A DNA stretch of 39,213 nucleotides from a virus. Location of the stretch: IMG/VR virus record IMGVR_UViG_3300046794_000200, positions 1 through 39,213 of that record; one strand, written 5' to 3'. Positions 1-39,213 of this stretch are shown here, in pieces; within the stretch, counting starts at the first letter, position 1, and the number at the start of each line of letters is the position of its first letter. The position numbers and the translations under genes are program-made. The notes below the pieces were generated by a model that was given only the letters and a program-made list of their open reading frames with translations, did not search any database and was not told the origin of the DNA.

Positions 1-31
1 GCAGCAATAAGCAGCAAAAGGCAGTAAAACA

Positions 32-106
32 GGGAGGTTAGCTCAGGGGTAGAGCACTGCATTCACACTGCAGGGGTCGCAAGTTCGAAACTTGCACTTC
101 CCACCA
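32..106 (+). tRNA. tRNA-Val(CAC), integration site
   Basis: A full cloverleaf is visible. The acceptor GGGAGGT pairs with ACTTCCC, followed by discriminator A and an encoded CCA (104-106). The D arm is GCTC/GAGC, the anticodon stem CTGCA/TGCAG, and the loop TTCACAC gives anticodon CAC (64-66), i.e. valine. The T arm contains GTTCGAA. The gene is intact at this end of the prophage. From base 59 in the anticodon stem onward it is identical to 39115-39213, so its 3' half is the phage-supplied copy that restored the tRNA after integration. Confidence 0.95.
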
Positions 107-157
107 GAATAAAGCTGAGAAATCAGTGACTTAGAGAAGGCCAGGGCGATATGCTAC
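59..157. repeat. attL: left copy of a direct repeat of at least 99 bp
   Basis: Bases 59-157 match 39115-39213 exactly, up to the last base of the window. Base 58 (t) and base 39114 (g) differ, so the repeat starts at 59. It covers the tRNA-Val anticodon stem to its 3' end and runs on toward the tRNA terminator. The left copy joins an intact tRNA; the right copy lacks the 5' half. This fits site-specific integration by the tyrosine integrase at 38016-39011. The right copy is cut by the window end, so the true repeat may be longer. Confidence 0.93.
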
Positions 158-168
158 TGGCCTTTTTT
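139..168 (+). terminator. Intrinsic terminator after tRNA-Val, probably bidirectional
   Basis: The stem GGCCAG (139-144) pairs with CTGGCC (157-162) and is followed by TTTTTT (163-168). Read on the minus strand the same stem is followed by TTCTCT, so it could also end the imuA transcript arriving from the right. Confidence 0.8.
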
Positions 169-171
169 ATT

Positions 172-196
172 GCCTGTGTAATTGGCCGGTGTAATT
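172..196. other. Candidate integrase arm-type sites, left end
   Basis: GCCTGTGTAATT at 172-183 and GTGTAATT at 189-196 lie just inside attL. A matching pair, GCCTGTGTAA and GTGTAATT with almost the same spacing, lies just inside attR (39011-39034). Short repeats flanking the core on both sides are what arm-type integrase sites look like. No binding data, so this is inference. Confidence 0.4.
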
Positions 197-229
197 CGCG
201 GCGCGCACGTCGCCGCGTAACCCGATTCC

Positions 230-967
230 TCAAGCATTTATACCGATTGCACCAGCAGGCGTAGGCACAACAACTGGAGTCGTCGGCGCCACATGGCGCA
301 GCGGTCGAACGCGCACCGCAGGCGCCACGTCCATCGGCAGGAACAGAGGCTCGTCGCGCTGCGGCCCTTGCCGCTTCACAAACCCGATATCGATCCCGCC
401 TGACGCCGGCCGCACGCTCAAGCGCAGTGGCGCCGGCGAAGCGTCGGTTTCGGAGGCGAGCGGCCGCATGATGAAGAACAGCGTCTCGCCCTGCTGGGCG
501 GCCAGGTGCAGGCGGCGTAGGCTGTCGGCGCGGATGGGTTGCTGGCGCGCGCTGGTCTTCGACGTTTGCCCGGGCCAGAACAGCAGGGCGCCGCAACTGC
601 CGCTGCGCAGCACCTGCTCGGCGGCCCACAAGGCGTCAGCGGAGCGCTCGGCGCGCAACCAGATGGCCGAGGCAGGAGGGATGCCCAGCGCGGCCAGCGA
701 CAGCGCCTGGGGCACGTGCGGAGGCGTCAGGAGCACCACGCTGCGGTCGGCCACGGCCTTCAGCGCCGGCGCAAGGAGCCGCATCTCGCCCACGCCCGGC
801 TGCTGCACCAGCAGGTCGACCAGCGTGCCCACCGGCCAGCCGCCGCCCGGGAGCTGGTTCGACAGGGTCGGGTGCCCGGTATCGATGCGCCGTGTGCGAC
901 TGCGCGCCAGCTGGGAAGCTCGCCAGAGGGACGGGTGCAGGGCTTCGAGTGGCGGGGCAGTGGTCAT
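230..967 (-). CDS. imuA: ImuA-like (RecA/SulA-like) SOS mutagenesis-associated protein
   Basis: A 245-residue protein of the ImuA family, the RecA-fold accessory protein that normally works with ImuB and DnaE2 in translesion synthesis. Family-typical stretches are LHPSLWRASQL near the start, TGHPTLSNQLPGGGWPVGTL, LLQQP-like LVQQPGVGEMRLLAPAL, GSCGALLFWPGQ, and LRRLHLAAQQGETLFF. The ATG at 967 is preceded by GGAGAG. A longer reading would run through the LexA box and is unlikely. The gene lies inside the prophage, between attL and the lysis genes. No imuB or dnaE2 is present, so it is an orphan and probably an SOS-induced accessory (moron) gene. Its C-terminal tail (VVVPTPAGAIGINA) is not a part I recognise. 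Function alone is uncertain: mutagenesis helper, RecA modulator, or cell-division effect. Confidence 0.85.
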   Translation of the reverse strand: MTTAPPLEALHPSLWRASQLARSRTRRIDTGHPTLSNQLPGGGWPVGTLVDLLVQQPGVGEMRLLAPALKAVADRSVVLLTPPHVPQALSLAALGIPPASAIWLRAERSADALWAAEQVLRSGSCGALLFWPGQTSKTSARQQPIRADSLRRLHLAAQQGETLFFIMRPLASETDASPAPLRLSVRPASGGIDIGFVKRQGPQRDEPLFLPMDVAPAVRVRPLRHVAPTTPVVVPTPAGAIGINA

Positions 968-982
968 GTTTCTCTCCAAAAA

Positions 983-1002
983 TACTGTATGTGTGTACAG
1001 TA
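983..1002. promoter_or_regulatory. LexA (SOS) operator upstream of imuA
   Basis: CTGTATGTGTGTACAG at 985-1000, flanked by TA on both sides, fits the gammaproteobacterial/betaproteobacterial SOS-box pattern CTGT-N8-ACAG with perfect outer half-sites. It sits 16 bp upstream of the imuA ATG, where it would cover the promoter. Host LexA should therefore repress imuA in the lysogen and release it on DNA damage. Confidence 0.88.
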
Positions 1003-1070
1003 TACCAAGGATCAAACTGACAACTGATAAACCTCAGTCGGCTACCGAAACGGTGCGGCACGATGGCGGG

Positions 1071-1295
1071 ATGAAACCACGAATCGACCTCATCACCGCC
1101 AGCCGGGTTGACCTGGCCTTGCTCCTGCTGCCGGTCATCAGCTGGCTGGAAGCTTCGTGCATGCTGGCAGTCAGCGGGGTGCCGGCGGAGGTGGCGGCGC
1201 GGGTGCTGGTGTTGCCGGGTGCGCGGCGGGCGCCGGCGGTAGCACCAGCCGGCCGTCAACCACCTGTGCGACCAGCACCGGACCGCGCCGCGTGA
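1071..1295 (+). CDS. Small hypothetical protein with hydrophobic helix
   Basis: A 74-residue reading frame starting MKPRIDLITASRVDLALL, followed by a hydrophobic stretch (LALLLLPVISWLEASCMLAV) and then GVPAEVAARVLVLPGARR, which looks like real protein. The C-terminal third is Pro/Arg/Ala-rich and low complexity. The ribosome site is weak (GGCGGG close to the ATG). It lies opposite the small minus-strand ORF at 1171-1311, so at most one of the two is probably real over most of its length. Located in the gap between imuA and the lysis genes. Confidence 0.35.
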   Translation: MKPRIDLITASRVDLALLLLPVISWLEASCMLAVSGVPAEVAARVLVLPGARRAPAVAPAGRQPPVRPAPDRAA

Positions 1296-1311
1296 CGAGG
1301 TTCAGATCCAT
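1171..1311 (-). CDS. Small Pro-rich ORF coupled to Rz
   Basis: A 46-residue frame whose ATG (1311-1309) overlaps the TGA stop of the Rz-like gene (TGATG), a typical coupling. It starts MDLNLVTRRGPVLVAQVV and ends in a proline-rich tail. Proline richness recalls Rz1 outer-membrane lipoproteins, but there is no signal peptide and no lipobox cysteine, so I do not call it Rz1. Low confidence because the opposite strand also reads open here. Confidence 0.35.
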   Translation of the reverse strand: MDLNLVTRRGPVLVAQVVDGRLVLPPAPAAHPATPAPAPPPPPAPR

Positions 1312-1799
1312 CACGGCACCATATCGTTTTCATGCAGGAAGCGTTGGCATGCTCGACCAGTTGCTAGATCTTCCTCAACCAGCAGTTTCAGCGCGACAAG
1401 ATCTCGCTCAACGTCTGGTCGAACCAGCCGGCCGGGTGGATTGGCGCTGTCGCTGCTGGCGGCGCCTTCGGCTTGGGCGGGGGCGGGAGGTCCGTTACCA
1501 CATACGCCGGCGCCGACGTACACGCGCTGAGTAACAATGCGCTCGCGAACAGGCTGAAGCTCTTCATGCTTTTTCTCCGTGATGGTTGCGTTGCTCACGA
1601 CCTGGCGCACTGCCTCGGTCGCGTTCGTTGTGGTGCGCGCCTGCAGCGCCTTAGCATCCGCCAGGGCGCGCTCGGCGATGGCCGCCGCATGGCCGGCGTC
1701 GTACCGCGCGGTGCCGTAGTGTTGGATGCCGAACCAGCCGCCGAACACCAGCCCGGCGACAAGGATGCAGCCGATCAGCAGGCGGTCGAGGGCATTCAT
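1311..1799 (-). CDS. Rz-like inner-membrane spanin subunit
   Basis: A 162-residue protein with one N-terminal membrane anchor (LLIGCILVAGLVFGGWFGIQ, about residues 7-26) followed by a long hydrophilic, Ala-rich helical region with few prolines, then a C-terminal part with VYVGAGVCGNG. This layout fits i-spanins, which link inner and outer membrane in the last step of lysis. The ATG at 1799 overlaps the endolysin stop (ATGA). Holin, endolysin and Rz are consecutive. I found no Rz1 with a lipobox nested in or after it. Confidence 0.75.
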   Translation of the reverse strand: MNALDRLLIGCILVAGLVFGGWFGIQHYGTARYDAGHAAAIAERALADAKALQARTTTNATEAVRQVVSNATITEKKHEELQPVRERIVTQRVYVGAGVCGNGPPAPAQAEGAASSDSANPPGRLVRPDVERDLVALKLLVEEDLATGRACQRFLHENDMVP

Positions 1800-2260
1800 T
1801 TCGCCCCCGGGGTCAGCTGGTCGTAAAACTGCAGATTCCGCGCACGGATTGTGTCCTGCAGCTTCTTCGCATAGTCGGGATCGGTCGCATAGCCGGCCTT
1901 CTGCAAAGCGGCGGCCCAGCCCATGCCGGTCGTCTCCTTGAAGCAGGCGGCGTAACGCGGGTTCGCCAGCAGGAACCGGCCGTGGTCGACCATGGATTCA
2001 GCGTAACTGGCGTAGGCGCGGAACTTGGCCGTCAGGTGGACGTTCTGGTCGGCTAGGTGCTCGGTGGTGGCGAAGCCGACGGTAGGGCCGGTCCAGCTCT
2101 TGTCAGCCTTGATGCCGAACAGGTTGTTGCCGAGGGCGCGCGAGCCCCACGACGATTCGAGCGCGGCCTGGGCCAGGGTGATCGATGCCGGGATCCCGGT
2201 CTTGCGCTGGCAGTCCTGTGCGGACTGGGCCAGCATTCCAATGAAAGCGCTGGGCGGCAT
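1796..2260 (-). CDS. Endolysin, glucosaminidase (FlgJ/GH73-like)
   Basis: A 154-residue peptidoglycan hydrolase. The stretch ITLAQAALESSWG carries the family catalytic glutamate, followed by NLFGIK and the later YASYAESMVDHGRFL and YATDPDYAKKL motifs typical of flagellar-type N-acetylglucosaminidases. There is no signal peptide, so release through the holin next door is expected. The ATG at 2260 overlaps the holin stop by one base (TGATG); a GTG three bases earlier (2263) is an alternative with a 4-base overlap. Length fits a single-domain lysin. Confidence 0.88.
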   Translation of the reverse strand: MPPSAFIGMLAQSAQDCQRKTGIPASITLAQAALESSWGSRALGNNLFGIKADKSWTGPTVGFATTEHLADQNVHLTAKFRAYASYAESMVDHGRFLLANPRYAACFKETTGMGWAAALQKAGYATDPDYAKKLQDTIRARNLQFYDQLTPGAK

Positions 2261-2640
2261 CACAGCATCCCCTTCACGTCCGTGGCGATCTCATCGATAC
2301 CGGCATCCTTCTTCTTGTCCAGGTACTTGAACAGCGCGCGCACCAGAGCCCAGCCGGGCAGGCCGCAAGCGAAAGCGAAGGCCAGCATGGCGACCATGCC
2401 GAACGGATCCTCGACCCAGTGCTGGAAGCCCAGCCAGCGCACGAGCGCCGAGCCGCCGCCGATCGAGCTGACCAAGGTGCAAATCAGGGCCACGCGCCAT
2501 TCCTGATCGGTCTTGGGCTTCGTCAGTGCCATGACGACGAAGGCGGCCAGGCCGGCGCCGATCGCGCCCATACCGGCCAGGCCGCCGATGATCTTCCAGC
2601 CTGCTACGCCGGCGGCGGTGCCGGAAATTGGTTCACTCAT
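2260..2640 (-). CDS. Holin-like membrane protein
   Basis: A 126-residue protein with about three hydrophobic segments: AAGVAGWKIIGGLAGMGAIG onward (about 8-40), ALICTLVSSIGGGSALV (about 52-70), and FGMVAMLAFAFACGLPGWAL (about 80-100), ending in a charged tail (YLDKKKDAGIDEIATDV). Size, membrane layout, charged C-terminus and position directly before the endolysin indicate a holin. The start MSEPISG at 2640 was chosen because GGAACG lies at a suitable distance; an upstream ATG would sit beside the terminator hairpin. Confidence 0.75.
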   Translation of the reverse strand: MSEPISGTAAGVAGWKIIGGLAGMGAIGAGLAAFVVMALTKPKTDQEWRVALICTLVSSIGGGSALVRWLGFQHWVEDPFGMVAMLAFAFACGLPGWALVRALFKYLDKKKDAGIDEIATDVKGML

Positions 2641-2665
2641 TTGATTTCGTTCCATATAAAAGAGA

Positions 2666-2689
2666 AAGGCCACCTCTGCGGGTGGCCTT
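2666..2689 (-). terminator. Intrinsic terminator between tail and lysis genes
   Basis: A 9-bp stem: AAGGCCACC (2666-2674) pairs with GGTGGCCTT (2681-2689), loop TCTGCG. On the minus strand it is followed by a pyrimidine-rich TCTCTTTT. It would separate the lysis genes from upstream tail genes unless transcription is antiterminated. Confidence 0.6.
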
Positions 2690-2714
2690 GTTGTAGTAGT
2701 GAGCGAAGGGGCGG

Positions 2715-3305
2715 TTACAGCACCTCGTAGGGCTCGATTCCGCCCCAGATGATCTCTTCGGCGCGGCCGGCAGCGACGATCCCCAGCGTTTCGAGCTGCT
2801 GGATGCGCGTCTGGAGCGCCGGGTCGTTCAGGTCCGCGAAGCCGTTGCAGAACAGGTCCTTGTCCAGCACGCGCATGGCAGCGGCACCGCTGCGCTCTTC
2901 CGGCGTGCCTGCAGGGTTGTCCAGCATCGCCAGCTCGAAGGCCAGACGCTCGGCGTCTGTGAGGCGGAAGCGCAGGGCGGCCAGCGTGATGTGGCGCGTC
3001 AGGCTGCGCTTGTAGTCGAGGATTTCCTCGGCGGTCCAGTCACGTTTCGATCTGGTCGAGATGACGAGCGTGCGCGGCGCATCAATGGTCAGTACCTCGT
3101 CGTCGTTGTAGCTCTGGTACTTGTCAAGCTCAGGCCAGTGAAACTCGATGGGCCACCAGCCGTAGCCGACGTAATCGGGCAGGCCAAGCCATGTCAGGTC
3201 GGCGATCTGGTCCAGAGGCGTTTGCGAGGCGGTCAGGAAGCCCGGTACCGGCTCGCGCGTAATGACTCCGTCCTTGACCTTCACGCAGTTGGCGTAGTCG
3301 ATCAT
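2715..3305 (-). CDS. Hypothetical protein, possible tail-fibre assembly factor
   Basis: A 196-residue protein from MIDYANCVKVKDGVI, start chosen for AAAGGAAA upstream. The N-terminal half is rich in Trp/Tyr (LTWLGLPDYVGYGWWPIEFHW), the middle has DWTAEEILDYKR, and the C-terminal part is helical (ALQTRIQQLETLGIVAAGRA). No domain is recognised for certain. The place right after the Gly-rich tail protein and before the lysis genes is where many phages keep a fibre chaperone, so this role is a guess from position. Confidence 0.7.
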   Translation of the reverse strand: MIDYANCVKVKDGVITREPVPGFLTASQTPLDQIADLTWLGLPDYVGYGWWPIEFHWPELDKYQSYNDDEVLTIDAPRTLVISTRSKRDWTAEEILDYKRSLTRHITLAALRFRLTDAERLAFELAMLDNPAGTPEERSGAAAMRVLDKDLFCNGFADLNDPALQTRIQQLETLGIVAAGRAEEIIWGGIEPYEVL

Positions 3306-3316
3306 TATTTTTCCTT

Positions 3317-4144
3317 TCACCAAAATTCAATAACAGCGAAACCAGCGCTGATTGAGCTGCCTGGCGCACTGGTGCCTCCGGAGATGTTTTGTCCGCCGCT
3401 ACCAGCGCCGCCATCACCGCCGCCACGCGCGTTGCCGGGCTGCCCGACAGTAATGACTCCTGATCCGAGCGAGGACGCGGGAGGGGATCCGACGGCACCT
3501 GGTGTAGCGGTTGAGGTCGAACTGGCAACGGCACCAGCTCCGCCTCCCGAAGCACCTGACTTATTGCCTGCCCCGGGCGCTCCGGCTCCACCGTTACCTG
3601 GTGTGGTTCCGGAACCACTGGTGCCATTTGCCCCATTGCCACCAGGGCCGGCTGCACCACCTCCACCACCGCCACCGGTGCCGGTGGCGCCACCGCCGTT
3701 GCCACCATTGAAATTGATATCTCCGCCGCTTCCTATCCCCCCAACTCCGGCAGCTCCACCAGGGATAGCATTTCCGCCATTCCCCCCTAAAAGTCGATAG
3801 CCAAGCCCTTCAACCACAGTCGCAGTCCCATCGAACCTGACATTGATTGCAGCGCCAGGAGACACCTTGAGGATGTTGGTGCCAGCAAAGCCGGCGCCCG
3901 CACCGCCCGGGGGAGTTACGCCAGCAACGGCCGTAAAAACGCCTGCGCCACCGGTGCCCGTCGCGCTCAGACGCGCATAAGTGGCCCAGTCGGGTACTCG
4001 GATTAATTGGTCCGCGCGCACGGTCAGATACGCTGTCGGGAAGCCAGTGATGTCGGCGCTCATACTCACGCCGGATTGCTTTCGCGGCCAGCCGGGCCCG
4101 CCAGCCGGGCCGTGCGGAATTCCTTGTGGTCCGTATGCACCCAT
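3317..4144 (-). CDS. Glycine-rich tail tip/adhesin-like protein
   Basis: A 275-residue protein. The N-terminal part has a collagen-like GPQGIPHGPAGGPG stretch, then an ordinary segment from MSADITGFPTAYLTVRADQL. From about residue 115 to 260 it is almost wholly Gly with Ala/Ser/Thr/Asn (runs of GGGGGGG), closing with SAGFAVIEFW. This resembles glycine-rich domains of phage adhesins (the T4 gp38 and Gly_rich families), whose loops set receptor specificity. The ATG lies two bases past the stop of the upstream gene. Receptor binding is inference. Confidence 0.72.
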   Translation of the reverse strand: MGAYGPQGIPHGPAGGPGWPRKQSGVSMSADITGFPTAYLTVRADQLIRVPDWATYARLSATGTGGAGVFTAVAGVTPPGGAGAGFAGTNILKVSPGAAINVRFDGTATVVEGLGYRLLGGNGGNAIPGGAAGVGGIGSGGDINFNGGNGGGATGTGGGGGGGAAGPGGNGANGTSGSGTTPGNGGAGAPGAGNKSGASGGGAGAVASSTSTATPGAVGSPPASSLGSGVITVGQPGNARGGGDGGAGSGGQNISGGTSAPGSSISAGFAVIEFW

Positions 4145-4146
4145 GA

Positions 4147-4563
4147 TCAGAAGTCCGCTACTTCAGCCTGGAACACCACGCCTGCCTGCGCGGAGCCAAG
4201 GCCGCCCCACAGGCTTTCGCCAGCACCCAGCCGGAGCGGGGTGTTTTCGGAGTAGTCACCGAAGATTGCCTTGACCGGGCCCACGGTGGCACTTGGGGTC
4301 TGCTGCGCAATCGTGGTGCAATCCTTCAGACGCTGCACGGTGCCGGCGGCATTCTTGCTTGTGAAGAGATATGCCGGAGTAGCTGCCGTGATCGCGGCGC
4401 GCGGGACCGCAGTGAGGCGAACGATGTTCATCGGCTTGTCAGCCGTTGCAGTGCAGATCAGGACGGTGTTGCCCGGAATATCACTGTTCAGCGCAGTGAC
4501 GGCAGCCGTAGCGACGCCCGATTCGAGATGGGGGGTCTTTGCAAATGCTGGAGTATCTGCCAT
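4147..4563 (-). CDS. Hypothetical virion protein
   Basis: A 138-residue protein starting MADTPAFAKTPHLESGVAT with AAGGAAA ahead of the ATG. It is Ala/Thr/Val-rich and likely all-beta (NTVLICTATADKPMNIVRL, then LRLGAGESLWGGLGSAQAGV). The ending GAGESLWGGL...GVVFQAEVADF is similar in style to small phage structural proteins. It sits between two tail-fibre-type genes. No family assigned. Confidence 0.65.
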   Translation of the reverse strand: MADTPAFAKTPHLESGVATAAVTALNSDIPGNTVLICTATADKPMNIVRLTAVPRAAITAATPAYLFTSKNAAGTVQRLKDCTTIAQQTPSATVGPVKAIFGDYSENTPLRLGAGESLWGGLGSAQAGVVFQAEVADF

Positions 4564-4572
4564 GTTATTTCC

Positions 4573-5004
4573 TTACGAGAGAGCGAGGTTGAGCGCGCAG
4601 ACCTGCGCGAGGGTGGTTGGGTTCGAATAGGGGGAGATCGGCTTCCAGTCAGAAACCGCGCCATCCGTGATCAGCGCGCCGCCTGCCTTGCCGGCCTGGT
4701 TTGGAAGCGCAGTTGTGGTTCCGCCGACCCAAACCCGGGTCGCGGCATCAACATCGTCGACATACTTTTTGTTGGCAGCGTCACCCGCCAGGAGCGGGGC
4801 GCGAAGGCCCGTGATCCCGAAGTTGTTCCATGGGATATCGCTTGTCGGACCGCCCTGGCCATCACGTGTGATGACATTCGAAAGGGCGGCCGCAATGTCG
4901 TTGGCCTGGTCGTCGAAGTTCGCCGGCAGAATCGGCGTTTGCGCGGCCGCCTCGTTCACCCAGACGTGTTTCGGGAAAAAAAGCCCTTGCCCGTTGTATG
5001 GCAT
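4573..5004 (-). CDS. Short tail-fibre-like protein
   Basis: A 143-residue protein. The segment IPWNNFGITGLRAPLLAG followed by DAANKKYVDD is the widespread phage tail-fibre repeat, where a KKYVDD-type turn precedes a coiled or triple-helical segment. The N-terminus (GLFFPKHVWVNEAAAQTPIL) could be the virion-attachment part. It is much shorter than full fibres, so it may be a fibre base joined with the neighbouring glycine-rich protein. The ATG has GGAG at good spacing. Confidence 0.75.
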   Translation of the reverse strand: MPYNGQGLFFPKHVWVNEAAAQTPILPANFDDQANDIAAALSNVITRDGQGGPTSDIPWNNFGITGLRAPLLAGDAANKKYVDDVDAATRVWVGGTTTALPNQAGKAGGALITDGAVSDWKPISPYSNPTTLAQVCALNLALS

Positions 5005-5023
5005 GTTGTTTCTCCTATAATGC

Positions 5024-5048
5024 GAAAGGCCGCACTAGGCGGCCTTTC
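5024..5048. terminator. Hairpin between ejection and tail-fibre genes
   Basis: A perfect 10-bp stem: GAAAGGCCGC (5024-5033) and GCGGCCTTTC (5039-5048), loop ACTAG. There is no strong U tract on either strand (TTTC only), so its action as a terminator is uncertain. It lies between a minus-strand gene start and the small plus-strand ORF at 5061. Confidence 0.45.
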
Positions 5049-5060
5049 AAGGGGTGTTAC

Positions 5061-5195
5061 ATGAACAGTTCTCAGATTGCGGGTTTTTGTGTCCTCGTCG
5101 GCATCGCCGGCTACCCTGCGCTGGTGTGGCTCGTCAAAAAGTACGACGAGCACCGCGACCGGAAGACCGTGCGGCGCATGCGCGACCTGAACTAA
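5061..5195 (+). CDS. Small single-span membrane protein, opposite strand
   Basis: A 44-residue protein (MNSSQIAGFCVLVGIAGYPA...) with a hydrophobic segment at about 5-27 and a strongly basic tail (KKYDEHRDRKTVRRMRDLN). AAGGGGTG precedes the ATG at good distance. It is the only convincing plus-strand gene inside the 20-kb minus-strand late operon. Its stop overlaps the end of the ejection-protein gene by 4 bases, in converging orientation. Could be a small conversion gene or a lysis regulator. Function unknown. Confidence 0.55.
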   Translation: MNSSQIAGFCVLVGIAGYPALVWLVKKYDEHRDRKTVRRMRDLN

Positions 5196-7204
5196 TTCCC
5201 TTCCTGCGGGACCGGCTTCGTCGAACGAAGCGCGTTGATGATCGACGCGTTGACCACACCGCTGGGCGGCGCGAGCAGTCCTGTGTTACTCAGGTCCCCG
5301 GCCAATGCACGCGCGATCATGTGCTTCTTACCTGCCGAGGTGATCGCCTTGCCCACTATCGGGATATCCGAAGCCATATCCAGCACCGCGCTGCCGGTAT
5401 TCGAGCGGTTCACCGGCGAGAACGAGGGCTCCGAGTGGATGTAGGAGCCCACGCGGCCGATCGTGTAGAGGTCGTCCGTCACCTCCGGCCCGTACAGCGC
5501 TCCCAGCTTCTCGGTGCCGCCCAGGTTGCGCAGCACCTTTGCATAGCGCTCCGGCGAAAAACCCTTATCGCCGGCCATGTTCTCGCCGAAGGCCGCCGTC
5601 CGAATGTGGTCTCCCACCTGGCCGCGCGCGACGTCGAGGGCCGCTGGGTTCTTCTCCTGCAGCAGGTTCACCAGCGCGTTGACGTGGTCGACATCGCCGT
5701 TGACCAGGTACTTGCGGCCGAAGTCTTCAGGTGCGATCGAGCCGGCGGCCGCATCGGCCAGCGCCGGGACGCTGTCGTGGAGGGCGAACCTCTGCGCGGC
5801 CATCTGGCGCGGCGCCGCGAACACGCCGCCCTGGTCGTCGGCACCCAGCAGCGCACCCTTCACCGACTCGGATAGCCGGCGTAGGGCCTCGTTCGCCGCA
5901 GGGTCGGCGCCGCGGTTCGCGTTGATCACCTTGAGCAGCTTCTCGGCGGCGTCGACGTCGAAGACCTTCTGCTGTGTGCCGCTCATCAGCCCCAGGGCGT
6001 CGAAGTTGTTGCGCACGCCGCTCGGCACCTTGTCGCCGAAGTCATGCAGCACGGCCGCATAGTCTTGAGCGAGGCCCTTGAGTGGGACATCCAGTTTCGC
6101 TCCCGACGCCTGCTCGGCGGCCTTGTACGCAGCCGAGACCTGCTTGCTCATGGAGTTATCGATATCGGCCAGCGAGGAGACGATCTGCTTGCCGCCCTGG
6201 TAGGCTTCCTGGCCTTCGCCGACGGCCCCACTCAATACCTTGCCCAGCTGCGCGTTCTGGGTGTTGAACTTGGAGAGCAGCTGGCTACCCGCCGGCAGGC
6301 CGCGCCAGTTCTGCTCCTGTGCGAACAGCGCCGGGTCGCGCGTCACCTGGCCCAGCGTGAGCGACATCCCCAGACGCTTCGCATCGGCGGCGCGCGCGGC
6401 GGAAGTTGGATCCGCACCCGGGGTGTTTGCCAGGATGGTGGCCGTACTTTTCTCCAGCTCCTGCTGGGCGGCAGCCGAAGGCGCAAGGGGAGAGGAGCCC
6501 AGCGCCGATTCGACGGCGGCCGGCGCCATTTCCGGATTGCCCGGCCGCGGCGCGACCGCGTTGCGTGCCCTCGAAGCAGCGCTGCCGATGCCCGCGGCGC
6601 CGAGCGAGCCAGCCATACCGCCGGCGATGCCCGCGCCGAGCTGCCAGCCCGGGCCCAGCCCAGCCTCGCGTGCTGCGCCTGCAGAGGCCGCGCCCGTGGT
6701 TGCCGCTGCCAGCTGGTTGCCTGGGACGGCCGTCAGCACGTTGCCCACCGCGCGCGTGACCGGGGCGACTGCCTTGCTCATGACCTTGCCCGCCGCCGTC
6801 GTGAGGCCGAGGCCGGAGCCCGCAGCGGCCACGTCCTGCACGATCCGCTCCTTGCCATCGCGCGGTACCGGGAACACCTTGTCCTCCAGGCGCTGGACCT
6901 CCTGCGAGGGCAGGCCCAGATGCGGAATGGAGGTGCCGGCGGCCGAGTTGACACCGTCGACGCCCAAGTTGATCGCCGAGTTCAGTGCGTCGCCGAGCAT
7001 GGCCGGAAGGCCGGTGACGCCTGTGACGGCGGCGCGCCCGGTCAGGCCGATCTGGCGGCCGAACTCGCCCAGCGCGGATGGCGCGGGCTGGTGCGCCGCT
7101 GGCGCCGCCACTTGGGCATTCAGCCTGTCGACCGGGCTAGCAGGCTTCGCGCCTGCCGCCTTCCCGGCCAGCTGCGAGTCCAGAAGATCGAGGGGGTTTG
7201 TCAC
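5192..7204 (-). CDS. DNA ejection / internal virion protein
   Basis: A 670-residue, Ala/Gly-rich protein. The first 220 residues contain amphipathic and hydrophobic Gly/Ala helices (GAGIAGGMAGSLGAAGIGSA). The rest is helical and polar, with a SFSPVNRSNTGSAVLDMASDIPIVG stretch near the end. This composition and its place after the portal/adaptor genes of a short-tailed phage match the large injected proteins (analogous to P22 gp16/gp20) that help DNA cross the envelope. The start is GTG at 7204 with GGAG upstream, overlapping the previous stop by 4 bases. Confidence 0.7.
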   Translation of the reverse strand: MTNPLDLLDSQLAGKAAGAKPASPVDRLNAQVAAPAAHQPAPSALGEFGRQIGLTGRAAVTGVTGLPAMLGDALNSAINLGVDGVNSAAGTSIPHLGLPSQEVQRLEDKVFPVPRDGKERIVQDVAAAGSGLGLTTAAGKVMSKAVAPVTRAVGNVLTAVPGNQLAAATTGAASAGAAREAGLGPGWQLGAGIAGGMAGSLGAAGIGSAASRARNAVAPRPGNPEMAPAAVESALGSSPLAPSAAAQQELEKSTATILANTPGADPTSAARAADAKRLGMSLTLGQVTRDPALFAQEQNWRGLPAGSQLLSKFNTQNAQLGKVLSGAVGEGQEAYQGGKQIVSSLADIDNSMSKQVSAAYKAAEQASGAKLDVPLKGLAQDYAAVLHDFGDKVPSGVRNNFDALGLMSGTQQKVFDVDAAEKLLKVINANRGADPAANEALRRLSESVKGALLGADDQGGVFAAPRQMAAQRFALHDSVPALADAAAGSIAPEDFGRKYLVNGDVDHVNALVNLLQEKNPAALDVARGQVGDHIRTAAFGENMAGDKGFSPERYAKVLRNLGGTEKLGALYGPEVTDDLYTIGRVGSYIHSEPSFSPVNRSNTGSAVLDMASDIPIVGKAITSAGKKHMIARALAGDLSNTGLLAPPSGVVNASIINALRSTKPVPQEGN

Positions 7205-8925
7205 TTGATTGCTCCCATTTCAGACAGGGCCTTCACCTTTTCACGGAAGTGCGGGTCCTGAGCCACCATTCGCTTTGCAAACTCTATCTGCTGCTTCGGG
7301 TCGTGCATCGAGTACCACTGGAACACACGCGGGTCGGCGACAGCGTTGAACTGCGACTCGGCCTTCTGGTAGGCGGCCGGGTCGTTGTTCAGGTAGTGCT
7401 GTTGCAGGACGCTCGCCTTGGCCACCAGCATGCTGTTTGCTGCCTTCAGGTTCTCGGCTGCCTCCGCGATCGCCGCCTTCGGCATCTTGGAGTTCGGATA
7501 CGCCGAGCTGATGATCGCCCTGGCGGCATCGGTGGCCATCCCACCCTGGCCGAGCTGGGCGACGATCTGCGCAGCGTTCTTGTCCAGCAGCACCTTCGCC
7601 GTGTTCGCGTCGGTGGCCTTTTCCGAGCCAGCCATCGAAAGCAGCGAGTTCACATACTGCAGCTTGTCTGCAAACTGGCCGGTGCTTGCCCGAGAAGCCA
7701 AGTCCTGGATTGCGTCCAGGCGCGAGTTCACGGTCTGGGCGTTCGACACCGCTTCGTTCAGCGGCTTCCACTTCTCGGCGAGGGCGGTCTGCTGGCCGGT
7801 GCGCGCCGCCTGCACCGTCGGGTCTGCGCCGAGCCGCGGCTGCGCCTGCTGGTAGGCAGTGAGGGCAGCTTTCGCGTCCGGATCTCCTTTCGCAGCGGTA
7901 GCCTGCAGGTTCGCCAGCATCTCCGGCGATAGCGTCCCCCCGGTCCAGGTGCCGCCGACACCTGCTTGGGCACCACCGGCCGCTGCGGCGGGCCCGGCGC
8001 GCATTGGAACCGTGGCGCCGTTCGGCAGGGTGACGTCGCGGATCCCGGCGTCGGCTTTCGCGCGTTCGGCCGCGCCAACGTTAGCGGCGTTTCCTTGCGC
8101 GTACCCAGGGATGGCGGAAGCGCTCGGAGACACCGGGTTGCTAAAGTTGGCCACCATGCCGTCGGCCATCTTCGGGTTCTGGAGAATCGGCTGGTTCGTC
8201 TGTGGGTCGATCGCGACATTACCCTGGGCGACCGACACTGGGGCGATGTAATTCGCCTTGTTCACCGCGCCCGACAACGCCTGATTCCATTGCGGCGAAC
8301 CGCGCTGGATGCCCTGGGAGATCAGCTGCTTCTCGATGTCCGTCGGTGCCGGGGTAGCGCGATCGCGAATGCGTGCCTCGATCTGGCCTGCTTGGTCGTA
8401 CAGGGCCTTCGCCTTTCCGGTGAAACCCAGCGCTTCGAGTGCCCCGCCACGCTGGCGCAGCGCGCGTGCTTGCGCTGCTTCGGCCGAGCCATCCGAGGTT
8501 GGCGCCGACTGCGGCTGCTGGACAGGCGCTGCGGGCGCGCCTGCTGCCGAGGGCTGACCCGCCAGCGGAGGCACGCCCGGCGCCACCGCAGTTACAGGGG
8601 AGGGCGTGCCATTGGCGACCGGCGGCGCTTCCTCGCTATTCGCCGCCGCCAGCATGCGCCCCTGCATTTGCGCCTGCGCGGCCGTCGCCTGGGCGACGTC
8701 ATGCGTCGCGCCTTGCATCTTCTGGTTGGCCGTGTAGCCGCCCAGCGCCTGCGCTAGCACCGACAGAGGGCTGATGCGGCCGTTCTGGCCACCCGGCGCC
8801 TGGATCGGCTGCAGCGACTGGCCGCGCAGAGCCTGAGCGAGCGCCAGCTGCTGCTGGGCGGTCATCAGCTGTTCGTTGATCTCCGCGTTGCTCTTGCCGA
8901 GATACGAGGTATCGATCGCCATCAT
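7201..8925 (-). CDS. DNA ejection / internal virion protein
   Basis: A 574-residue protein. The N-terminal 60 residues are Gln/Leu/Ala-rich helix (AEINEQLMTAQQQLALAQAL), then a low-complexity Pro/Ala/Gln linker up to about 160, then a mostly helical body (KWKPLNEAVSNAQTVNSRLD). It sits between the S74-domain protein and the second ejection protein and is coupled to both by 4-base overlaps (the ATG at 8925 overlaps the previous TGA). Role assigned by position and composition, as for podoviral injected proteins. Confidence 0.68.
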   Translation of the reverse strand: MMAIDTSYLGKSNAEINEQLMTAQQQLALAQALRGQSLQPIQAPGGQNGRISPLSVLAQALGGYTANQKMQGATHDVAQATAAQAQMQGRMLAAANSEEAPPVANGTPSPVTAVAPGVPPLAGQPSAAGAPAAPVQQPQSAPTSDGSAEAAQARALRQRGGALEALGFTGKAKALYDQAGQIEARIRDRATPAPTDIEKQLISQGIQRGSPQWNQALSGAVNKANYIAPVSVAQGNVAIDPQTNQPILQNPKMADGMVANFSNPVSPSASAIPGYAQGNAANVGAAERAKADAGIRDVTLPNGATVPMRAGPAAAAGGAQAGVGGTWTGGTLSPEMLANLQATAAKGDPDAKAALTAYQQAQPRLGADPTVQAARTGQQTALAEKWKPLNEAVSNAQTVNSRLDAIQDLASRASTGQFADKLQYVNSLLSMAGSEKATDANTAKVLLDKNAAQIVAQLGQGGMATDAARAIISSAYPNSKMPKAAIAEAAENLKAANSMLVAKASVLQQHYLNNDPAAYQKAESQFNAVADPRVFQWYSMHDPKQQIEFAKRMVAQDPHFREKVKALSEMGAIK

Positions 8926-10313
8926 TTCACCTTCGCGTAATCGACGGCCAGATAGCCGCTCTGGGTCTTCACGACCGCGTCAGGCTGCTTCTTGCGCAGT
9001 TCCTGCGCGAGCACACCGACCTGCGGTTTCGTGTCGCCCTTGTAGTTGTAGCTGTAGAGGTTCGTGCCGGACGGCGTCTCGCCGACCTTCTCGATGTTCT
9101 CCTTCAGCCGCTTGTCGGAGAAGTACAGCATCGCTGCCGTGCTGCCCAGCTGGCCCAGGCCCTGCATCGTGCCGTTGTAGGCCCCCACCTGGTTGGCGTA
9201 GCCGTTGTTGACGATGCCCGCCACGTCCGTGGGCGCCACATTTGCACCTGGAACTCCAGCGAACGTCGGCTGCTGCGCCTGCGCGCCGGTCTGGAGCTGG
9301 TTGTACGTGTTCAGCGGCTGGTTGTACTGCGCGTACGTGTCGGTCATGCCCTGGCCGTGCGCGGCATTGTTCACGCCTGCATTCGTAGTCGTGTTTCCGA
9401 ACTGCGAATTGACGGCGCTGTTGTTCAGACCGGCGTTGTACTGAGCCTGCGCATTCGCCTGACCCGCGTTGAACTGGCTGTTTTGGGTGGTCACGTCAGC
9501 TGCATGGTTGGCCAGTTCGGCGTTCGAATGCGCCTGATCGTAACCCTGCTGCTGTGCCTGGTTGGCGAACTGACCGGCACCAAGGCTCATGCCGAAGGCA
9601 GTCTGGCCGCCCTGCAGGCCCTGTTGGAACGCCGCGTTCTGCGCCTGTTGCTGCTGGAAGGTTTGGTTGCGCGACAGCTCCGATTGCGCACGGTCCCAGG
9701 CGGCTGAACCCTGGGTGATGCCCTGGGCCGCCAGCTTCGACTGGAGGTCGCTGCTGTCGTTCTGGAACTGTGGTTTCAGGTATGCCATCTGGTTGGCGTA
9801 AGCCGCGTCCTGCGCGCCCTTGATCACCCCCGGAATGTCGCTCATGCTGCCGAGACTGCGCTGTATATCTCCGCCGCCATTACCAGCCGTTGTCACGTAG
9901 TTGCCGGTATGTGCTTGAGCAGCAGGCCCTGCGCTCGTCGCATATTTGCCGTTGAGCTCGGCGAGCTGATCGGCGGTCATGCCAGTGTTAAGCGGGTTCA
10001 CGCCGGAGGTGTCGATCGGCTTCGAATACTGGGAGGCGACGTTGTTCAGCAGGGTCGTGCTGATGTCCTGCTGATGCTGCTGGTTCGCCACCTGGCTGTC
10101 GAAGATGCCTTTGATGGGTGCGCTCATCTCCGTCGTCTGCGTGTACTTCGGAGTGCCGTCTGGGTTCTTGCCCGTCACCTGGTACGTACTCGATCCGAAA
10201 GGGCTGTATTGGTCGACCCGGTTCAGGTTCGCGTTTGCGACTGCGGTATCCTTGTTCGACGCGGCCTGTGCATTTGCAGTTGCGGTTGGATCTGGTGCGC
10301 TCGGCTTACCCAT
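8922..10313 (-). CDS. Virion protein with C-terminal S74 autoprocessing chaperone domain
   Basis: A 463-residue protein. The N-terminal 390 residues are rich in Asn/Gln/Ala/Gly (QQQAQNAAFQQGLQGGQTAF). The last ~65 residues start with FSDKRLKENIEKVG and continue LYSYNYKG, VGVLAQELRKKQPDAV and LAVDYAKVK, the peptidase S74 / intramolecular chaperone domain. The serine and the lysine five residues later in SDKRLK match the known catalytic Ser-Lys pair. Such domains trimerise a beta-structured partner and then cut themselves off. The ATG overlaps the GNAT gene by 8 bases and has GGAG ahead. Confidence 0.85.
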   Translation of the reverse strand: MGKPSAPDPTATANAQAASNKDTAVANANLNRVDQYSPFGSSTYQVTGKNPDGTPKYTQTTEMSAPIKGIFDSQVANQQHQQDISTTLLNNVASQYSKPIDTSGVNPLNTGMTADQLAELNGKYATSAGPAAQAHTGNYVTTAGNGGGDIQRSLGSMSDIPGVIKGAQDAAYANQMAYLKPQFQNDSSDLQSKLAAQGITQGSAAWDRAQSELSRNQTFQQQQAQNAAFQQGLQGGQTAFGMSLGAGQFANQAQQQGYDQAHSNAELANHAADVTTQNSQFNAGQANAQAQYNAGLNNSAVNSQFGNTTTNAGVNNAAHGQGMTDTYAQYNQPLNTYNQLQTGAQAQQPTFAGVPGANVAPTDVAGIVNNGYANQVGAYNGTMQGLGQLGSTAAMLYFSDKRLKENIEKVGETPSGTNLYSYNYKGDTKPQVGVLAQELRKKQPDAVVKTQSGYLAVDYAKVK

Positions 10314-10734
10314 TCTTCTTCTCCAAAAATTTGCAATCCTCGCGCTTGAGCGAGTAGATGATCAGGCCCCCTTCGGGGTCCGCGTCCTCAATGACGCATT
10401 CGCGCTGGAAGCCCAGGTTCTCGTCGAAGCGCTGCGCGTCAAGGTTCACCTCTCGCACGATTCCGATCAGCTTCCGGCAGCCCAGCACGTTGAAGGTGTA
10501 GTGGAAGACCGCCTCGGCGAACTCCCGCGTCAGCCAGCGCCGGCCGTCTCCGGCCACATGGATCACCGCGCTCGCTCCGTTGTAGTTTTCCAGCCAGACC
10601 GCGCCCCGGATCTGGCCAGCGCGCGCCAGGGCAATGGTGGAGTGCGCGGCCTGTGGCGGCACTTGCCCGAAACGGTGCGACATCCAGGCCTTCACTTCGG
10701 TGGAATCGCCGTAGAAGATCTGGTTCGCGGTCAT
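10306..10734 (-). CDS. GNAT-family acetyltransferase in the structural operon
   Basis: A 142-residue protein with the GNAT pattern: AHSTIALARAGQIRGAVWLE (beta strands before motif A), then RRWLTREFAEAVFHYTFNVL (CoA-binding helix region), LGCRKLIGIVREVNLDAQRF, and LGFQRECVIED. The usual Q/RxxGxG/A loop is reduced (VAGDGRRWL takes its place). The ATG at 10734 overlaps the upstream stop as ATGA. Such genes recur among podoviral structural genes, probably acetylating a virion or host protein; the substrate is unknown. Confidence 0.8.
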   Translation of the reverse strand: MTANQIFYGDSTEVKAWMSHRFGQVPPQAAHSTIALARAGQIRGAVWLENYNGASAVIHVAGDGRRWLTREFAEAVFHYTFNVLGCRKLIGIVREVNLDAQRFDENLGFQRECVIEDADPEGGLIIYSLKREDCKFLEKKNG

Positions 10735-12257
10735 AGGGCTGGTCCGCACGGCTGGAACATCACATCAGTGCCCTGCCATTGGCACACGGCGTTCTTTGAC
10801 GACACGACCAAGTGCGGCGCTCCGGCGTAGCCGATGCCGGCGGCGCCTTGCCAGTTCCGCACCGTGGCATTGTTTGTGCTCCATGGGCTGCCCCACGGCG
10901 ACCCCCAAAGCGTCGTCGAGATCGAGTTCGACGTGACCGCCGTCGGCGAACTGGTGTCGAAGTCGACGTTGATCTGGCAGGCGGGTGAGATGCCGCGGCT
11001 GGCGTAGAGCACGGGGCGGATGCCAGTGAACTGCTTCTGATTCTCGGCACCAAAATAGTTAAACGCTTGCAGGCCATCAGCCATAATCGAGGCCCCGTTG
11101 TCGCTCAAGCCGACATCAGCCTGATAGACCACACCATTCGGGGCGCCGAAGAACAGTTTGTCTTTGTACAACGTCCAGCAGAGGGCATTCCAGCCGGTGA
11201 AGCGGCACCAAGCACCGGTGATCGTGTTCATCACGTACTGGTAGCTGCTGAAGCCCGGCATGTTCGGCACGTTGATGATGATCTTGTTACCGATTGGGTA
11301 AAGGATCACCTGCCACCCGAAGTTCGCGGCGTACAGCTGAATGTCGTTGTTGATCAGGTTCTGGATCTTCTGCGACAGGGCATTGCTCTGCTGAGCGCGG
11401 TCCGTGAGTAATGCTTTCGACAGCGGATAGGCGCCGTCGGCGGACAGAAACACGACGTCGCTTCCGACCTTCGTGAAGCAGCGCCGGCCGACTGGCCGTC
11501 CCACCCGGAAGTGGCTGGCGATCGACCAGTTTGCTGCGTTCGTCGGGTCATAGCCCTCGTAGACCGCGATCTCTCCTTCGGACGAGACAGCGACGAAGAA
11601 TTCCTGCAGTCCGGCCGTGTTATCGACCGACCAGGTGCATACCGCCATCAGGTAGCCGCCCAGCTTGAATAGGCCGCCGAAGTCCAGTGCCTGTGCGGCA
11701 CCGCCCAGCGCGTTGACCGGGAGGTACCAGCAGCGGCAGCTGTCCTTCTCGACCATGTAAATGCGCTGCTTGAAGCTTACGGCCTGGACCAGGAGTCGCG
11801 GATCCACGCCCGTGATCGAGATCCCGGCGCTGGCGCCCGTCACGGCCTGCCAGGTGGTCCCGTTGTACAGCTGCGGATAGTCGATGCCGTTGAACAGGTA
11901 GAGAAACTGGCCGTTGGCGGCCGTCGAACCGAAGTTCAGGTCCTGCCAGCGCGCCGAGGTCATGCCGGTGACGACGGCCGCGCCGACTTGACCGCCGACC
12001 GTGATGTCGAAGATGCTCCCGCCGGCGGCGCCAAACATCGTGCTTCCGGACGCGCTGTTGTAGGTGGCGATGGTCTCGACGTTGGCACCGAGCCCCCTCG
12101 CGAAGTTCACCGACCCGTTGCGCAGGTTCACAGAAGCCGGCGTCGGAAACCAGTTGTCCAGCACGACCGCGTCGGTCGGCGGCATGCTGGCAATACCGTC
12201 GCGCGCGTTCAGCCCGCCGACCGGTGCCGGGATACTCTTGACGGTTGCACGAGCCAT
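10731..12257 (-). CDS. Tail hub/nozzle protein (P22 gp10 / T7 gp12-like)
   Basis: A 508-residue, beta-rich protein starting MARATVKSIPAPVGGLNARD. The N-terminal motif GGLNARDGIASMPPTDAVVL followed by DNWFP is typical of the podoviral proteins that close the portal channel and form the tail hub. Repeated beta segments with Trp, Gly and Asn (WQVILYPIGNKIIINVP) fit a propeller-like body. The ATG at 12257 overlaps the adaptor stop by one base (TAATG). A longer upstream frame is just the antisense-like continuation and lacks coding character. Confidence 0.8.
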   Translation of the reverse strand: MARATVKSIPAPVGGLNARDGIASMPPTDAVVLDNWFPTPASVNLRNGSVNFARGLGANVETIATYNSASGSTMFGAAGGSIFDITVGGQVGAAVVTGMTSARWQDLNFGSTAANGQFLYLFNGIDYPQLYNGTTWQAVTGASAGISITGVDPRLLVQAVSFKQRIYMVEKDSCRCWYLPVNALGGAAQALDFGGLFKLGGYLMAVCTWSVDNTAGLQEFFVAVSSEGEIAVYEGYDPTNAANWSIASHFRVGRPVGRRCFTKVGSDVVFLSADGAYPLSKALLTDRAQQSNALSQKIQNLINNDIQLYAANFGWQVILYPIGNKIIINVPNMPGFSSYQYVMNTITGAWCRFTGWNALCWTLYKDKLFFGAPNGVVYQADVGLSDNGASIMADGLQAFNYFGAENQKQFTGIRPVLYASRGISPACQINVDFDTSSPTAVTSNSISTTLWGSPWGSPWSTNNATVRNWQGAAGIGYAGAPHLVVSSKNAVCQWQGTDVMFQPCGPAL

Positions 12258-13000
12258 TATTGTCCGTAGCCCGTATCGGGCACGTTGGAGTTGTTGAGCA
12301 GATGGGTTGCCGAGCTGGTGGTGTTCAGGGACAGCGTCCTGGTGCCAGCCTGGCGCGCGAGCACGCGGTCGACGCAGTCCTGCCATTCCTTCTTCTCGGC
12401 TTCGTAGTCCAGGCCTTTCGCGCGCCGGAAGCGCCAGATAATCCCGAGCACCATGCTGTCGTCGTCGAGCAGGTAGGTGTCGGTGTCCTTCGACCAGGAG
12501 CGCTGGCCGACGGCGGCGTTCGACTGGCACCAGTTCGCCGTGAAGTACTCGAGCGCGATCACGCCGGCATCGCTCGGCAGCGGGTTGACCAGGAACTGGC
12601 CGGCCATGATGCGGAAGCGCCGGCGCGGCCCGGTAGGCGAGATGCCGGATTTCAGCACCTGCCATTCCTGGGGGCTGAGCGGCCCAAGCAGCTGCCAGCG
12701 GAATGATCGATCCCAGAAGGTTTGCGGGCAGAGGTGGTCAATGTCCGCCGGCAGGGGATAGGCCTCCTGGCCGGGAACTAAGTTGAACACGTACTCCCTG
12801 CCGAGCATCTGCCACCCGCCAAGCGCCACGCCACGCGCCATCGTTTCCCGGCCTTCGCGGTTGGCCAGAGCTAGGAGCTGGGCGACCTGCGTGTCCGGGT
12901 TGCCGACGACGGTGCTCGGCGCGGCCAGGCCGAGTTCCGAGCATGCCTGCTGCACGAGCTGCAGCAGCGTGGCGTGGTTTTGATTGACGAGGGCAGTCAT
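12257..13000 (-). CDS. Head-tail adaptor (P22 gp4 / T7 gp11-like)
   Basis: A 247-residue protein. It starts with a helical NHATLLQLVQQACSELGLAA segment and VAQLLALANREGRE, followed by WQMLGREYVFNLVPGQEAYP and the LPADIDHLCPQTFWDR motif, as in podoviral adaptors that ring the portal. GQFLVNPLPSDAGVIALEY and W-rich parts follow. It precedes the hub gene, as expected. The start at 13000 is three bases after the previous stop. Confidence 0.78.
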   Translation of the reverse strand: MTALVNQNHATLLQLVQQACSELGLAAPSTVVGNPDTQVAQLLALANREGRETMARGVALGGWQMLGREYVFNLVPGQEAYPLPADIDHLCPQTFWDRSFRWQLLGPLSPQEWQVLKSGISPTGPRRRFRIMAGQFLVNPLPSDAGVIALEYFTANWCQSNAAVGQRSWSKDTDTYLLDDDSMVLGIIWRFRRAKGLDYEAEKKEWQDCVDRVLARQAGTRTLSLNTTSSATHLLNNSNVPDTGYGQ

Positions 13001-13003
13001 GGA

Positions 13004-13615
13004 TTACTCGCTGGTTTTGCTGCGGGGTTTCTTGGCCTGCTCGGCCAGATCGTTGATTTGCTTCTGCATGGCGGCCATCTGCTCGCGCAGCTGGGCATTT
13101 TCGGAAGCCAGGCGGGACTCGGCAGCGTGTGCGCCGGCCTTGTCGAGCCAGGCCTGTGCCTGCGTGCGCAGCTCGCGCGCACCCAGCCAGTTCAGAGCAG
13201 TGTCGGGCAGGGCAGCCAGCTGCTCCACGGTGTGGATGCCCATGGCCTTCAGTTCGAGCCCCTGGCTTTTGCTCAGGGGCTGCCACTGCTGTACGGGCAG
13301 GCCATCACCGGCCTGTTCTTCCTGCGCCTGGAAGCGTGCCCATTGCTTGGGGAAGCGCGTCAGGTCGGATGGGCCGTCGACATCGTCTTCGAGCTTTACC
13401 GGGCGGTCGACCTTCTTGGTCTTATCGCCCGGGAACATGATCGTGATGAAAGGGGTGTCTTCGAAGATCGCGCGGCCGGCTTCGCGGCTTTTGGCGTGGT
13501 TCTGCACTGCTTCGGTCCGGAACTCGGCGAACAGGCCGGCATCATCGCCATGGGTAGCCACGGCCACGCTCTGGCCGGGGCTGAAGTGGTACTGCGCTTG
13601 TGCGAAATCGCTCAT
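13004..13615 (-). CDS. Hypothetical structural protein with C-terminal coiled coil
   Basis: A 203-residue protein starting MSDFAQAQYHFSPGQSVAVA, with AAGGAAA before the ATG. The middle holds TPFITIMFPGDKTKKVDRPV, which reads like a beta strand region also found in proteins next to phage capsid genes. From about residue 160 there is a heptad-like coiled coil (LASENAQLREQMAAMQKQIN) and a basic tail. A region near 125-150 (LKAMGIHTVEQLAALPDTAL) resembles a helix-hairpin-helix type segment. Role unknown. Confidence 0.7.
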   Translation of the reverse strand: MSDFAQAQYHFSPGQSVAVATHGDDAGLFAEFRTEAVQNHAKSREAGRAIFEDTPFITIMFPGDKTKKVDRPVKLEDDVDGPSDLTRFPKQWARFQAQEEQAGDGLPVQQWQPLSKSQGLELKAMGIHTVEQLAALPDTALNWLGARELRTQAQAWLDKAGAHAAESRLASENAQLREQMAAMQKQINDLAEQAKKPRSKTSE

Positions 13616-13664
13616 TTTTCGTTTTCCTTTGGTCTATGCGAGGGATGCGCCCGGCGAAAAAGAA

Positions 13665-13684
13665 CGGGCAGCCGAAGCTGCCCG
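13665..13684 (-). terminator. Intrinsic terminator with UUCG loop
   Basis: On the minus strand CGGGCAGC, loop TTCG, GCTGCCCG, then TTCTTTTT: an 8-bp GC-rich stem with the very stable UUCG tetraloop and a U tract. It lies between the 56-residue ORF and the 13004-13615 gene. Confidence 0.8.
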
Positions 13685-13722
13685 CAAAAGTCCCTCGCCG
13701 GGAAAAGGTGATGCTGTTTGGA

Positions 13723-13893
13723 TCAGGCAGTGGTGGCCGGTTCGGTGGTCGCTGCCGGTTCGGTCGGTTCAGTCGGCGCCGGTTGGTACTGGGCAGTGAA
13801 GTTCTCCGCGACCTGGTCGGCGTAGCCTTCAGGGTCCGGGTGGCCGTTCGTGGCAGCGATGGCACGTGCGATCGCTTTGACAGTGTCGAGCAT
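13723..13893 (-). CDS. Small hypothetical protein
   Basis: A 56-residue protein, MLDTVKAIARAIAATNGHPD, then EGYADQVAENFTAQYQ and a Thr/Pro/Glu/Ala-rich tail. AGGAGA lies six bases before the ATG, and a strong terminator follows, so the gene looks genuine although short. The tail contains repeated EP(T/A) units. Possibly a minor head protein; function unknown. Confidence 0.65.
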   Translation of the reverse strand: MLDTVKAIARAIAATNGHPDPEGYADQVAENFTAQYQPAPTEPTEPAATTEPATTA

Positions 13894-13925
13894 TGCTATC
13901 TCCTATCGAGTGAGTTGGAAGAAAA

Positions 13926-13943
13926 GGGCGGCTTCAGCCGCCC
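13926..13943 (-). terminator. Intrinsic terminator after the decoration-like gene
   Basis: On the minus strand GGGCGGC, loop TGAA, GCCGCCC, then TTTTCTTCC. It lies six bases past the stop of the 13949-14815 gene, where an end-of-gene terminator is expected. Confidence 0.75.
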
Positions 13944-13948
13944 CGCCA

Positions 13949-14815
13949 TCAGGTGATCGCGCCCTGGGCCAGCGGGAAGGTGCCCCACACGATGGCCTGG
14001 TTGGCCGCGAGAGTGCGCGCGTTCACGCCCTGGCCGATCGTCACGCCAGCTGCGGAGGCGTACTGCACTCCCTGCATCTGCTTCGATGCCACGGCGGTCG
14101 GCTTCACGGTGCCTGCAGAGTCCCAGTAGGTCTGATTGCCGATCGCCGGCGCGCCGTTGGTGTTGACCACCATGGCACCGCCGATCTGGAACCATGCCCA
14201 CTGGCCGGCAGCCGGGTAGCTGATCGCGGCGCCGAGCGACAGGCCGCTGTTGGCCGAGCCGGCCCACACCTGCGACTGCAGCACCAGGTTGCCGGTGGCG
14301 GCGTCCAGCACGTGCGTGAACTGCACGATCTGTCCGGCGCCGATGCCGGCGACGTAGGCGCCCACGGTCGTGGCGTTGCCAGCCGGCTTGTTCGGGTTGG
14401 CGATGATCTGCTGGGACGGCTGATCGACGATCGAGCGGACATCGAAGGTCAGGGTTGTCGACGACGGCACAGTGGCGACCGGGAACTGGTTGTTGTAGCC
14501 GAGCGGTGCCGCGCCGCTGATGGTGACGGTGCTGCCGACCGCCAGGCCGTGAGCAACCGCAGTGGTCAGGGTGGCGACGTTGCCGGCCAGGGTGATCGAG
14601 CTGATCGTCTGCGGCGCGATCGCGGCCACCTGGGCGAAGGCGAAGATGCCACCACCCAGCACCGGGTCGGTGGCGTCGACAAACTGCGACGGCAGGTTGT
14701 AGCGACCGGACTTGCCGGCGTTCGCGCCCGCGAGAGCGTACGGGCCCGGGCTGGCGGTGTCGATCAGGGAAAGATCGACGGAGCCGAGCAGGGCGTCTTG
14801 CATGGTCCAGGACAT
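13949..14815 (-). CDS. Virion protein with Ig-like segment, possible capsid decoration
   Basis: A 288-residue protein directly after the major capsid gene. Residues about 70-130 (TLAGNVATLTTAVAHGLAVG, STVTISGA...GYNNQFPV, SSTTLTFDV) match the common 'ATVTT..HGL..GxxVxIsGa..YNG.F.V' beta-sandwich seen in phage surface proteins. The rest is Ala/Gly/Gln-rich beta. Position after the capsid gene and an Ig-like module suggest a head decoration protein. The ATG has AGGAG upstream and a terminator follows. Confidence 0.68.
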   Translation of the reverse strand: MSWTMQDALLGSVDLSLIDTASPGPYALAGANAGKSGRYNLPSQFVDATDPVLGGGIFAFAQVAAIAPQTISSITLAGNVATLTTAVAHGLAVGSTVTISGAAPLGYNNQFPVATVPSSTTLTFDVRSIVDQPSQQIIANPNKPAGNATTVGAYVAGIGAGQIVQFTHVLDAATGNLVLQSQVWAGSANSGLSLGAAISYPAAGQWAWFQIGGAMVVNTNGAPAIGNQTYWDSAGTVKPTAVASKQMQGVQYASAAGVTIGQGVNARTLAANQAIVWGTFPLAQGAIT

Positions 14816-14856
14816 GTTGTGCTCCTATGAAGTTGAGGGGAGGTCGTGCGCCCGGA

Positions 14857-15846
14857 TTAGGCGCCCAGCACGCCCTGCAGGCGGCGGTTCGAGATGGTCA
14901 TGTTGCCGGCGAAGCCGATCAGCTTGACCATCGCATCCTGGTTGGTTGCGAAGCGCTCGTCGCCGATCGGGGCGAAGAAACGGTCGCGGTGCGGACGCAG
15001 GTACATGTAATCCGTGTTCAGGAAGTACATGGTGTTGGTCGGAGCGCCGCCGCCGAAGCCGCCGTCGAGGACCACATCGGCGGTCATGTACTTGAGCGAC
15101 TGGAAGCCGATCGAGGCCATCTCGTCGGACATGATGCGCTGGATCGACTGCAGGCTCTCCAGGTAGGCGCGCCAGTAATTGTTGTCCGCGACGATCAGGT
15201 CAGGAGAGTCGGAGCCGCGCACCAGCTGCACCCAGACCTGATTCATGTAGGACTGGACGTTGGCCGAGGTCAGCGCCGCGCCGCCGTTGTTCAGGGCCGA
15301 GAAAGCGACGTTGCGCCAGAAGGCGCCCACGGAGCTCGACGCGTCGATGCCACCGACCACGCCGCTGCTCGGGTTTTTGCTGATCAGCAGCTGCAGGCCA
15401 CCGATCTGGCGGCCGCCGTCCGCGGTGCCGTCCGAGTAGCAGTCCAGCGCGGTGTTGTTGGTGATGGTCTTCTCGGCGTTCTGGATGCGCGACTCGAGCA
15501 GGTCGATGATCGCTTCCTCGCCGCTGTTCTGCAGCATCTCGAGGCCGGAGATCGAGACGGCGACAGCCGACTGCGCGTAGTTGAACTCCGCGCCGGTGAA
15601 CACGTCACTCGGCGCGATGTTCACCGGCTCATAGCCGGAGTAGCGCTTGTAGGTACCGTTCATCGCGTATTCGAGTTCCTGCACGATGGTGCGGCCGCCG
15701 CTGATGGGCTTCACCTTGCCACGCTTCTTCAGGCGGTTCAGGAGGGCGTTGTTCAGGCTGATGTTGTCCGCCAGATGACCGGTGCGATTGCGCAGGGTGG
15801 TCGTGACGATCTCATTCATGGTGCTGCTGGGATTAACAAGAGACAT
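14857..15846 (-). CDS. Major capsid protein
   Basis: A 329-residue protein located between scaffold and decoration genes. MNEIVTTTLRNRTGHLADNI, LLNRLKKRGKVKPISGGRTI and YSGYEPVNIAPSDVFTGAEF are typical of the N-terminal half of HK97-fold phage capsid proteins of this podovirus type. Further on are FWRNVAFSALNN, SPDLIVADNNYWRAYLES and YFLNTDYMYLRPHRDRFF. AGGAG lies before the ATG at 15846. Assignment rests on sequence style, length and gene order. Confidence 0.85.
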   Translation of the reverse strand: MSLVNPSSTMNEIVTTTLRNRTGHLADNISLNNALLNRLKKRGKVKPISGGRTIVQELEYAMNGTYKRYSGYEPVNIAPSDVFTGAEFNYAQSAVAVSISGLEMLQNSGEEAIIDLLESRIQNAEKTITNNTALDCYSDGTADGGRQIGGLQLLISKNPSSGVVGGIDASSSVGAFWRNVAFSALNNGGAALTSANVQSYMNQVWVQLVRGSDSPDLIVADNNYWRAYLESLQSIQRIMSDEMASIGFQSLKYMTADVVLDGGFGGGAPTNTMYFLNTDYMYLRPHRDRFFAPIGDERFATNQDAMVKLIGFAGNMTISNRRLQGVLGA

Positions 15847-15856
15847 GGATTAGCTC

Positions 15857-16945
15857 CTAGATTCGGGATTTGGCTTCGCCTAAGTTCGCCGCGAGCTCTT
15901 CTCGCAGGCTGCGCTTCTGGGTCGGCTGATTCGGAACCACACCCCCGGGCGCACCCGAGATAGAGGAACCGGCGTTTCGTGCACTCGCCACGCGCTGCGT
16001 CTTGGTTGCGGCTGCCGTCTGGGCAGCCAACATGGCCTGGCGCGTCTGCGGGTTCGCCCACACTGCTTGGTCGTAGGCATCCTGGAGGTCGGCGGCCAGA
16101 CCATTGGTGAGCAGATGGGACATGTGGTCCCGAACCGCTTCCAGGTGTGGCGCGTTTGCCTTGAACGCCTCGATCTCGGCCTGTGCGGCGCGCACTTCGA
16201 GTGCTTCCTGCTGGTGTTGCGTGCCCTGCGTGACCTGGCTGCGGAGCGCTTGCAGTTCCTGCTGGAGCGCATTCAGCCGCGGGTCTTGCGGCATGGGCTG
16301 GTGATGCATTACGTGTTCGAGGGGGATCTGGTACGAGCGCATGATCTCGTGCACCATCTCCAGCTTCTGCTCGGGAGAACCCTTGCGCAGCACGGCGTCA
16401 ACGTTCAGGAGACCGGCAACGGCCTGGTCGGGCGCCACGCCGATTGCACGGATGGTTTCCATGTGCGGCTGCAGGGTCTGCGACATGGCGCGGCCCAGGT
16501 TGCGGTCCTCGTCGTTGCGCGCGATCGCGCGGTGCATCTGGTCTTCGCGCTCGGCGATGTAGCGGCGCACCTCGGGCGGCACGTCGTTCCACTTTGCCTT
16601 GGCTTCGTTGTTCCAGCTATGCGGCGCAGGGATGTCGGCTGTCGGCGCGGCGGCCTGCTGCTGGTCGGCCACCGGTGTCGCTGCGCCCTGGTCGGTCGCT
16701 TGCGGTGCTGCCTGAGCTGGCGCGGCAGCCGTGCCGTCGACCTGAGCATCCTTCGCAGCGAAGCGCCCTGCGTTGTCGCGGGGACGAGCGTCGGGGACTT
16801 CCTTGCCGGTGTTGGCGTCGAAGGTTGTGGCGTCGTCGTTAGCTTTCGCGAACTCCGCTTCTAGGGTCTCGCGCAGGCTGGGTTGCTGGGTATCTTCTGC
16901 GGGCGTGCCGGCGCTGCCGACGTCGTCTTCGTTGTCGATGTTCAT
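15857..16945 (-). CDS. Capsid scaffold protein
   Basis: A 362-residue, Ala/Gln/Glu-rich, mostly helical protein without cysteines. An acidic N-terminus leads into a low-complexity linker (about 60-105), then a motif HSWNNEAKAKWNDVPPEVRR and YIAEREDQMHRAIARND that is frequent in phage scaffolds, then long helices (LNALQQELQALRSQVTQGTQ). It lies between portal/zinc ribbon and capsid, as expected for the protein that guides procapsid assembly. A short motif SLRE(T/E)L occurs near both ends. Confidence 0.78.
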   Translation of the reverse strand: MNIDNEDDVGSAGTPAEDTQQPSLRETLEAEFAKANDDATTFDANTGKEVPDARPRDNAGRFAAKDAQVDGTAAAPAQAAPQATDQGAATPVADQQQAAAPTADIPAPHSWNNEAKAKWNDVPPEVRRYIAEREDQMHRAIARNDEDRNLGRAMSQTLQPHMETIRAIGVAPDQAVAGLLNVDAVLRKGSPEQKLEMVHEIMRSYQIPLEHVMHHQPMPQDPRLNALQQELQALRSQVTQGTQHQQEALEVRAAQAEIEAFKANAPHLEAVRDHMSHLLTNGLAADLQDAYDQAVWANPQTRQAMLAAQTAAATKTQRVASARNAGSSISGAPGGVVPNQPTQKRSLREELAANLGEAKSRI

Positions 16946-16961
16946 GCGAGGGTTCCATGAA

Positions 16962-16981
16962 AGGCCGCTCTGTGGCGGCCT
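16962..16981 (-). terminator. Hairpin upstream of scaffold gene
   Basis: AGGCCGC (16962-16968) pairs with GCGGCCT (16975-16981), loop TCTGTG. On the minus strand only TTTC follows, so this is a weak candidate. It separates the zinc-ribbon gene from the scaffold gene. Confidence 0.4.
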
Positions 16982-16985
16982 GGGG

Positions 16986-17345
16986 TTATTTGCGCTGCTG
17001 CGCGAGGACTTTCTTCGTTGCTTCGATGAGCTGGGGCTTGACGTTGAAGTCGCCGGCCAGCGGACGCGGCTTGTCCGGCAGCTTCTCGTTCCCTACCTCG
17101 ATGTAGCCGTTCCGCTTCAAGAACTCGCGGTGCTGCACGCGGCCTTCGATCATCGGCATCTTGCCGCTGACCTTGTCGACGGCCACTGCCTGGTACGCCG
17201 GCAGGTCGGCGGCCACGAAGGGCGCGCACACCTTGCGGGTCATCGGCGCGCCGCAGCACACCGGCAGATCGCGGTCCATCTCGGCCACGGTGCGGTAAAT
17301 GTCCTGCTCAGCTCCGCAGCTGCAGTGCAATGCATAAATTGGCAT
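16986..17345 (-). CDS. FmdB-like zinc-ribbon protein
   Basis: A 119-residue protein starting MPIYALHCSCGAEQDIYRTV, with a second cysteine pair in LPVCCGAPMTRKV. The CxC...CC arrangement in the first 40 residues is the FmdB/putative regulatory zinc ribbon. The rest (GRVQHREFLKRNGYIEVGNE) is seen in phage zinc-ribbon proteins coded beside portal genes. The ATG at 17345 overlaps the portal stop by one base (TGATG). Its role in the virion or in gene control is not known. Confidence 0.75.
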   Translation of the reverse strand: MPIYALHCSCGAEQDIYRTVAEMDRDLPVCCGAPMTRKVCAPFVAADLPAYQAVAVDKVSGKMPMIEGRVQHREFLKRNGYIEVGNEKLPDKPRPLAGDFNVKPQLIEATKKVLAQQRK

Positions 17346-19639
17346 CAATCCTCTCCCGAACCCTGGTTGGCGGCGCTGATCTGCGCGGCGTCGAGCGTGG
17401 TCTGCGCTCCAAGCTCGGCCACCTCGACGGCGACCGCCCCTTTCATTTGCTGCAGGATGAGCTGCAGAGTTGCGTTGACCTGGTTCTGTCGCTCCTGCGC
17501 CGCTTGCTCCTGCTGCGCCAGCCGTTCTTCCATGGCCATGCGCATCTGGTCGCGGTGCGCTTCGAGCGCAGTCTCCTGCGCCACCTGCCGCTGCTGCGCA
17601 TCCTGCTCGGCGTAGGCAGTCTGCTGTTCCAGTAGCGCCTTGAATTGCTCCAGATCCTTCTGCATCGCCAGCTCGCGCTCGCTCTGCGCTGTCTCGGCCT
17701 GGATCCGGTCGCGGTTCACCTGAATGTCCGCCTGGGCCTTCGTCTGCACTGCCTGGGCCGCGGCGTCGGCTTTCACCTTTTCCGGGTCTGGCTTGGCCGG
17801 CTGTTTCGACGCGTCCTCGAGCTGCTTCATCGTCGACTCGAACACGTTTTCCAGCGTCCGACCGGCCTTGAAGCTGCGCAGCGTGAACATCAGCATCTGG
17901 CCAAGCAGCGGCCCCATTTGAGGATTCTGCTGAATCGCAGGGATGGCCTGCTGCAGGAAGGCAGCCACGGCCTTGAGCATTTCCATGCGCTCGGCCTTTT
18001 GCAGCTGCTCGTCCTCGCCGATGGTGGAATCGGTCTCGATGTCGATCCGGAAGTTGCGCGCGGCGTCGTCCTGCAGCAGCTGGCCAACCTGTTCCCAGGT
18101 GGGCTTCTGCAGCACGGCGAACTGTTCGGGCGTCGGCTGTGGCGCCTGCGCAGGCTGCTGCTGGCCCAGCATCGGGGGCTGCGGTTGCAGGGATGCCTGC
18201 ACCTGCGCCTTCTGCTGCTCGGTCGGCAAATCCACGCCGCTGATCTTGGCCAGGGTCTCGATGCCGAAGTGCTCGGCCATAACCTCGCCCATAATCCGCA
18301 GCGTGTCGCGCGCGAACCGGGAAACTTCGTCCTGCATGTCGCGCAGGCGGATTGATGCGAACGCCGATTTTGAGCGCGTGGCCGTCGCCGTCTCGGTCGG
18401 GTCGTTGGCGCCGCGGATGATGTCCGACAGGCCGGTGATCTCGTACAGATCCTGCTTGACGCGGTCGCGCGTGTCGTAGAGGTGCAGCAGCGTCTGCGCG
18501 ATCTCTTCGATGGGCAGGAACTGGATCGCACCCTTGAGGCCACCCTTTTCGGCGAAGGCTGCCCAGGCATCGACCGGGATCAACTTATTCTCGGTGCCTT
18601 CATCGAGCAGCCGCTGCACACCTTGGGCGCTGGCGTCGTACACGCCCGCCACCTTCAGTGCTTTCGCGATGCTGGCGATGCGCGCCGTCAGCGTGTCGAT
18701 TTCGTCGGCCTGGTCCTGGTACAGGACGAAATCAGGCGTCGGGATCATCGTCTCGTTGTCGAGCGTCGCATACAGCGGGCGAGGGCAGGGGAAGAAGCCA
18801 GAAAGGCGCAGCGGGTCGTCCTTCTGGTCCAGCAGACCATCCGGATATTCCTTGCACAGCCAAACGGCCTTCTTCTCGACCTTGTCCCAGATCTCGTAGA
18901 TCATGGCCTTTTTCAGGTTGCCGTCGACGGTGGCGTCGCCGCGGTCCTTGCCATCGGTCGCTGCCAGCGGGATTTTCTTGCCGATCTCCTCGCCAAAGCG
19001 CTGCACGCACTCGGCGCGGGTGAGGTAGACCACGCGCCACACCGCGCGGACTTCCGTCCAGGTACGGGCCACGGTATGGCCGAAGTCCTTCCAGTGCACG
19101 TAGTCGGCGAGGCATTCCTCGTGCTCGATTTCCTCGTCGGGCACCGCCTGCGGGTCACCGGACAGCTTCTGCTCGGGCGCCGGATCAACGTCGTCGCTCA
19201 ACGATTCCGGCGCTTCGACCTGGGCGAAGTGCGGCACGTAGCGGACCCACACGACGCCGCGGCCTGGCAGGAAGCGGTCCAGCACTGCCGCTCGCATGAT
19301 GTCCTTGAACGACTGCGTCTTGATGCAGTAATCCAGGCAGCGTTCTAGCACCTCGGAAGCCTCGCGGCCGACCGGGTCTTCATCCTTGAAGCGGCGTTCG
19401 ACTTCGGGAACCGGGTTCCTGGCGTAGACGGCCGGCATCAGCACCTGCAGGTTCGACCACAGGATGTTGTACTTGGTCCGCGCCTCGTCGGCTGGGCCTT
19501 TCCTGTCGTCCTTGTAGCGCTTGACGATCTTCTGGCTGCGCGAGGTCCAGCGCTTCGCTTCGGACTCGTAGCGCGCAATCTCGGCCATCCAGCGGGTGAA
19601 ATCCGGATCGACAGTCGTATTGGTGGTGGCTTGCGCCAT
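17345..19639 (-). CDS. Portal protein (P22-like)
   Basis: A 764-residue portal, the dodecameric ring at the capsid vertex through which DNA passes. N-terminal helices (FTRWMAEIARYESEAKRWTS, IVKRYKDDRKGPADEARTKY) precede the conserved NILWSNLQVLMPAVYARNPV. The wing region has FVLYQDQADEIDTLTARIAS, and the end of the core GLSDIIRGANDPTETATATRS is highly typical of this family. The last 200 residues form a Gln/Glu/Ala-rich coiled coil (barrel). The ATG at 19639 was chosen because GAGG lies six bases upstream; a nearer ATG two codons earlier has poor spacing. Confidence 0.92.
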   Translation of the reverse strand: MAQATTNTTVDPDFTRWMAEIARYESEAKRWTSRSQKIVKRYKDDRKGPADEARTKYNILWSNLQVLMPAVYARNPVPEVERRFKDEDPVGREASEVLERCLDYCIKTQSFKDIMRAAVLDRFLPGRGVVWVRYVPHFAQVEAPESLSDDVDPAPEQKLSGDPQAVPDEEIEHEECLADYVHWKDFGHTVARTWTEVRAVWRVVYLTRAECVQRFGEEIGKKIPLAATDGKDRGDATVDGNLKKAMIYEIWDKVEKKAVWLCKEYPDGLLDQKDDPLRLSGFFPCPRPLYATLDNETMIPTPDFVLYQDQADEIDTLTARIASIAKALKVAGVYDASAQGVQRLLDEGTENKLIPVDAWAAFAEKGGLKGAIQFLPIEEIAQTLLHLYDTRDRVKQDLYEITGLSDIIRGANDPTETATATRSKSAFASIRLRDMQDEVSRFARDTLRIMGEVMAEHFGIETLAKISGVDLPTEQQKAQVQASLQPQPPMLGQQQPAQAPQPTPEQFAVLQKPTWEQVGQLLQDDAARNFRIDIETDSTIGEDEQLQKAERMEMLKAVAAFLQQAIPAIQQNPQMGPLLGQMLMFTLRSFKAGRTLENVFESTMKQLEDASKQPAKPDPEKVKADAAAQAVQTKAQADIQVNRDRIQAETAQSERELAMQKDLEQFKALLEQQTAYAEQDAQQRQVAQETALEAHRDQMRMAMEERLAQQEQAAQERQNQVNATLQLILQQMKGAVAVEVAELGAQTTLDAAQISAANQGSGED

Positions 19640-19650
19640 GTGCATCCTCG

Positions 19651-19833
19651 TCAAGGTCGTTTTGTCATCTGCGCGCCGAATTGCGCGTTCGCGAAGCTGC
19701 GGCGCCACAGGTCAGCCTCGCGGGTGTGCGGGCGGTGCGGGCAGTCGGCCAGGGTCTTTCCCTCGTCGAAGGCACGCTGCCCGGCCACGCGTGCGTCGTT
19801 CTCGCGCTGGGCTACCAGGTGGTGAAGTTCCAT
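19651..19833 (-). CDS. RMF-like small protein between TerL and portal
   Basis: A 60-residue protein (MELHHLVAQRENDARVAGQR...). The pattern GQRAFDEGKTLADCPHRP followed by ADLWRRSFANAQ resembles ribosome modulation factor/CrpP-type short proteins (G..A...G.....CP.......W..GF), with the Trp and CP in register. The ATG overlaps the TerL stop by one base. E. coli RMF pairs ribosomes into inactive dimers; here the role is unknown. The likeness is by eye. Confidence 0.6.
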   Translation of the reverse strand: MELHHLVAQRENDARVAGQRAFDEGKTLADCPHRPHTREADLWRRSFANAQFGAQMTKRP

Positions 19834-21284
19834 CAAATCCTTTCGCGGCCAGGGCCTGACGCGGCCAGCTTCCACAGGTCGTCGAGCGAGGCCTGTTCGA
19901 AGAACTTGGTCTCTTTCGGCTGGTCCGCTGGTGGCGGCTCGCGCCAGGCGATTGCCATCATTCGGAAGGCGTCCGACAGGTGGCTGCTCCAGTCGTGGAG
20001 CGGCGCATCGCGGAACATGCGCTTCTCGGGGTCGTACTCGCGCCGGTAGGATTCCAGCGCGCCGATGCCGTCGGCGCAGCCGGCCTCATCGATCCAGGCC
20101 TTCTTGAGCAGCGCGCGCGCCGCCTGGATGCCGTCTTGCAGGCTCAGGCTCGGCACGATGCGAACGCAGCCCCAGCCGAAGTGCGCAGCCAGCTGCTCCT
20201 GCACGCTCTTGCCCTGGGCGGCGAAGGTCTTTGCCTTGCCGTCGTGCGGCAGCCAGACCATCGCGTAGCGGTACGCCTTGCGGTGCGCATGTACCGGCAG
20301 CTCCTCGCCGAAGCGGAAGCTGATCTTCCCGCCGACGATGTCCATCTCGCACTTGCGGCCGACCATGATGCCGACAAAGTGATCCGGCGCCTCGCCATGC
20401 GCGCTGTAGCACTCCAGGATCCGGGCCTCGCCGGCGATGACCTGGTAGAACCAGATGCTGGTGTCGTCGCTGAAGCCGATGTCCCAGGCGGTGTAGACCG
20501 GGTAGTCGGGGTCGTGCGGCACCTTCGTGATGCGGCCTGCACGGCGGGCGGCGGCCAGTTCCTTGCTGTAGTAGGCGCCCAGCACCGCGGCTTCGAAGCT
20601 GCAGTGATATTCCTGCTGGAAGAACGCGTCGCCGGCGTCTTCGCCGAACAGTTCGATCTGCTCTGCGCGCTCCTGCTCCAGCTGCTCGGGAGTGAACACG
20701 CCGGTTTCGTCGGCGCTCGACACCTCGCCCCACCAGCCCTCCGACGCTTCAGCGGTCTTGAGCAGTTTGTAAGCGTGGTTCTTGCCGCGTGGCGTGGTGA
20801 TGAACGCCGCCCAGCCGCCGTTCTCCAGCAGGATCGGACGCAGGTATGCCCAGGCCGCCGGGTTCGCCAGCGCGAATTCGGAGAACACGACGCCCAGCGG
20901 CGGCGAGCCGACCAGCGAGTTGAAGTTGTCGGAGCCGATCACCTGCCAGGTCGCGCCGTTGATGAACCGGATCATCATCTCCTGCTCGCGCGTGCTGGCC
21001 CGGATCTCCATCGGGAAGGCCTCGTCGATGCGGCGCTTGCCGGTGTGCGGGTTCACGGCCTCCCAGATCGCTTTACGCGCCTGGTTGGCCTGCGGCAGCA
21101 TGTGCCAGTAGGTGGCCGGCCGCTTCATCGCAGCGACCGCCGCCCAGTGGAGGCAGATCTCGTCCTTACCCCAGCGACGGTGCGCTATCTCGACCGCGCG
21201 GGTGCCGCCGCGCTCCAGGTATGACCAGAATCCCATCTGGTACGGGCGCGGTTGCCAGTTATTCGGGATTCGAACCTTGCCCAA
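19833..21284 (-). CDS. Terminase large subunit
   Basis: A 483-residue ATPase/nuclease that cuts and pumps DNA into the head. HRRWGKDE (about 35-42) is the viral Walker A form, GVVFSEFALAN the Walker B region, FITTPRGKNHA the coupling motif, and YTAWDIGFSDDTS plus HLSDAFRM carry nuclease aspartates. It follows TerS. The start is uncertain: TTG at 21284 (GGAG nine bases upstream; gives a protein starting GKVRIPNNWQPRPYQ after Met, matching relatives) or GTG at 21320 with weaker signals. Confidence 0.92.
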   Translation of the reverse strand: MGKVRIPNNWQPRPYQMGFWSYLERGGTRAVEIAHRRWGKDEICLHWAAVAAMKRPATYWHMLPQANQARKAIWEAVNPHTGKRRIDEAFPMEIRASTREQEMMIRFINGATWQVIGSDNFNSLVGSPPLGVVFSEFALANPAAWAYLRPILLENGGWAAFITTPRGKNHAYKLLKTAEASEGWWGEVSSADETGVFTPEQLEQERAEQIELFGEDAGDAFFQQEYHCSFEAAVLGAYYSKELAAARRAGRITKVPHDPDYPVYTAWDIGFSDDTSIWFYQVIAGEARILECYSAHGEAPDHFVGIMVGRKCEMDIVGGKISFRFGEELPVHAHRKAYRYAMVWLPHDGKAKTFAAQGKSVQEQLAAHFGWGCVRIVPSLSLQDGIQAARALLKKAWIDEAGCADGIGALESYRREYDPEKRMFRDAPLHDWSSHLSDAFRMMAIAWREPPPADQPKETKFFEQASLDDLWKLAASGPGRERI

Positions 21285-21666
21285 ATTGCACAATCTCCAC
21301 GACGAGCGGGCCGCCGTCACCGCCGGTCAGCTCTTGGGTTACCTTCTTGCTGTAGGTTTTCGGCCGCAGCAGCTGGGCGCGCTCCAGGCGGGCGTAAATC
21401 TGCAGGCGGGCCTTGGCGACGGCGTCACGGTCAGCCGCGCATTTGTCGGCGATCCGGGCGCACTCGTCGACGTGCAGCTCCAACTGCATGTCTTTGGCTG
21501 CCTCGTACAGCTCCTTGAAGTCGGGGTGATCCTTCTTCCAGCGGAAGATGGTCGCCTTGCTTGGCATGCCCTTGATCGAGCAGATCTCAGTGATGCTCTT
21601 GTCGCCCTCGGCCACGGCGGCACAGAACTTGGCGGCCAGCGCCTTCGTGTAGGTGGTCGCGGTCAT
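21259..21666 (-). CDS. Terminase small subunit (Sf6-like)
   Basis: A 135-residue DNA-recognition subunit. Starts MTATTYTKALAAKFCAAVAE, then a helix-turn-helix (SITEICSIKGMPSKATIFRW) and KKDHPDFKELYEAAKDMQLE, the pattern of the Sf6-type TerS family, followed by a helical oligomerisation part and LLRPKTYSKKVTQELTGGDG. It overlaps TerL at its 3' end. The start at 21666 lies directly downstream of a strong terminator, so expression depends on readthrough or a promoter I do not see. Confidence 0.85.
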   Translation of the reverse strand: MTATTYTKALAAKFCAAVAEGDKSITEICSIKGMPSKATIFRWKKDHPDFKELYEAAKDMQLELHVDECARIADKCAADRDAVAKARLQIYARLERAQLLRPKTYSKKVTQELTGGDGGPLVVEIVQFGQGSNPE

Positions 21667-21674
21667 GGTGTTCG

Positions 21675-21714
21675 AAAAAAAATGGCCCGGCTGTTTCGTT
21701 AGGCGGCCGGGCCA
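21675..21714 (-). terminator. Strong intrinsic terminator upstream of terS
   Basis: TGGCCCGGC (21683-21691) pairs with GCCGGGCCA (21706-21714). On the minus strand it is followed by eight consecutive T (21682-21675). Transcripts coming from the late promoter should stop here unless modified, so it is the second barrier before the packaging genes. Confidence 0.88.
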
Positions 21715-21751
21715 GAATCCCCGTTGGAGCACGGGGAGGAGACAGGGTGAA

Positions 21752-21841
21752 TCAGGCGCGCATCGCGGCGCGCGTGCGCTCCAGCTGCAGGAGCAACAGC
21801 ACCCAGCGGCGCTCAGCTTCGTGGCTCAACTGGAAGTGCAT
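21752..21841 (-). CDS. Very small ORF
   Basis: A 29-residue frame (MHFQLSHEAERRWVLLLLQL...) with GAGGAG eight bases before the ATG. It overlaps the end of the 65-residue ORF by 16 bases. The good ribosome site is the only support. Ends just before the strong terminator. Confidence 0.35.
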   Translation of the reverse strand: MHFQLSHEAERRWVLLLLQLERTRAAMRA

Positions 21842-22023
21842 GCGCGCTCCTCAAGGAAGGTATCGAGCAGGCACTGCTGCACAACACTGAGCGGGTAACC
21901 GAGCCGCTGCTTGGCGTCGAGCCAGCACACGGCATAGACGTCGTCGGTCACGCGCTGGGCATTCGGCTCGATCCGCGCGCTCAATACCGTTCGACCGTCG
22001 CAGAGCTGTTCGTAGAACCTCAT
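21826..22023 (-). CDS. Small hypothetical protein
   Basis: A 65-residue protein, MRFYEQLCDGRTVLSARIEP, then NAQRVTDDVYAVCWLDAKQR and a C-terminal helix. No known domain. It follows the basic signal-peptide protein with a 6-base gap, inside the leader part of the late operon. No strong ribosome site, so translation may depend on the upstream gene. Confidence 0.5.
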   Translation of the reverse strand: MRFYEQLCDGRTVLSARIEPNAQRVTDDVYAVCWLDAKQRLGYPLSVVQQCLLDTFLEERACTSS

Positions 22024-22029
22024 GGCAGG

Positions 22030-22299
22030 TTACCGGTGATGCCGACGATTCCGCACCACGCCGCGCTTCTTGGCCGAGGCGCGCTTCTGCTGGGCAGTGG
22101 TGATGCCGGCGCTCTTGCGGCCGTAGAGGCCAGCGCGGGCGCCGCCGCCGAAGAGGCTGCGCTTGCCGGCCGTTGCTGGGCGCGGTGCTGCGCTGACCAT
22201 GGTCGGCTGGTGCGCCATGGCGGTGACGGAGTAACCGGCGCCGAGAACAGCGGCGGTGGCGAGCAGCACGGAACGGCTCATGGAACCGAGAGCGGACAT
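22030..22299 (-). CDS. Small basic protein with N-terminal signal or anchor
   Basis: An 89-residue protein. MSALGSMSRSVLLATAAVLG and AGYSVTAMA form an N-terminal hydrophobic segment ending in an AxA-like site, so it may be exported. The mature part is very basic (PRPATAGKRSLFGGGARAGL, then KKRGVVRNRRHHR at the end). AGGAGA stands before the ATG. It is the first gene after the late promoter and its leader terminator. A basic exported or membrane-tethered peptide in this place might affect the envelope, but no function is known. Confidence 0.6.
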   Translation of the reverse strand: MSALGSMSRSVLLATAAVLGAGYSVTAMAHQPTMVSAAPRPATAGKRSLFGGGARAGLYGRKSAGITTAQQKRASAKKRGVVRNRRHHR

Positions 22300-22323
22300 G
22301 GGATTCTCCTGGGAGCAGAACGC

Positions 22324-22355
22324 AAAAAGCCCCGCGTCATTGCTGAGCGGGGCTT
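22324..22355 (-). terminator. Leader terminator downstream of late promoter
   Basis: AAGCCCCGC (22327-22335) pairs with GCGGGGCTT (22347-22355). On the minus strand the stem ends in TTTTTGCG. It lies about 70-100 bases after the predicted late start point and before the first late gene, like the tR' terminator of lambda. Confidence 0.85.
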
Positions 22356-22431
22356 CGGTTTCTCTCACGCCGCGGGCTGCCATCAGGCAACCGCGCACGT
22401 CGTGATCGACGGAAATAAGTTGTAGATACGA

Positions 22432-22460
22432 AATTTACTGCGGGAATTAATCGCCGTCAA
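22432..22460 (-). promoter_or_regulatory. Candidate late promoter (PR'-like)
   Basis: On the minus strand TTGACG (22460-22455), a 17-base spacer, then TAAATT (22437-22432). Both boxes fit sigma-70 well, and the surrounding 22400-22490 is AT-rich in a GC-rich genome. The start point would be near 22425. The 22300-22494 gap holds no gene, only this promoter and the leader terminator. Confidence 0.72.
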
Positions 22461-22493
22461 GAAATTTCGTTCAGAAACTTTCTTTCCTGACGT

Positions 22494-22760
22494 TTACTCG
22501 CTACGGGCCTTGAGCATCGCGTCAGCAATTCGGTAGTAGAGCTTTGCGCGGGCTTCGATATTGACCTCCGCCGGCATGCCCCAGCCATCGCCTACCGCGG
22601 CGTCGCCTGCTGCGATCTTGGCGGCGAAGTAATCGCGTAAAGTCATCCCGTCGGTTGCGGCAACGCCAACCTCATAGTGAACGTTATCTGCCTGTCTGAC
22701 ACGTGTTTCAGTGCGTTTGGATGTTGGAAATGCGGGGCCACCGCCGTTGGTTGTGCTCAT
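22494..22760 (-). CDS. Conserved phage protein (GGPAFP...MTLRDYFAAK family)
   Basis: An 88-residue protein, MSTTNGGGPAFPTSKRTETR, then GMTLRDYFAAKIAAGDAA and a C-terminal YYRIADAMLKARSE. This 'GGPAFP ... GMTLRDYFAA ... Y..ADAML.AR' architecture recurs in many temperate phages of proteobacteria; its function is not known. AGGAGA before the ATG. It lies between the Q-like gene and the late promoter. Confidence 0.8.
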   Translation of the reverse strand: MSTTNGGGPAFPTSKRTETRVRQADNVHYEVGVAATDGMTLRDYFAAKIAAGDAAVGDGWGMPAEVNIEARAKLYYRIADAMLKARSE

Positions 22761-22831
22761 AGGGTCTCCTGATGTCGTTGGACAATCCGCAATTTGCGGT
22801 GAGGAAATGCTATCACGGCTGATTGCCAGGG

Positions 22832-22852
22832 AAAAAATCCAGTCACTACTGG
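22832..22852 (-). terminator. Weak terminator at the end of the Q-like gene
   Basis: On the minus strand CCAGT, loop AGTG, ACTGG, then A and six T. The stem has only five pairs but the U tract is good. It overlaps the last codons of the Q-like gene. Confidence 0.4.
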
Positions 22853-23214
22853 CTCTGGTCGACAATGCGCTCAATAGCCCGCTGCGCATCCCGGAACAGG
22901 TTGATGAAGATGGTCGCCGGGCGGTGCGAGATCCCGACCTTGCGGCAGACCACCTCCATCTGCGCGCCGCGGATGTAGCACCACCACAGGATTAGCCGGT
23001 GCTTCGTCTCCAGCTCGCGCATGCCGCGCTCGATCGCGTGCGCATCGGCCTCGTCGATCTTGCGGCGCTCGGGCGAGACGGCGGCATCGCCCTCGGCCTC
23101 GCGGCGCAGCTGGTCGCAGAATGCCGCCGTCGGGCTGATGCCCTGGCGCGGCCTGTCCTGGAAGACGCGCGCCCAGTTCTCCAGGCGCGAGCCGATGTCG
23201 CGGCGCTCGCTCAA
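22846..23214 (-). CDS. Q-like late antitermination protein
   Basis: A 122-residue protein starting MSERRDIGSRLENWARVF. The C-terminal half (ELETKHRLILWWCYIRGAQM, EVVCRKVGISHRPATIFINL) is a sigma-region-4-like helix-turn-helix as in small Q-type antiterminators. The start is a TTG at 23214, preceded at seven bases by a perfect GGAGGAGG and overlapping the upstream stop as TTGA. The gene is followed by a promoter plus immediate terminator, exactly the target expected for Q. Cysteines in WWCY and VVCRK are noted but no zinc site is clear. Confidence 0.78.
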   Translation of the reverse strand: MSERRDIGSRLENWARVFQDRPRQGISPTAAFCDQLRREAEGDAAVSPERRKIDEADAHAIERGMRELETKHRLILWWCYIRGAQMEVVCRKVGISHRPATIFINLFRDAQRAIERIVDQSQ

Positions 23215-23324
23215 GGCTGGGCCTCCTCCGGCACTAGGTCGATCTGGCCGTCGTGGATCGCGTGGCAGATCGGCAGGGCGACGAGCACGGCGAGGCCGAG
23301 CCACCAGAGGGCGAGGGCGATCAT
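23211..23324 (-). CDS. Tiny membrane protein
   Basis: A 37-residue protein, MIALALWWLGLAVLVALPIC followed by a short polar tail. One transmembrane helix. Its ATG overlaps the RuvC-like stop (ATGA) and its own stop overlaps the Q-like TTG start, so it is firmly built into the operon. Function unknown. Confidence 0.65.
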   Translation of the reverse strand: MIALALWWLGLAVLVALPICHAIHDGQIDLVPEEAQP

Positions 23325-23791
23325 GCCGCCTCCGGCAGCAGCTCGAGCGAGCGAGCCAACGACAGGATCGCCAGCGCATCCGCCTCGTTGCTGTCCTTCG
23401 GGCGGAAGCCCTTGGCGCGCGCCGTCTCGCACATTGCCGCCTTGTCCGCGTTGCCCTTGCCGGTCCAGTGCTTCTTTACGACGCCGACGCCCACCGGGCG
23501 CAGCGGCACGTTGTTCGCCGCGCACCACATCTCCAGGCAGGCCAGAAAGCCGCCGTAGACGTGGGCCGCCAGCGTGCCGGCGTGCTGCTTCACGTCCTCG
23601 TAGTAGACCGCGTGGATGTCGCCGGCGGCCAGGCGCTGCTCGGCTAGGAAGGCGCGGAACTTCAGCCAGCGCTGGCCGGCCATCTCCATGCGCTTTGGGG
23701 CGAAGTTCTGGCTGCCGCTGGCGATCGAGCCGTCGCGCGAGCAGCGCGCCCAGCCGGTTTGCGTGCCGATGTCGATGGCGAGGATGTTCAT
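23321..23791 (-). CDS. RuvC-like Holliday junction resolvase
   Basis: A 156-residue RNase H-fold nuclease. LAIDIGTQTGWA near the start holds the first acidic residue (Asp7), AVYYEDVKQHAGT the glutamate, and SNEADALAIL the C-terminal acidic pair; KKHWTGKGNADKAAM matches the family basic loop. It probably resolves recombination or replication branches before packaging. Coupled by ATGA overlaps to the genes on both sides. A phage RuvC in the region before Q is a known arrangement. Confidence 0.85.
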   Translation of the reverse strand: MNILAIDIGTQTGWARCSRDGSIASGSQNFAPKRMEMAGQRWLKFRAFLAEQRLAAGDIHAVYYEDVKQHAGTLAAHVYGGFLACLEMWCAANNVPLRPVGVGVVKKHWTGKGNADKAAMCETARAKGFRPKDSNEADALAILSLARSLELLPEAA

Positions 23792-24216
23792 GGTTGCACT
23801 CCCGGCGGCACGATCTTGATGCCTTGCTCGATCTCGTTCTGCAGCTGCTTCATCGCGGTGTACAGCGAGGTGCTATTCGGCATGCCGATGCCCGCCATCA
23901 GCGTCTTGATGCGCTCCTCGACCGCGCCGTCGCCCATGATCGTCACGGTCGGCGCCGCAGATGCGTCGATCGGCAGGATCGCCGTCCTGTGGGTCTTTGC
24001 GCAGCTCTCGCAGAGCACGGCCCAGTCGCCCAGATAGCCGAGGCGCATGCCGCTGCGCTGGTTCATCGCTTGGTCGTCGTACTGCTCCTCGCCGGCGACG
24101 CGGTAAGGTGCGGAATCTGGCCGATACTCGTCCGGTCCCCACTCGTAGCCGAGGTTCGAATCGTAGAAGGCCTTGCCGTCGCACACGTCGCAAAGCCGGT
24201 AGTCTGCTGCTGCCAT
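23788..24216 (-). CDS. Hypothetical protein with cysteine pairs
   Basis: A 142-residue protein. CDVCDGK near residue 7 and CESC near residue 66 could form one zinc site. The C-terminal part (GAVEERIKTLMAGIGMPNST, SLYTAMKQLQNEIEQGIK) is helical. The middle YRVAGEEQYDDQAMNQRSGM is polar. GGGAGA stands nine bases upstream of the ATG. No family recognised. Confidence 0.65.
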   Translation of the reverse strand: MAAADYRLCDVCDGKAFYDSNLGYEWGPDEYRPDSAPYRVAGEEQYDDQAMNQRSGMRLGYLGDWAVLCESCAKTHRTAILPIDASAAPTVTIMGDGAVEERIKTLMAGIGMPNSTSLYTAMKQLQNEIEQGIKIVPPGVQP

Positions 24217-24277
24217 ATTCAGGTTCTCCCGTGTCGTTGTTGTTGCCGCCCGGCGGGCGGGCGGGGTGGTGCTGGCG

Positions 24278-24643
24278 TCAGGCGTCGTGCAGCTGCTGCT
24301 TGAGCGCATAGCCCATCAGCGGCCAGATCTTCTGCACGGCATTCTGGCGCGCGATGTTGCGGCCGATCTCGACGTCGAAGTTTTCCGGGCTGGCGCACGC
24401 GCTCTCGCCGGTGACGGTGAAGCCGTTGCGCAGGACCAGCACGCAGAAGGTGAGGTGGTTCAACGTTTGCTCATTCGTGAAGCCCTGCCCGTGCTGGAGC
24501 GCTTCACTTCCATACACCCCATCGCCTGCCGAAAAGAAGTATTCGCTGGCGATGTTCGCCTCGATGTCCGCTGGCGTTACGCGCGGCGCGGTCTTGCCCT
24601 TTGCCTGGATCTGCTGCTCGATGGCCTGGTCGTTTTGCTTCAT
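24278..24643 (-). CDS. Gp49-family phage protein
   Basis: A 121-residue protein of the phage Gp49/Gp66 family: VTPADIEANIASEYFFSAGD, then LNHLTFCVLVLRNGFTVTGE, SACASPENFDVEIGRNIARQ, and NAVQKIWPLMGYALKQQL. These are the family hallmarks almost in full. The function is unknown; it is found in early or replication regions of many temperate phages. AAAGG before the ATG. The 62-base gap after it contains a GC-rich palindrome (GCCCGCCGGGC) without a U tract. Confidence 0.88.
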   Translation of the reverse strand: MKQNDQAIEQQIQAKGKTAPRVTPADIEANIASEYFFSAGDGVYGSEALQHGQGFTNEQTLNHLTFCVLVLRNGFTVTGESACASPENFDVEIGRNIARQNAVQKIWPLMGYALKQQLHDA

Positions 24644-24697
24644 GGTCTTGCCTTTCAGGTTGGTGCTGCGGTTGGTGCGCTCGCGCGCGAAATGGTC

Positions 24698-25612
24698 TCA
24701 GGCGGGCAGCGCTGCTTGCTTAGCCGCCTTCAGGTTGTAGCGAACTGGCAGGGCCTCGACGGTCTCCAGGTACTGCTGGGACACCTCGTCGAACCAGAAG
24801 CCCAGCTTCCCCTCCCATTCGCCGTGCCGCTGCTTCTCGCACGCGATCAGGGCGGTCGGCTCGCCGTTGTTCTCGGCCGCGGCGCGCTTGTTGCGCCAGA
24901 CGATGAACACGTTGTCGACCAGGTCGGTGATCGAGCTGGCGCCGCGGATGTCGAACTTGCCCGGCGCCTTGTGCTCGGATTCGCCCTTGCGGACGTGGTG
25001 CACCAGGTGGACGTGCACGCCGTTGGCCTGGGCGAAGGTGCACAGGTCGTTCACGAAGTCCTTCTGGCCGTTGTAGTCGTCCTCACCGCGCACGCACTTC
25101 ATGAGCGAATCGACAACGAACTGCGTGATACCGAATTCCTTGCGCGCGTACCGGAGCACGGCCATCAGGCGCTTCCAGTCGATGGCGCCCATGTGGTCGT
25201 AGATCCACAGGCGGTTGTCGGTCCAGCGGTGCAGCTCGGACATGAAGGGCAGGGTGGGCAGGTCGCCGGCGTAGGCCTGGCGGCACATGCGCTGCATCTG
25301 GCGCGGGGCCGTCATCTCGAACGAGGCGTTCATGACGCGCTCGCCCTGGTGGCACAGGTCCAGGCCGACCTGGGATAGGAACATCGACTTGCCGTGGCCG
25401 TTCACGCCAGCCCACAGCGAGACCTCGCCCGGGCGGAACTCCACCTTGTCCTTGGCCTTGTCCCACAGCATGGTGGGGAACTTCGGCAGGTTCGCCGGCG
25501 GGTAGAACAGCGCCTGCACTTCGTCGAGGAAGGCGGACGCCGGGATGATGCGGTGCTGCTCGGGCTCCTCCATGAAGGCGGAAAAGTCCAGGTTGTCGGG
25601 GATCAGGTTCAT
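24698..25612 (-). CDS. DnaB/RecA-fold replicative helicase
   Basis: A 304-residue ATPase. SLWAGVNGHGKSMFLSQVGL (about 65-84) is Walker A; RVMNASFEMTAPRQMQRMCR matches the 'SLEM' region of DnaB-type helicases; FGITQFVVDSLMKC is Walker B; VHLVHHVRKGE the following motif; IRGASSITDLVDNVFIVWRN is the typical 'GS..i.q.aD.v' stretch. There is no separate N-terminal domain, so it is shorter than DnaB. It follows the DUF1376 replication gene and is probably loaded by it. Confidence 0.85.
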   Translation of the reverse strand: MNLIPDNLDFSAFMEEPEQHRIIPASAFLDEVQALFYPPANLPKFPTMLWDKAKDKVEFRPGEVSLWAGVNGHGKSMFLSQVGLDLCHQGERVMNASFEMTAPRQMQRMCRQAYAGDLPTLPFMSELHRWTDNRLWIYDHMGAIDWKRLMAVLRYARKEFGITQFVVDSLMKCVRGEDDYNGQKDFVNDLCTFAQANGVHVHLVHHVRKGESEHKAPGKFDIRGASSITDLVDNVFIVWRNKRAAAENNGEPTALIACEKQRHGEWEGKLGFWFDEVSQQYLETVEALPVRYNLKAAKQAALPA

Positions 25613-26001
25613 CGTGCGAAAGCTCGGTTGCAGGTCTCAAGCCATTCGAGAAAATCGAGTTCGTACTGCCACATGCAGACGGGCTTGGAAACGTCTGCTG
25701 CAGTCGGGATCACGAAGACCTTCGCGCCCCATTCCTTGGCGTGGTGCCAGATGCACAGGTAGTCGGGCCTGCACATGGCGATGGCCTTCACCGTAGCCGT
25801 CCAGTTCGGCTCGTCGCCGATCCAGACGCAGATGTCGAGGCCGCGCACCCACCGCCAGTCGTAGACCGCTTCCGGCTCGGCGTAGACGGTCTGGTTCGCG
25901 CTGTCGATGCGGCCGACCAGCGAGACCATGACCATCTCGTCGGGCTTGAAGCCGCGCAGGCGAGCTGCCAGGATGGGCTGTGCGTTGGCCGCGACGATCA
26001 C
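25609..26001 (-). CDS. Hypothetical protein of the replication module
   Basis: A 130-residue protein starting with GTG (MIVAANAQPILAARLRGFKP), overlapping the replication-gene stop as GTGA and the helicase start by 4 bases. Trp-rich: YDWRWVRGLDICVWIGDEPN, YLCIWHHAKEW, and WQYELDFLEWLETCNRAFAR. It may assist replication given its tight coupling, but no family is recognised. Confidence 0.7.
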   Translation of the reverse strand: MIVAANAQPILAARLRGFKPDEMVMVSLVGRIDSANQTVYAEPEAVYDWRWVRGLDICVWIGDEPNWTATVKAIAMCRPDYLCIWHHAKEWGAKVFVIPTAADVSKPVCMWQYELDFLEWLETCNRAFAR

Positions 26002-26888
26002 TCGTAGTCCCTCCCGGCGACCAGCTTCGTGGCTTCGACGGCGTCAGCCTCGGCGAGCAGGTCGGAAATGATCGGGGTCAGGTAGGCAGGCGTGATCTGT
26101 CGCGGGCTCCGTTTCTTCGCGGTCTCTACGGCCTTGCGCACCAGGTCATCTGTGGCTTTCGGGTTGGCCGACCAGTCGACACGGCCAACAGCATCCGGAC
26201 TTGTGTTGACGCCGGCTCGGCGCAACAGGATGCAGATTTCCCCGACGCGAGTCGGGGGTGTAGAGACGCCATGTACTACTTCTCTCTTTACTTCTACTTC
26301 TTTACCAATCTCTACATCGTCTACGGTAGACGTCTCGGCATCTACGTATGTAGACGGTTCAACGTCTACACCGCCGTCTACCGTGTGCGATGCGATGAGG
26401 CCCTGCAGAGTCTTGAGAGAGGCGCCGCGGGGAGGCGTCACACCCATGTCTCGCAGCTGGGCGGCGAGCTGCTTGCACTGGTCCCGCCAGCGCTGCTGCC
26501 GGCCGTTCTTACTGTCCTCCTTGTCGCGGAAGTCGGAGCGCTTGTCCCACGCATCGAGCGCGGCCTCGGCGATTACGGGATGGTAGAGACGACCGTCCTC
26601 GCACAGAACCCAGCCACGCAGGGCCATGTCCCGGACCTTCTTCCATGTCTTGGAGCGAGAAAGGAAATCGAGCATGCGCTCGTCGTTCGGAAGGCTTGCG
26701 GCCGGGACTTCCATCCAGCTCGCGCACCAGAGGGCGAATGCGGCCTTGAACTCGTCGCCGGTCGTCAGGCCGAAGGTTTCCGACTGCAAGACCTGGGCGA
26801 CCTTCATGGGCATGTAGGGCATGCCACGCAAGTTGCAGTCGGCGGGGGTGAGCGGCGCCGGCAGGGCGCCATGGTTGAGGTTCGTCAT
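25998..26888 (-). CDS. DUF1376-type replication protein (initiator/helicase loader)
   Basis: A 296-residue protein. The N-terminal half (MPYMPMKVAQVLQSETFGLT, FKAALALWCASW-like FKAAFALWCASWMEVPAASL, PNDERMLDFLSR) is a DUF1376 domain, found in phage replication proteins. Residues about 140-170 are basic/polar (DKEDSKNGRQQRWRDQCKQL). Residues about 170-210 are coded by a DNA cluster of GTAGAC/GTCTAC repeats (see repeat entry). The C-terminal part (ICILLRRAGVNTSPDAVGRV...) ends in a helical domain. Start at 26888 fixed by ATGA overlap with the upstream gene and GGAGG. Likely lambda O/P-like in role. Confidence 0.8.
   Translation of the reverse strand: MTNLNHGALPAPLTPADCNLRGMPYMPMKVAQVLQSETFGLTTGDEFKAAFALWCASWMEVPAASLPNDERMLDFLSRSKTWKKVRDMALRGWVLCEDGRLYHPVIAEAALDAWDKRSDFRDKEDSKNGRQQRWRDQCKQLAAQLRDMGVTPPRGASLKTLQGLIASHTVDGGVDVEPSTYVDAETSTVDDVEIGKEVEVKREVVHGVSTPPTRVGEICILLRRAGVNTSPDAVGRVDWSANPKATDDLVRKAVETAKKRSPRQITPAYLTPIISDLLAEADAVEATKLVAGRDYE
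26260..26381. repeat. GTCTAC/GTAGAC iteron-like cluster, candidate replication origin
   Basis: Inside the replication gene. CGTCTAC-G-GTAGACG (26318-26332) is an inverted repeat with 7-base arms; TCTAC-GTAT-GTAGA (26341-26354) is another; GTAGACG (26350-26356) pairs with CGTCTAC (26363-26369); CGTCTAC recurs at 26375-26381, 12 bases on. TCTAC or GTAGA cores also occur at 26260, 26293 and 26311. The stretch is AT-richer than its surroundings and uses the rare Val codon GTA many times, pointing to selection on the DNA itself. Lambda likewise has its origin inside gene O. Confidence 0.55.
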
Positions 26889-27097
26889 GGAGGGCATGCC
26901 TCCGCCAGCTGCCGTAGATGATTCCCGGTCTTGCGGGAACGCTCGACGCGGCGCTGGTGCCAGCCGGCCTGCCAATCAGCGATGGCCGGCGCGCCGGGAT
27001 TCATGTGGTGGTCATCGACGCCGCGGCCTTCATCGAAAGCATCGGCGCCGCGGTCACGCATGATGGCGGGGGTGACGGGACGGATAGAAAGGTCCAT
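26885..27097 (-). CDS. RMF/CrpP-like small protein
   Basis: A 70-residue protein, MDLSIRPVTPAIMRDRGADA, then AFDEGRGVDDHHMNPGAPAI and ADWQAGWHQRRVERSRKTG. The pattern 'G..A...G.g.ddh..npg....W..GW' is common to short phage proteins similar to ribosome modulation factor. Its stop overlaps the replication-gene ATG. Second such gene in this prophage (the other is 19651-19833). Function unknown. Confidence 0.65.
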   Translation of the reverse strand: MDLSIRPVTPAIMRDRGADAFDEGRGVDDHHMNPGAPAIADWQAGWHQRRVERSRKTGNHLRQLAEACPP

Positions 27098-27285
27098 CAG
27101 TCCCCCCGCTCTTCATCGAGCACGACAGCCAGCGTGCGCAGTTCGTACTTCGCCGCGCGTTTCTTCTCGTCGTCGCCCTTGCTGCCGATGCGCGCCTTGT
27201 CGGCGTCCAGCCAGCGGTAGGCCTGGCCGGCGATCCTTTCACAATTCGGGGTCTTCGTCGGCCCCTTGGTCTCTTGGTCCTGCAT
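27097..27285 (-). CDS. Small hypothetical protein
   Basis: A 62-residue polar protein, MQDQETKGPTKTPNCERIAG, then QAYRWLDADKARIGSKGDDE and a helical, acidic C-terminus. AAGGGAA before the ATG. Its stop overlaps the next start by one base (TGATG). No domain recognised. Confidence 0.6.
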   Translation of the reverse strand: MQDQETKGPTKTPNCERIAGQAYRWLDADKARIGSKGDDEKKRAAKYELRTLAVVLDEERGD

Positions 27286-27296
27286 GGTGTTCCCTT

Positions 27297-27410
27297 CTAA
27301 TCGTTCGCTGCCCGGTTGAGGGCGAGCATCTTGAAATCGCCCTTAAAGGCGCTTGCGCATACCGCCCTTTGCCATCGAGGCGCGGCTGGGCAGGCGCTGC
27401 AATTGGCCAT
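27297..27410 (-). CDS. Tiny Cys-containing ORF
   Basis: A 37-residue frame, MANCSACPAAPRWQRAVCAS followed by AFKGDFKMLALNRAAND. CxxC plus one more Cys. The ribosome site of the next gene begins directly after its stop, which supports it, but it overlaps the 91-residue ORF (27343-27618) by 68 bases in another frame. Confidence 0.35.
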   Translation of the reverse strand: MANCSACPAAPRWQRAVCASAFKGDFKMLALNRAAND

Positions 27411-27618
27411 GGCATGGCCATTCCGCCTTGCGCGCGGGGAAGCTACGATTCGCGCCGTCACGCTCGATCTTTTCCAGCGTGGCCGCACGGATAAATGGGG
27501 CGATTCGGCTGCCGATACGGGCGCAGTGTTTGCGGATCGTGCTTTGCTCGACCTCGTTGACTGGAACCTTCAGCGGCGGGAGATCCCGGATCAGGCTTGC
27601 GTGGGTGATGGTGCTCAT
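27343..27618 (-). CDS. Small hypothetical early protein
   Basis: A 91-residue protein, MSTITHASLIRDLPPLKVPV, then NEVEQSTIRKHCARIGSRIA and PFIRAATLEKIERDG. The last 30 residues (SFPARKAEWPCHGQLQRLPS...) look unstructured and overlap a tiny ORF in another frame. AGGAGA before the ATG. It is the second gene of the early-right operon, after the Cro-like gene; between them (27619-27720) I see only a short palindrome GGGCAAATGCCC. Confidence 0.6.
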   Translation of the reverse strand: MSTITHASLIRDLPPLKVPVNEVEQSTIRKHCARIGSRIAPFIRAATLEKIERDGANRSFPARKAEWPCHGQLQRLPSRASMAKGGMRKRL

Positions 27619-27720
27619 GTGTTTCTCCTATGTTCGTAATGCAGGTGGTGGTACTTCGGGGTGATGCTGGGCAAATGCCCTGTTGCAACTTTTTAGGCGA
27701 ACGAAAGCGAGCGACGCGGC

Positions 27721-27972
27721 TTATGCCGGGGTTGCTCGTCGTCGGTTCGTAGGGTTCGTGGAGCGGATGAATGCCCAGTCGACTTGCGGGCACAGTTCTT
27801 CGCACAGCAGGATGCGGTTGCTCTCTCGCTCGAGGTTGACCGCGAGCTTCTCCGGACAAGGCCGGTTCCCGTAACCTACCTGGCGCAGGTAGTTGAACGA
27901 CGTGCCACAGCGGGCCGCGAAGGAATCCCGGGCTTCCACCGGGATGGCGTTCAGGTAGTCGATGAGCTTCAT
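27721..27972 (-). CDS. Cro-like repressor (YdaS-type HTH)
   Basis: An 83-residue protein, MKLIDYLNAIPVEARDSFAA, then RCGTSFNYLRQVGYGNRPCP and EKLAVNLERES, a helix-turn-helix of the Cro/YdaS style (short N-terminal helix, 'aFA..cG.s..YLrqv..G.r..p..a..iE..s'), ending VDWAFIRSTNPTNRRR. Divergent from the S24 repressor with an 82-base operator region between them. CGGAG before the ATG. As first gene of the early operon it should act as Cro. Confidence 0.82.
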   Translation of the reverse strand: MKLIDYLNAIPVEARDSFAARCGTSFNYLRQVGYGNRPCPEKLAVNLERESNRILLCEELCPQVDWAFIRSTNPTNRRRATPA

Positions 27973-27979
27973 GGCTCCG

Positions 27980-28008
27980 ACTGTATCAATTGATAAAGTC
28001 AAAGTCAA
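27980..28008 (-). promoter_or_regulatory. Early promoter PR-like (drives cro-like gene)
   Basis: On the minus strand TTGACT (28008-28003), 17-base spacer, TACAGT (27985-27980). The 16-base operator TGTATCAATTGATAAA (27982-27997) lies across spacer and -10 box, so repressor binding would block it. Confidence 0.75.
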
Positions 28009-28035
28009 GCAGATGCTAATTTATCAAATGCTAAA
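27982..28035. promoter_or_regulatory. Repressor operators between repressor and cro-like genes
   Basis: O1 at 27982-27997 contains the perfect 12-base palindrome TATCAATTGATA (27984-27995). A weaker copy, TTTATCAAATGCTAAA, is at 28020-28035 and matches six of eight bases in its second half. A third close copy lies at the plus-strand early promoter (30086-30101). Confidence 0.65.
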
Positions 28036-28054
28036 AGTGCGGGATAATTTCCGA

Positions 28055-28783
28055 ATGAACATGTATCAACATCGGAGAGAGCGCCTGCTGGCCTTGATCG
28101 ACGCCGAGTATGGTGGCGAGAGGGTGCGGTTTTGCGATAGGTCGGGCCTGAGTGAGTCGCGCGTGGCCCAGCTGCTGTCAACGACATACCGCGACGGCAC
28201 AGCCTTCACGGAGAAGACGGCCCGTAAGATAGAGGCGGCGGTGGGTCTGCCTCCGCTTTACTTTGACCAAGGGGTAATCGAAAACCAGCCACAGCCCCAG
28301 GCCCAGCAGCCCGCAGTTCCGCGTGGCTTTATGCGCGTTGAAGCGGTGGACGTCGATGATCCCCGGCTGACCATCATCCCGAAAGTACGTCTTCGGCTTA
28401 CGGCCGGGCTCAGTGGTTTCGAGGTTGAGCCTGAGCCGTATGACGGCGGGTCCACCACAGTCCCGACCGATTGGATCGAGCGGCACGGCTACTACCGGGA
28501 CAAGCTGATCGCGATCACGGTGCGCGGCGAGAGCATGGAGCCGACGTTCTATGAGGGCGACCTGGTCGTCATCAACACGGCCGACACCGAGCCCGTAGCG
28601 GGCGCCGTGTACGCAGTGAATTACGAAGGTGAGCCGAGCATCAAGCGCCTGGCGCGCGATGCCGGCCGCTGGTGGCTGGTGTCGGACAACATCGACCAGC
28701 GCAGGTATTACCGGCAGACCTTTCAGAGCGATACGTCGCAGATTATCGGTCGGGTAGTGCGGAAGGAAACGGAAAGGTTCTGA
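28055..28783 (+). CDS. CI-like repressor, HTH plus S24/LexA-type peptidase
   Basis: A 242-residue prophage repressor. Residues about 10-60 form the HTH (VRFCDRSGLSESRVAQLLST). Residues about 77-90 are a Gln/Pro linker. The C-terminal S24 domain holds the likely cleavage site Ala117-Gly118 (RLTAGLSG), nucleophile Ser160 in RGESMEPTF, and Lys197 in PSIKRLAR. RecA-stimulated self-cleavage would induce the prophage. The start MNMYQHRRERLL was chosen since earlier codons run through the operators; a second ATG at 28061 is possible. Confidence 0.9.
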   Translation: MNMYQHRRERLLALIDAEYGGERVRFCDRSGLSESRVAQLLSTTYRDGTAFTEKTARKIEAAVGLPPLYFDQGVIENQPQPQAQQPAVPRGFMRVEAVDVDDPRLTIIPKVRLRLTAGLSGFEVEPEPYDGGSTTVPTDWIERHGYYRDKLIAITVRGESMEPTFYEGDLVVINTADTEPVAGAVYAVNYEGEPSIKRLARDAGRWWLVSDNIDQRRYYRQTFQSDTSQIIGRVVRKETERF

Positions 28784-29058
28784 TGTTGCATTCGATTCAG
28801 CGCCTGCGCGGCGTGCGCATGGTGGTCGTATTGGTGGAACGCCGGCAGCTGGGCTGGGACGTTGCAGCGTCGCTCATTGCAGAGCTGCAGCCGAAGTTCC
28901 AGTTGCCTGTAATGTTGGTGGCACGCGATAACACTGCCTGGAATAACGCGAAATCGGCGGCGGAATTTGATTCAGTGCCATATTTGCTGGAACTGCTTGC
29001 TCAGGGCGAAATTGAATGGTGCGAAGCTGTATTTTCAGAACCTGAAATGCCGTTTTAA
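28783..29058 (+). CDS. Hypothetical protein co-transcribed with the repressor
   Basis: A 91-residue protein, MLHSIQRLRGVRMVVVLVER, then RQLGWDVAASLIAELQPKFQ and LPVMLVARDNTAWNNAKSAA, acidic C-terminus (CEAVFSEPEMPF). The ATG overlaps the repressor stop (TGATG) with GGAAAGG upstream, so it is made in the lysogen. The alternating beta/helix pattern looks like a compact alpha/beta fold. It occupies the place of lambda rex. Function unknown. Confidence 0.65.
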   Translation: MLHSIQRLRGVRMVVVLVERRQLGWDVAASLIAELQPKFQLPVMLVARDNTAWNNAKSAAEFDSVPYLLELLAQGEIEWCEAVFSEPEMPF

Positions 29059-29093
29059 CGATACGGCGCCGTAAATGCCGACTTGGGGTGGAG

Positions 29094-29564
29094 ATGAAAA
29101 AACTTATATTAATCGTTGCATTATCTTTAGCTGGTTGCGCTACTCCATATCAGTCGAGCGGTGCGCGCGGTGGTTTTTCCGACGTGCAGCTGGACAAGAA
29201 CGTTTTTCAAATCACGTTCAGGGGAAATGGTTTTACGAGTGCAGGCGACGTTGCGAATATGGCTTTACTGCGCAGCAGCGAGCTCGCGATTAAAAACGGA
29301 TTTCCATATTTCGTGGTCGTCGCGAACAATAACGTCAGCCGAACTAGCGTGATGCAGACGCCGACCTATGCGAACACCACGACAACCGGCTTCGGCACGC
29401 CGGTACTGCAGTCGAACACCGTGATCACTGGCGGCCAGACCTTCGCGGTGACGCACCCGGGCGCGATGACGACGATAGTTTGTCTCGATAAGAAGCCGGA
29501 AGGCGTATTCGCCTATAACGCGCAGTCGGTATTCGATTCGCTTTCGAAGACTTACATGAAATAA
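29094..29564 (+). CDS. CC0125/CC1285-type lipoprotein, likely conversion gene
   Basis: A 156-residue lipoprotein. MKKLILIVALSLAGCATPYQ is a signal peptide with lipobox LAGC (Cys15). The mature part (GFSDVQLDKNVFQITFRGNG, LLRSSELAIKNGFPYFVVVA) matches the CC0125/CC1285 lipoprotein family, and a Thr/Asn-rich loop with NTTTTGFGTP follows. It lies downstream of the repressor on the same strand, in the rex-like slot, and is more AT-rich than nearby genes. Probably expressed in the lysogen and could alter the cell surface. GGGGTGG before the ATG. Confidence 0.8.
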   Translation: MKKLILIVALSLAGCATPYQSSGARGGFSDVQLDKNVFQITFRGNGFTSAGDVANMALLRSSELAIKNGFPYFVVVANNNVSRTSVMQTPTYANTTTTGFGTPVLQSNTVITGGQTFAVTHPGAMTTIVCLDKKPEGVFAYNAQSVFDSLSKTYMK

Positions 29565-29565
29565 A

Positions 29566-29586
29566 TCTCACCATATAGCGGTGAGA
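29566..29586 (+). other. Hairpin after the lipoprotein gene
   Basis: TCTCACC (29566-29572) pairs with GGTGAGA (29580-29586), loop ATATAGC. No U tract follows, so readthrough into the C4-like RNA region is likely. Confidence 0.4.
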
Positions 29587-29660
29587 GACAGATTGGGAAA
29601 GCGTGACTTGACGATAATCCAGTTCGCGACGGCTGGAACCGGCTTTCACCCTTACCCCGG

Positions 29661-29760
29661 CGCGATGGCAATCGCGTCGTGAGGACAGCCAATTGTGGCC
29701 CACGGTCCCACTAGTCGTGTAGTGGGGAGGCCTGAAGGCCTGAGTAACTGTCCAAAGCCC
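29661..29760 (+). ncRNA. Structured RNA resembling phage C4 antisense RNA
   Basis: A three-way junction can be drawn: closing stem GGACAG (29683-29688) with CTGTCC (29748-29753); inside it CCCACTA (29707-29713) with TAGTGGG (29720-29726), and AGGCC (29728-29732) with GGCCT (29737-29741) closed by a TGAA loop. An extra hairpin CGCGAT-GGCA-ATCGCG (29661-29676) precedes it. Layout, the TGAAGGCCTGAGTAACTGTC-type sequence and the place beside the repressor recall C4 RNA of P1-like and lambdoid phages, which blocks an antirepressor mRNA. Exact ends unknown; identification is from memory of the family. Confidence 0.55.
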
Positions 29761-29819
29761 GGCCACTCCTAAACGGCGGTCGAGCAGCGCTGCGAGACTG
29801 CTTTCTCGTGGAGAAAACC

Positions 29820-29930
29820 ATGAAGAAGCGCCTTGCAATGGTGAGCCTTGCCATCAAGGTGGATGTAGCGGATTGCATCTGGGCCCTTGGGCACATGATG
29901 TGGATCCTGCATCTGCTCGGTAGGCTGTGA
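29820..29930 (+). CDS. Small ORF downstream of C4-like RNA
   Basis: A 36-residue frame, MKKRLAMVSLAIKVDVADCI then WALGHMMWILHLLGRL, basic start and hydrophobic end. GTGGAG precedes the ATG at good distance. In P1 and similar phages a short ORF under C4 control follows the RNA, so this may be its target or a remnant leader peptide. CCCAC upstream (29699-29703) can pair with the GTGG of its ribosome site, a short match only. Confidence 0.45.
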   Translation: MKKRLAMVSLAIKVDVADCIWALGHMMWILHLLGRL

Positions 29931-29998
29931 CCTGGAGCCGGCCGCCTGCACGGGGTCGGCACACGAACCGTGTACCTCAGAACGTTAGCCTTATATAT

Positions 29999-30022
29999 AG
30001 CCCGCCGCGAGCGGGCTTTTTT
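29999..30022 (+). terminator. Intrinsic terminator ending the immunity transcript
   Basis: AGCCCGC (29999-30005) pairs with GCGGGCT (30011-30017), loop CGCGA, followed by TTTTTT. It closes the repressor-lipoprotein-RNA unit just before the next early promoter. Confidence 0.92.
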
Positions 30023-30062
30023 GCGCCCGTAGCATCCGCCACCATGCTATTCCAACAAAACC

Positions 30063-30103
30063 TTTATCAAACGCTTGACGACGAGTTTAGCAATTGATAC
30101 AGT
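30063..30103 (+). promoter_or_regulatory. Early promoter PL-like with repressor operator
   Basis: TTGACG (30075-30080), 17-base spacer, TACAGT (30098-30103). The operator TTTAGCAATTGATACA at 30086-30101 is one base different from the minus-strand reading of O1 (TTTATCAATTGATACA) and sits at the same place relative to the -10 box. A half-site TTTATCAA is at 30063-30070. Confidence 0.8.
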
Positions 30104-30155
30104 TACTCCATCGCAGCGAGCTCAGCGCCCGCCGAGCCGCGAACTGGAGAGAACC

Positions 30156-30317
30156 GTGTACGCACACATCTACAACGCACCTGGCAAGAAAACCCGTCTG
30201 TTCCTGACGACTGGCCCGTCGATCTCCGAAGGCGTCCTGTCCGAGCAGCTCTTCGATAGCAAGGCTGAGGCGAAGAGGGCGGCGAAGGCTGTCGGCGCCA
30301 AGGCTTGGAACTTCTGA
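30156..30317 (+). CDS. Small hypothetical early protein
   Basis: A 53-residue protein starting with GTG (GGAGAG seven to twelve bases upstream): M(V)YAHIYNAPGKKTRLFLTT, then SEGVLSEQLFDSKAEAKRAA and a basic end. First gene after the early promoter; short leader of about 45 bases. An ATG-type longer frame would begin inside the promoter and is not likely. Confidence 0.6.
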   Translation: MYAHIYNAPGKKTRLFLTTGPSISEGVLSEQLFDSKAEAKRAAKAVGAKAWNF

Positions 30318-30325
30318 GGCACTCC

Positions 30326-30685
30326 ATGGACCGCTTCCGCACCACCGCCGAAGAACGCGCATTCAAGCTGCAGCAGCTCATCGCCGCCCGCACCGAAGCT
30401 GTCGAGAACGACATCTTGATCGGCCGCGCCGCCACCCTGCGCGCAGTCGCCGAGAAAGCCAATGACCTGAACTGCGACGAGGACGAAGCCGAGGCCCTGG
30501 TCCGCGCTGCTGTGGTCGGCCGCACCGTGCTGGTCGGCGTGCGCATCGCCGCCGAGGTCCAGTTCGCCATCTTCCAGTACGTGAAGCCGCTGGCCGAAGC
30601 CGACATGGCTGATGCCGAGCGCAGCCGCGCCGAATCCCGAGACGACAACCGCATTGCGCAGGCTGTGGCCGCGCGGATGCACTGA
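30326..30685 (+). CDS. Hypothetical helical early protein
   Basis: A 119-residue, almost wholly helical protein (MDRFRTTAEERAFKLQQLIA, ENDILIGRAATLRAVAEKAN), acidic in the middle (DEDEAEALVRAAVVGRT). GAGG before the ATG at 30326. No family recognised; small helical proteins in this position sometimes inhibit host nucleases or regulators, which is only a guess. Confidence 0.65.
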   Translation: MDRFRTTAEERAFKLQQLIAARTEAVENDILIGRAATLRAVAEKANDLNCDEDEAEALVRAAVVGRTVLVGVRIAAEVQFAIFQYVKPLAEADMADAERSRAESRDDNRIAQAVAARMH

Positions 30686-30695
30686 GGAGTCGACC

Positions 30696-30893
30696 ATGTG
30701 CGAGCACTGCAACGACACCGGCAGCCGCAGCAAGGATATCGGCGGGCAGCTGGACTGCGTCCACTGCCAGGCGGCACAGCAGCGCGTCGAGCTCGAGGCT
30801 TGGTACAAGGCCGTCAAGAACCAGTACATCACCGTCGACCTGCTGTGGCTGGCCTTCCAGCGCGGCCAGGCAGAAGTCGGCGCTACCAATTAA
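30696..30893 (+). CDS. Small zinc-finger-like protein
   Basis: A 65-residue protein. MCEHCNDTGSRSKDIGGQLD then CVHCQAAQQRVELEAW: two CxxC pairs like a DnaJ-type zinc ribbon half. GAGGAG before the ATG. Likely structural zinc in a small regulatory or adaptor protein. Confidence 0.65.
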   Translation: MCEHCNDTGSRSKDIGGQLDCVHCQAAQQRVELEAWYKAVKNQYITVDLLWLAFQRGQAEVGATN

Positions 30894-30933
30894 ACAACCG
30901 CCGGCGGCGCCGGCCAGAACGAGGAGCAGCAGC

Positions 30934-31305
30934 ATGACCCGTAATCCGAACATCGCCGTGATCACGATCGGCTACAACACCCAGTTCGCGTTTGAAGACA
31001 CGCAGGCCGCTCTGGAGTTGATGGCCTTGATGTCGAAAGCAGTGAATGTCGACAGCCACACTTACGGACTTGGCGACCAGCCGTACTCGTACTTCCTTGC
31101 GGAGGATGGAACGCTGCCCGAATTGAAGTTCGTCCCGGCGCAAAAATTCAATCCGCATGAAACCGTCAAGGAAGCGAAGGCGCGCATGGAGCGCGAGAAG
31201 GCGGACCGTGAGGACTTGAATCAGCAGTTTCGTGAAGCGCCTGCGGCGCTGCCAGCACCGGGCGCCCCGGTCGTCGATGACCTGGCCGACGTGGACTTCC
31301 TGTGA
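30934..31305 (+). CDS. Hypothetical early protein
   Basis: A 123-residue protein, MTRNPNIAVITIGYNTQFAF, then EDTQAALELMALMSKAVNVD and DQPYSYFLAEDGTLPELKFV, with a charged helix and an Ala/Pro-rich acidic tail (PVVDDLADVDFL). The acidic C-terminal tip recalls SSB-type or DNA-mimic tails but no domain supports this. Proteins of this pattern occur near phage recombination genes. Confidence 0.65.
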   Translation: MTRNPNIAVITIGYNTQFAFEDTQAALELMALMSKAVNVDSHTYGLGDQPYSYFLAEDGTLPELKFVPAQKFNPHETVKEAKARMEREKADREDLNQQFREAPAALPAPGAPVVDDLADVDFL

Positions 31306-31508
31306 TCGCCGCCCGCATCGCCCAGCGCCTGGTGCGCAAGCTCGCCAAGCCGATAGCCCTGGCTTGGAACTCGTGGCAGCTCAAGCAGAGCCGCGAGGAC
31401 GTCGACTACTTCGAATCGTTCCGCGTGATGCTGGCGGAGAAGGAAGCTGAGCAGCACATCCGCCAGATGCGCCTGACCCGGCAGCGCAACGAGATCGCGG
31501 GGTGGTAG
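31302..31508 (+). CDS. Small basic hypothetical protein
   Basis: A 68-residue helical, basic protein starting with GTG (MIAARIAQRLVRKLAKPIAL), overlapping the previous stop as GTGA. Ends RQMRLTRQRNEIAGW. No family recognised. Confidence 0.55.
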   Translation: MIAARIAQRLVRKLAKPIALAWNSWQLKQSREDVDYFESFRVMLAEKEAEQHIRQMRLTRQRNEIAGW

Positions 31509-31510
31509 CC

Positions 31511-31615
31511 GTGATCCGCTTCGTGATTTACCAGTACCGCTACAACTGCCGCACTGGCCTCGGCCGGCGCCAAGCGATTTCCCGCGCTGTGCGCACCTAC
31601 CTACGGGGTTTCTGA
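31511..31615 (+). CDS. Tiny basic protein
   Basis: A 34-residue frame from GTG: MIRFVIYQYRYNCRTGLGRR then QAISRAVRTYLRGF. GGGGTGG lies upstream. It fills the gap between its neighbours exactly, two bases before the YqaJ ATG, which supports it. Function unknown. Confidence 0.5.
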   Translation: MIRFVIYQYRYNCRTGLGRRQAISRAVRTYLRGF

Positions 31616-31617
31616 CC

Positions 31618-32526
31618 ATGAACGCAATCGTCGATCCGAGCAACTACGATCGGACCAAATACATAGGTGGAAGCGACATCGCCGCCATTCTGGGCGTCAG
31701 CCCCTGGCGCAACGTCGTCGACCTTTGGCTGGACAAGATCACGCCGCGCGCCGAGAACGGCCAGAACGCCGGCGCCAAGCGCCGCGGTTCCCGTATGGAG
31801 CCGTACATCCTCGACATGATCCGCGAGGAGCACGGCCTGGAGATTGTGACCGCGAACCAGCGTTACATCGACACCGAGCTGCCCTTCATGGCCGCCGAAA
31901 TCGACTTCGAATACCGCGACCTGGAGACGGGTGCGATCGAGAACGGCGAGATCAAGACCGTGCACCCGTTCAAGGCGAAGGAGTGGGGCGAGAACGGTAC
32001 CGACCAGTTGCCGCTTCACTACGTCGCCCAGGTTCAGCACGGGCTGGGCGTGCGCTCGGCGCGCCGCTGCCGCGTGTTTGCCCTGATCGGCGACGACCTG
32101 AAGCCCTATGTCGTGGACCGCGACGACGAGCTGATTGAGGCCATGCGTGCGCGCGCCGTCGAGTTCTGGACAAAACACGTGCTGGCGAAGGTGCAGCCGC
32201 CGCTCGACTACGAGCACAAAGACATCATCGAGACGCTGAAGCGACTCTACCCCGGCACCGACGGCACGATCATCGATGCCAACCCGATGCACGAACACTG
32301 GCGCGCAGTCATCGGCACTGCTGCCGAGATGCGCGATCACTACGAGAACATCCTCGCCGGCGCCAAGGCCCACCTGCTCGCCGAGATGGGCAACGCAAGC
32401 GCAATCAAGTTCCATGACGGCATGGCGTTCACCCGCAAGGTCATCAAGAAGAAGCCCTACACCGTCGAATACGCCGCGCAGAGCTACGTCGACTTCCGCC
32501 TTTCCAAACTGAAGGAGAACGCATAA
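31618..32526 (+). CDS. YqaJ-type viral recombinase exonuclease
   Basis: A 302-residue PD-(D/E)xK nuclease. RTKYIGGSDIAAILGVSPW is the family start motif; KRRGSRMEPYILDMI holds the conserved Glu; MAAEIDFEYRD and NGEIKTVHPF supply the catalytic D and ExK; VAQVQHGLGV the Gln motif. It would resect double-stranded ends to give 3' tails for the RecT annealase encoded next, forming a Red-like recombination pair. Confidence 0.92.
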   Translation: MNAIVDPSNYDRTKYIGGSDIAAILGVSPWRNVVDLWLDKITPRAENGQNAGAKRRGSRMEPYILDMIREEHGLEIVTANQRYIDTELPFMAAEIDFEYRDLETGAIENGEIKTVHPFKAKEWGENGTDQLPLHYVAQVQHGLGVRSARRCRVFALIGDDLKPYVVDRDDELIEAMRARAVEFWTKHVLAKVQPPLDYEHKDIIETLKRLYPGTDGTIIDANPMHEHWRAVIGTAAEMRDHYENILAGAKAHLLAEMGNASAIKFHDGMAFTRKVIKKKPYTVEYAAQSYVDFRLSKLKENA

Positions 32527-33576
32527 ATGAGCACGTCCCAACTAAAAGCCATCGCGACCGGCCAAGCCCCCAAAACTGAGAAGCCGAAGGATCTGGCGCA
32601 GCTGATGGCCAGTCCGGCCGTACAGTCCCAGCTCAAGGTCGCGCTGCCTCGCCACATGACCGCCGAGCGTATGGCGCGCATCGCCACCACCGAGATGCGC
32701 AAGGTGCCGAAGTTGGCCCAGTGCGATCCGATGTCGTTCCTCGGCGCCGTTATCCAGTGCGCGCAGTTGGGCCTGGAGCCGGGCAATGCCATGGGTCACG
32801 CCTACATCCTGCCGTTCGACAAACGCCAGAAGGTGAACGGCACCTGGCAGACCGTCTCCACCGAGGCGCAGGTGATTATCGGCTACCGCGGGATGATCGA
32901 CCTTGCGCGCCGCAGCGGCCAGATCGTGAGCATCGAGGCGCGCGCCGTCTACGACGGCGACGAGTTCGATTGTTCGCTGGGCCTGGAATCGAAGCTGACC
33001 CACACGCCTGACTGGCAGAACCCGAACCGCTCGCAGCCGGACAAGCTCCGCTTCGTGTATGCGGTAGCGAAGTTGAAGGACGGTGGCATCCAGTTTGACG
33101 TGATGTCGCGTGCCGAGGTCGACGGCATCCGCGCGCGCAGCAAGTCGGCCGACAACGGCCCCTGGGTGACCGACTACGCGGCCATGGCTTTGAAGACGGT
33201 TGTGCGCCGGCTGTTCAAGTTCCTGCCGGTGTCGATCGAGATCCAGCAGGCGGTGAGCCTGGACGAGCAGGCCGAGGCCGGCGTCAGCCAGCAGAACAGC
33301 GCGATCATCGACGGCAACTTCACCGAGGTGGATGCACCGCTCGAGCTGGACGCCGAGCCAGCCGCGCCAGCGGCGGCCAAGGCTGAGAAGCAGGGCGGCC
33401 AGCAGCAGGGCGAAAGCGATGCCTACGACGCTATGTTCCAGCGCATCACCAAGTGCAACGACATCGAAGCGCTCGACATCATGGCCGACGAGATCCGCGA
33501 GGTCGCGAACGACGCCGACGCGCTGAAGCTGACCGAGCTGTACAAGCAGCGCCGCGTCGAGCTGGTCGGAGACTGA
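32527..33576 (+). CDS. recT: RecT single-strand annealing protein
   Basis: A 349-residue RecT family protein. ALPRHMTAERMARIATTEMR, CDPMSFLGAVIQCAQLGLEP, AMGHAYILPF, and QVIIGYRGMIDLARRSGQIV are hallmark motifs; WVTDYAAMALKTVVRRLFKF closes the core. The C-terminal 90 residues are an Ala/Gln-rich linker and a charged helix (ALDIMADEIREVANDADALK). The ATG follows the YqaJ stop directly. It anneals strands made by the exonuclease. Confidence 0.93.
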   Translation: MSTSQLKAIATGQAPKTEKPKDLAQLMASPAVQSQLKVALPRHMTAERMARIATTEMRKVPKLAQCDPMSFLGAVIQCAQLGLEPGNAMGHAYILPFDKRQKVNGTWQTVSTEAQVIIGYRGMIDLARRSGQIVSIEARAVYDGDEFDCSLGLESKLTHTPDWQNPNRSQPDKLRFVYAVAKLKDGGIQFDVMSRAEVDGIRARSKSADNGPWVTDYAAMALKTVVRRLFKFLPVSIEIQQAVSLDEQAEAGVSQQNSAIIDGNFTEVDAPLELDAEPAAPAAAKAEKQGGQQQGESDAYDAMFQRITKCNDIEALDIMADEIREVANDADALKLTELYKQRRVELVGD

Positions 33577-33580
33577 TCCG

Positions 33581-33826
33581 ATGACCGGCCTGCGCCCATG
33601 CCTCTGGACGGTCCTGCAGTGCAAGCAGCAGGACTTCCAGCGATTCCTCGGCGTCACCGGTGAGCAGGCCGCCGCCAGCCGCGTCAAGCAGCTGTGCGAA
33701 GTCGGCTCCCGCGCCGAGCTGGACCGCGACCCGGCCGCCCAGGCGCGCTGGGATGAACGGATCCGCCGCGCTTACCTGAAACACCAGCAGTACCCCACCA
33801 ACCACAACCAGGACCAGGAGATGTAA
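33581..33826 (+). CDS. Hypothetical protein of the recombination operon
   Basis: An 81-residue protein, MTGLRPCLWTVLQCKQQDFQ, then RFLGVTGEQAAASRVKQLCE and a charged tail rich in Arg, Asn and Gln. Four bases after recT. No domain recognised. Confidence 0.62.
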   Translation: MTGLRPCLWTVLQCKQQDFQRFLGVTGEQAAASRVKQLCEVGSRAELDRDPAAQARWDERIRRAYLKHQQYPTNHNQDQEM

Positions 33827-33831
33827 CCACC

Positions 33832-34347
33832 ATGTTCGCAATCGAATCCCTCAATACCCAGCTGGCGTCCGTCAATGCACGCGCCGAACTGCACGGCCAG
33901 GAGAAGAAGCCGGCCTTCGACCTCAAGTTGATCTGCGCCATGCCGAACGACGTACTGATCGACTTTCACCCGGAGCTGCGTTCCTGGCTGTTCAAGCCGA
34001 ACGAAGATCCCGACCTGGTCGAGCAGGCAGATCCGGGCGCGCTGACGGCGTTGCGCTTTCCGAAGCTGGGCGCCCAGAAGTGGGATTTCGAAGCGGAAGG
34101 CTACACGCTGCGCATCGCCTACGGCATCGGCGGCCCGAGCGACATCGTGCTGTCAGAGTGCAAGGTGCACAAGATCTCGTTCGTCTGCCAGCAGGGCGGC
34201 ACGGTATCGGTGCAGTGCACGGTGATCGCGCACCCGGATTCCGCCATCGTCGGCCGCCTATGCGAGATGATCCAGCAGACCGTCGAGATGGACCTGACGC
34301 CGCCTGAGCCGCAGACGCTGGGCCAGCTGTTCGGCGAGGCAGCCTGA
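33832..34347 (+). CDS. Hypothetical protein linked to RecT
   Basis: A 171-residue protein, MFAIESLNTQLASVNARAEL, then HGQEKKPAFDLKLICAMPND, FHPELRSWLFK and LSECKVHKISFVCQQGGTVS with a beta-rich second half. Similar proteins often accompany YqaJ/RecT genes in betaproteobacterial phages; a recombination-accessory role is inferred from position only. Confidence 0.68.
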   Translation: MFAIESLNTQLASVNARAELHGQEKKPAFDLKLICAMPNDVLIDFHPELRSWLFKPNEDPDLVEQADPGALTALRFPKLGAQKWDFEAEGYTLRIAYGIGGPSDIVLSECKVHKISFVCQQGGTVSVQCTVIAHPDSAIVGRLCEMIQQTVEMDLTPPEPQTLGQLFGEAA

Positions 34348-34349
34348 TC

Positions 34350-34763
34350 ATGCGCGCCGCCCACCACAAGCCGCGGAAGAACCTGGCAAATCTGTCCTGC
34401 GCCGAGAAGGTATCGCGCCGCGACCGCGCCATCGTGCGCATTGGCGAGCTGCTGGCCGAGATGCAGCGCACCGTGGTCGAGCTGGCCGCGGAGCTGAGCA
34501 TTCCGTGGAACACGGTCTACGGCTATCTGCGGTTCATGCAGGAGGTGGGCGACGCGCACCAGACCGGCCGGTTCGCTGGCGACCGTCGCGAGCTTTGGGC
34601 AGCTGGGCCTGCGCGTCCGGGCCAGCCGGTCGAATCGATCGACGACAGCCCGCGCCGGGCGTGGATCGTGCCGGCATGCCAGATGGGCATGCCACGCGAT
34701 CCGTTGGTGGCGGCGCTTTTTGGCCCGGCGCAGGCAGCGAATACCTCGTGGTGCAAATTGTGA
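34350..34763 (+). CDS. Small HTH protein
   Basis: A 137-residue protein. SRRDRAIVRIGELLAEMQRT then VVELAAELSIPWNTVYGYLR is a winged-helix-like HTH with the recognition helix IPWNTVYGYL. The C-terminal half is Pro/Ala-rich without evident fold. Two bases after the preceding stop. Followed by the converging membrane-gene cassette; no terminator is visible in the 15-base gap. Confidence 0.68.
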   Translation: MRAAHHKPRKNLANLSCAEKVSRRDRAIVRIGELLAEMQRTVVELAAELSIPWNTVYGYLRFMQEVGDAHQTGRFAGDRRELWAAGPARPGQPVESIDDSPRRAWIVPACQMGMPRDPLVAALFGPAQAANTSWCKL

Positions 34764-34777
34764 TCGACAGGCCCTAT

Positions 34778-35428
34778 TTAGCCCGGCGTCACCTGAAGCT
34801 CGTTGGTGAGCGACAGTGCGCGCGCTCCTGCTTGACAAGCTTCCATGGCCTCTCGCACAAGACCTTCTGCCCGGAGCAACTGGTTTCGAATCCCTTCAGT
34901 GGCTTCCATCCGATCAACCACGGTTATCAGATGGTGCGCGCCCGCCTGTTGGTTAAGTCTTCGTCGAGCCATGCGCAATTTGGCGGCGGCTTCCGCAAGC
35001 TTGAACGATGCATTACCAGGCAGAGGCGCGAGCAAGATCAGGTCGTTCGTGTTCCAGAGCTCTGTGTCACCGAGTTCCTGAAGACACATCACAAAAAGGT
35101 CGGGCGGTGGATCAATGATTTCAGCATGGACGAGTCGGCTGGCGACGCGTCCGATTACGTTATGCGCATGCGCCAGCTCCAAGTTAAGTTCGGTCCCTCG
35201 AAGCCTGGCAGTGAGAAGCTCGGCGCGCTCCCGCTTTCTGGACTCGGTCCGAGCTATGTAGATTGTGCCGAGAAGAGTGCCAACGGTCCCTACCGACCCG
35301 ACCCATGTGGCCCAGTCGGATTTGCTGAGGTCGGAGTCCAAGCCGACAAGGATGAGGTCCGTTGTCGCACCGATCGCCAGCAGGATCCCGATGACGTACG
35401 GGTTGTTCAGCCATTTCATAAGAGTCAT
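34778..35428 (-). CDS. Membrane protein of accessory cassette
   Basis: A 216-residue protein with two transmembrane segments: NPYVIGILLAIGATTDLILV (about 8-28) and WATWVGSVGTVGTLLGTIYI (about 39-58), then a soluble helical domain of about 155 residues (RKRERAELLTARLRGTELNL). It is on the strand opposite the surrounding operon, paired with a second gene of the same layout. The start is either 35428 or the ATG three codons later. Probably a conversion or exclusion gene; no family assigned. Confidence 0.68.
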   Translation of the reverse strand: MTLMKWLNNPYVIGILLAIGATTDLILVGLDSDLSKSDWATWVGSVGTVGTLLGTIYIARTESRKRERAELLTARLRGTELNLELAHAHNVIGRVASRLVHAEIIDPPPDLFVMCLQELGDTELWNTNDLILLAPLPGNASFKLAEAAAKLRMARRRLNQQAGAHHLITVVDRMEATEGIRNQLLRAEGLVREAMEACQAGARALSLTNELQVTPG

Positions 35429-35443
35429 CAGTATTCGGCTGCC

Positions 35444-36073
35444 TTAGCTCATGTCGTTCCGCGCAGCATGCAGAAGCTTCGCTGCTTTGGCTATAGATTT
35501 TATGCAAAGGTCGACACCCCCTCTGTCAAACGGTATCAGGTGCGGATAGGACGCACCTTCGCGCTCACTTTCAAATTTCGCGCCTGCGCGGTCAACGTTT
35601 GTACGGAGGTCGTGCATTGCATTCCGCAAAGTGAGGAACGTACTAACAGTTTCATAAGAACCGAGCTCATGGGCGGGAATGACCTGCAGTGCGTCCATGA
35701 GGTCACTCATGAAGCGCTCCGAGTACTGAATGCTGAGAGCCAAATAGATCGCATAGCCATTTTGGAATATGCCCGAAATGCGGTTCGCATATGCCTCTGC
35801 TGTGTCGACGACCGCAAGCACTGCGTCGAACTTACGCTGAGCCGCAATCCTGTCAGCTTCGCGAACTGTTTGAAGCGCGTCGTGGCTTTGCTTCAGTCCA
35901 GCTCGGTATGAGAAGTAAATCGCGGCGACCGCACCGATAGCCTGCGCCCATCCGGAATCGAGGGGCGACCAGGTTACGAAGTCGACTGTCCAGCGGATGA
36001 CAAGCAAAGTGGCGATGAAGAGCAGCAGGCCGAGTGCCCAAGCGCCGAATTTTCCAAGTTCTTCATTCCTCAT
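35444..36073 (-). CDS. Membrane protein of accessory cassette
   Basis: A 209-residue protein with two transmembrane segments: FGAWALGLLLFIATLLVIRW (about 8-27) and SGWAQAIGAVAAIYFSYRAG (about 40-59), then a helical cytosolic domain (ADRIAAQRKFDAVLAVVDTA). The layout matches the gene downstream (34778-35428), including 'W-A-x-x-[IV]-G-[AS]-V' in the second span. GAGG stands five bases before the ATG. By eye the pair is more AT-rich than its neighbours, suggesting separate acquisition. Confidence 0.68.
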   Translation of the reverse strand: MRNEELGKFGAWALGLLLFIATLLVIRWTVDFVTWSPLDSGWAQAIGAVAAIYFSYRAGLKQSHDALQTVREADRIAAQRKFDAVLAVVDTAEAYANRISGIFQNGYAIYLALSIQYSERFMSDLMDALQVIPAHELGSYETVSTFLTLRNAMHDLRTNVDRAGAKFESEREGASYPHLIPFDRGGVDLCIKSIAKAAKLLHAARNDMS

Positions 36074-36082
36074 TGCCACCTC

Positions 36083-36094
36083 AGCAATTAATTG
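36083..36094. promoter_or_regulatory. Palindrome in the divergent intergenic region
   Basis: GCAATTAATTGC is a perfect 12-base palindrome located ten bases upstream of the membrane-gene ATG and 45 bases upstream of the plus-strand gene at 36139. It could be an operator for the cassette. No promoter boxes stand out. Confidence 0.35.
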
Positions 36095-36138
36095 CAAAAG
36101 CGTAACACTACACCAAATAGACTGTGAGAAAGGAAAAC

Positions 36139-36501
36139 ATGGACACCGATATCCTGCACGAAGCGAAGCGCCTGCGCCTGCTGGCCGCGGCGCTCGAGCT
36201 GCAGCACTACACCAGCACTGCGGCGAACATGGTTCCGATCCCTGGCGGCGACCAGGTGATCGCGATTGGCACGCCGGGGGACGTCGCGCGGCTTCTCGCT
36301 AATCAGGCCAAGGCGGCTCCCTTGGAACAGATGGATGATCGAGATGTCAGTCAGACCTCCTGCGATCACGATTCCTATGATCTAGATGAGATGTGCGGCA
36401 CCTGCGACGGGCAAGGCGAGGTCACGACCATGGGTGGGCCGATGGACGACGAGCCGCCAATTAAGAAGTGCGGGGACTGCGGCGGAACGGGGAAGGCATG
36501 A
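36139..36501 (+). CDS. Hypothetical protein with C-terminal zinc-ribbon motif
   Basis: A 120-residue protein, MDTDILHEAKRLRLLAAALE, a middle region with VIAIGTPGDVARLLANQAKA, and a C-terminal DnaJ-like cysteine region MCGTCDGQGEV...KKCGDCGGTGKA with two CxxCxGxG units. AAAGGAAA before the ATG. Its stop overlaps the start of the PP-loop gene (ATGA), so the two may act together, perhaps as zinc-binding partner. Confidence 0.68.
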   Translation: MDTDILHEAKRLRLLAAALELQHYTSTAANMVPIPGGDQVIAIGTPGDVARLLANQAKAAPLEQMDDRDVSQTSCDHDSYDLDEMCGTCDGQGEVTTMGGPMDDEPPIKKCGDCGGTGKA

Positions 36502-37319
36502 AACACATCGCTTTACTGTCAGGCGGTCATTCGTCCGGTAAGGTCGCAATCGAAGTGGTCCGGCGCTTCGGCAAAGAAAACGTGATTCTGCTTAATCACG
36601 ATCTGCCGGCGCTGGTCGAAGCGGAAGACATCAAGCGCTTTAAGCGCGAGGTTGCAGCCTACGTTGGCTTGCCCATCACCTATGTGAATCATCCGGATCC
36701 CGAAGCAAACCAGTTTTCGGTGTGCATTCAAGCCCAGGCGTTCAAGGTGGACTCCGGGCCAGAGCTGTGTACCGCTAGGCTAAAGACCGAGCCGTTCATG
36801 CGCTATTTGGCGGCACAGTTCCCCGACAAGGACTGCATCATCTATTACGGCTATGACGCCAACGAGATGCACCGCGTCCAGCGACGGATTGGCGTTCTCG
36901 GTCCGTTGGGCTACAAGACGGATTACCCGCTTGCACTCTGGGGCGCAGAAAGTCGGACGATTTTCAGCACGATGGAAGTCGGGATTGCTCCGCCAATGGG
37001 ATACAGCCAGTTCAAGCACGCCAACTGCATCGGTTGCCTAAAGGCGGGCTGGCAGCACTGGTACATCGTCTACTGCACCCGCCCCGATATTTGGGCGCTC
37101 GGGAAGCAGGCCGAGGACATCATCGGCTACGCGATCCACCACGACGAGAGTGGCCCGGTGTACATGGAGGATATGGAAGAGAAGTTTGCAGCGATGCGTT
37201 GTGCCGGCGTCCCGCAGACCGAGCATATCCCGCATCAGAAATTCTGGGCGAAGGCCAACAAGATCGTGAAGATATCTGCCCAGCAACAGTCAATATTACC
37301 TTGCGAGTGCTCGACATGA
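36498..37319 (+). CDS. PP-loop ATPase of PAPS-reductase / DndC-like type
   Basis: A 273-residue protein. MKHIALLSGGHSSGKVAIEV carries a modified PP-loop (SGGHSSG instead of SGGxDS), followed by ENVILLNHDLPALVEAEDIK. ELCTARLKTEPFMRYL and CIGCLKAGWQHW are cysteine motifs typical of the phage PAPS-reductase-like family, in which ATP activates a substrate for sulfur or related chemistry. GGGGAAGG before the ATG. The reaction is unknown; nucleotide or tRNA/DNA modification is possible. AT-richer than the recombination genes. Confidence 0.78.
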   Translation: MKHIALLSGGHSSGKVAIEVVRRFGKENVILLNHDLPALVEAEDIKRFKREVAAYVGLPITYVNHPDPEANQFSVCIQAQAFKVDSGPELCTARLKTEPFMRYLAAQFPDKDCIIYYGYDANEMHRVQRRIGVLGPLGYKTDYPLALWGAESRTIFSTMEVGIAPPMGYSQFKHANCIGCLKAGWQHWYIVYCTRPDIWALGKQAEDIIGYAIHHDESGPVYMEDMEEKFAAMRCAGVPQTEHIPHQKFWAKANKIVKISAQQQSILPCECST

Positions 37320-37666
37320 ACACGACCCACACCGCCAGCAGCGGCACCGACCTAGACCAGCTGAAGCCGAACGCGCCGGTCGTTTATGCGCCTGTTCAAG
37401 CCGCTGCCTATCGCCACGGCTACAGGAAAGCGATCAGCGATGTAAAGGTTGCGCTCGAGGCCTGGCGCGCACCAGTACCGGCAGCACCCCAGCAGGACGC
37501 GCTGGATGCGGCGCGGTATCGCTGGCTGCGCGACCAGGACATCATGAAACAGTTCGGCACGCTCACGCCGTATATCGTCCAAGGCCAAACTATGCGCGTG
37601 CTGGAAGGAAAAGAGGCCGACGCCGCTATCGACGCAGCGCGTGCCGCCAAAGGAGAGACGCAATGA
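37316..37666 (+). CDS. Conserved phage-type hypothetical protein
   Basis: A 116-residue protein, MNTTHTASSGTDLDQLKPNA, then AAAYRHGYRKAISDVKVALE, DALDAARYRWLRDQDIMKQF and KEADAAIDAARAAKGETQ. The 'ALDAARYRWLRD ... LEG.EADAAIDAA' combination recurs in phages of Burkholderiales; role unknown. Coupled to both neighbours by ATGA overlaps. Confidence 0.72.
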   Translation: MNTTHTASSGTDLDQLKPNAPVVYAPVQAAAYRHGYRKAISDVKVALEAWRAPVPAAPQQDALDAARYRWLRDQDIMKQFGTLTPYIVQGQTMRVLEGKEADAAIDAARAAKGETQ

Positions 37667-37845
37667 TCATCGAACGCAAAGCAGATCGGCGGCGCAGCGC
37701 GTCGTCGTACTTTACCAGCCCGGTCAATGATAGGCGTCGGCCGAAGTTCGAGCGCCGTGGGACTGTGGTCGAAGCGCCGGAGCCGGTGCGCGAGGTGCGG
37801 CTGTACGGAGAGCGCCGGCTGCTGCCGGACGCGGGAATGGAGTAG
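37663..37845 (+). CDS. Small basic hypothetical protein
   Basis: A 60-residue, Arg-rich protein (MIIERKADRRRSASSYFTSP, then VNDRRRPKFERRGTVVEAPE). ATGA overlap with the gene before it. Its RRSAS...DRRR pattern recalls short PilZ-neighbour-like basic peptides, but nothing firm can be said. Confidence 0.55.
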   Translation: MIIERKADRRRSASSYFTSPVNDRRRPKFERRGTVVEAPEPVREVRLYGERRLLPDAGME

Positions 37846-37854
37846 GGGAATGTG

Positions 37855-38130
37855 ATGGGTGACTTGAACAGGCAGCAAATCTGCGCCGCGCTGGGCGTGA
37901 GCGAATCAACAATAAGGCGGCTCGAACAGGCTGGTCTACCATATACCCCGGTGGGTGTGCGGTCGAAGCGGTATGACCTGGCCGAGTGCAAGAAGTGGTT
38001 AAAGGAGAATCAGCAGTGTCAACATGGGAAGACAAGGACGGTCGCAGGCACGTTGGAGTCATGGTCGAAGGGAAGCGCGTTCACCGAATCCTGCCGAAGG
38101 GCGCATCTGCGAGTGATGCCAAGCGCGTAG
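37855..38130 (+). CDS. AlpA/excisionase-like HTH protein overlapping integrase
   Basis: A 91-residue protein. MGDLNRQQICAALGVSESTI, RRLEQAGLPYTPVG and KRYDLAECKKWLKENQQ form a MerR/AlpA-type winged HTH typical of excisionases. The HTH is complete by about residue 53; the remaining 38 residues lie wholly inside the integrase gene in another frame (115-base overlap). GGGGAA before the ATG. It should direct excision or regulate integrase. Confidence 0.75.
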   Translation: MGDLNRQQICAALGVSESTIRRLEQAGLPYTPVGVRSKRYDLAECKKWLKENQQCQHGKTRTVAGTLESWSKGSAFTESCRRAHLRVMPSA

Positions 38131-39011
38131 AAGCTGAAATCCGCGCCGCCGTAGCACGGGCGCCCAAAACCGTGAACATCCCTGGCGATCCACCGATGAT
38201 CGCTATCCTGAACCTCTTCGTAGAGCATTCGAAAAAGCTCCGCAGCTCGGAAACGTCGGAATACCACGCCAGGCGCCTGGGGCCGTGGGCAGCCAAGTAC
38301 AAGGCCAGCCAAGCGCAAGAGTTCGCTGACCACGTCATCAAGGACATGAGCCAGCTGGTGGAGCACCCGAAGACGAAGGAGATGAAGCCGGCGTACGCGC
38401 CGGCGACCATCAACCGGTCGCTGGCGTGTGCGAAGAAGGGTATGGACATCGCCTGGCGGCAGCGCCTGATCCCGGAAAATTATGGTCTGCGGATCAAGCT
38501 GGTGAGCGTCAACAATAAGCGCGAGGTCTTCCTGACTGTCGACCAAGTGCGCCAGATCGCCCAACACTGCTCCGAGCAGGCCCAGGCGGCGATCTGGTTC
38601 GCGCTGCTCACCGGCGCGCGCCGCGGCGAGATCTTCAAGATTCGGACCGAGCACATCGGCACCGATACGATCACCCTGCCGGCCAGCCACACGAAGACTA
38701 ACCGCATGCGCGTCATCCCGATCATCCCGGCCCTGCGGCCCTGGCTGAAGCACCTGCCGCTGACGATCACTGTCGACGGCGTGAAGTCGGCGTGGCGCCG
38801 GGCGCGGGTGACTGCCGGTATGGACCACGTGAACTTCCACGACCTGCGGCACTCGTGCGCGAGTATCATGCTGGGTCTGGGCGTCGACCTCTACACGATC
38901 AGCAAGATCCTGGGCCACAGCACGATCCAGACTACGCAGCGATATTCGCACCTGCAGGTTGATGCGCAGCGCGCGGCGCTGGAAAAGCTGGGCGCGCTGG
39001 CCAGCAAATAG
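38016..39011 (+). CDS. int: Tyrosine site-specific integrase
   Basis: A 331-residue integrase. Catalytic residues are visible: Arg in LTGARRGEI, Lys in SHTKTNRMR, HDLRH, the His in ILGHSTIQ, and Tyr (about 310) in TTQRYSHL. The N-terminal part has a core-binding SAM-like domain (YAPATINRSLACAKKGMDIA). The start is GTG at 38016, with AGGAG eight bases upstream. It lies next to attR and would recombine attP with tRNA-Val. Confidence 0.93.
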   Translation: MSTWEDKDGRRHVGVMVEGKRVHRILPKGASASDAKRVEAEIRAAVARAPKTVNIPGDPPMIAILNLFVEHSKKLRSSETSEYHARRLGPWAAKYKASQAQEFADHVIKDMSQLVEHPKTKEMKPAYAPATINRSLACAKKGMDIAWRQRLIPENYGLRIKLVSVNNKREVFLTVDQVRQIAQHCSEQAQAAIWFALLTGARRGEIFKIRTEHIGTDTITLPASHTKTNRMRVIPIIPALRPWLKHLPLTITVDGVKSAWRRARVTAGMDHVNFHDLRHSCASIMLGLGVDLYTISKILGHSTIQTTQRYSHLQVDAQRAALEKLGALASK

Positions 39012-39034
39012 CCTGTGTAAAAACGTGTGTAATT
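39011..39034. other. Candidate integrase arm-type sites, right end
   Basis: GCCTGTGTAA (39011-39020) and GTGTAATT (39027-39034) directly after int repeat the pair found at 172-196 inside attL, same orientation and nearly the same spacing. Probably arm-binding sites of attP. Confidence 0.4.
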
Positions 39035-39114
39035 TGGTGCAAATCAGGGGCGTTTTGTGGCGTTCTGGACCGTACGCTTCCCTATGAAACCCTGCGCGAA
39101 CATGCCCTGTAATG

Positions 39115-39213
39115 GCATTCACACTGCAGGGGTCGCAAGTTCGAAACTTGCACTTCCCACCAGAATAAAGCTGAGAAATCAGTGACTTAGAGAAGGCCAG
39201 GGCGATATGCTAC
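39115..39213. repeat. attR: right copy of the direct repeat (cut by window end)
   Basis: Identical to 59-157. It holds only the 3' half of tRNA-Val (from the anticodon stem) and is the original host copy displaced by integration. The window ends inside or at the end of the repeat. 39035-39114 between int and the repeat holds no gene. Confidence 0.93.

Follow-up and report, generated by a model that had tools for sequence, protein, structure and literature searches.

A LexA-boxed orphan imuA at the integrase edge of a lineage of temperate phages from Massilia-related soil bacteria

The DNA analysed, here called the window, is a 39,213-base IMG/VR record that is a temperate prophage by gene content, and the relatives of the record suggest that its host belongs to soil bacteria related to Massilia. 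Just inside attL, with its stop codon 73 bp from the repeat, the prophage carries a gene for ImuA preceded by a predicted LexA (SOS) box, and imuB is absent from the entire 39-kb window. An earlier note on this DNA had described the gene as an orphan imuA under LexA control, located within a prophage next to attL, and that description is borne out by the profile match, the box, the missing imuB and the 99-nt att repeats. The orphan gene is, as far as the compared contigs indicate, a trait of a whole lineage of related phages and not a single case. That it is a phage moron, whose SOS-induced ImuA acts with the translesion complex formed by host ImuB and DnaE2, is a proposition to which we give an even chance.

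The features of the window are listed in Table 1. The pair of 99-nt repeats frames the whole element, which also contains terminase, portal and capsid (major head protein) genes. The phage repressor has a Peptidase_S24 domain with predicted RecA-triggered self-cleavage, and the prophage is therefore predicted to be SOS-inducible. In the predicted circular form of the phage the integrase adjoins imuA across attP, an arrangement that is seen contiguously in a related viral contig (L001). Two further features were recorded in the window. A PAPS-reductase-like protein (36468-37319; phrog_424, 83 bits) is a common phage accessory gene, and a 93-nt tRNA-Ala(TGC) called by ARAGORN in mid-phage near the repressor gene (27396-27488) exceeds the usual length of a tRNA-Ala and is probably a false call.

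Table 1. Features of the 39,213-base window, in order of position.
Feature	Positions	Strand	Remarks
tRNA-Val(CAC), attachment gene	32..106	+	ARAGORN; complete tRNA
attL core, 99-nt direct repeat	59..157		3' half of tRNA-Val plus downstream sequence
imuA coding sequence, orphan	230..967	-	245 aa; ATG at 967, stop at 230; NF033429
imuA codons 132-141	545..574	-	Insertion of roughly 10 residues, aligned with the RecA L1 loop
imuA codons 100-101	665..670	-	Host-conserved Gln-Leu, mostly Ser-Ala/Val in the phage clade
LexA (SOS) box upstream of imuA, predicted	983..1002	-	35 nt from box start to ATG
Endolysin (glucosaminidase)	1796..2263	-	PF01832, 120 bits; upstream of imuA, co-directional
Small protein in holin position, putative holin	2260..2640	-	phrog_1024, function unknown; holin inferred
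CI/LexA-type phage repressor with Peptidase_S24 domain	27962..28783	+	PF00717, 66.5 bits; CI-like repressor PHROG
RecE-like exonuclease and RecT-like annealing protein	31618..33576	+	phrog_434, phrog_148; the phage's own recombination genes
Tyrosine integrase	37986..39011	+	phrog_1, E 2e-48
attR core	39115..39213		Same 99 nt, identical; runs to record end

The imuA product matched the NCBIfam model NF033429 (ImuA, translesion DNA synthesis-associated) over profile positions 1-181 of 181 with 205 bits (E 8e-61), against a curated cut-off of 150 bits. An AlphaFold2 model of the protein (pLDDT 83.5) has a RecA-like core, and RecA was its top PDB fold match (E 1.6e-10, TM about 0.6). The Walker A motif (GxxxxGK[ST]) was found in no ImuA examined, including the window protein. 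The proteobacterial ImuA1 group is described as lacking Walker motifs (PMC12926913), and the modelled RecA-like core without Walker A assigns the window protein to the ImuA1 type. ImuA and SulA share a distant RecA-like ancestry, and inhibition of division during lysis had been among the roles proposed earlier. A SulA-like protein that holds back cell division during induction or lysis would be in keeping with a match to the PDB SulA structure (1OFU, E 5.5e-4) and with the distant homology detected by the SulA models. These models gave 25-28 bits only, however, with TIGR00623 at 28 bits against a SulA cut-off of 150, while the protein lies above the cut-off of its own family and RecA is the better fold match. 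Because of this shortfall in score, division inhibition is disfavoured; a SulA-like function was rejected, and we consider it very improbable.

The box, TACTGTATGTGTGTACAGTA, agrees with the consensus TACTGTATATATATACAGTA at 17 of 20 positions. Its earlier description as a perfect SOS box is accurate for the CTGT-N8-ACAG core and overstated for the whole consensus. It is the sole site in the window with three or fewer mismatches to the consensus (0.00 expected by shuffling); the bare core is weaker evidence, with 1 found against 0.45 expected. The box came from the consensus scan, and a pattern search of the window for the exact variant SOS motif gave no match. Every complete viral or MAG orphan imuA copy has a LexA box (55 of 55), starting 30-36 nt before the ATG. 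The predicted box thus places the phage imuA among genes expected to be under LexA control.

Two scans of viral contigs yielded 53 imuA loci. None of the 53 has imuB, about 35 of them having 0.9 kb or more of sequence downstream where it could be seen, and the contigs may be fragments. With the same query, imuB was directly downstream of imuA at 77 of 80 genome loci. In one of the three exceptions, a Massilia MAG locus (L037), a phage holin homologue lies upstream; the second is on a contig assigned to Xanthobacteraceae (L073), and the third sits at a contig edge (L076). Among extra copies fetched, nine orphan imuA without imuB were found in eight genomes, one of them on a plasmid, and these genomes also had another imuA copy. 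Neither the window imuA nor its relatives share an operon or element with imuB (and dnaE2). Two gammaproteobacterial ImuA alignments used as profiles recovered only the same betaproteobacterial clade and a few weak or imuB-linked loci, so that orphan ImuA in phages of other proteobacteria is unsupported by these scans.

Among about 50 viral contigs belonging to the clade, 28 have an integrase no farther than about 1.5 kb from the imuA 3' end; the distance is mostly less than 300 bp, and the two genes sometimes overlap tail to tail. In 16 further viral contigs, including the window, the end of the provirus or contig falls within about 600 bp of the imuA 3' end, and several of these, the window among them, carry the integrase at the other extremity of the record. 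What lies upstream of imuA differs, with endolysins in one set and a DNA-repair exonuclease PHROG family in 11. The suggestion in the earlier note that imuA sits next to lysis genes therefore applies to some relatives, which have an endolysin upstream, and fails for those with the exonuclease; a single universal lysis-gene context was ruled out. What the orphan copies have in common is the integrase/att edge and not a lysis-gene neighbourhood.

Several other arrangements of imuA on mobile DNA were encountered. On a Massilia putida plasmid (L205; NZ_CP019036.1, 73171-73890), an orphan imuA that groups with the phage clade is the second gene of a two-gene unit, and a LexA box, TACTGTACATTCATACAGTA, precedes the first gene. 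Two viral contigs of 80 kb (L131) and 279 kb (L132) carry a Burkholderia-type orphan imuA beside an ATP-dependent DNA ligase; both match a terminase model, ParA/ParB are annotated beside imuA in the former, and they are possibly large phage-plasmids. In L133 (9951-12951), imuA is followed directly by a DnaE2-like ORF (738 aa, PHP and polymerase domain), imuB is missing, and a gene resembling RusA is nearby. In L245 (3002-7786), an imuA-imuB pair comes directly after Mu-type tail genes (Gp48 family), possibly a tail region that either adjoins or includes a complete imuAB.

In a maximum-likelihood tree, one branch (bootstrap/SH-aLRT 99/96) parts the orphan from the imuAB-linked copies. On the orphan side of this first tree were every viral copy of the first scan and two orphan MAG copies, and on the other side every imuAB-linked copy. 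In an enlarged tree, 49 viral copies were placed together with 9 orphan copies from genomes and 1 from a plasmid (SH-aLRT 99). Three more orphans (L131-L133) grouped with Burkholderia-type ImuA, so that imuA was captured more than once. For the ImuA core, the median pairwise dN/dS was 0.19 in the phage clade and 0.24 in host copies, and 68 alignment columns are at least 95% conserved in phage clade and host ImuA alike. These values indicate that the phage-clade imuA is under purifying selection and, taken together, that the constraints on it are the same as on a working mutasome ImuA.

Ownership of the gene was addressed at the attachment site. In viral contig L001, imuA, the att core and the integrase follow one another in one continuous phage-type stretch; the att core is 92% identical over 100 nt to that of the window, and the integrase is 96% identical. 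This order is the arrangement expected around attP, which argues that imuA is a phage gene. An imuA at the empty attachment site of a related strain had been named as the finding that would make it a host gene. At the tRNA-Val loci of 16 Massilia-group genomes, which are of related species and not of the same strain, imuA was absent within about 1.5 kb. On the basis of the continuous order in L001 and the imuA-free loci, a host-gene origin was ruled out, and the comparison assigns the window imuA to the phage. A neutral passenger, or a host gene caught at the prophage edge, could be imagined from the position next to the attachment site and from degraded imuA fragments at two loci (L036 and L134). 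This explanation is contradicted by the dN/dS of the core, the LexA boxes in all 55 complete copies and the single clade spread over many different phages, as well as by the contiguity in L001 and the imuA-free tRNA-Val sites, and we find it scarcely credible.

The hosts were searched for a resident system, as had been proposed earlier. An imuA match was present in 60 of 62 genomes of the Massilia-type genus, and dnaE2 in 11 of 11 genomes tested at 67-76% identity, a set that includes the eight genomes with orphan imuA. These matches indicate that hosts of such prophages keep their own imuAB and dnaE2.

During this survey the host imuA was also found interrupted. In Massilia sp. Root133 (L185/L186; G016:C35, about 275155-310065), a Tn7-like transposon lies inside host imuA at about codon 129. 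It encodes TnsA, a Mu-type transposase, TniB/AAA and TnsD/TniQ, has TGT...ACA ends and is flanked by a 5-bp duplication, GCTGC. Its cargo comprises a CBASS-like pair of CD-NTase and patatin, and an imuA-imuB of its own that possibly substitutes for the broken gene. Related transposon right ends abut imuA fragments at about codons 129 and 176 in L187/L188 (G019), L201 (G021) and L202 (G002:C23), and L187 also has a transposon left end abutting an imuA fragment. From these junctions, imuA looks like a recurrent target of a Tn7-like element in Massilia.

The phage clade differs from host ImuA at three places. The first is the changed pair at codons 100-101, of which codon 100 aligns with RecA Asn113 (position counted by hand in the alignment), where RecA crosslinks to the UmuC RecA-NT motif (PMC6511836). 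The segment aligned with the RecA-NT docking region of RecA is otherwise among the most conserved (W103, D111, W114-Q118, L120, C125-L128), and the ImuB docking region appears to be kept in the phage clade except for this rim. The second is the L1-like insertion, present in 34 of 58 phage-clade ImuA and in 0-1% of host ImuA. The third is a C-terminal tail motif found in 68 of 79 host copies and in no phage copy. This last difference carries little weight because the DNA for the host tail also encodes the start of ImuB, with an overlap of about 70 nt, and because the tail is not conserved in Gammaproteobacteria without imuA/imuB overlap; tail dN/dS is relaxed in phage and host groups both. For the first two reasons, the idea that tail loss means loss of ImuB binding was dropped.

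The same differences bear on whether the phage protein is a dominant-negative decoy, which would occupy host ImuB or displace host ImuA and so lower damage-induced mutagenesis, protecting prophage and host genomes. Rim changes and an L1-like insert in an otherwise ImuA-like protein are what such a decoy might show, and the missing tail could be added to them were it not for the imuB overlap in hosts, the unconserved tail where the genes do not overlap and the relaxed dN/dS in both groups. We regard a decoy as improbable.

Action with the host ImuB-DnaE2 complex is the economical reading because the core and most of the docking segment are kept, co-induction is suggested by the box, and the hosts supply ImuB and DnaE2. 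In mycobacteria, the RecA-NT motif of ImuB binds ImuA and is needed for damage-induced mutagenesis (PMC11791113; also PMC6511836). Oxalobacteraceae phages would have acquired the ImuA of the main clade in a single event and retained the gene, with a LexA-controlled promoter of its own, at their genome edge, where the last late genes lie on one side of it and attP/integrase on the other. Once LexA has been inactivated by DNA damage, phage ImuA would be made in the lysogen together with host imuAB and dnaE2 products. The RecA-like surface of the phage protein would most likely dock on the RecA-NT motif of host ImuB, and the docked protein may then join or take over the ImuB-DnaE2 translesion complex. 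Lysogen and phage DNA would thereby be helped past lesions at the price of mutations. We infer expression of phage ImuA, its binding to ImuB and its effect on mutation or survival. Two points speak against this scheme. The host imuA already has an equivalent LexA box, so that a plain extra copy would bring no obvious benefit, and the altered codons 100-101 together with the L1-like loop could point to a different partner or to a dominant-negative function. A further version is plausible, with a little less than an even chance: a specialised phage ImuA, a viral regulatory subunit of the DnaE2-type translesion machinery captured more than once and kept at the integrase/att edge, that swaps into or redirects the host ImuB-DnaE2 mutasome (or RecA) during SOS.

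The main rival to action with the host complex is damping of RecA. Phage ImuA would mainly bind or cap RecA filaments and damp their co-protease or recombination activity, which would tune the timing of CI/LexA cleavage, make prophage induction later or more limited, or shield phage DNA from RecA while the phage uses its RecE/RecT. It ranks as the main rival because Myxococcus ImuA is reported to inhibit RecA-mediated activity (Sheng 2021, as cited in PMC12288472), the S24-type repressor is probably RecA-dependent and the phage has RecE/RecT genes of its own. The RecA-core fold of ImuA, the clade-specific changes at the Asn113-aligned site and the L1 loop, and the LexA-controlled DinI-like RecA-binding genes of Gifsy-type prophages (PMC3121763) point the same way. 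The Myxococcus protein, however, belongs to the ATP-binding ImuA3 group, while the proteobacterial ImuA1, as characterised in PMC12926913, lacks Walker motifs, as here; the conservation pattern fits a mutasome ImuA, and RecA binding did not appear in the literature found on ImuA1. RecA damping is thus possible, although on the doubtful side. The altered rim at codons 100-101 accords with mutasome action, with RecA damping and with a dominant-negative decoy alike.

The closest known relative of the phage protein is the ImuA1 of proteobacterial chromosomal imuA-imuB-dnaE2 operons, with which it shares the full 181-position profile, the RecA-like core without Walker A, a LexA box at a similar distance and the 68 near-invariant residues. 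The phage copy differs in lacking imuB and dnaE2, in its location on a phage and in forming a separate clade with changed codons 100-101, a 10-aa L1-like insert (34 of 58) and no host-type C-terminal tail. The HumD protein of phage P1 is likewise a lone mutasome subunit, carried by a temperate phage that lacks the partner polymerase, and it facilitates SOS mutagenesis (McLenigan 1999, as cited in PMC4713147). By its location and the missing imuB, the window imuA is an orphan of the same kind. HumD is UmuD'-like and serves Pol V (UmuC), whereas ImuA is a RecA homologue, belongs to another mutasome and would need ImuB-DnaE2. The dinI-antirepressor operon of Gifsy, tum of phage 186 and antC of N15 are also prophage genes that lie outside the immunity region and are controlled by host LexA. 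These genes encode antirepressors or DinI, which acts on RecA filaments; the window phage, in contrast, has a self-cleaving-type repressor, and its ImuA is unrelated in sequence. Transfer of imuA by mobile elements is known from ICEs and plasmids (ICEPni2, conjugative plasmids) as the full imuABC cassette (PMC7466150, PMC12574031), whereas the window phage carries imuA alone.

Both ImuA and LexA-controlled phage genes are kinds already known, and the orphan phage imuA is apparently undescribed: no earlier description was found in the open-access literature on imuA with prophage or bacteriophage. No PHROG profile matched the window ImuA, and no relative of imuA was found at the threshold used among 50,697 phage records of INPHARED, so that current phage annotation would miss such genes. 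These data suggest that the phages probably adjust the damage response or the mutation machinery of their hosts. If they do so by supplying and adapting one subunit of the DnaE2 mutasome, lysogeny itself would alter the timing of SOS, or the mutation induced by damage, across a large group of soil bacteria, and the natural ImuA variants would let the still poorly understood role of ImuA itself be probed.
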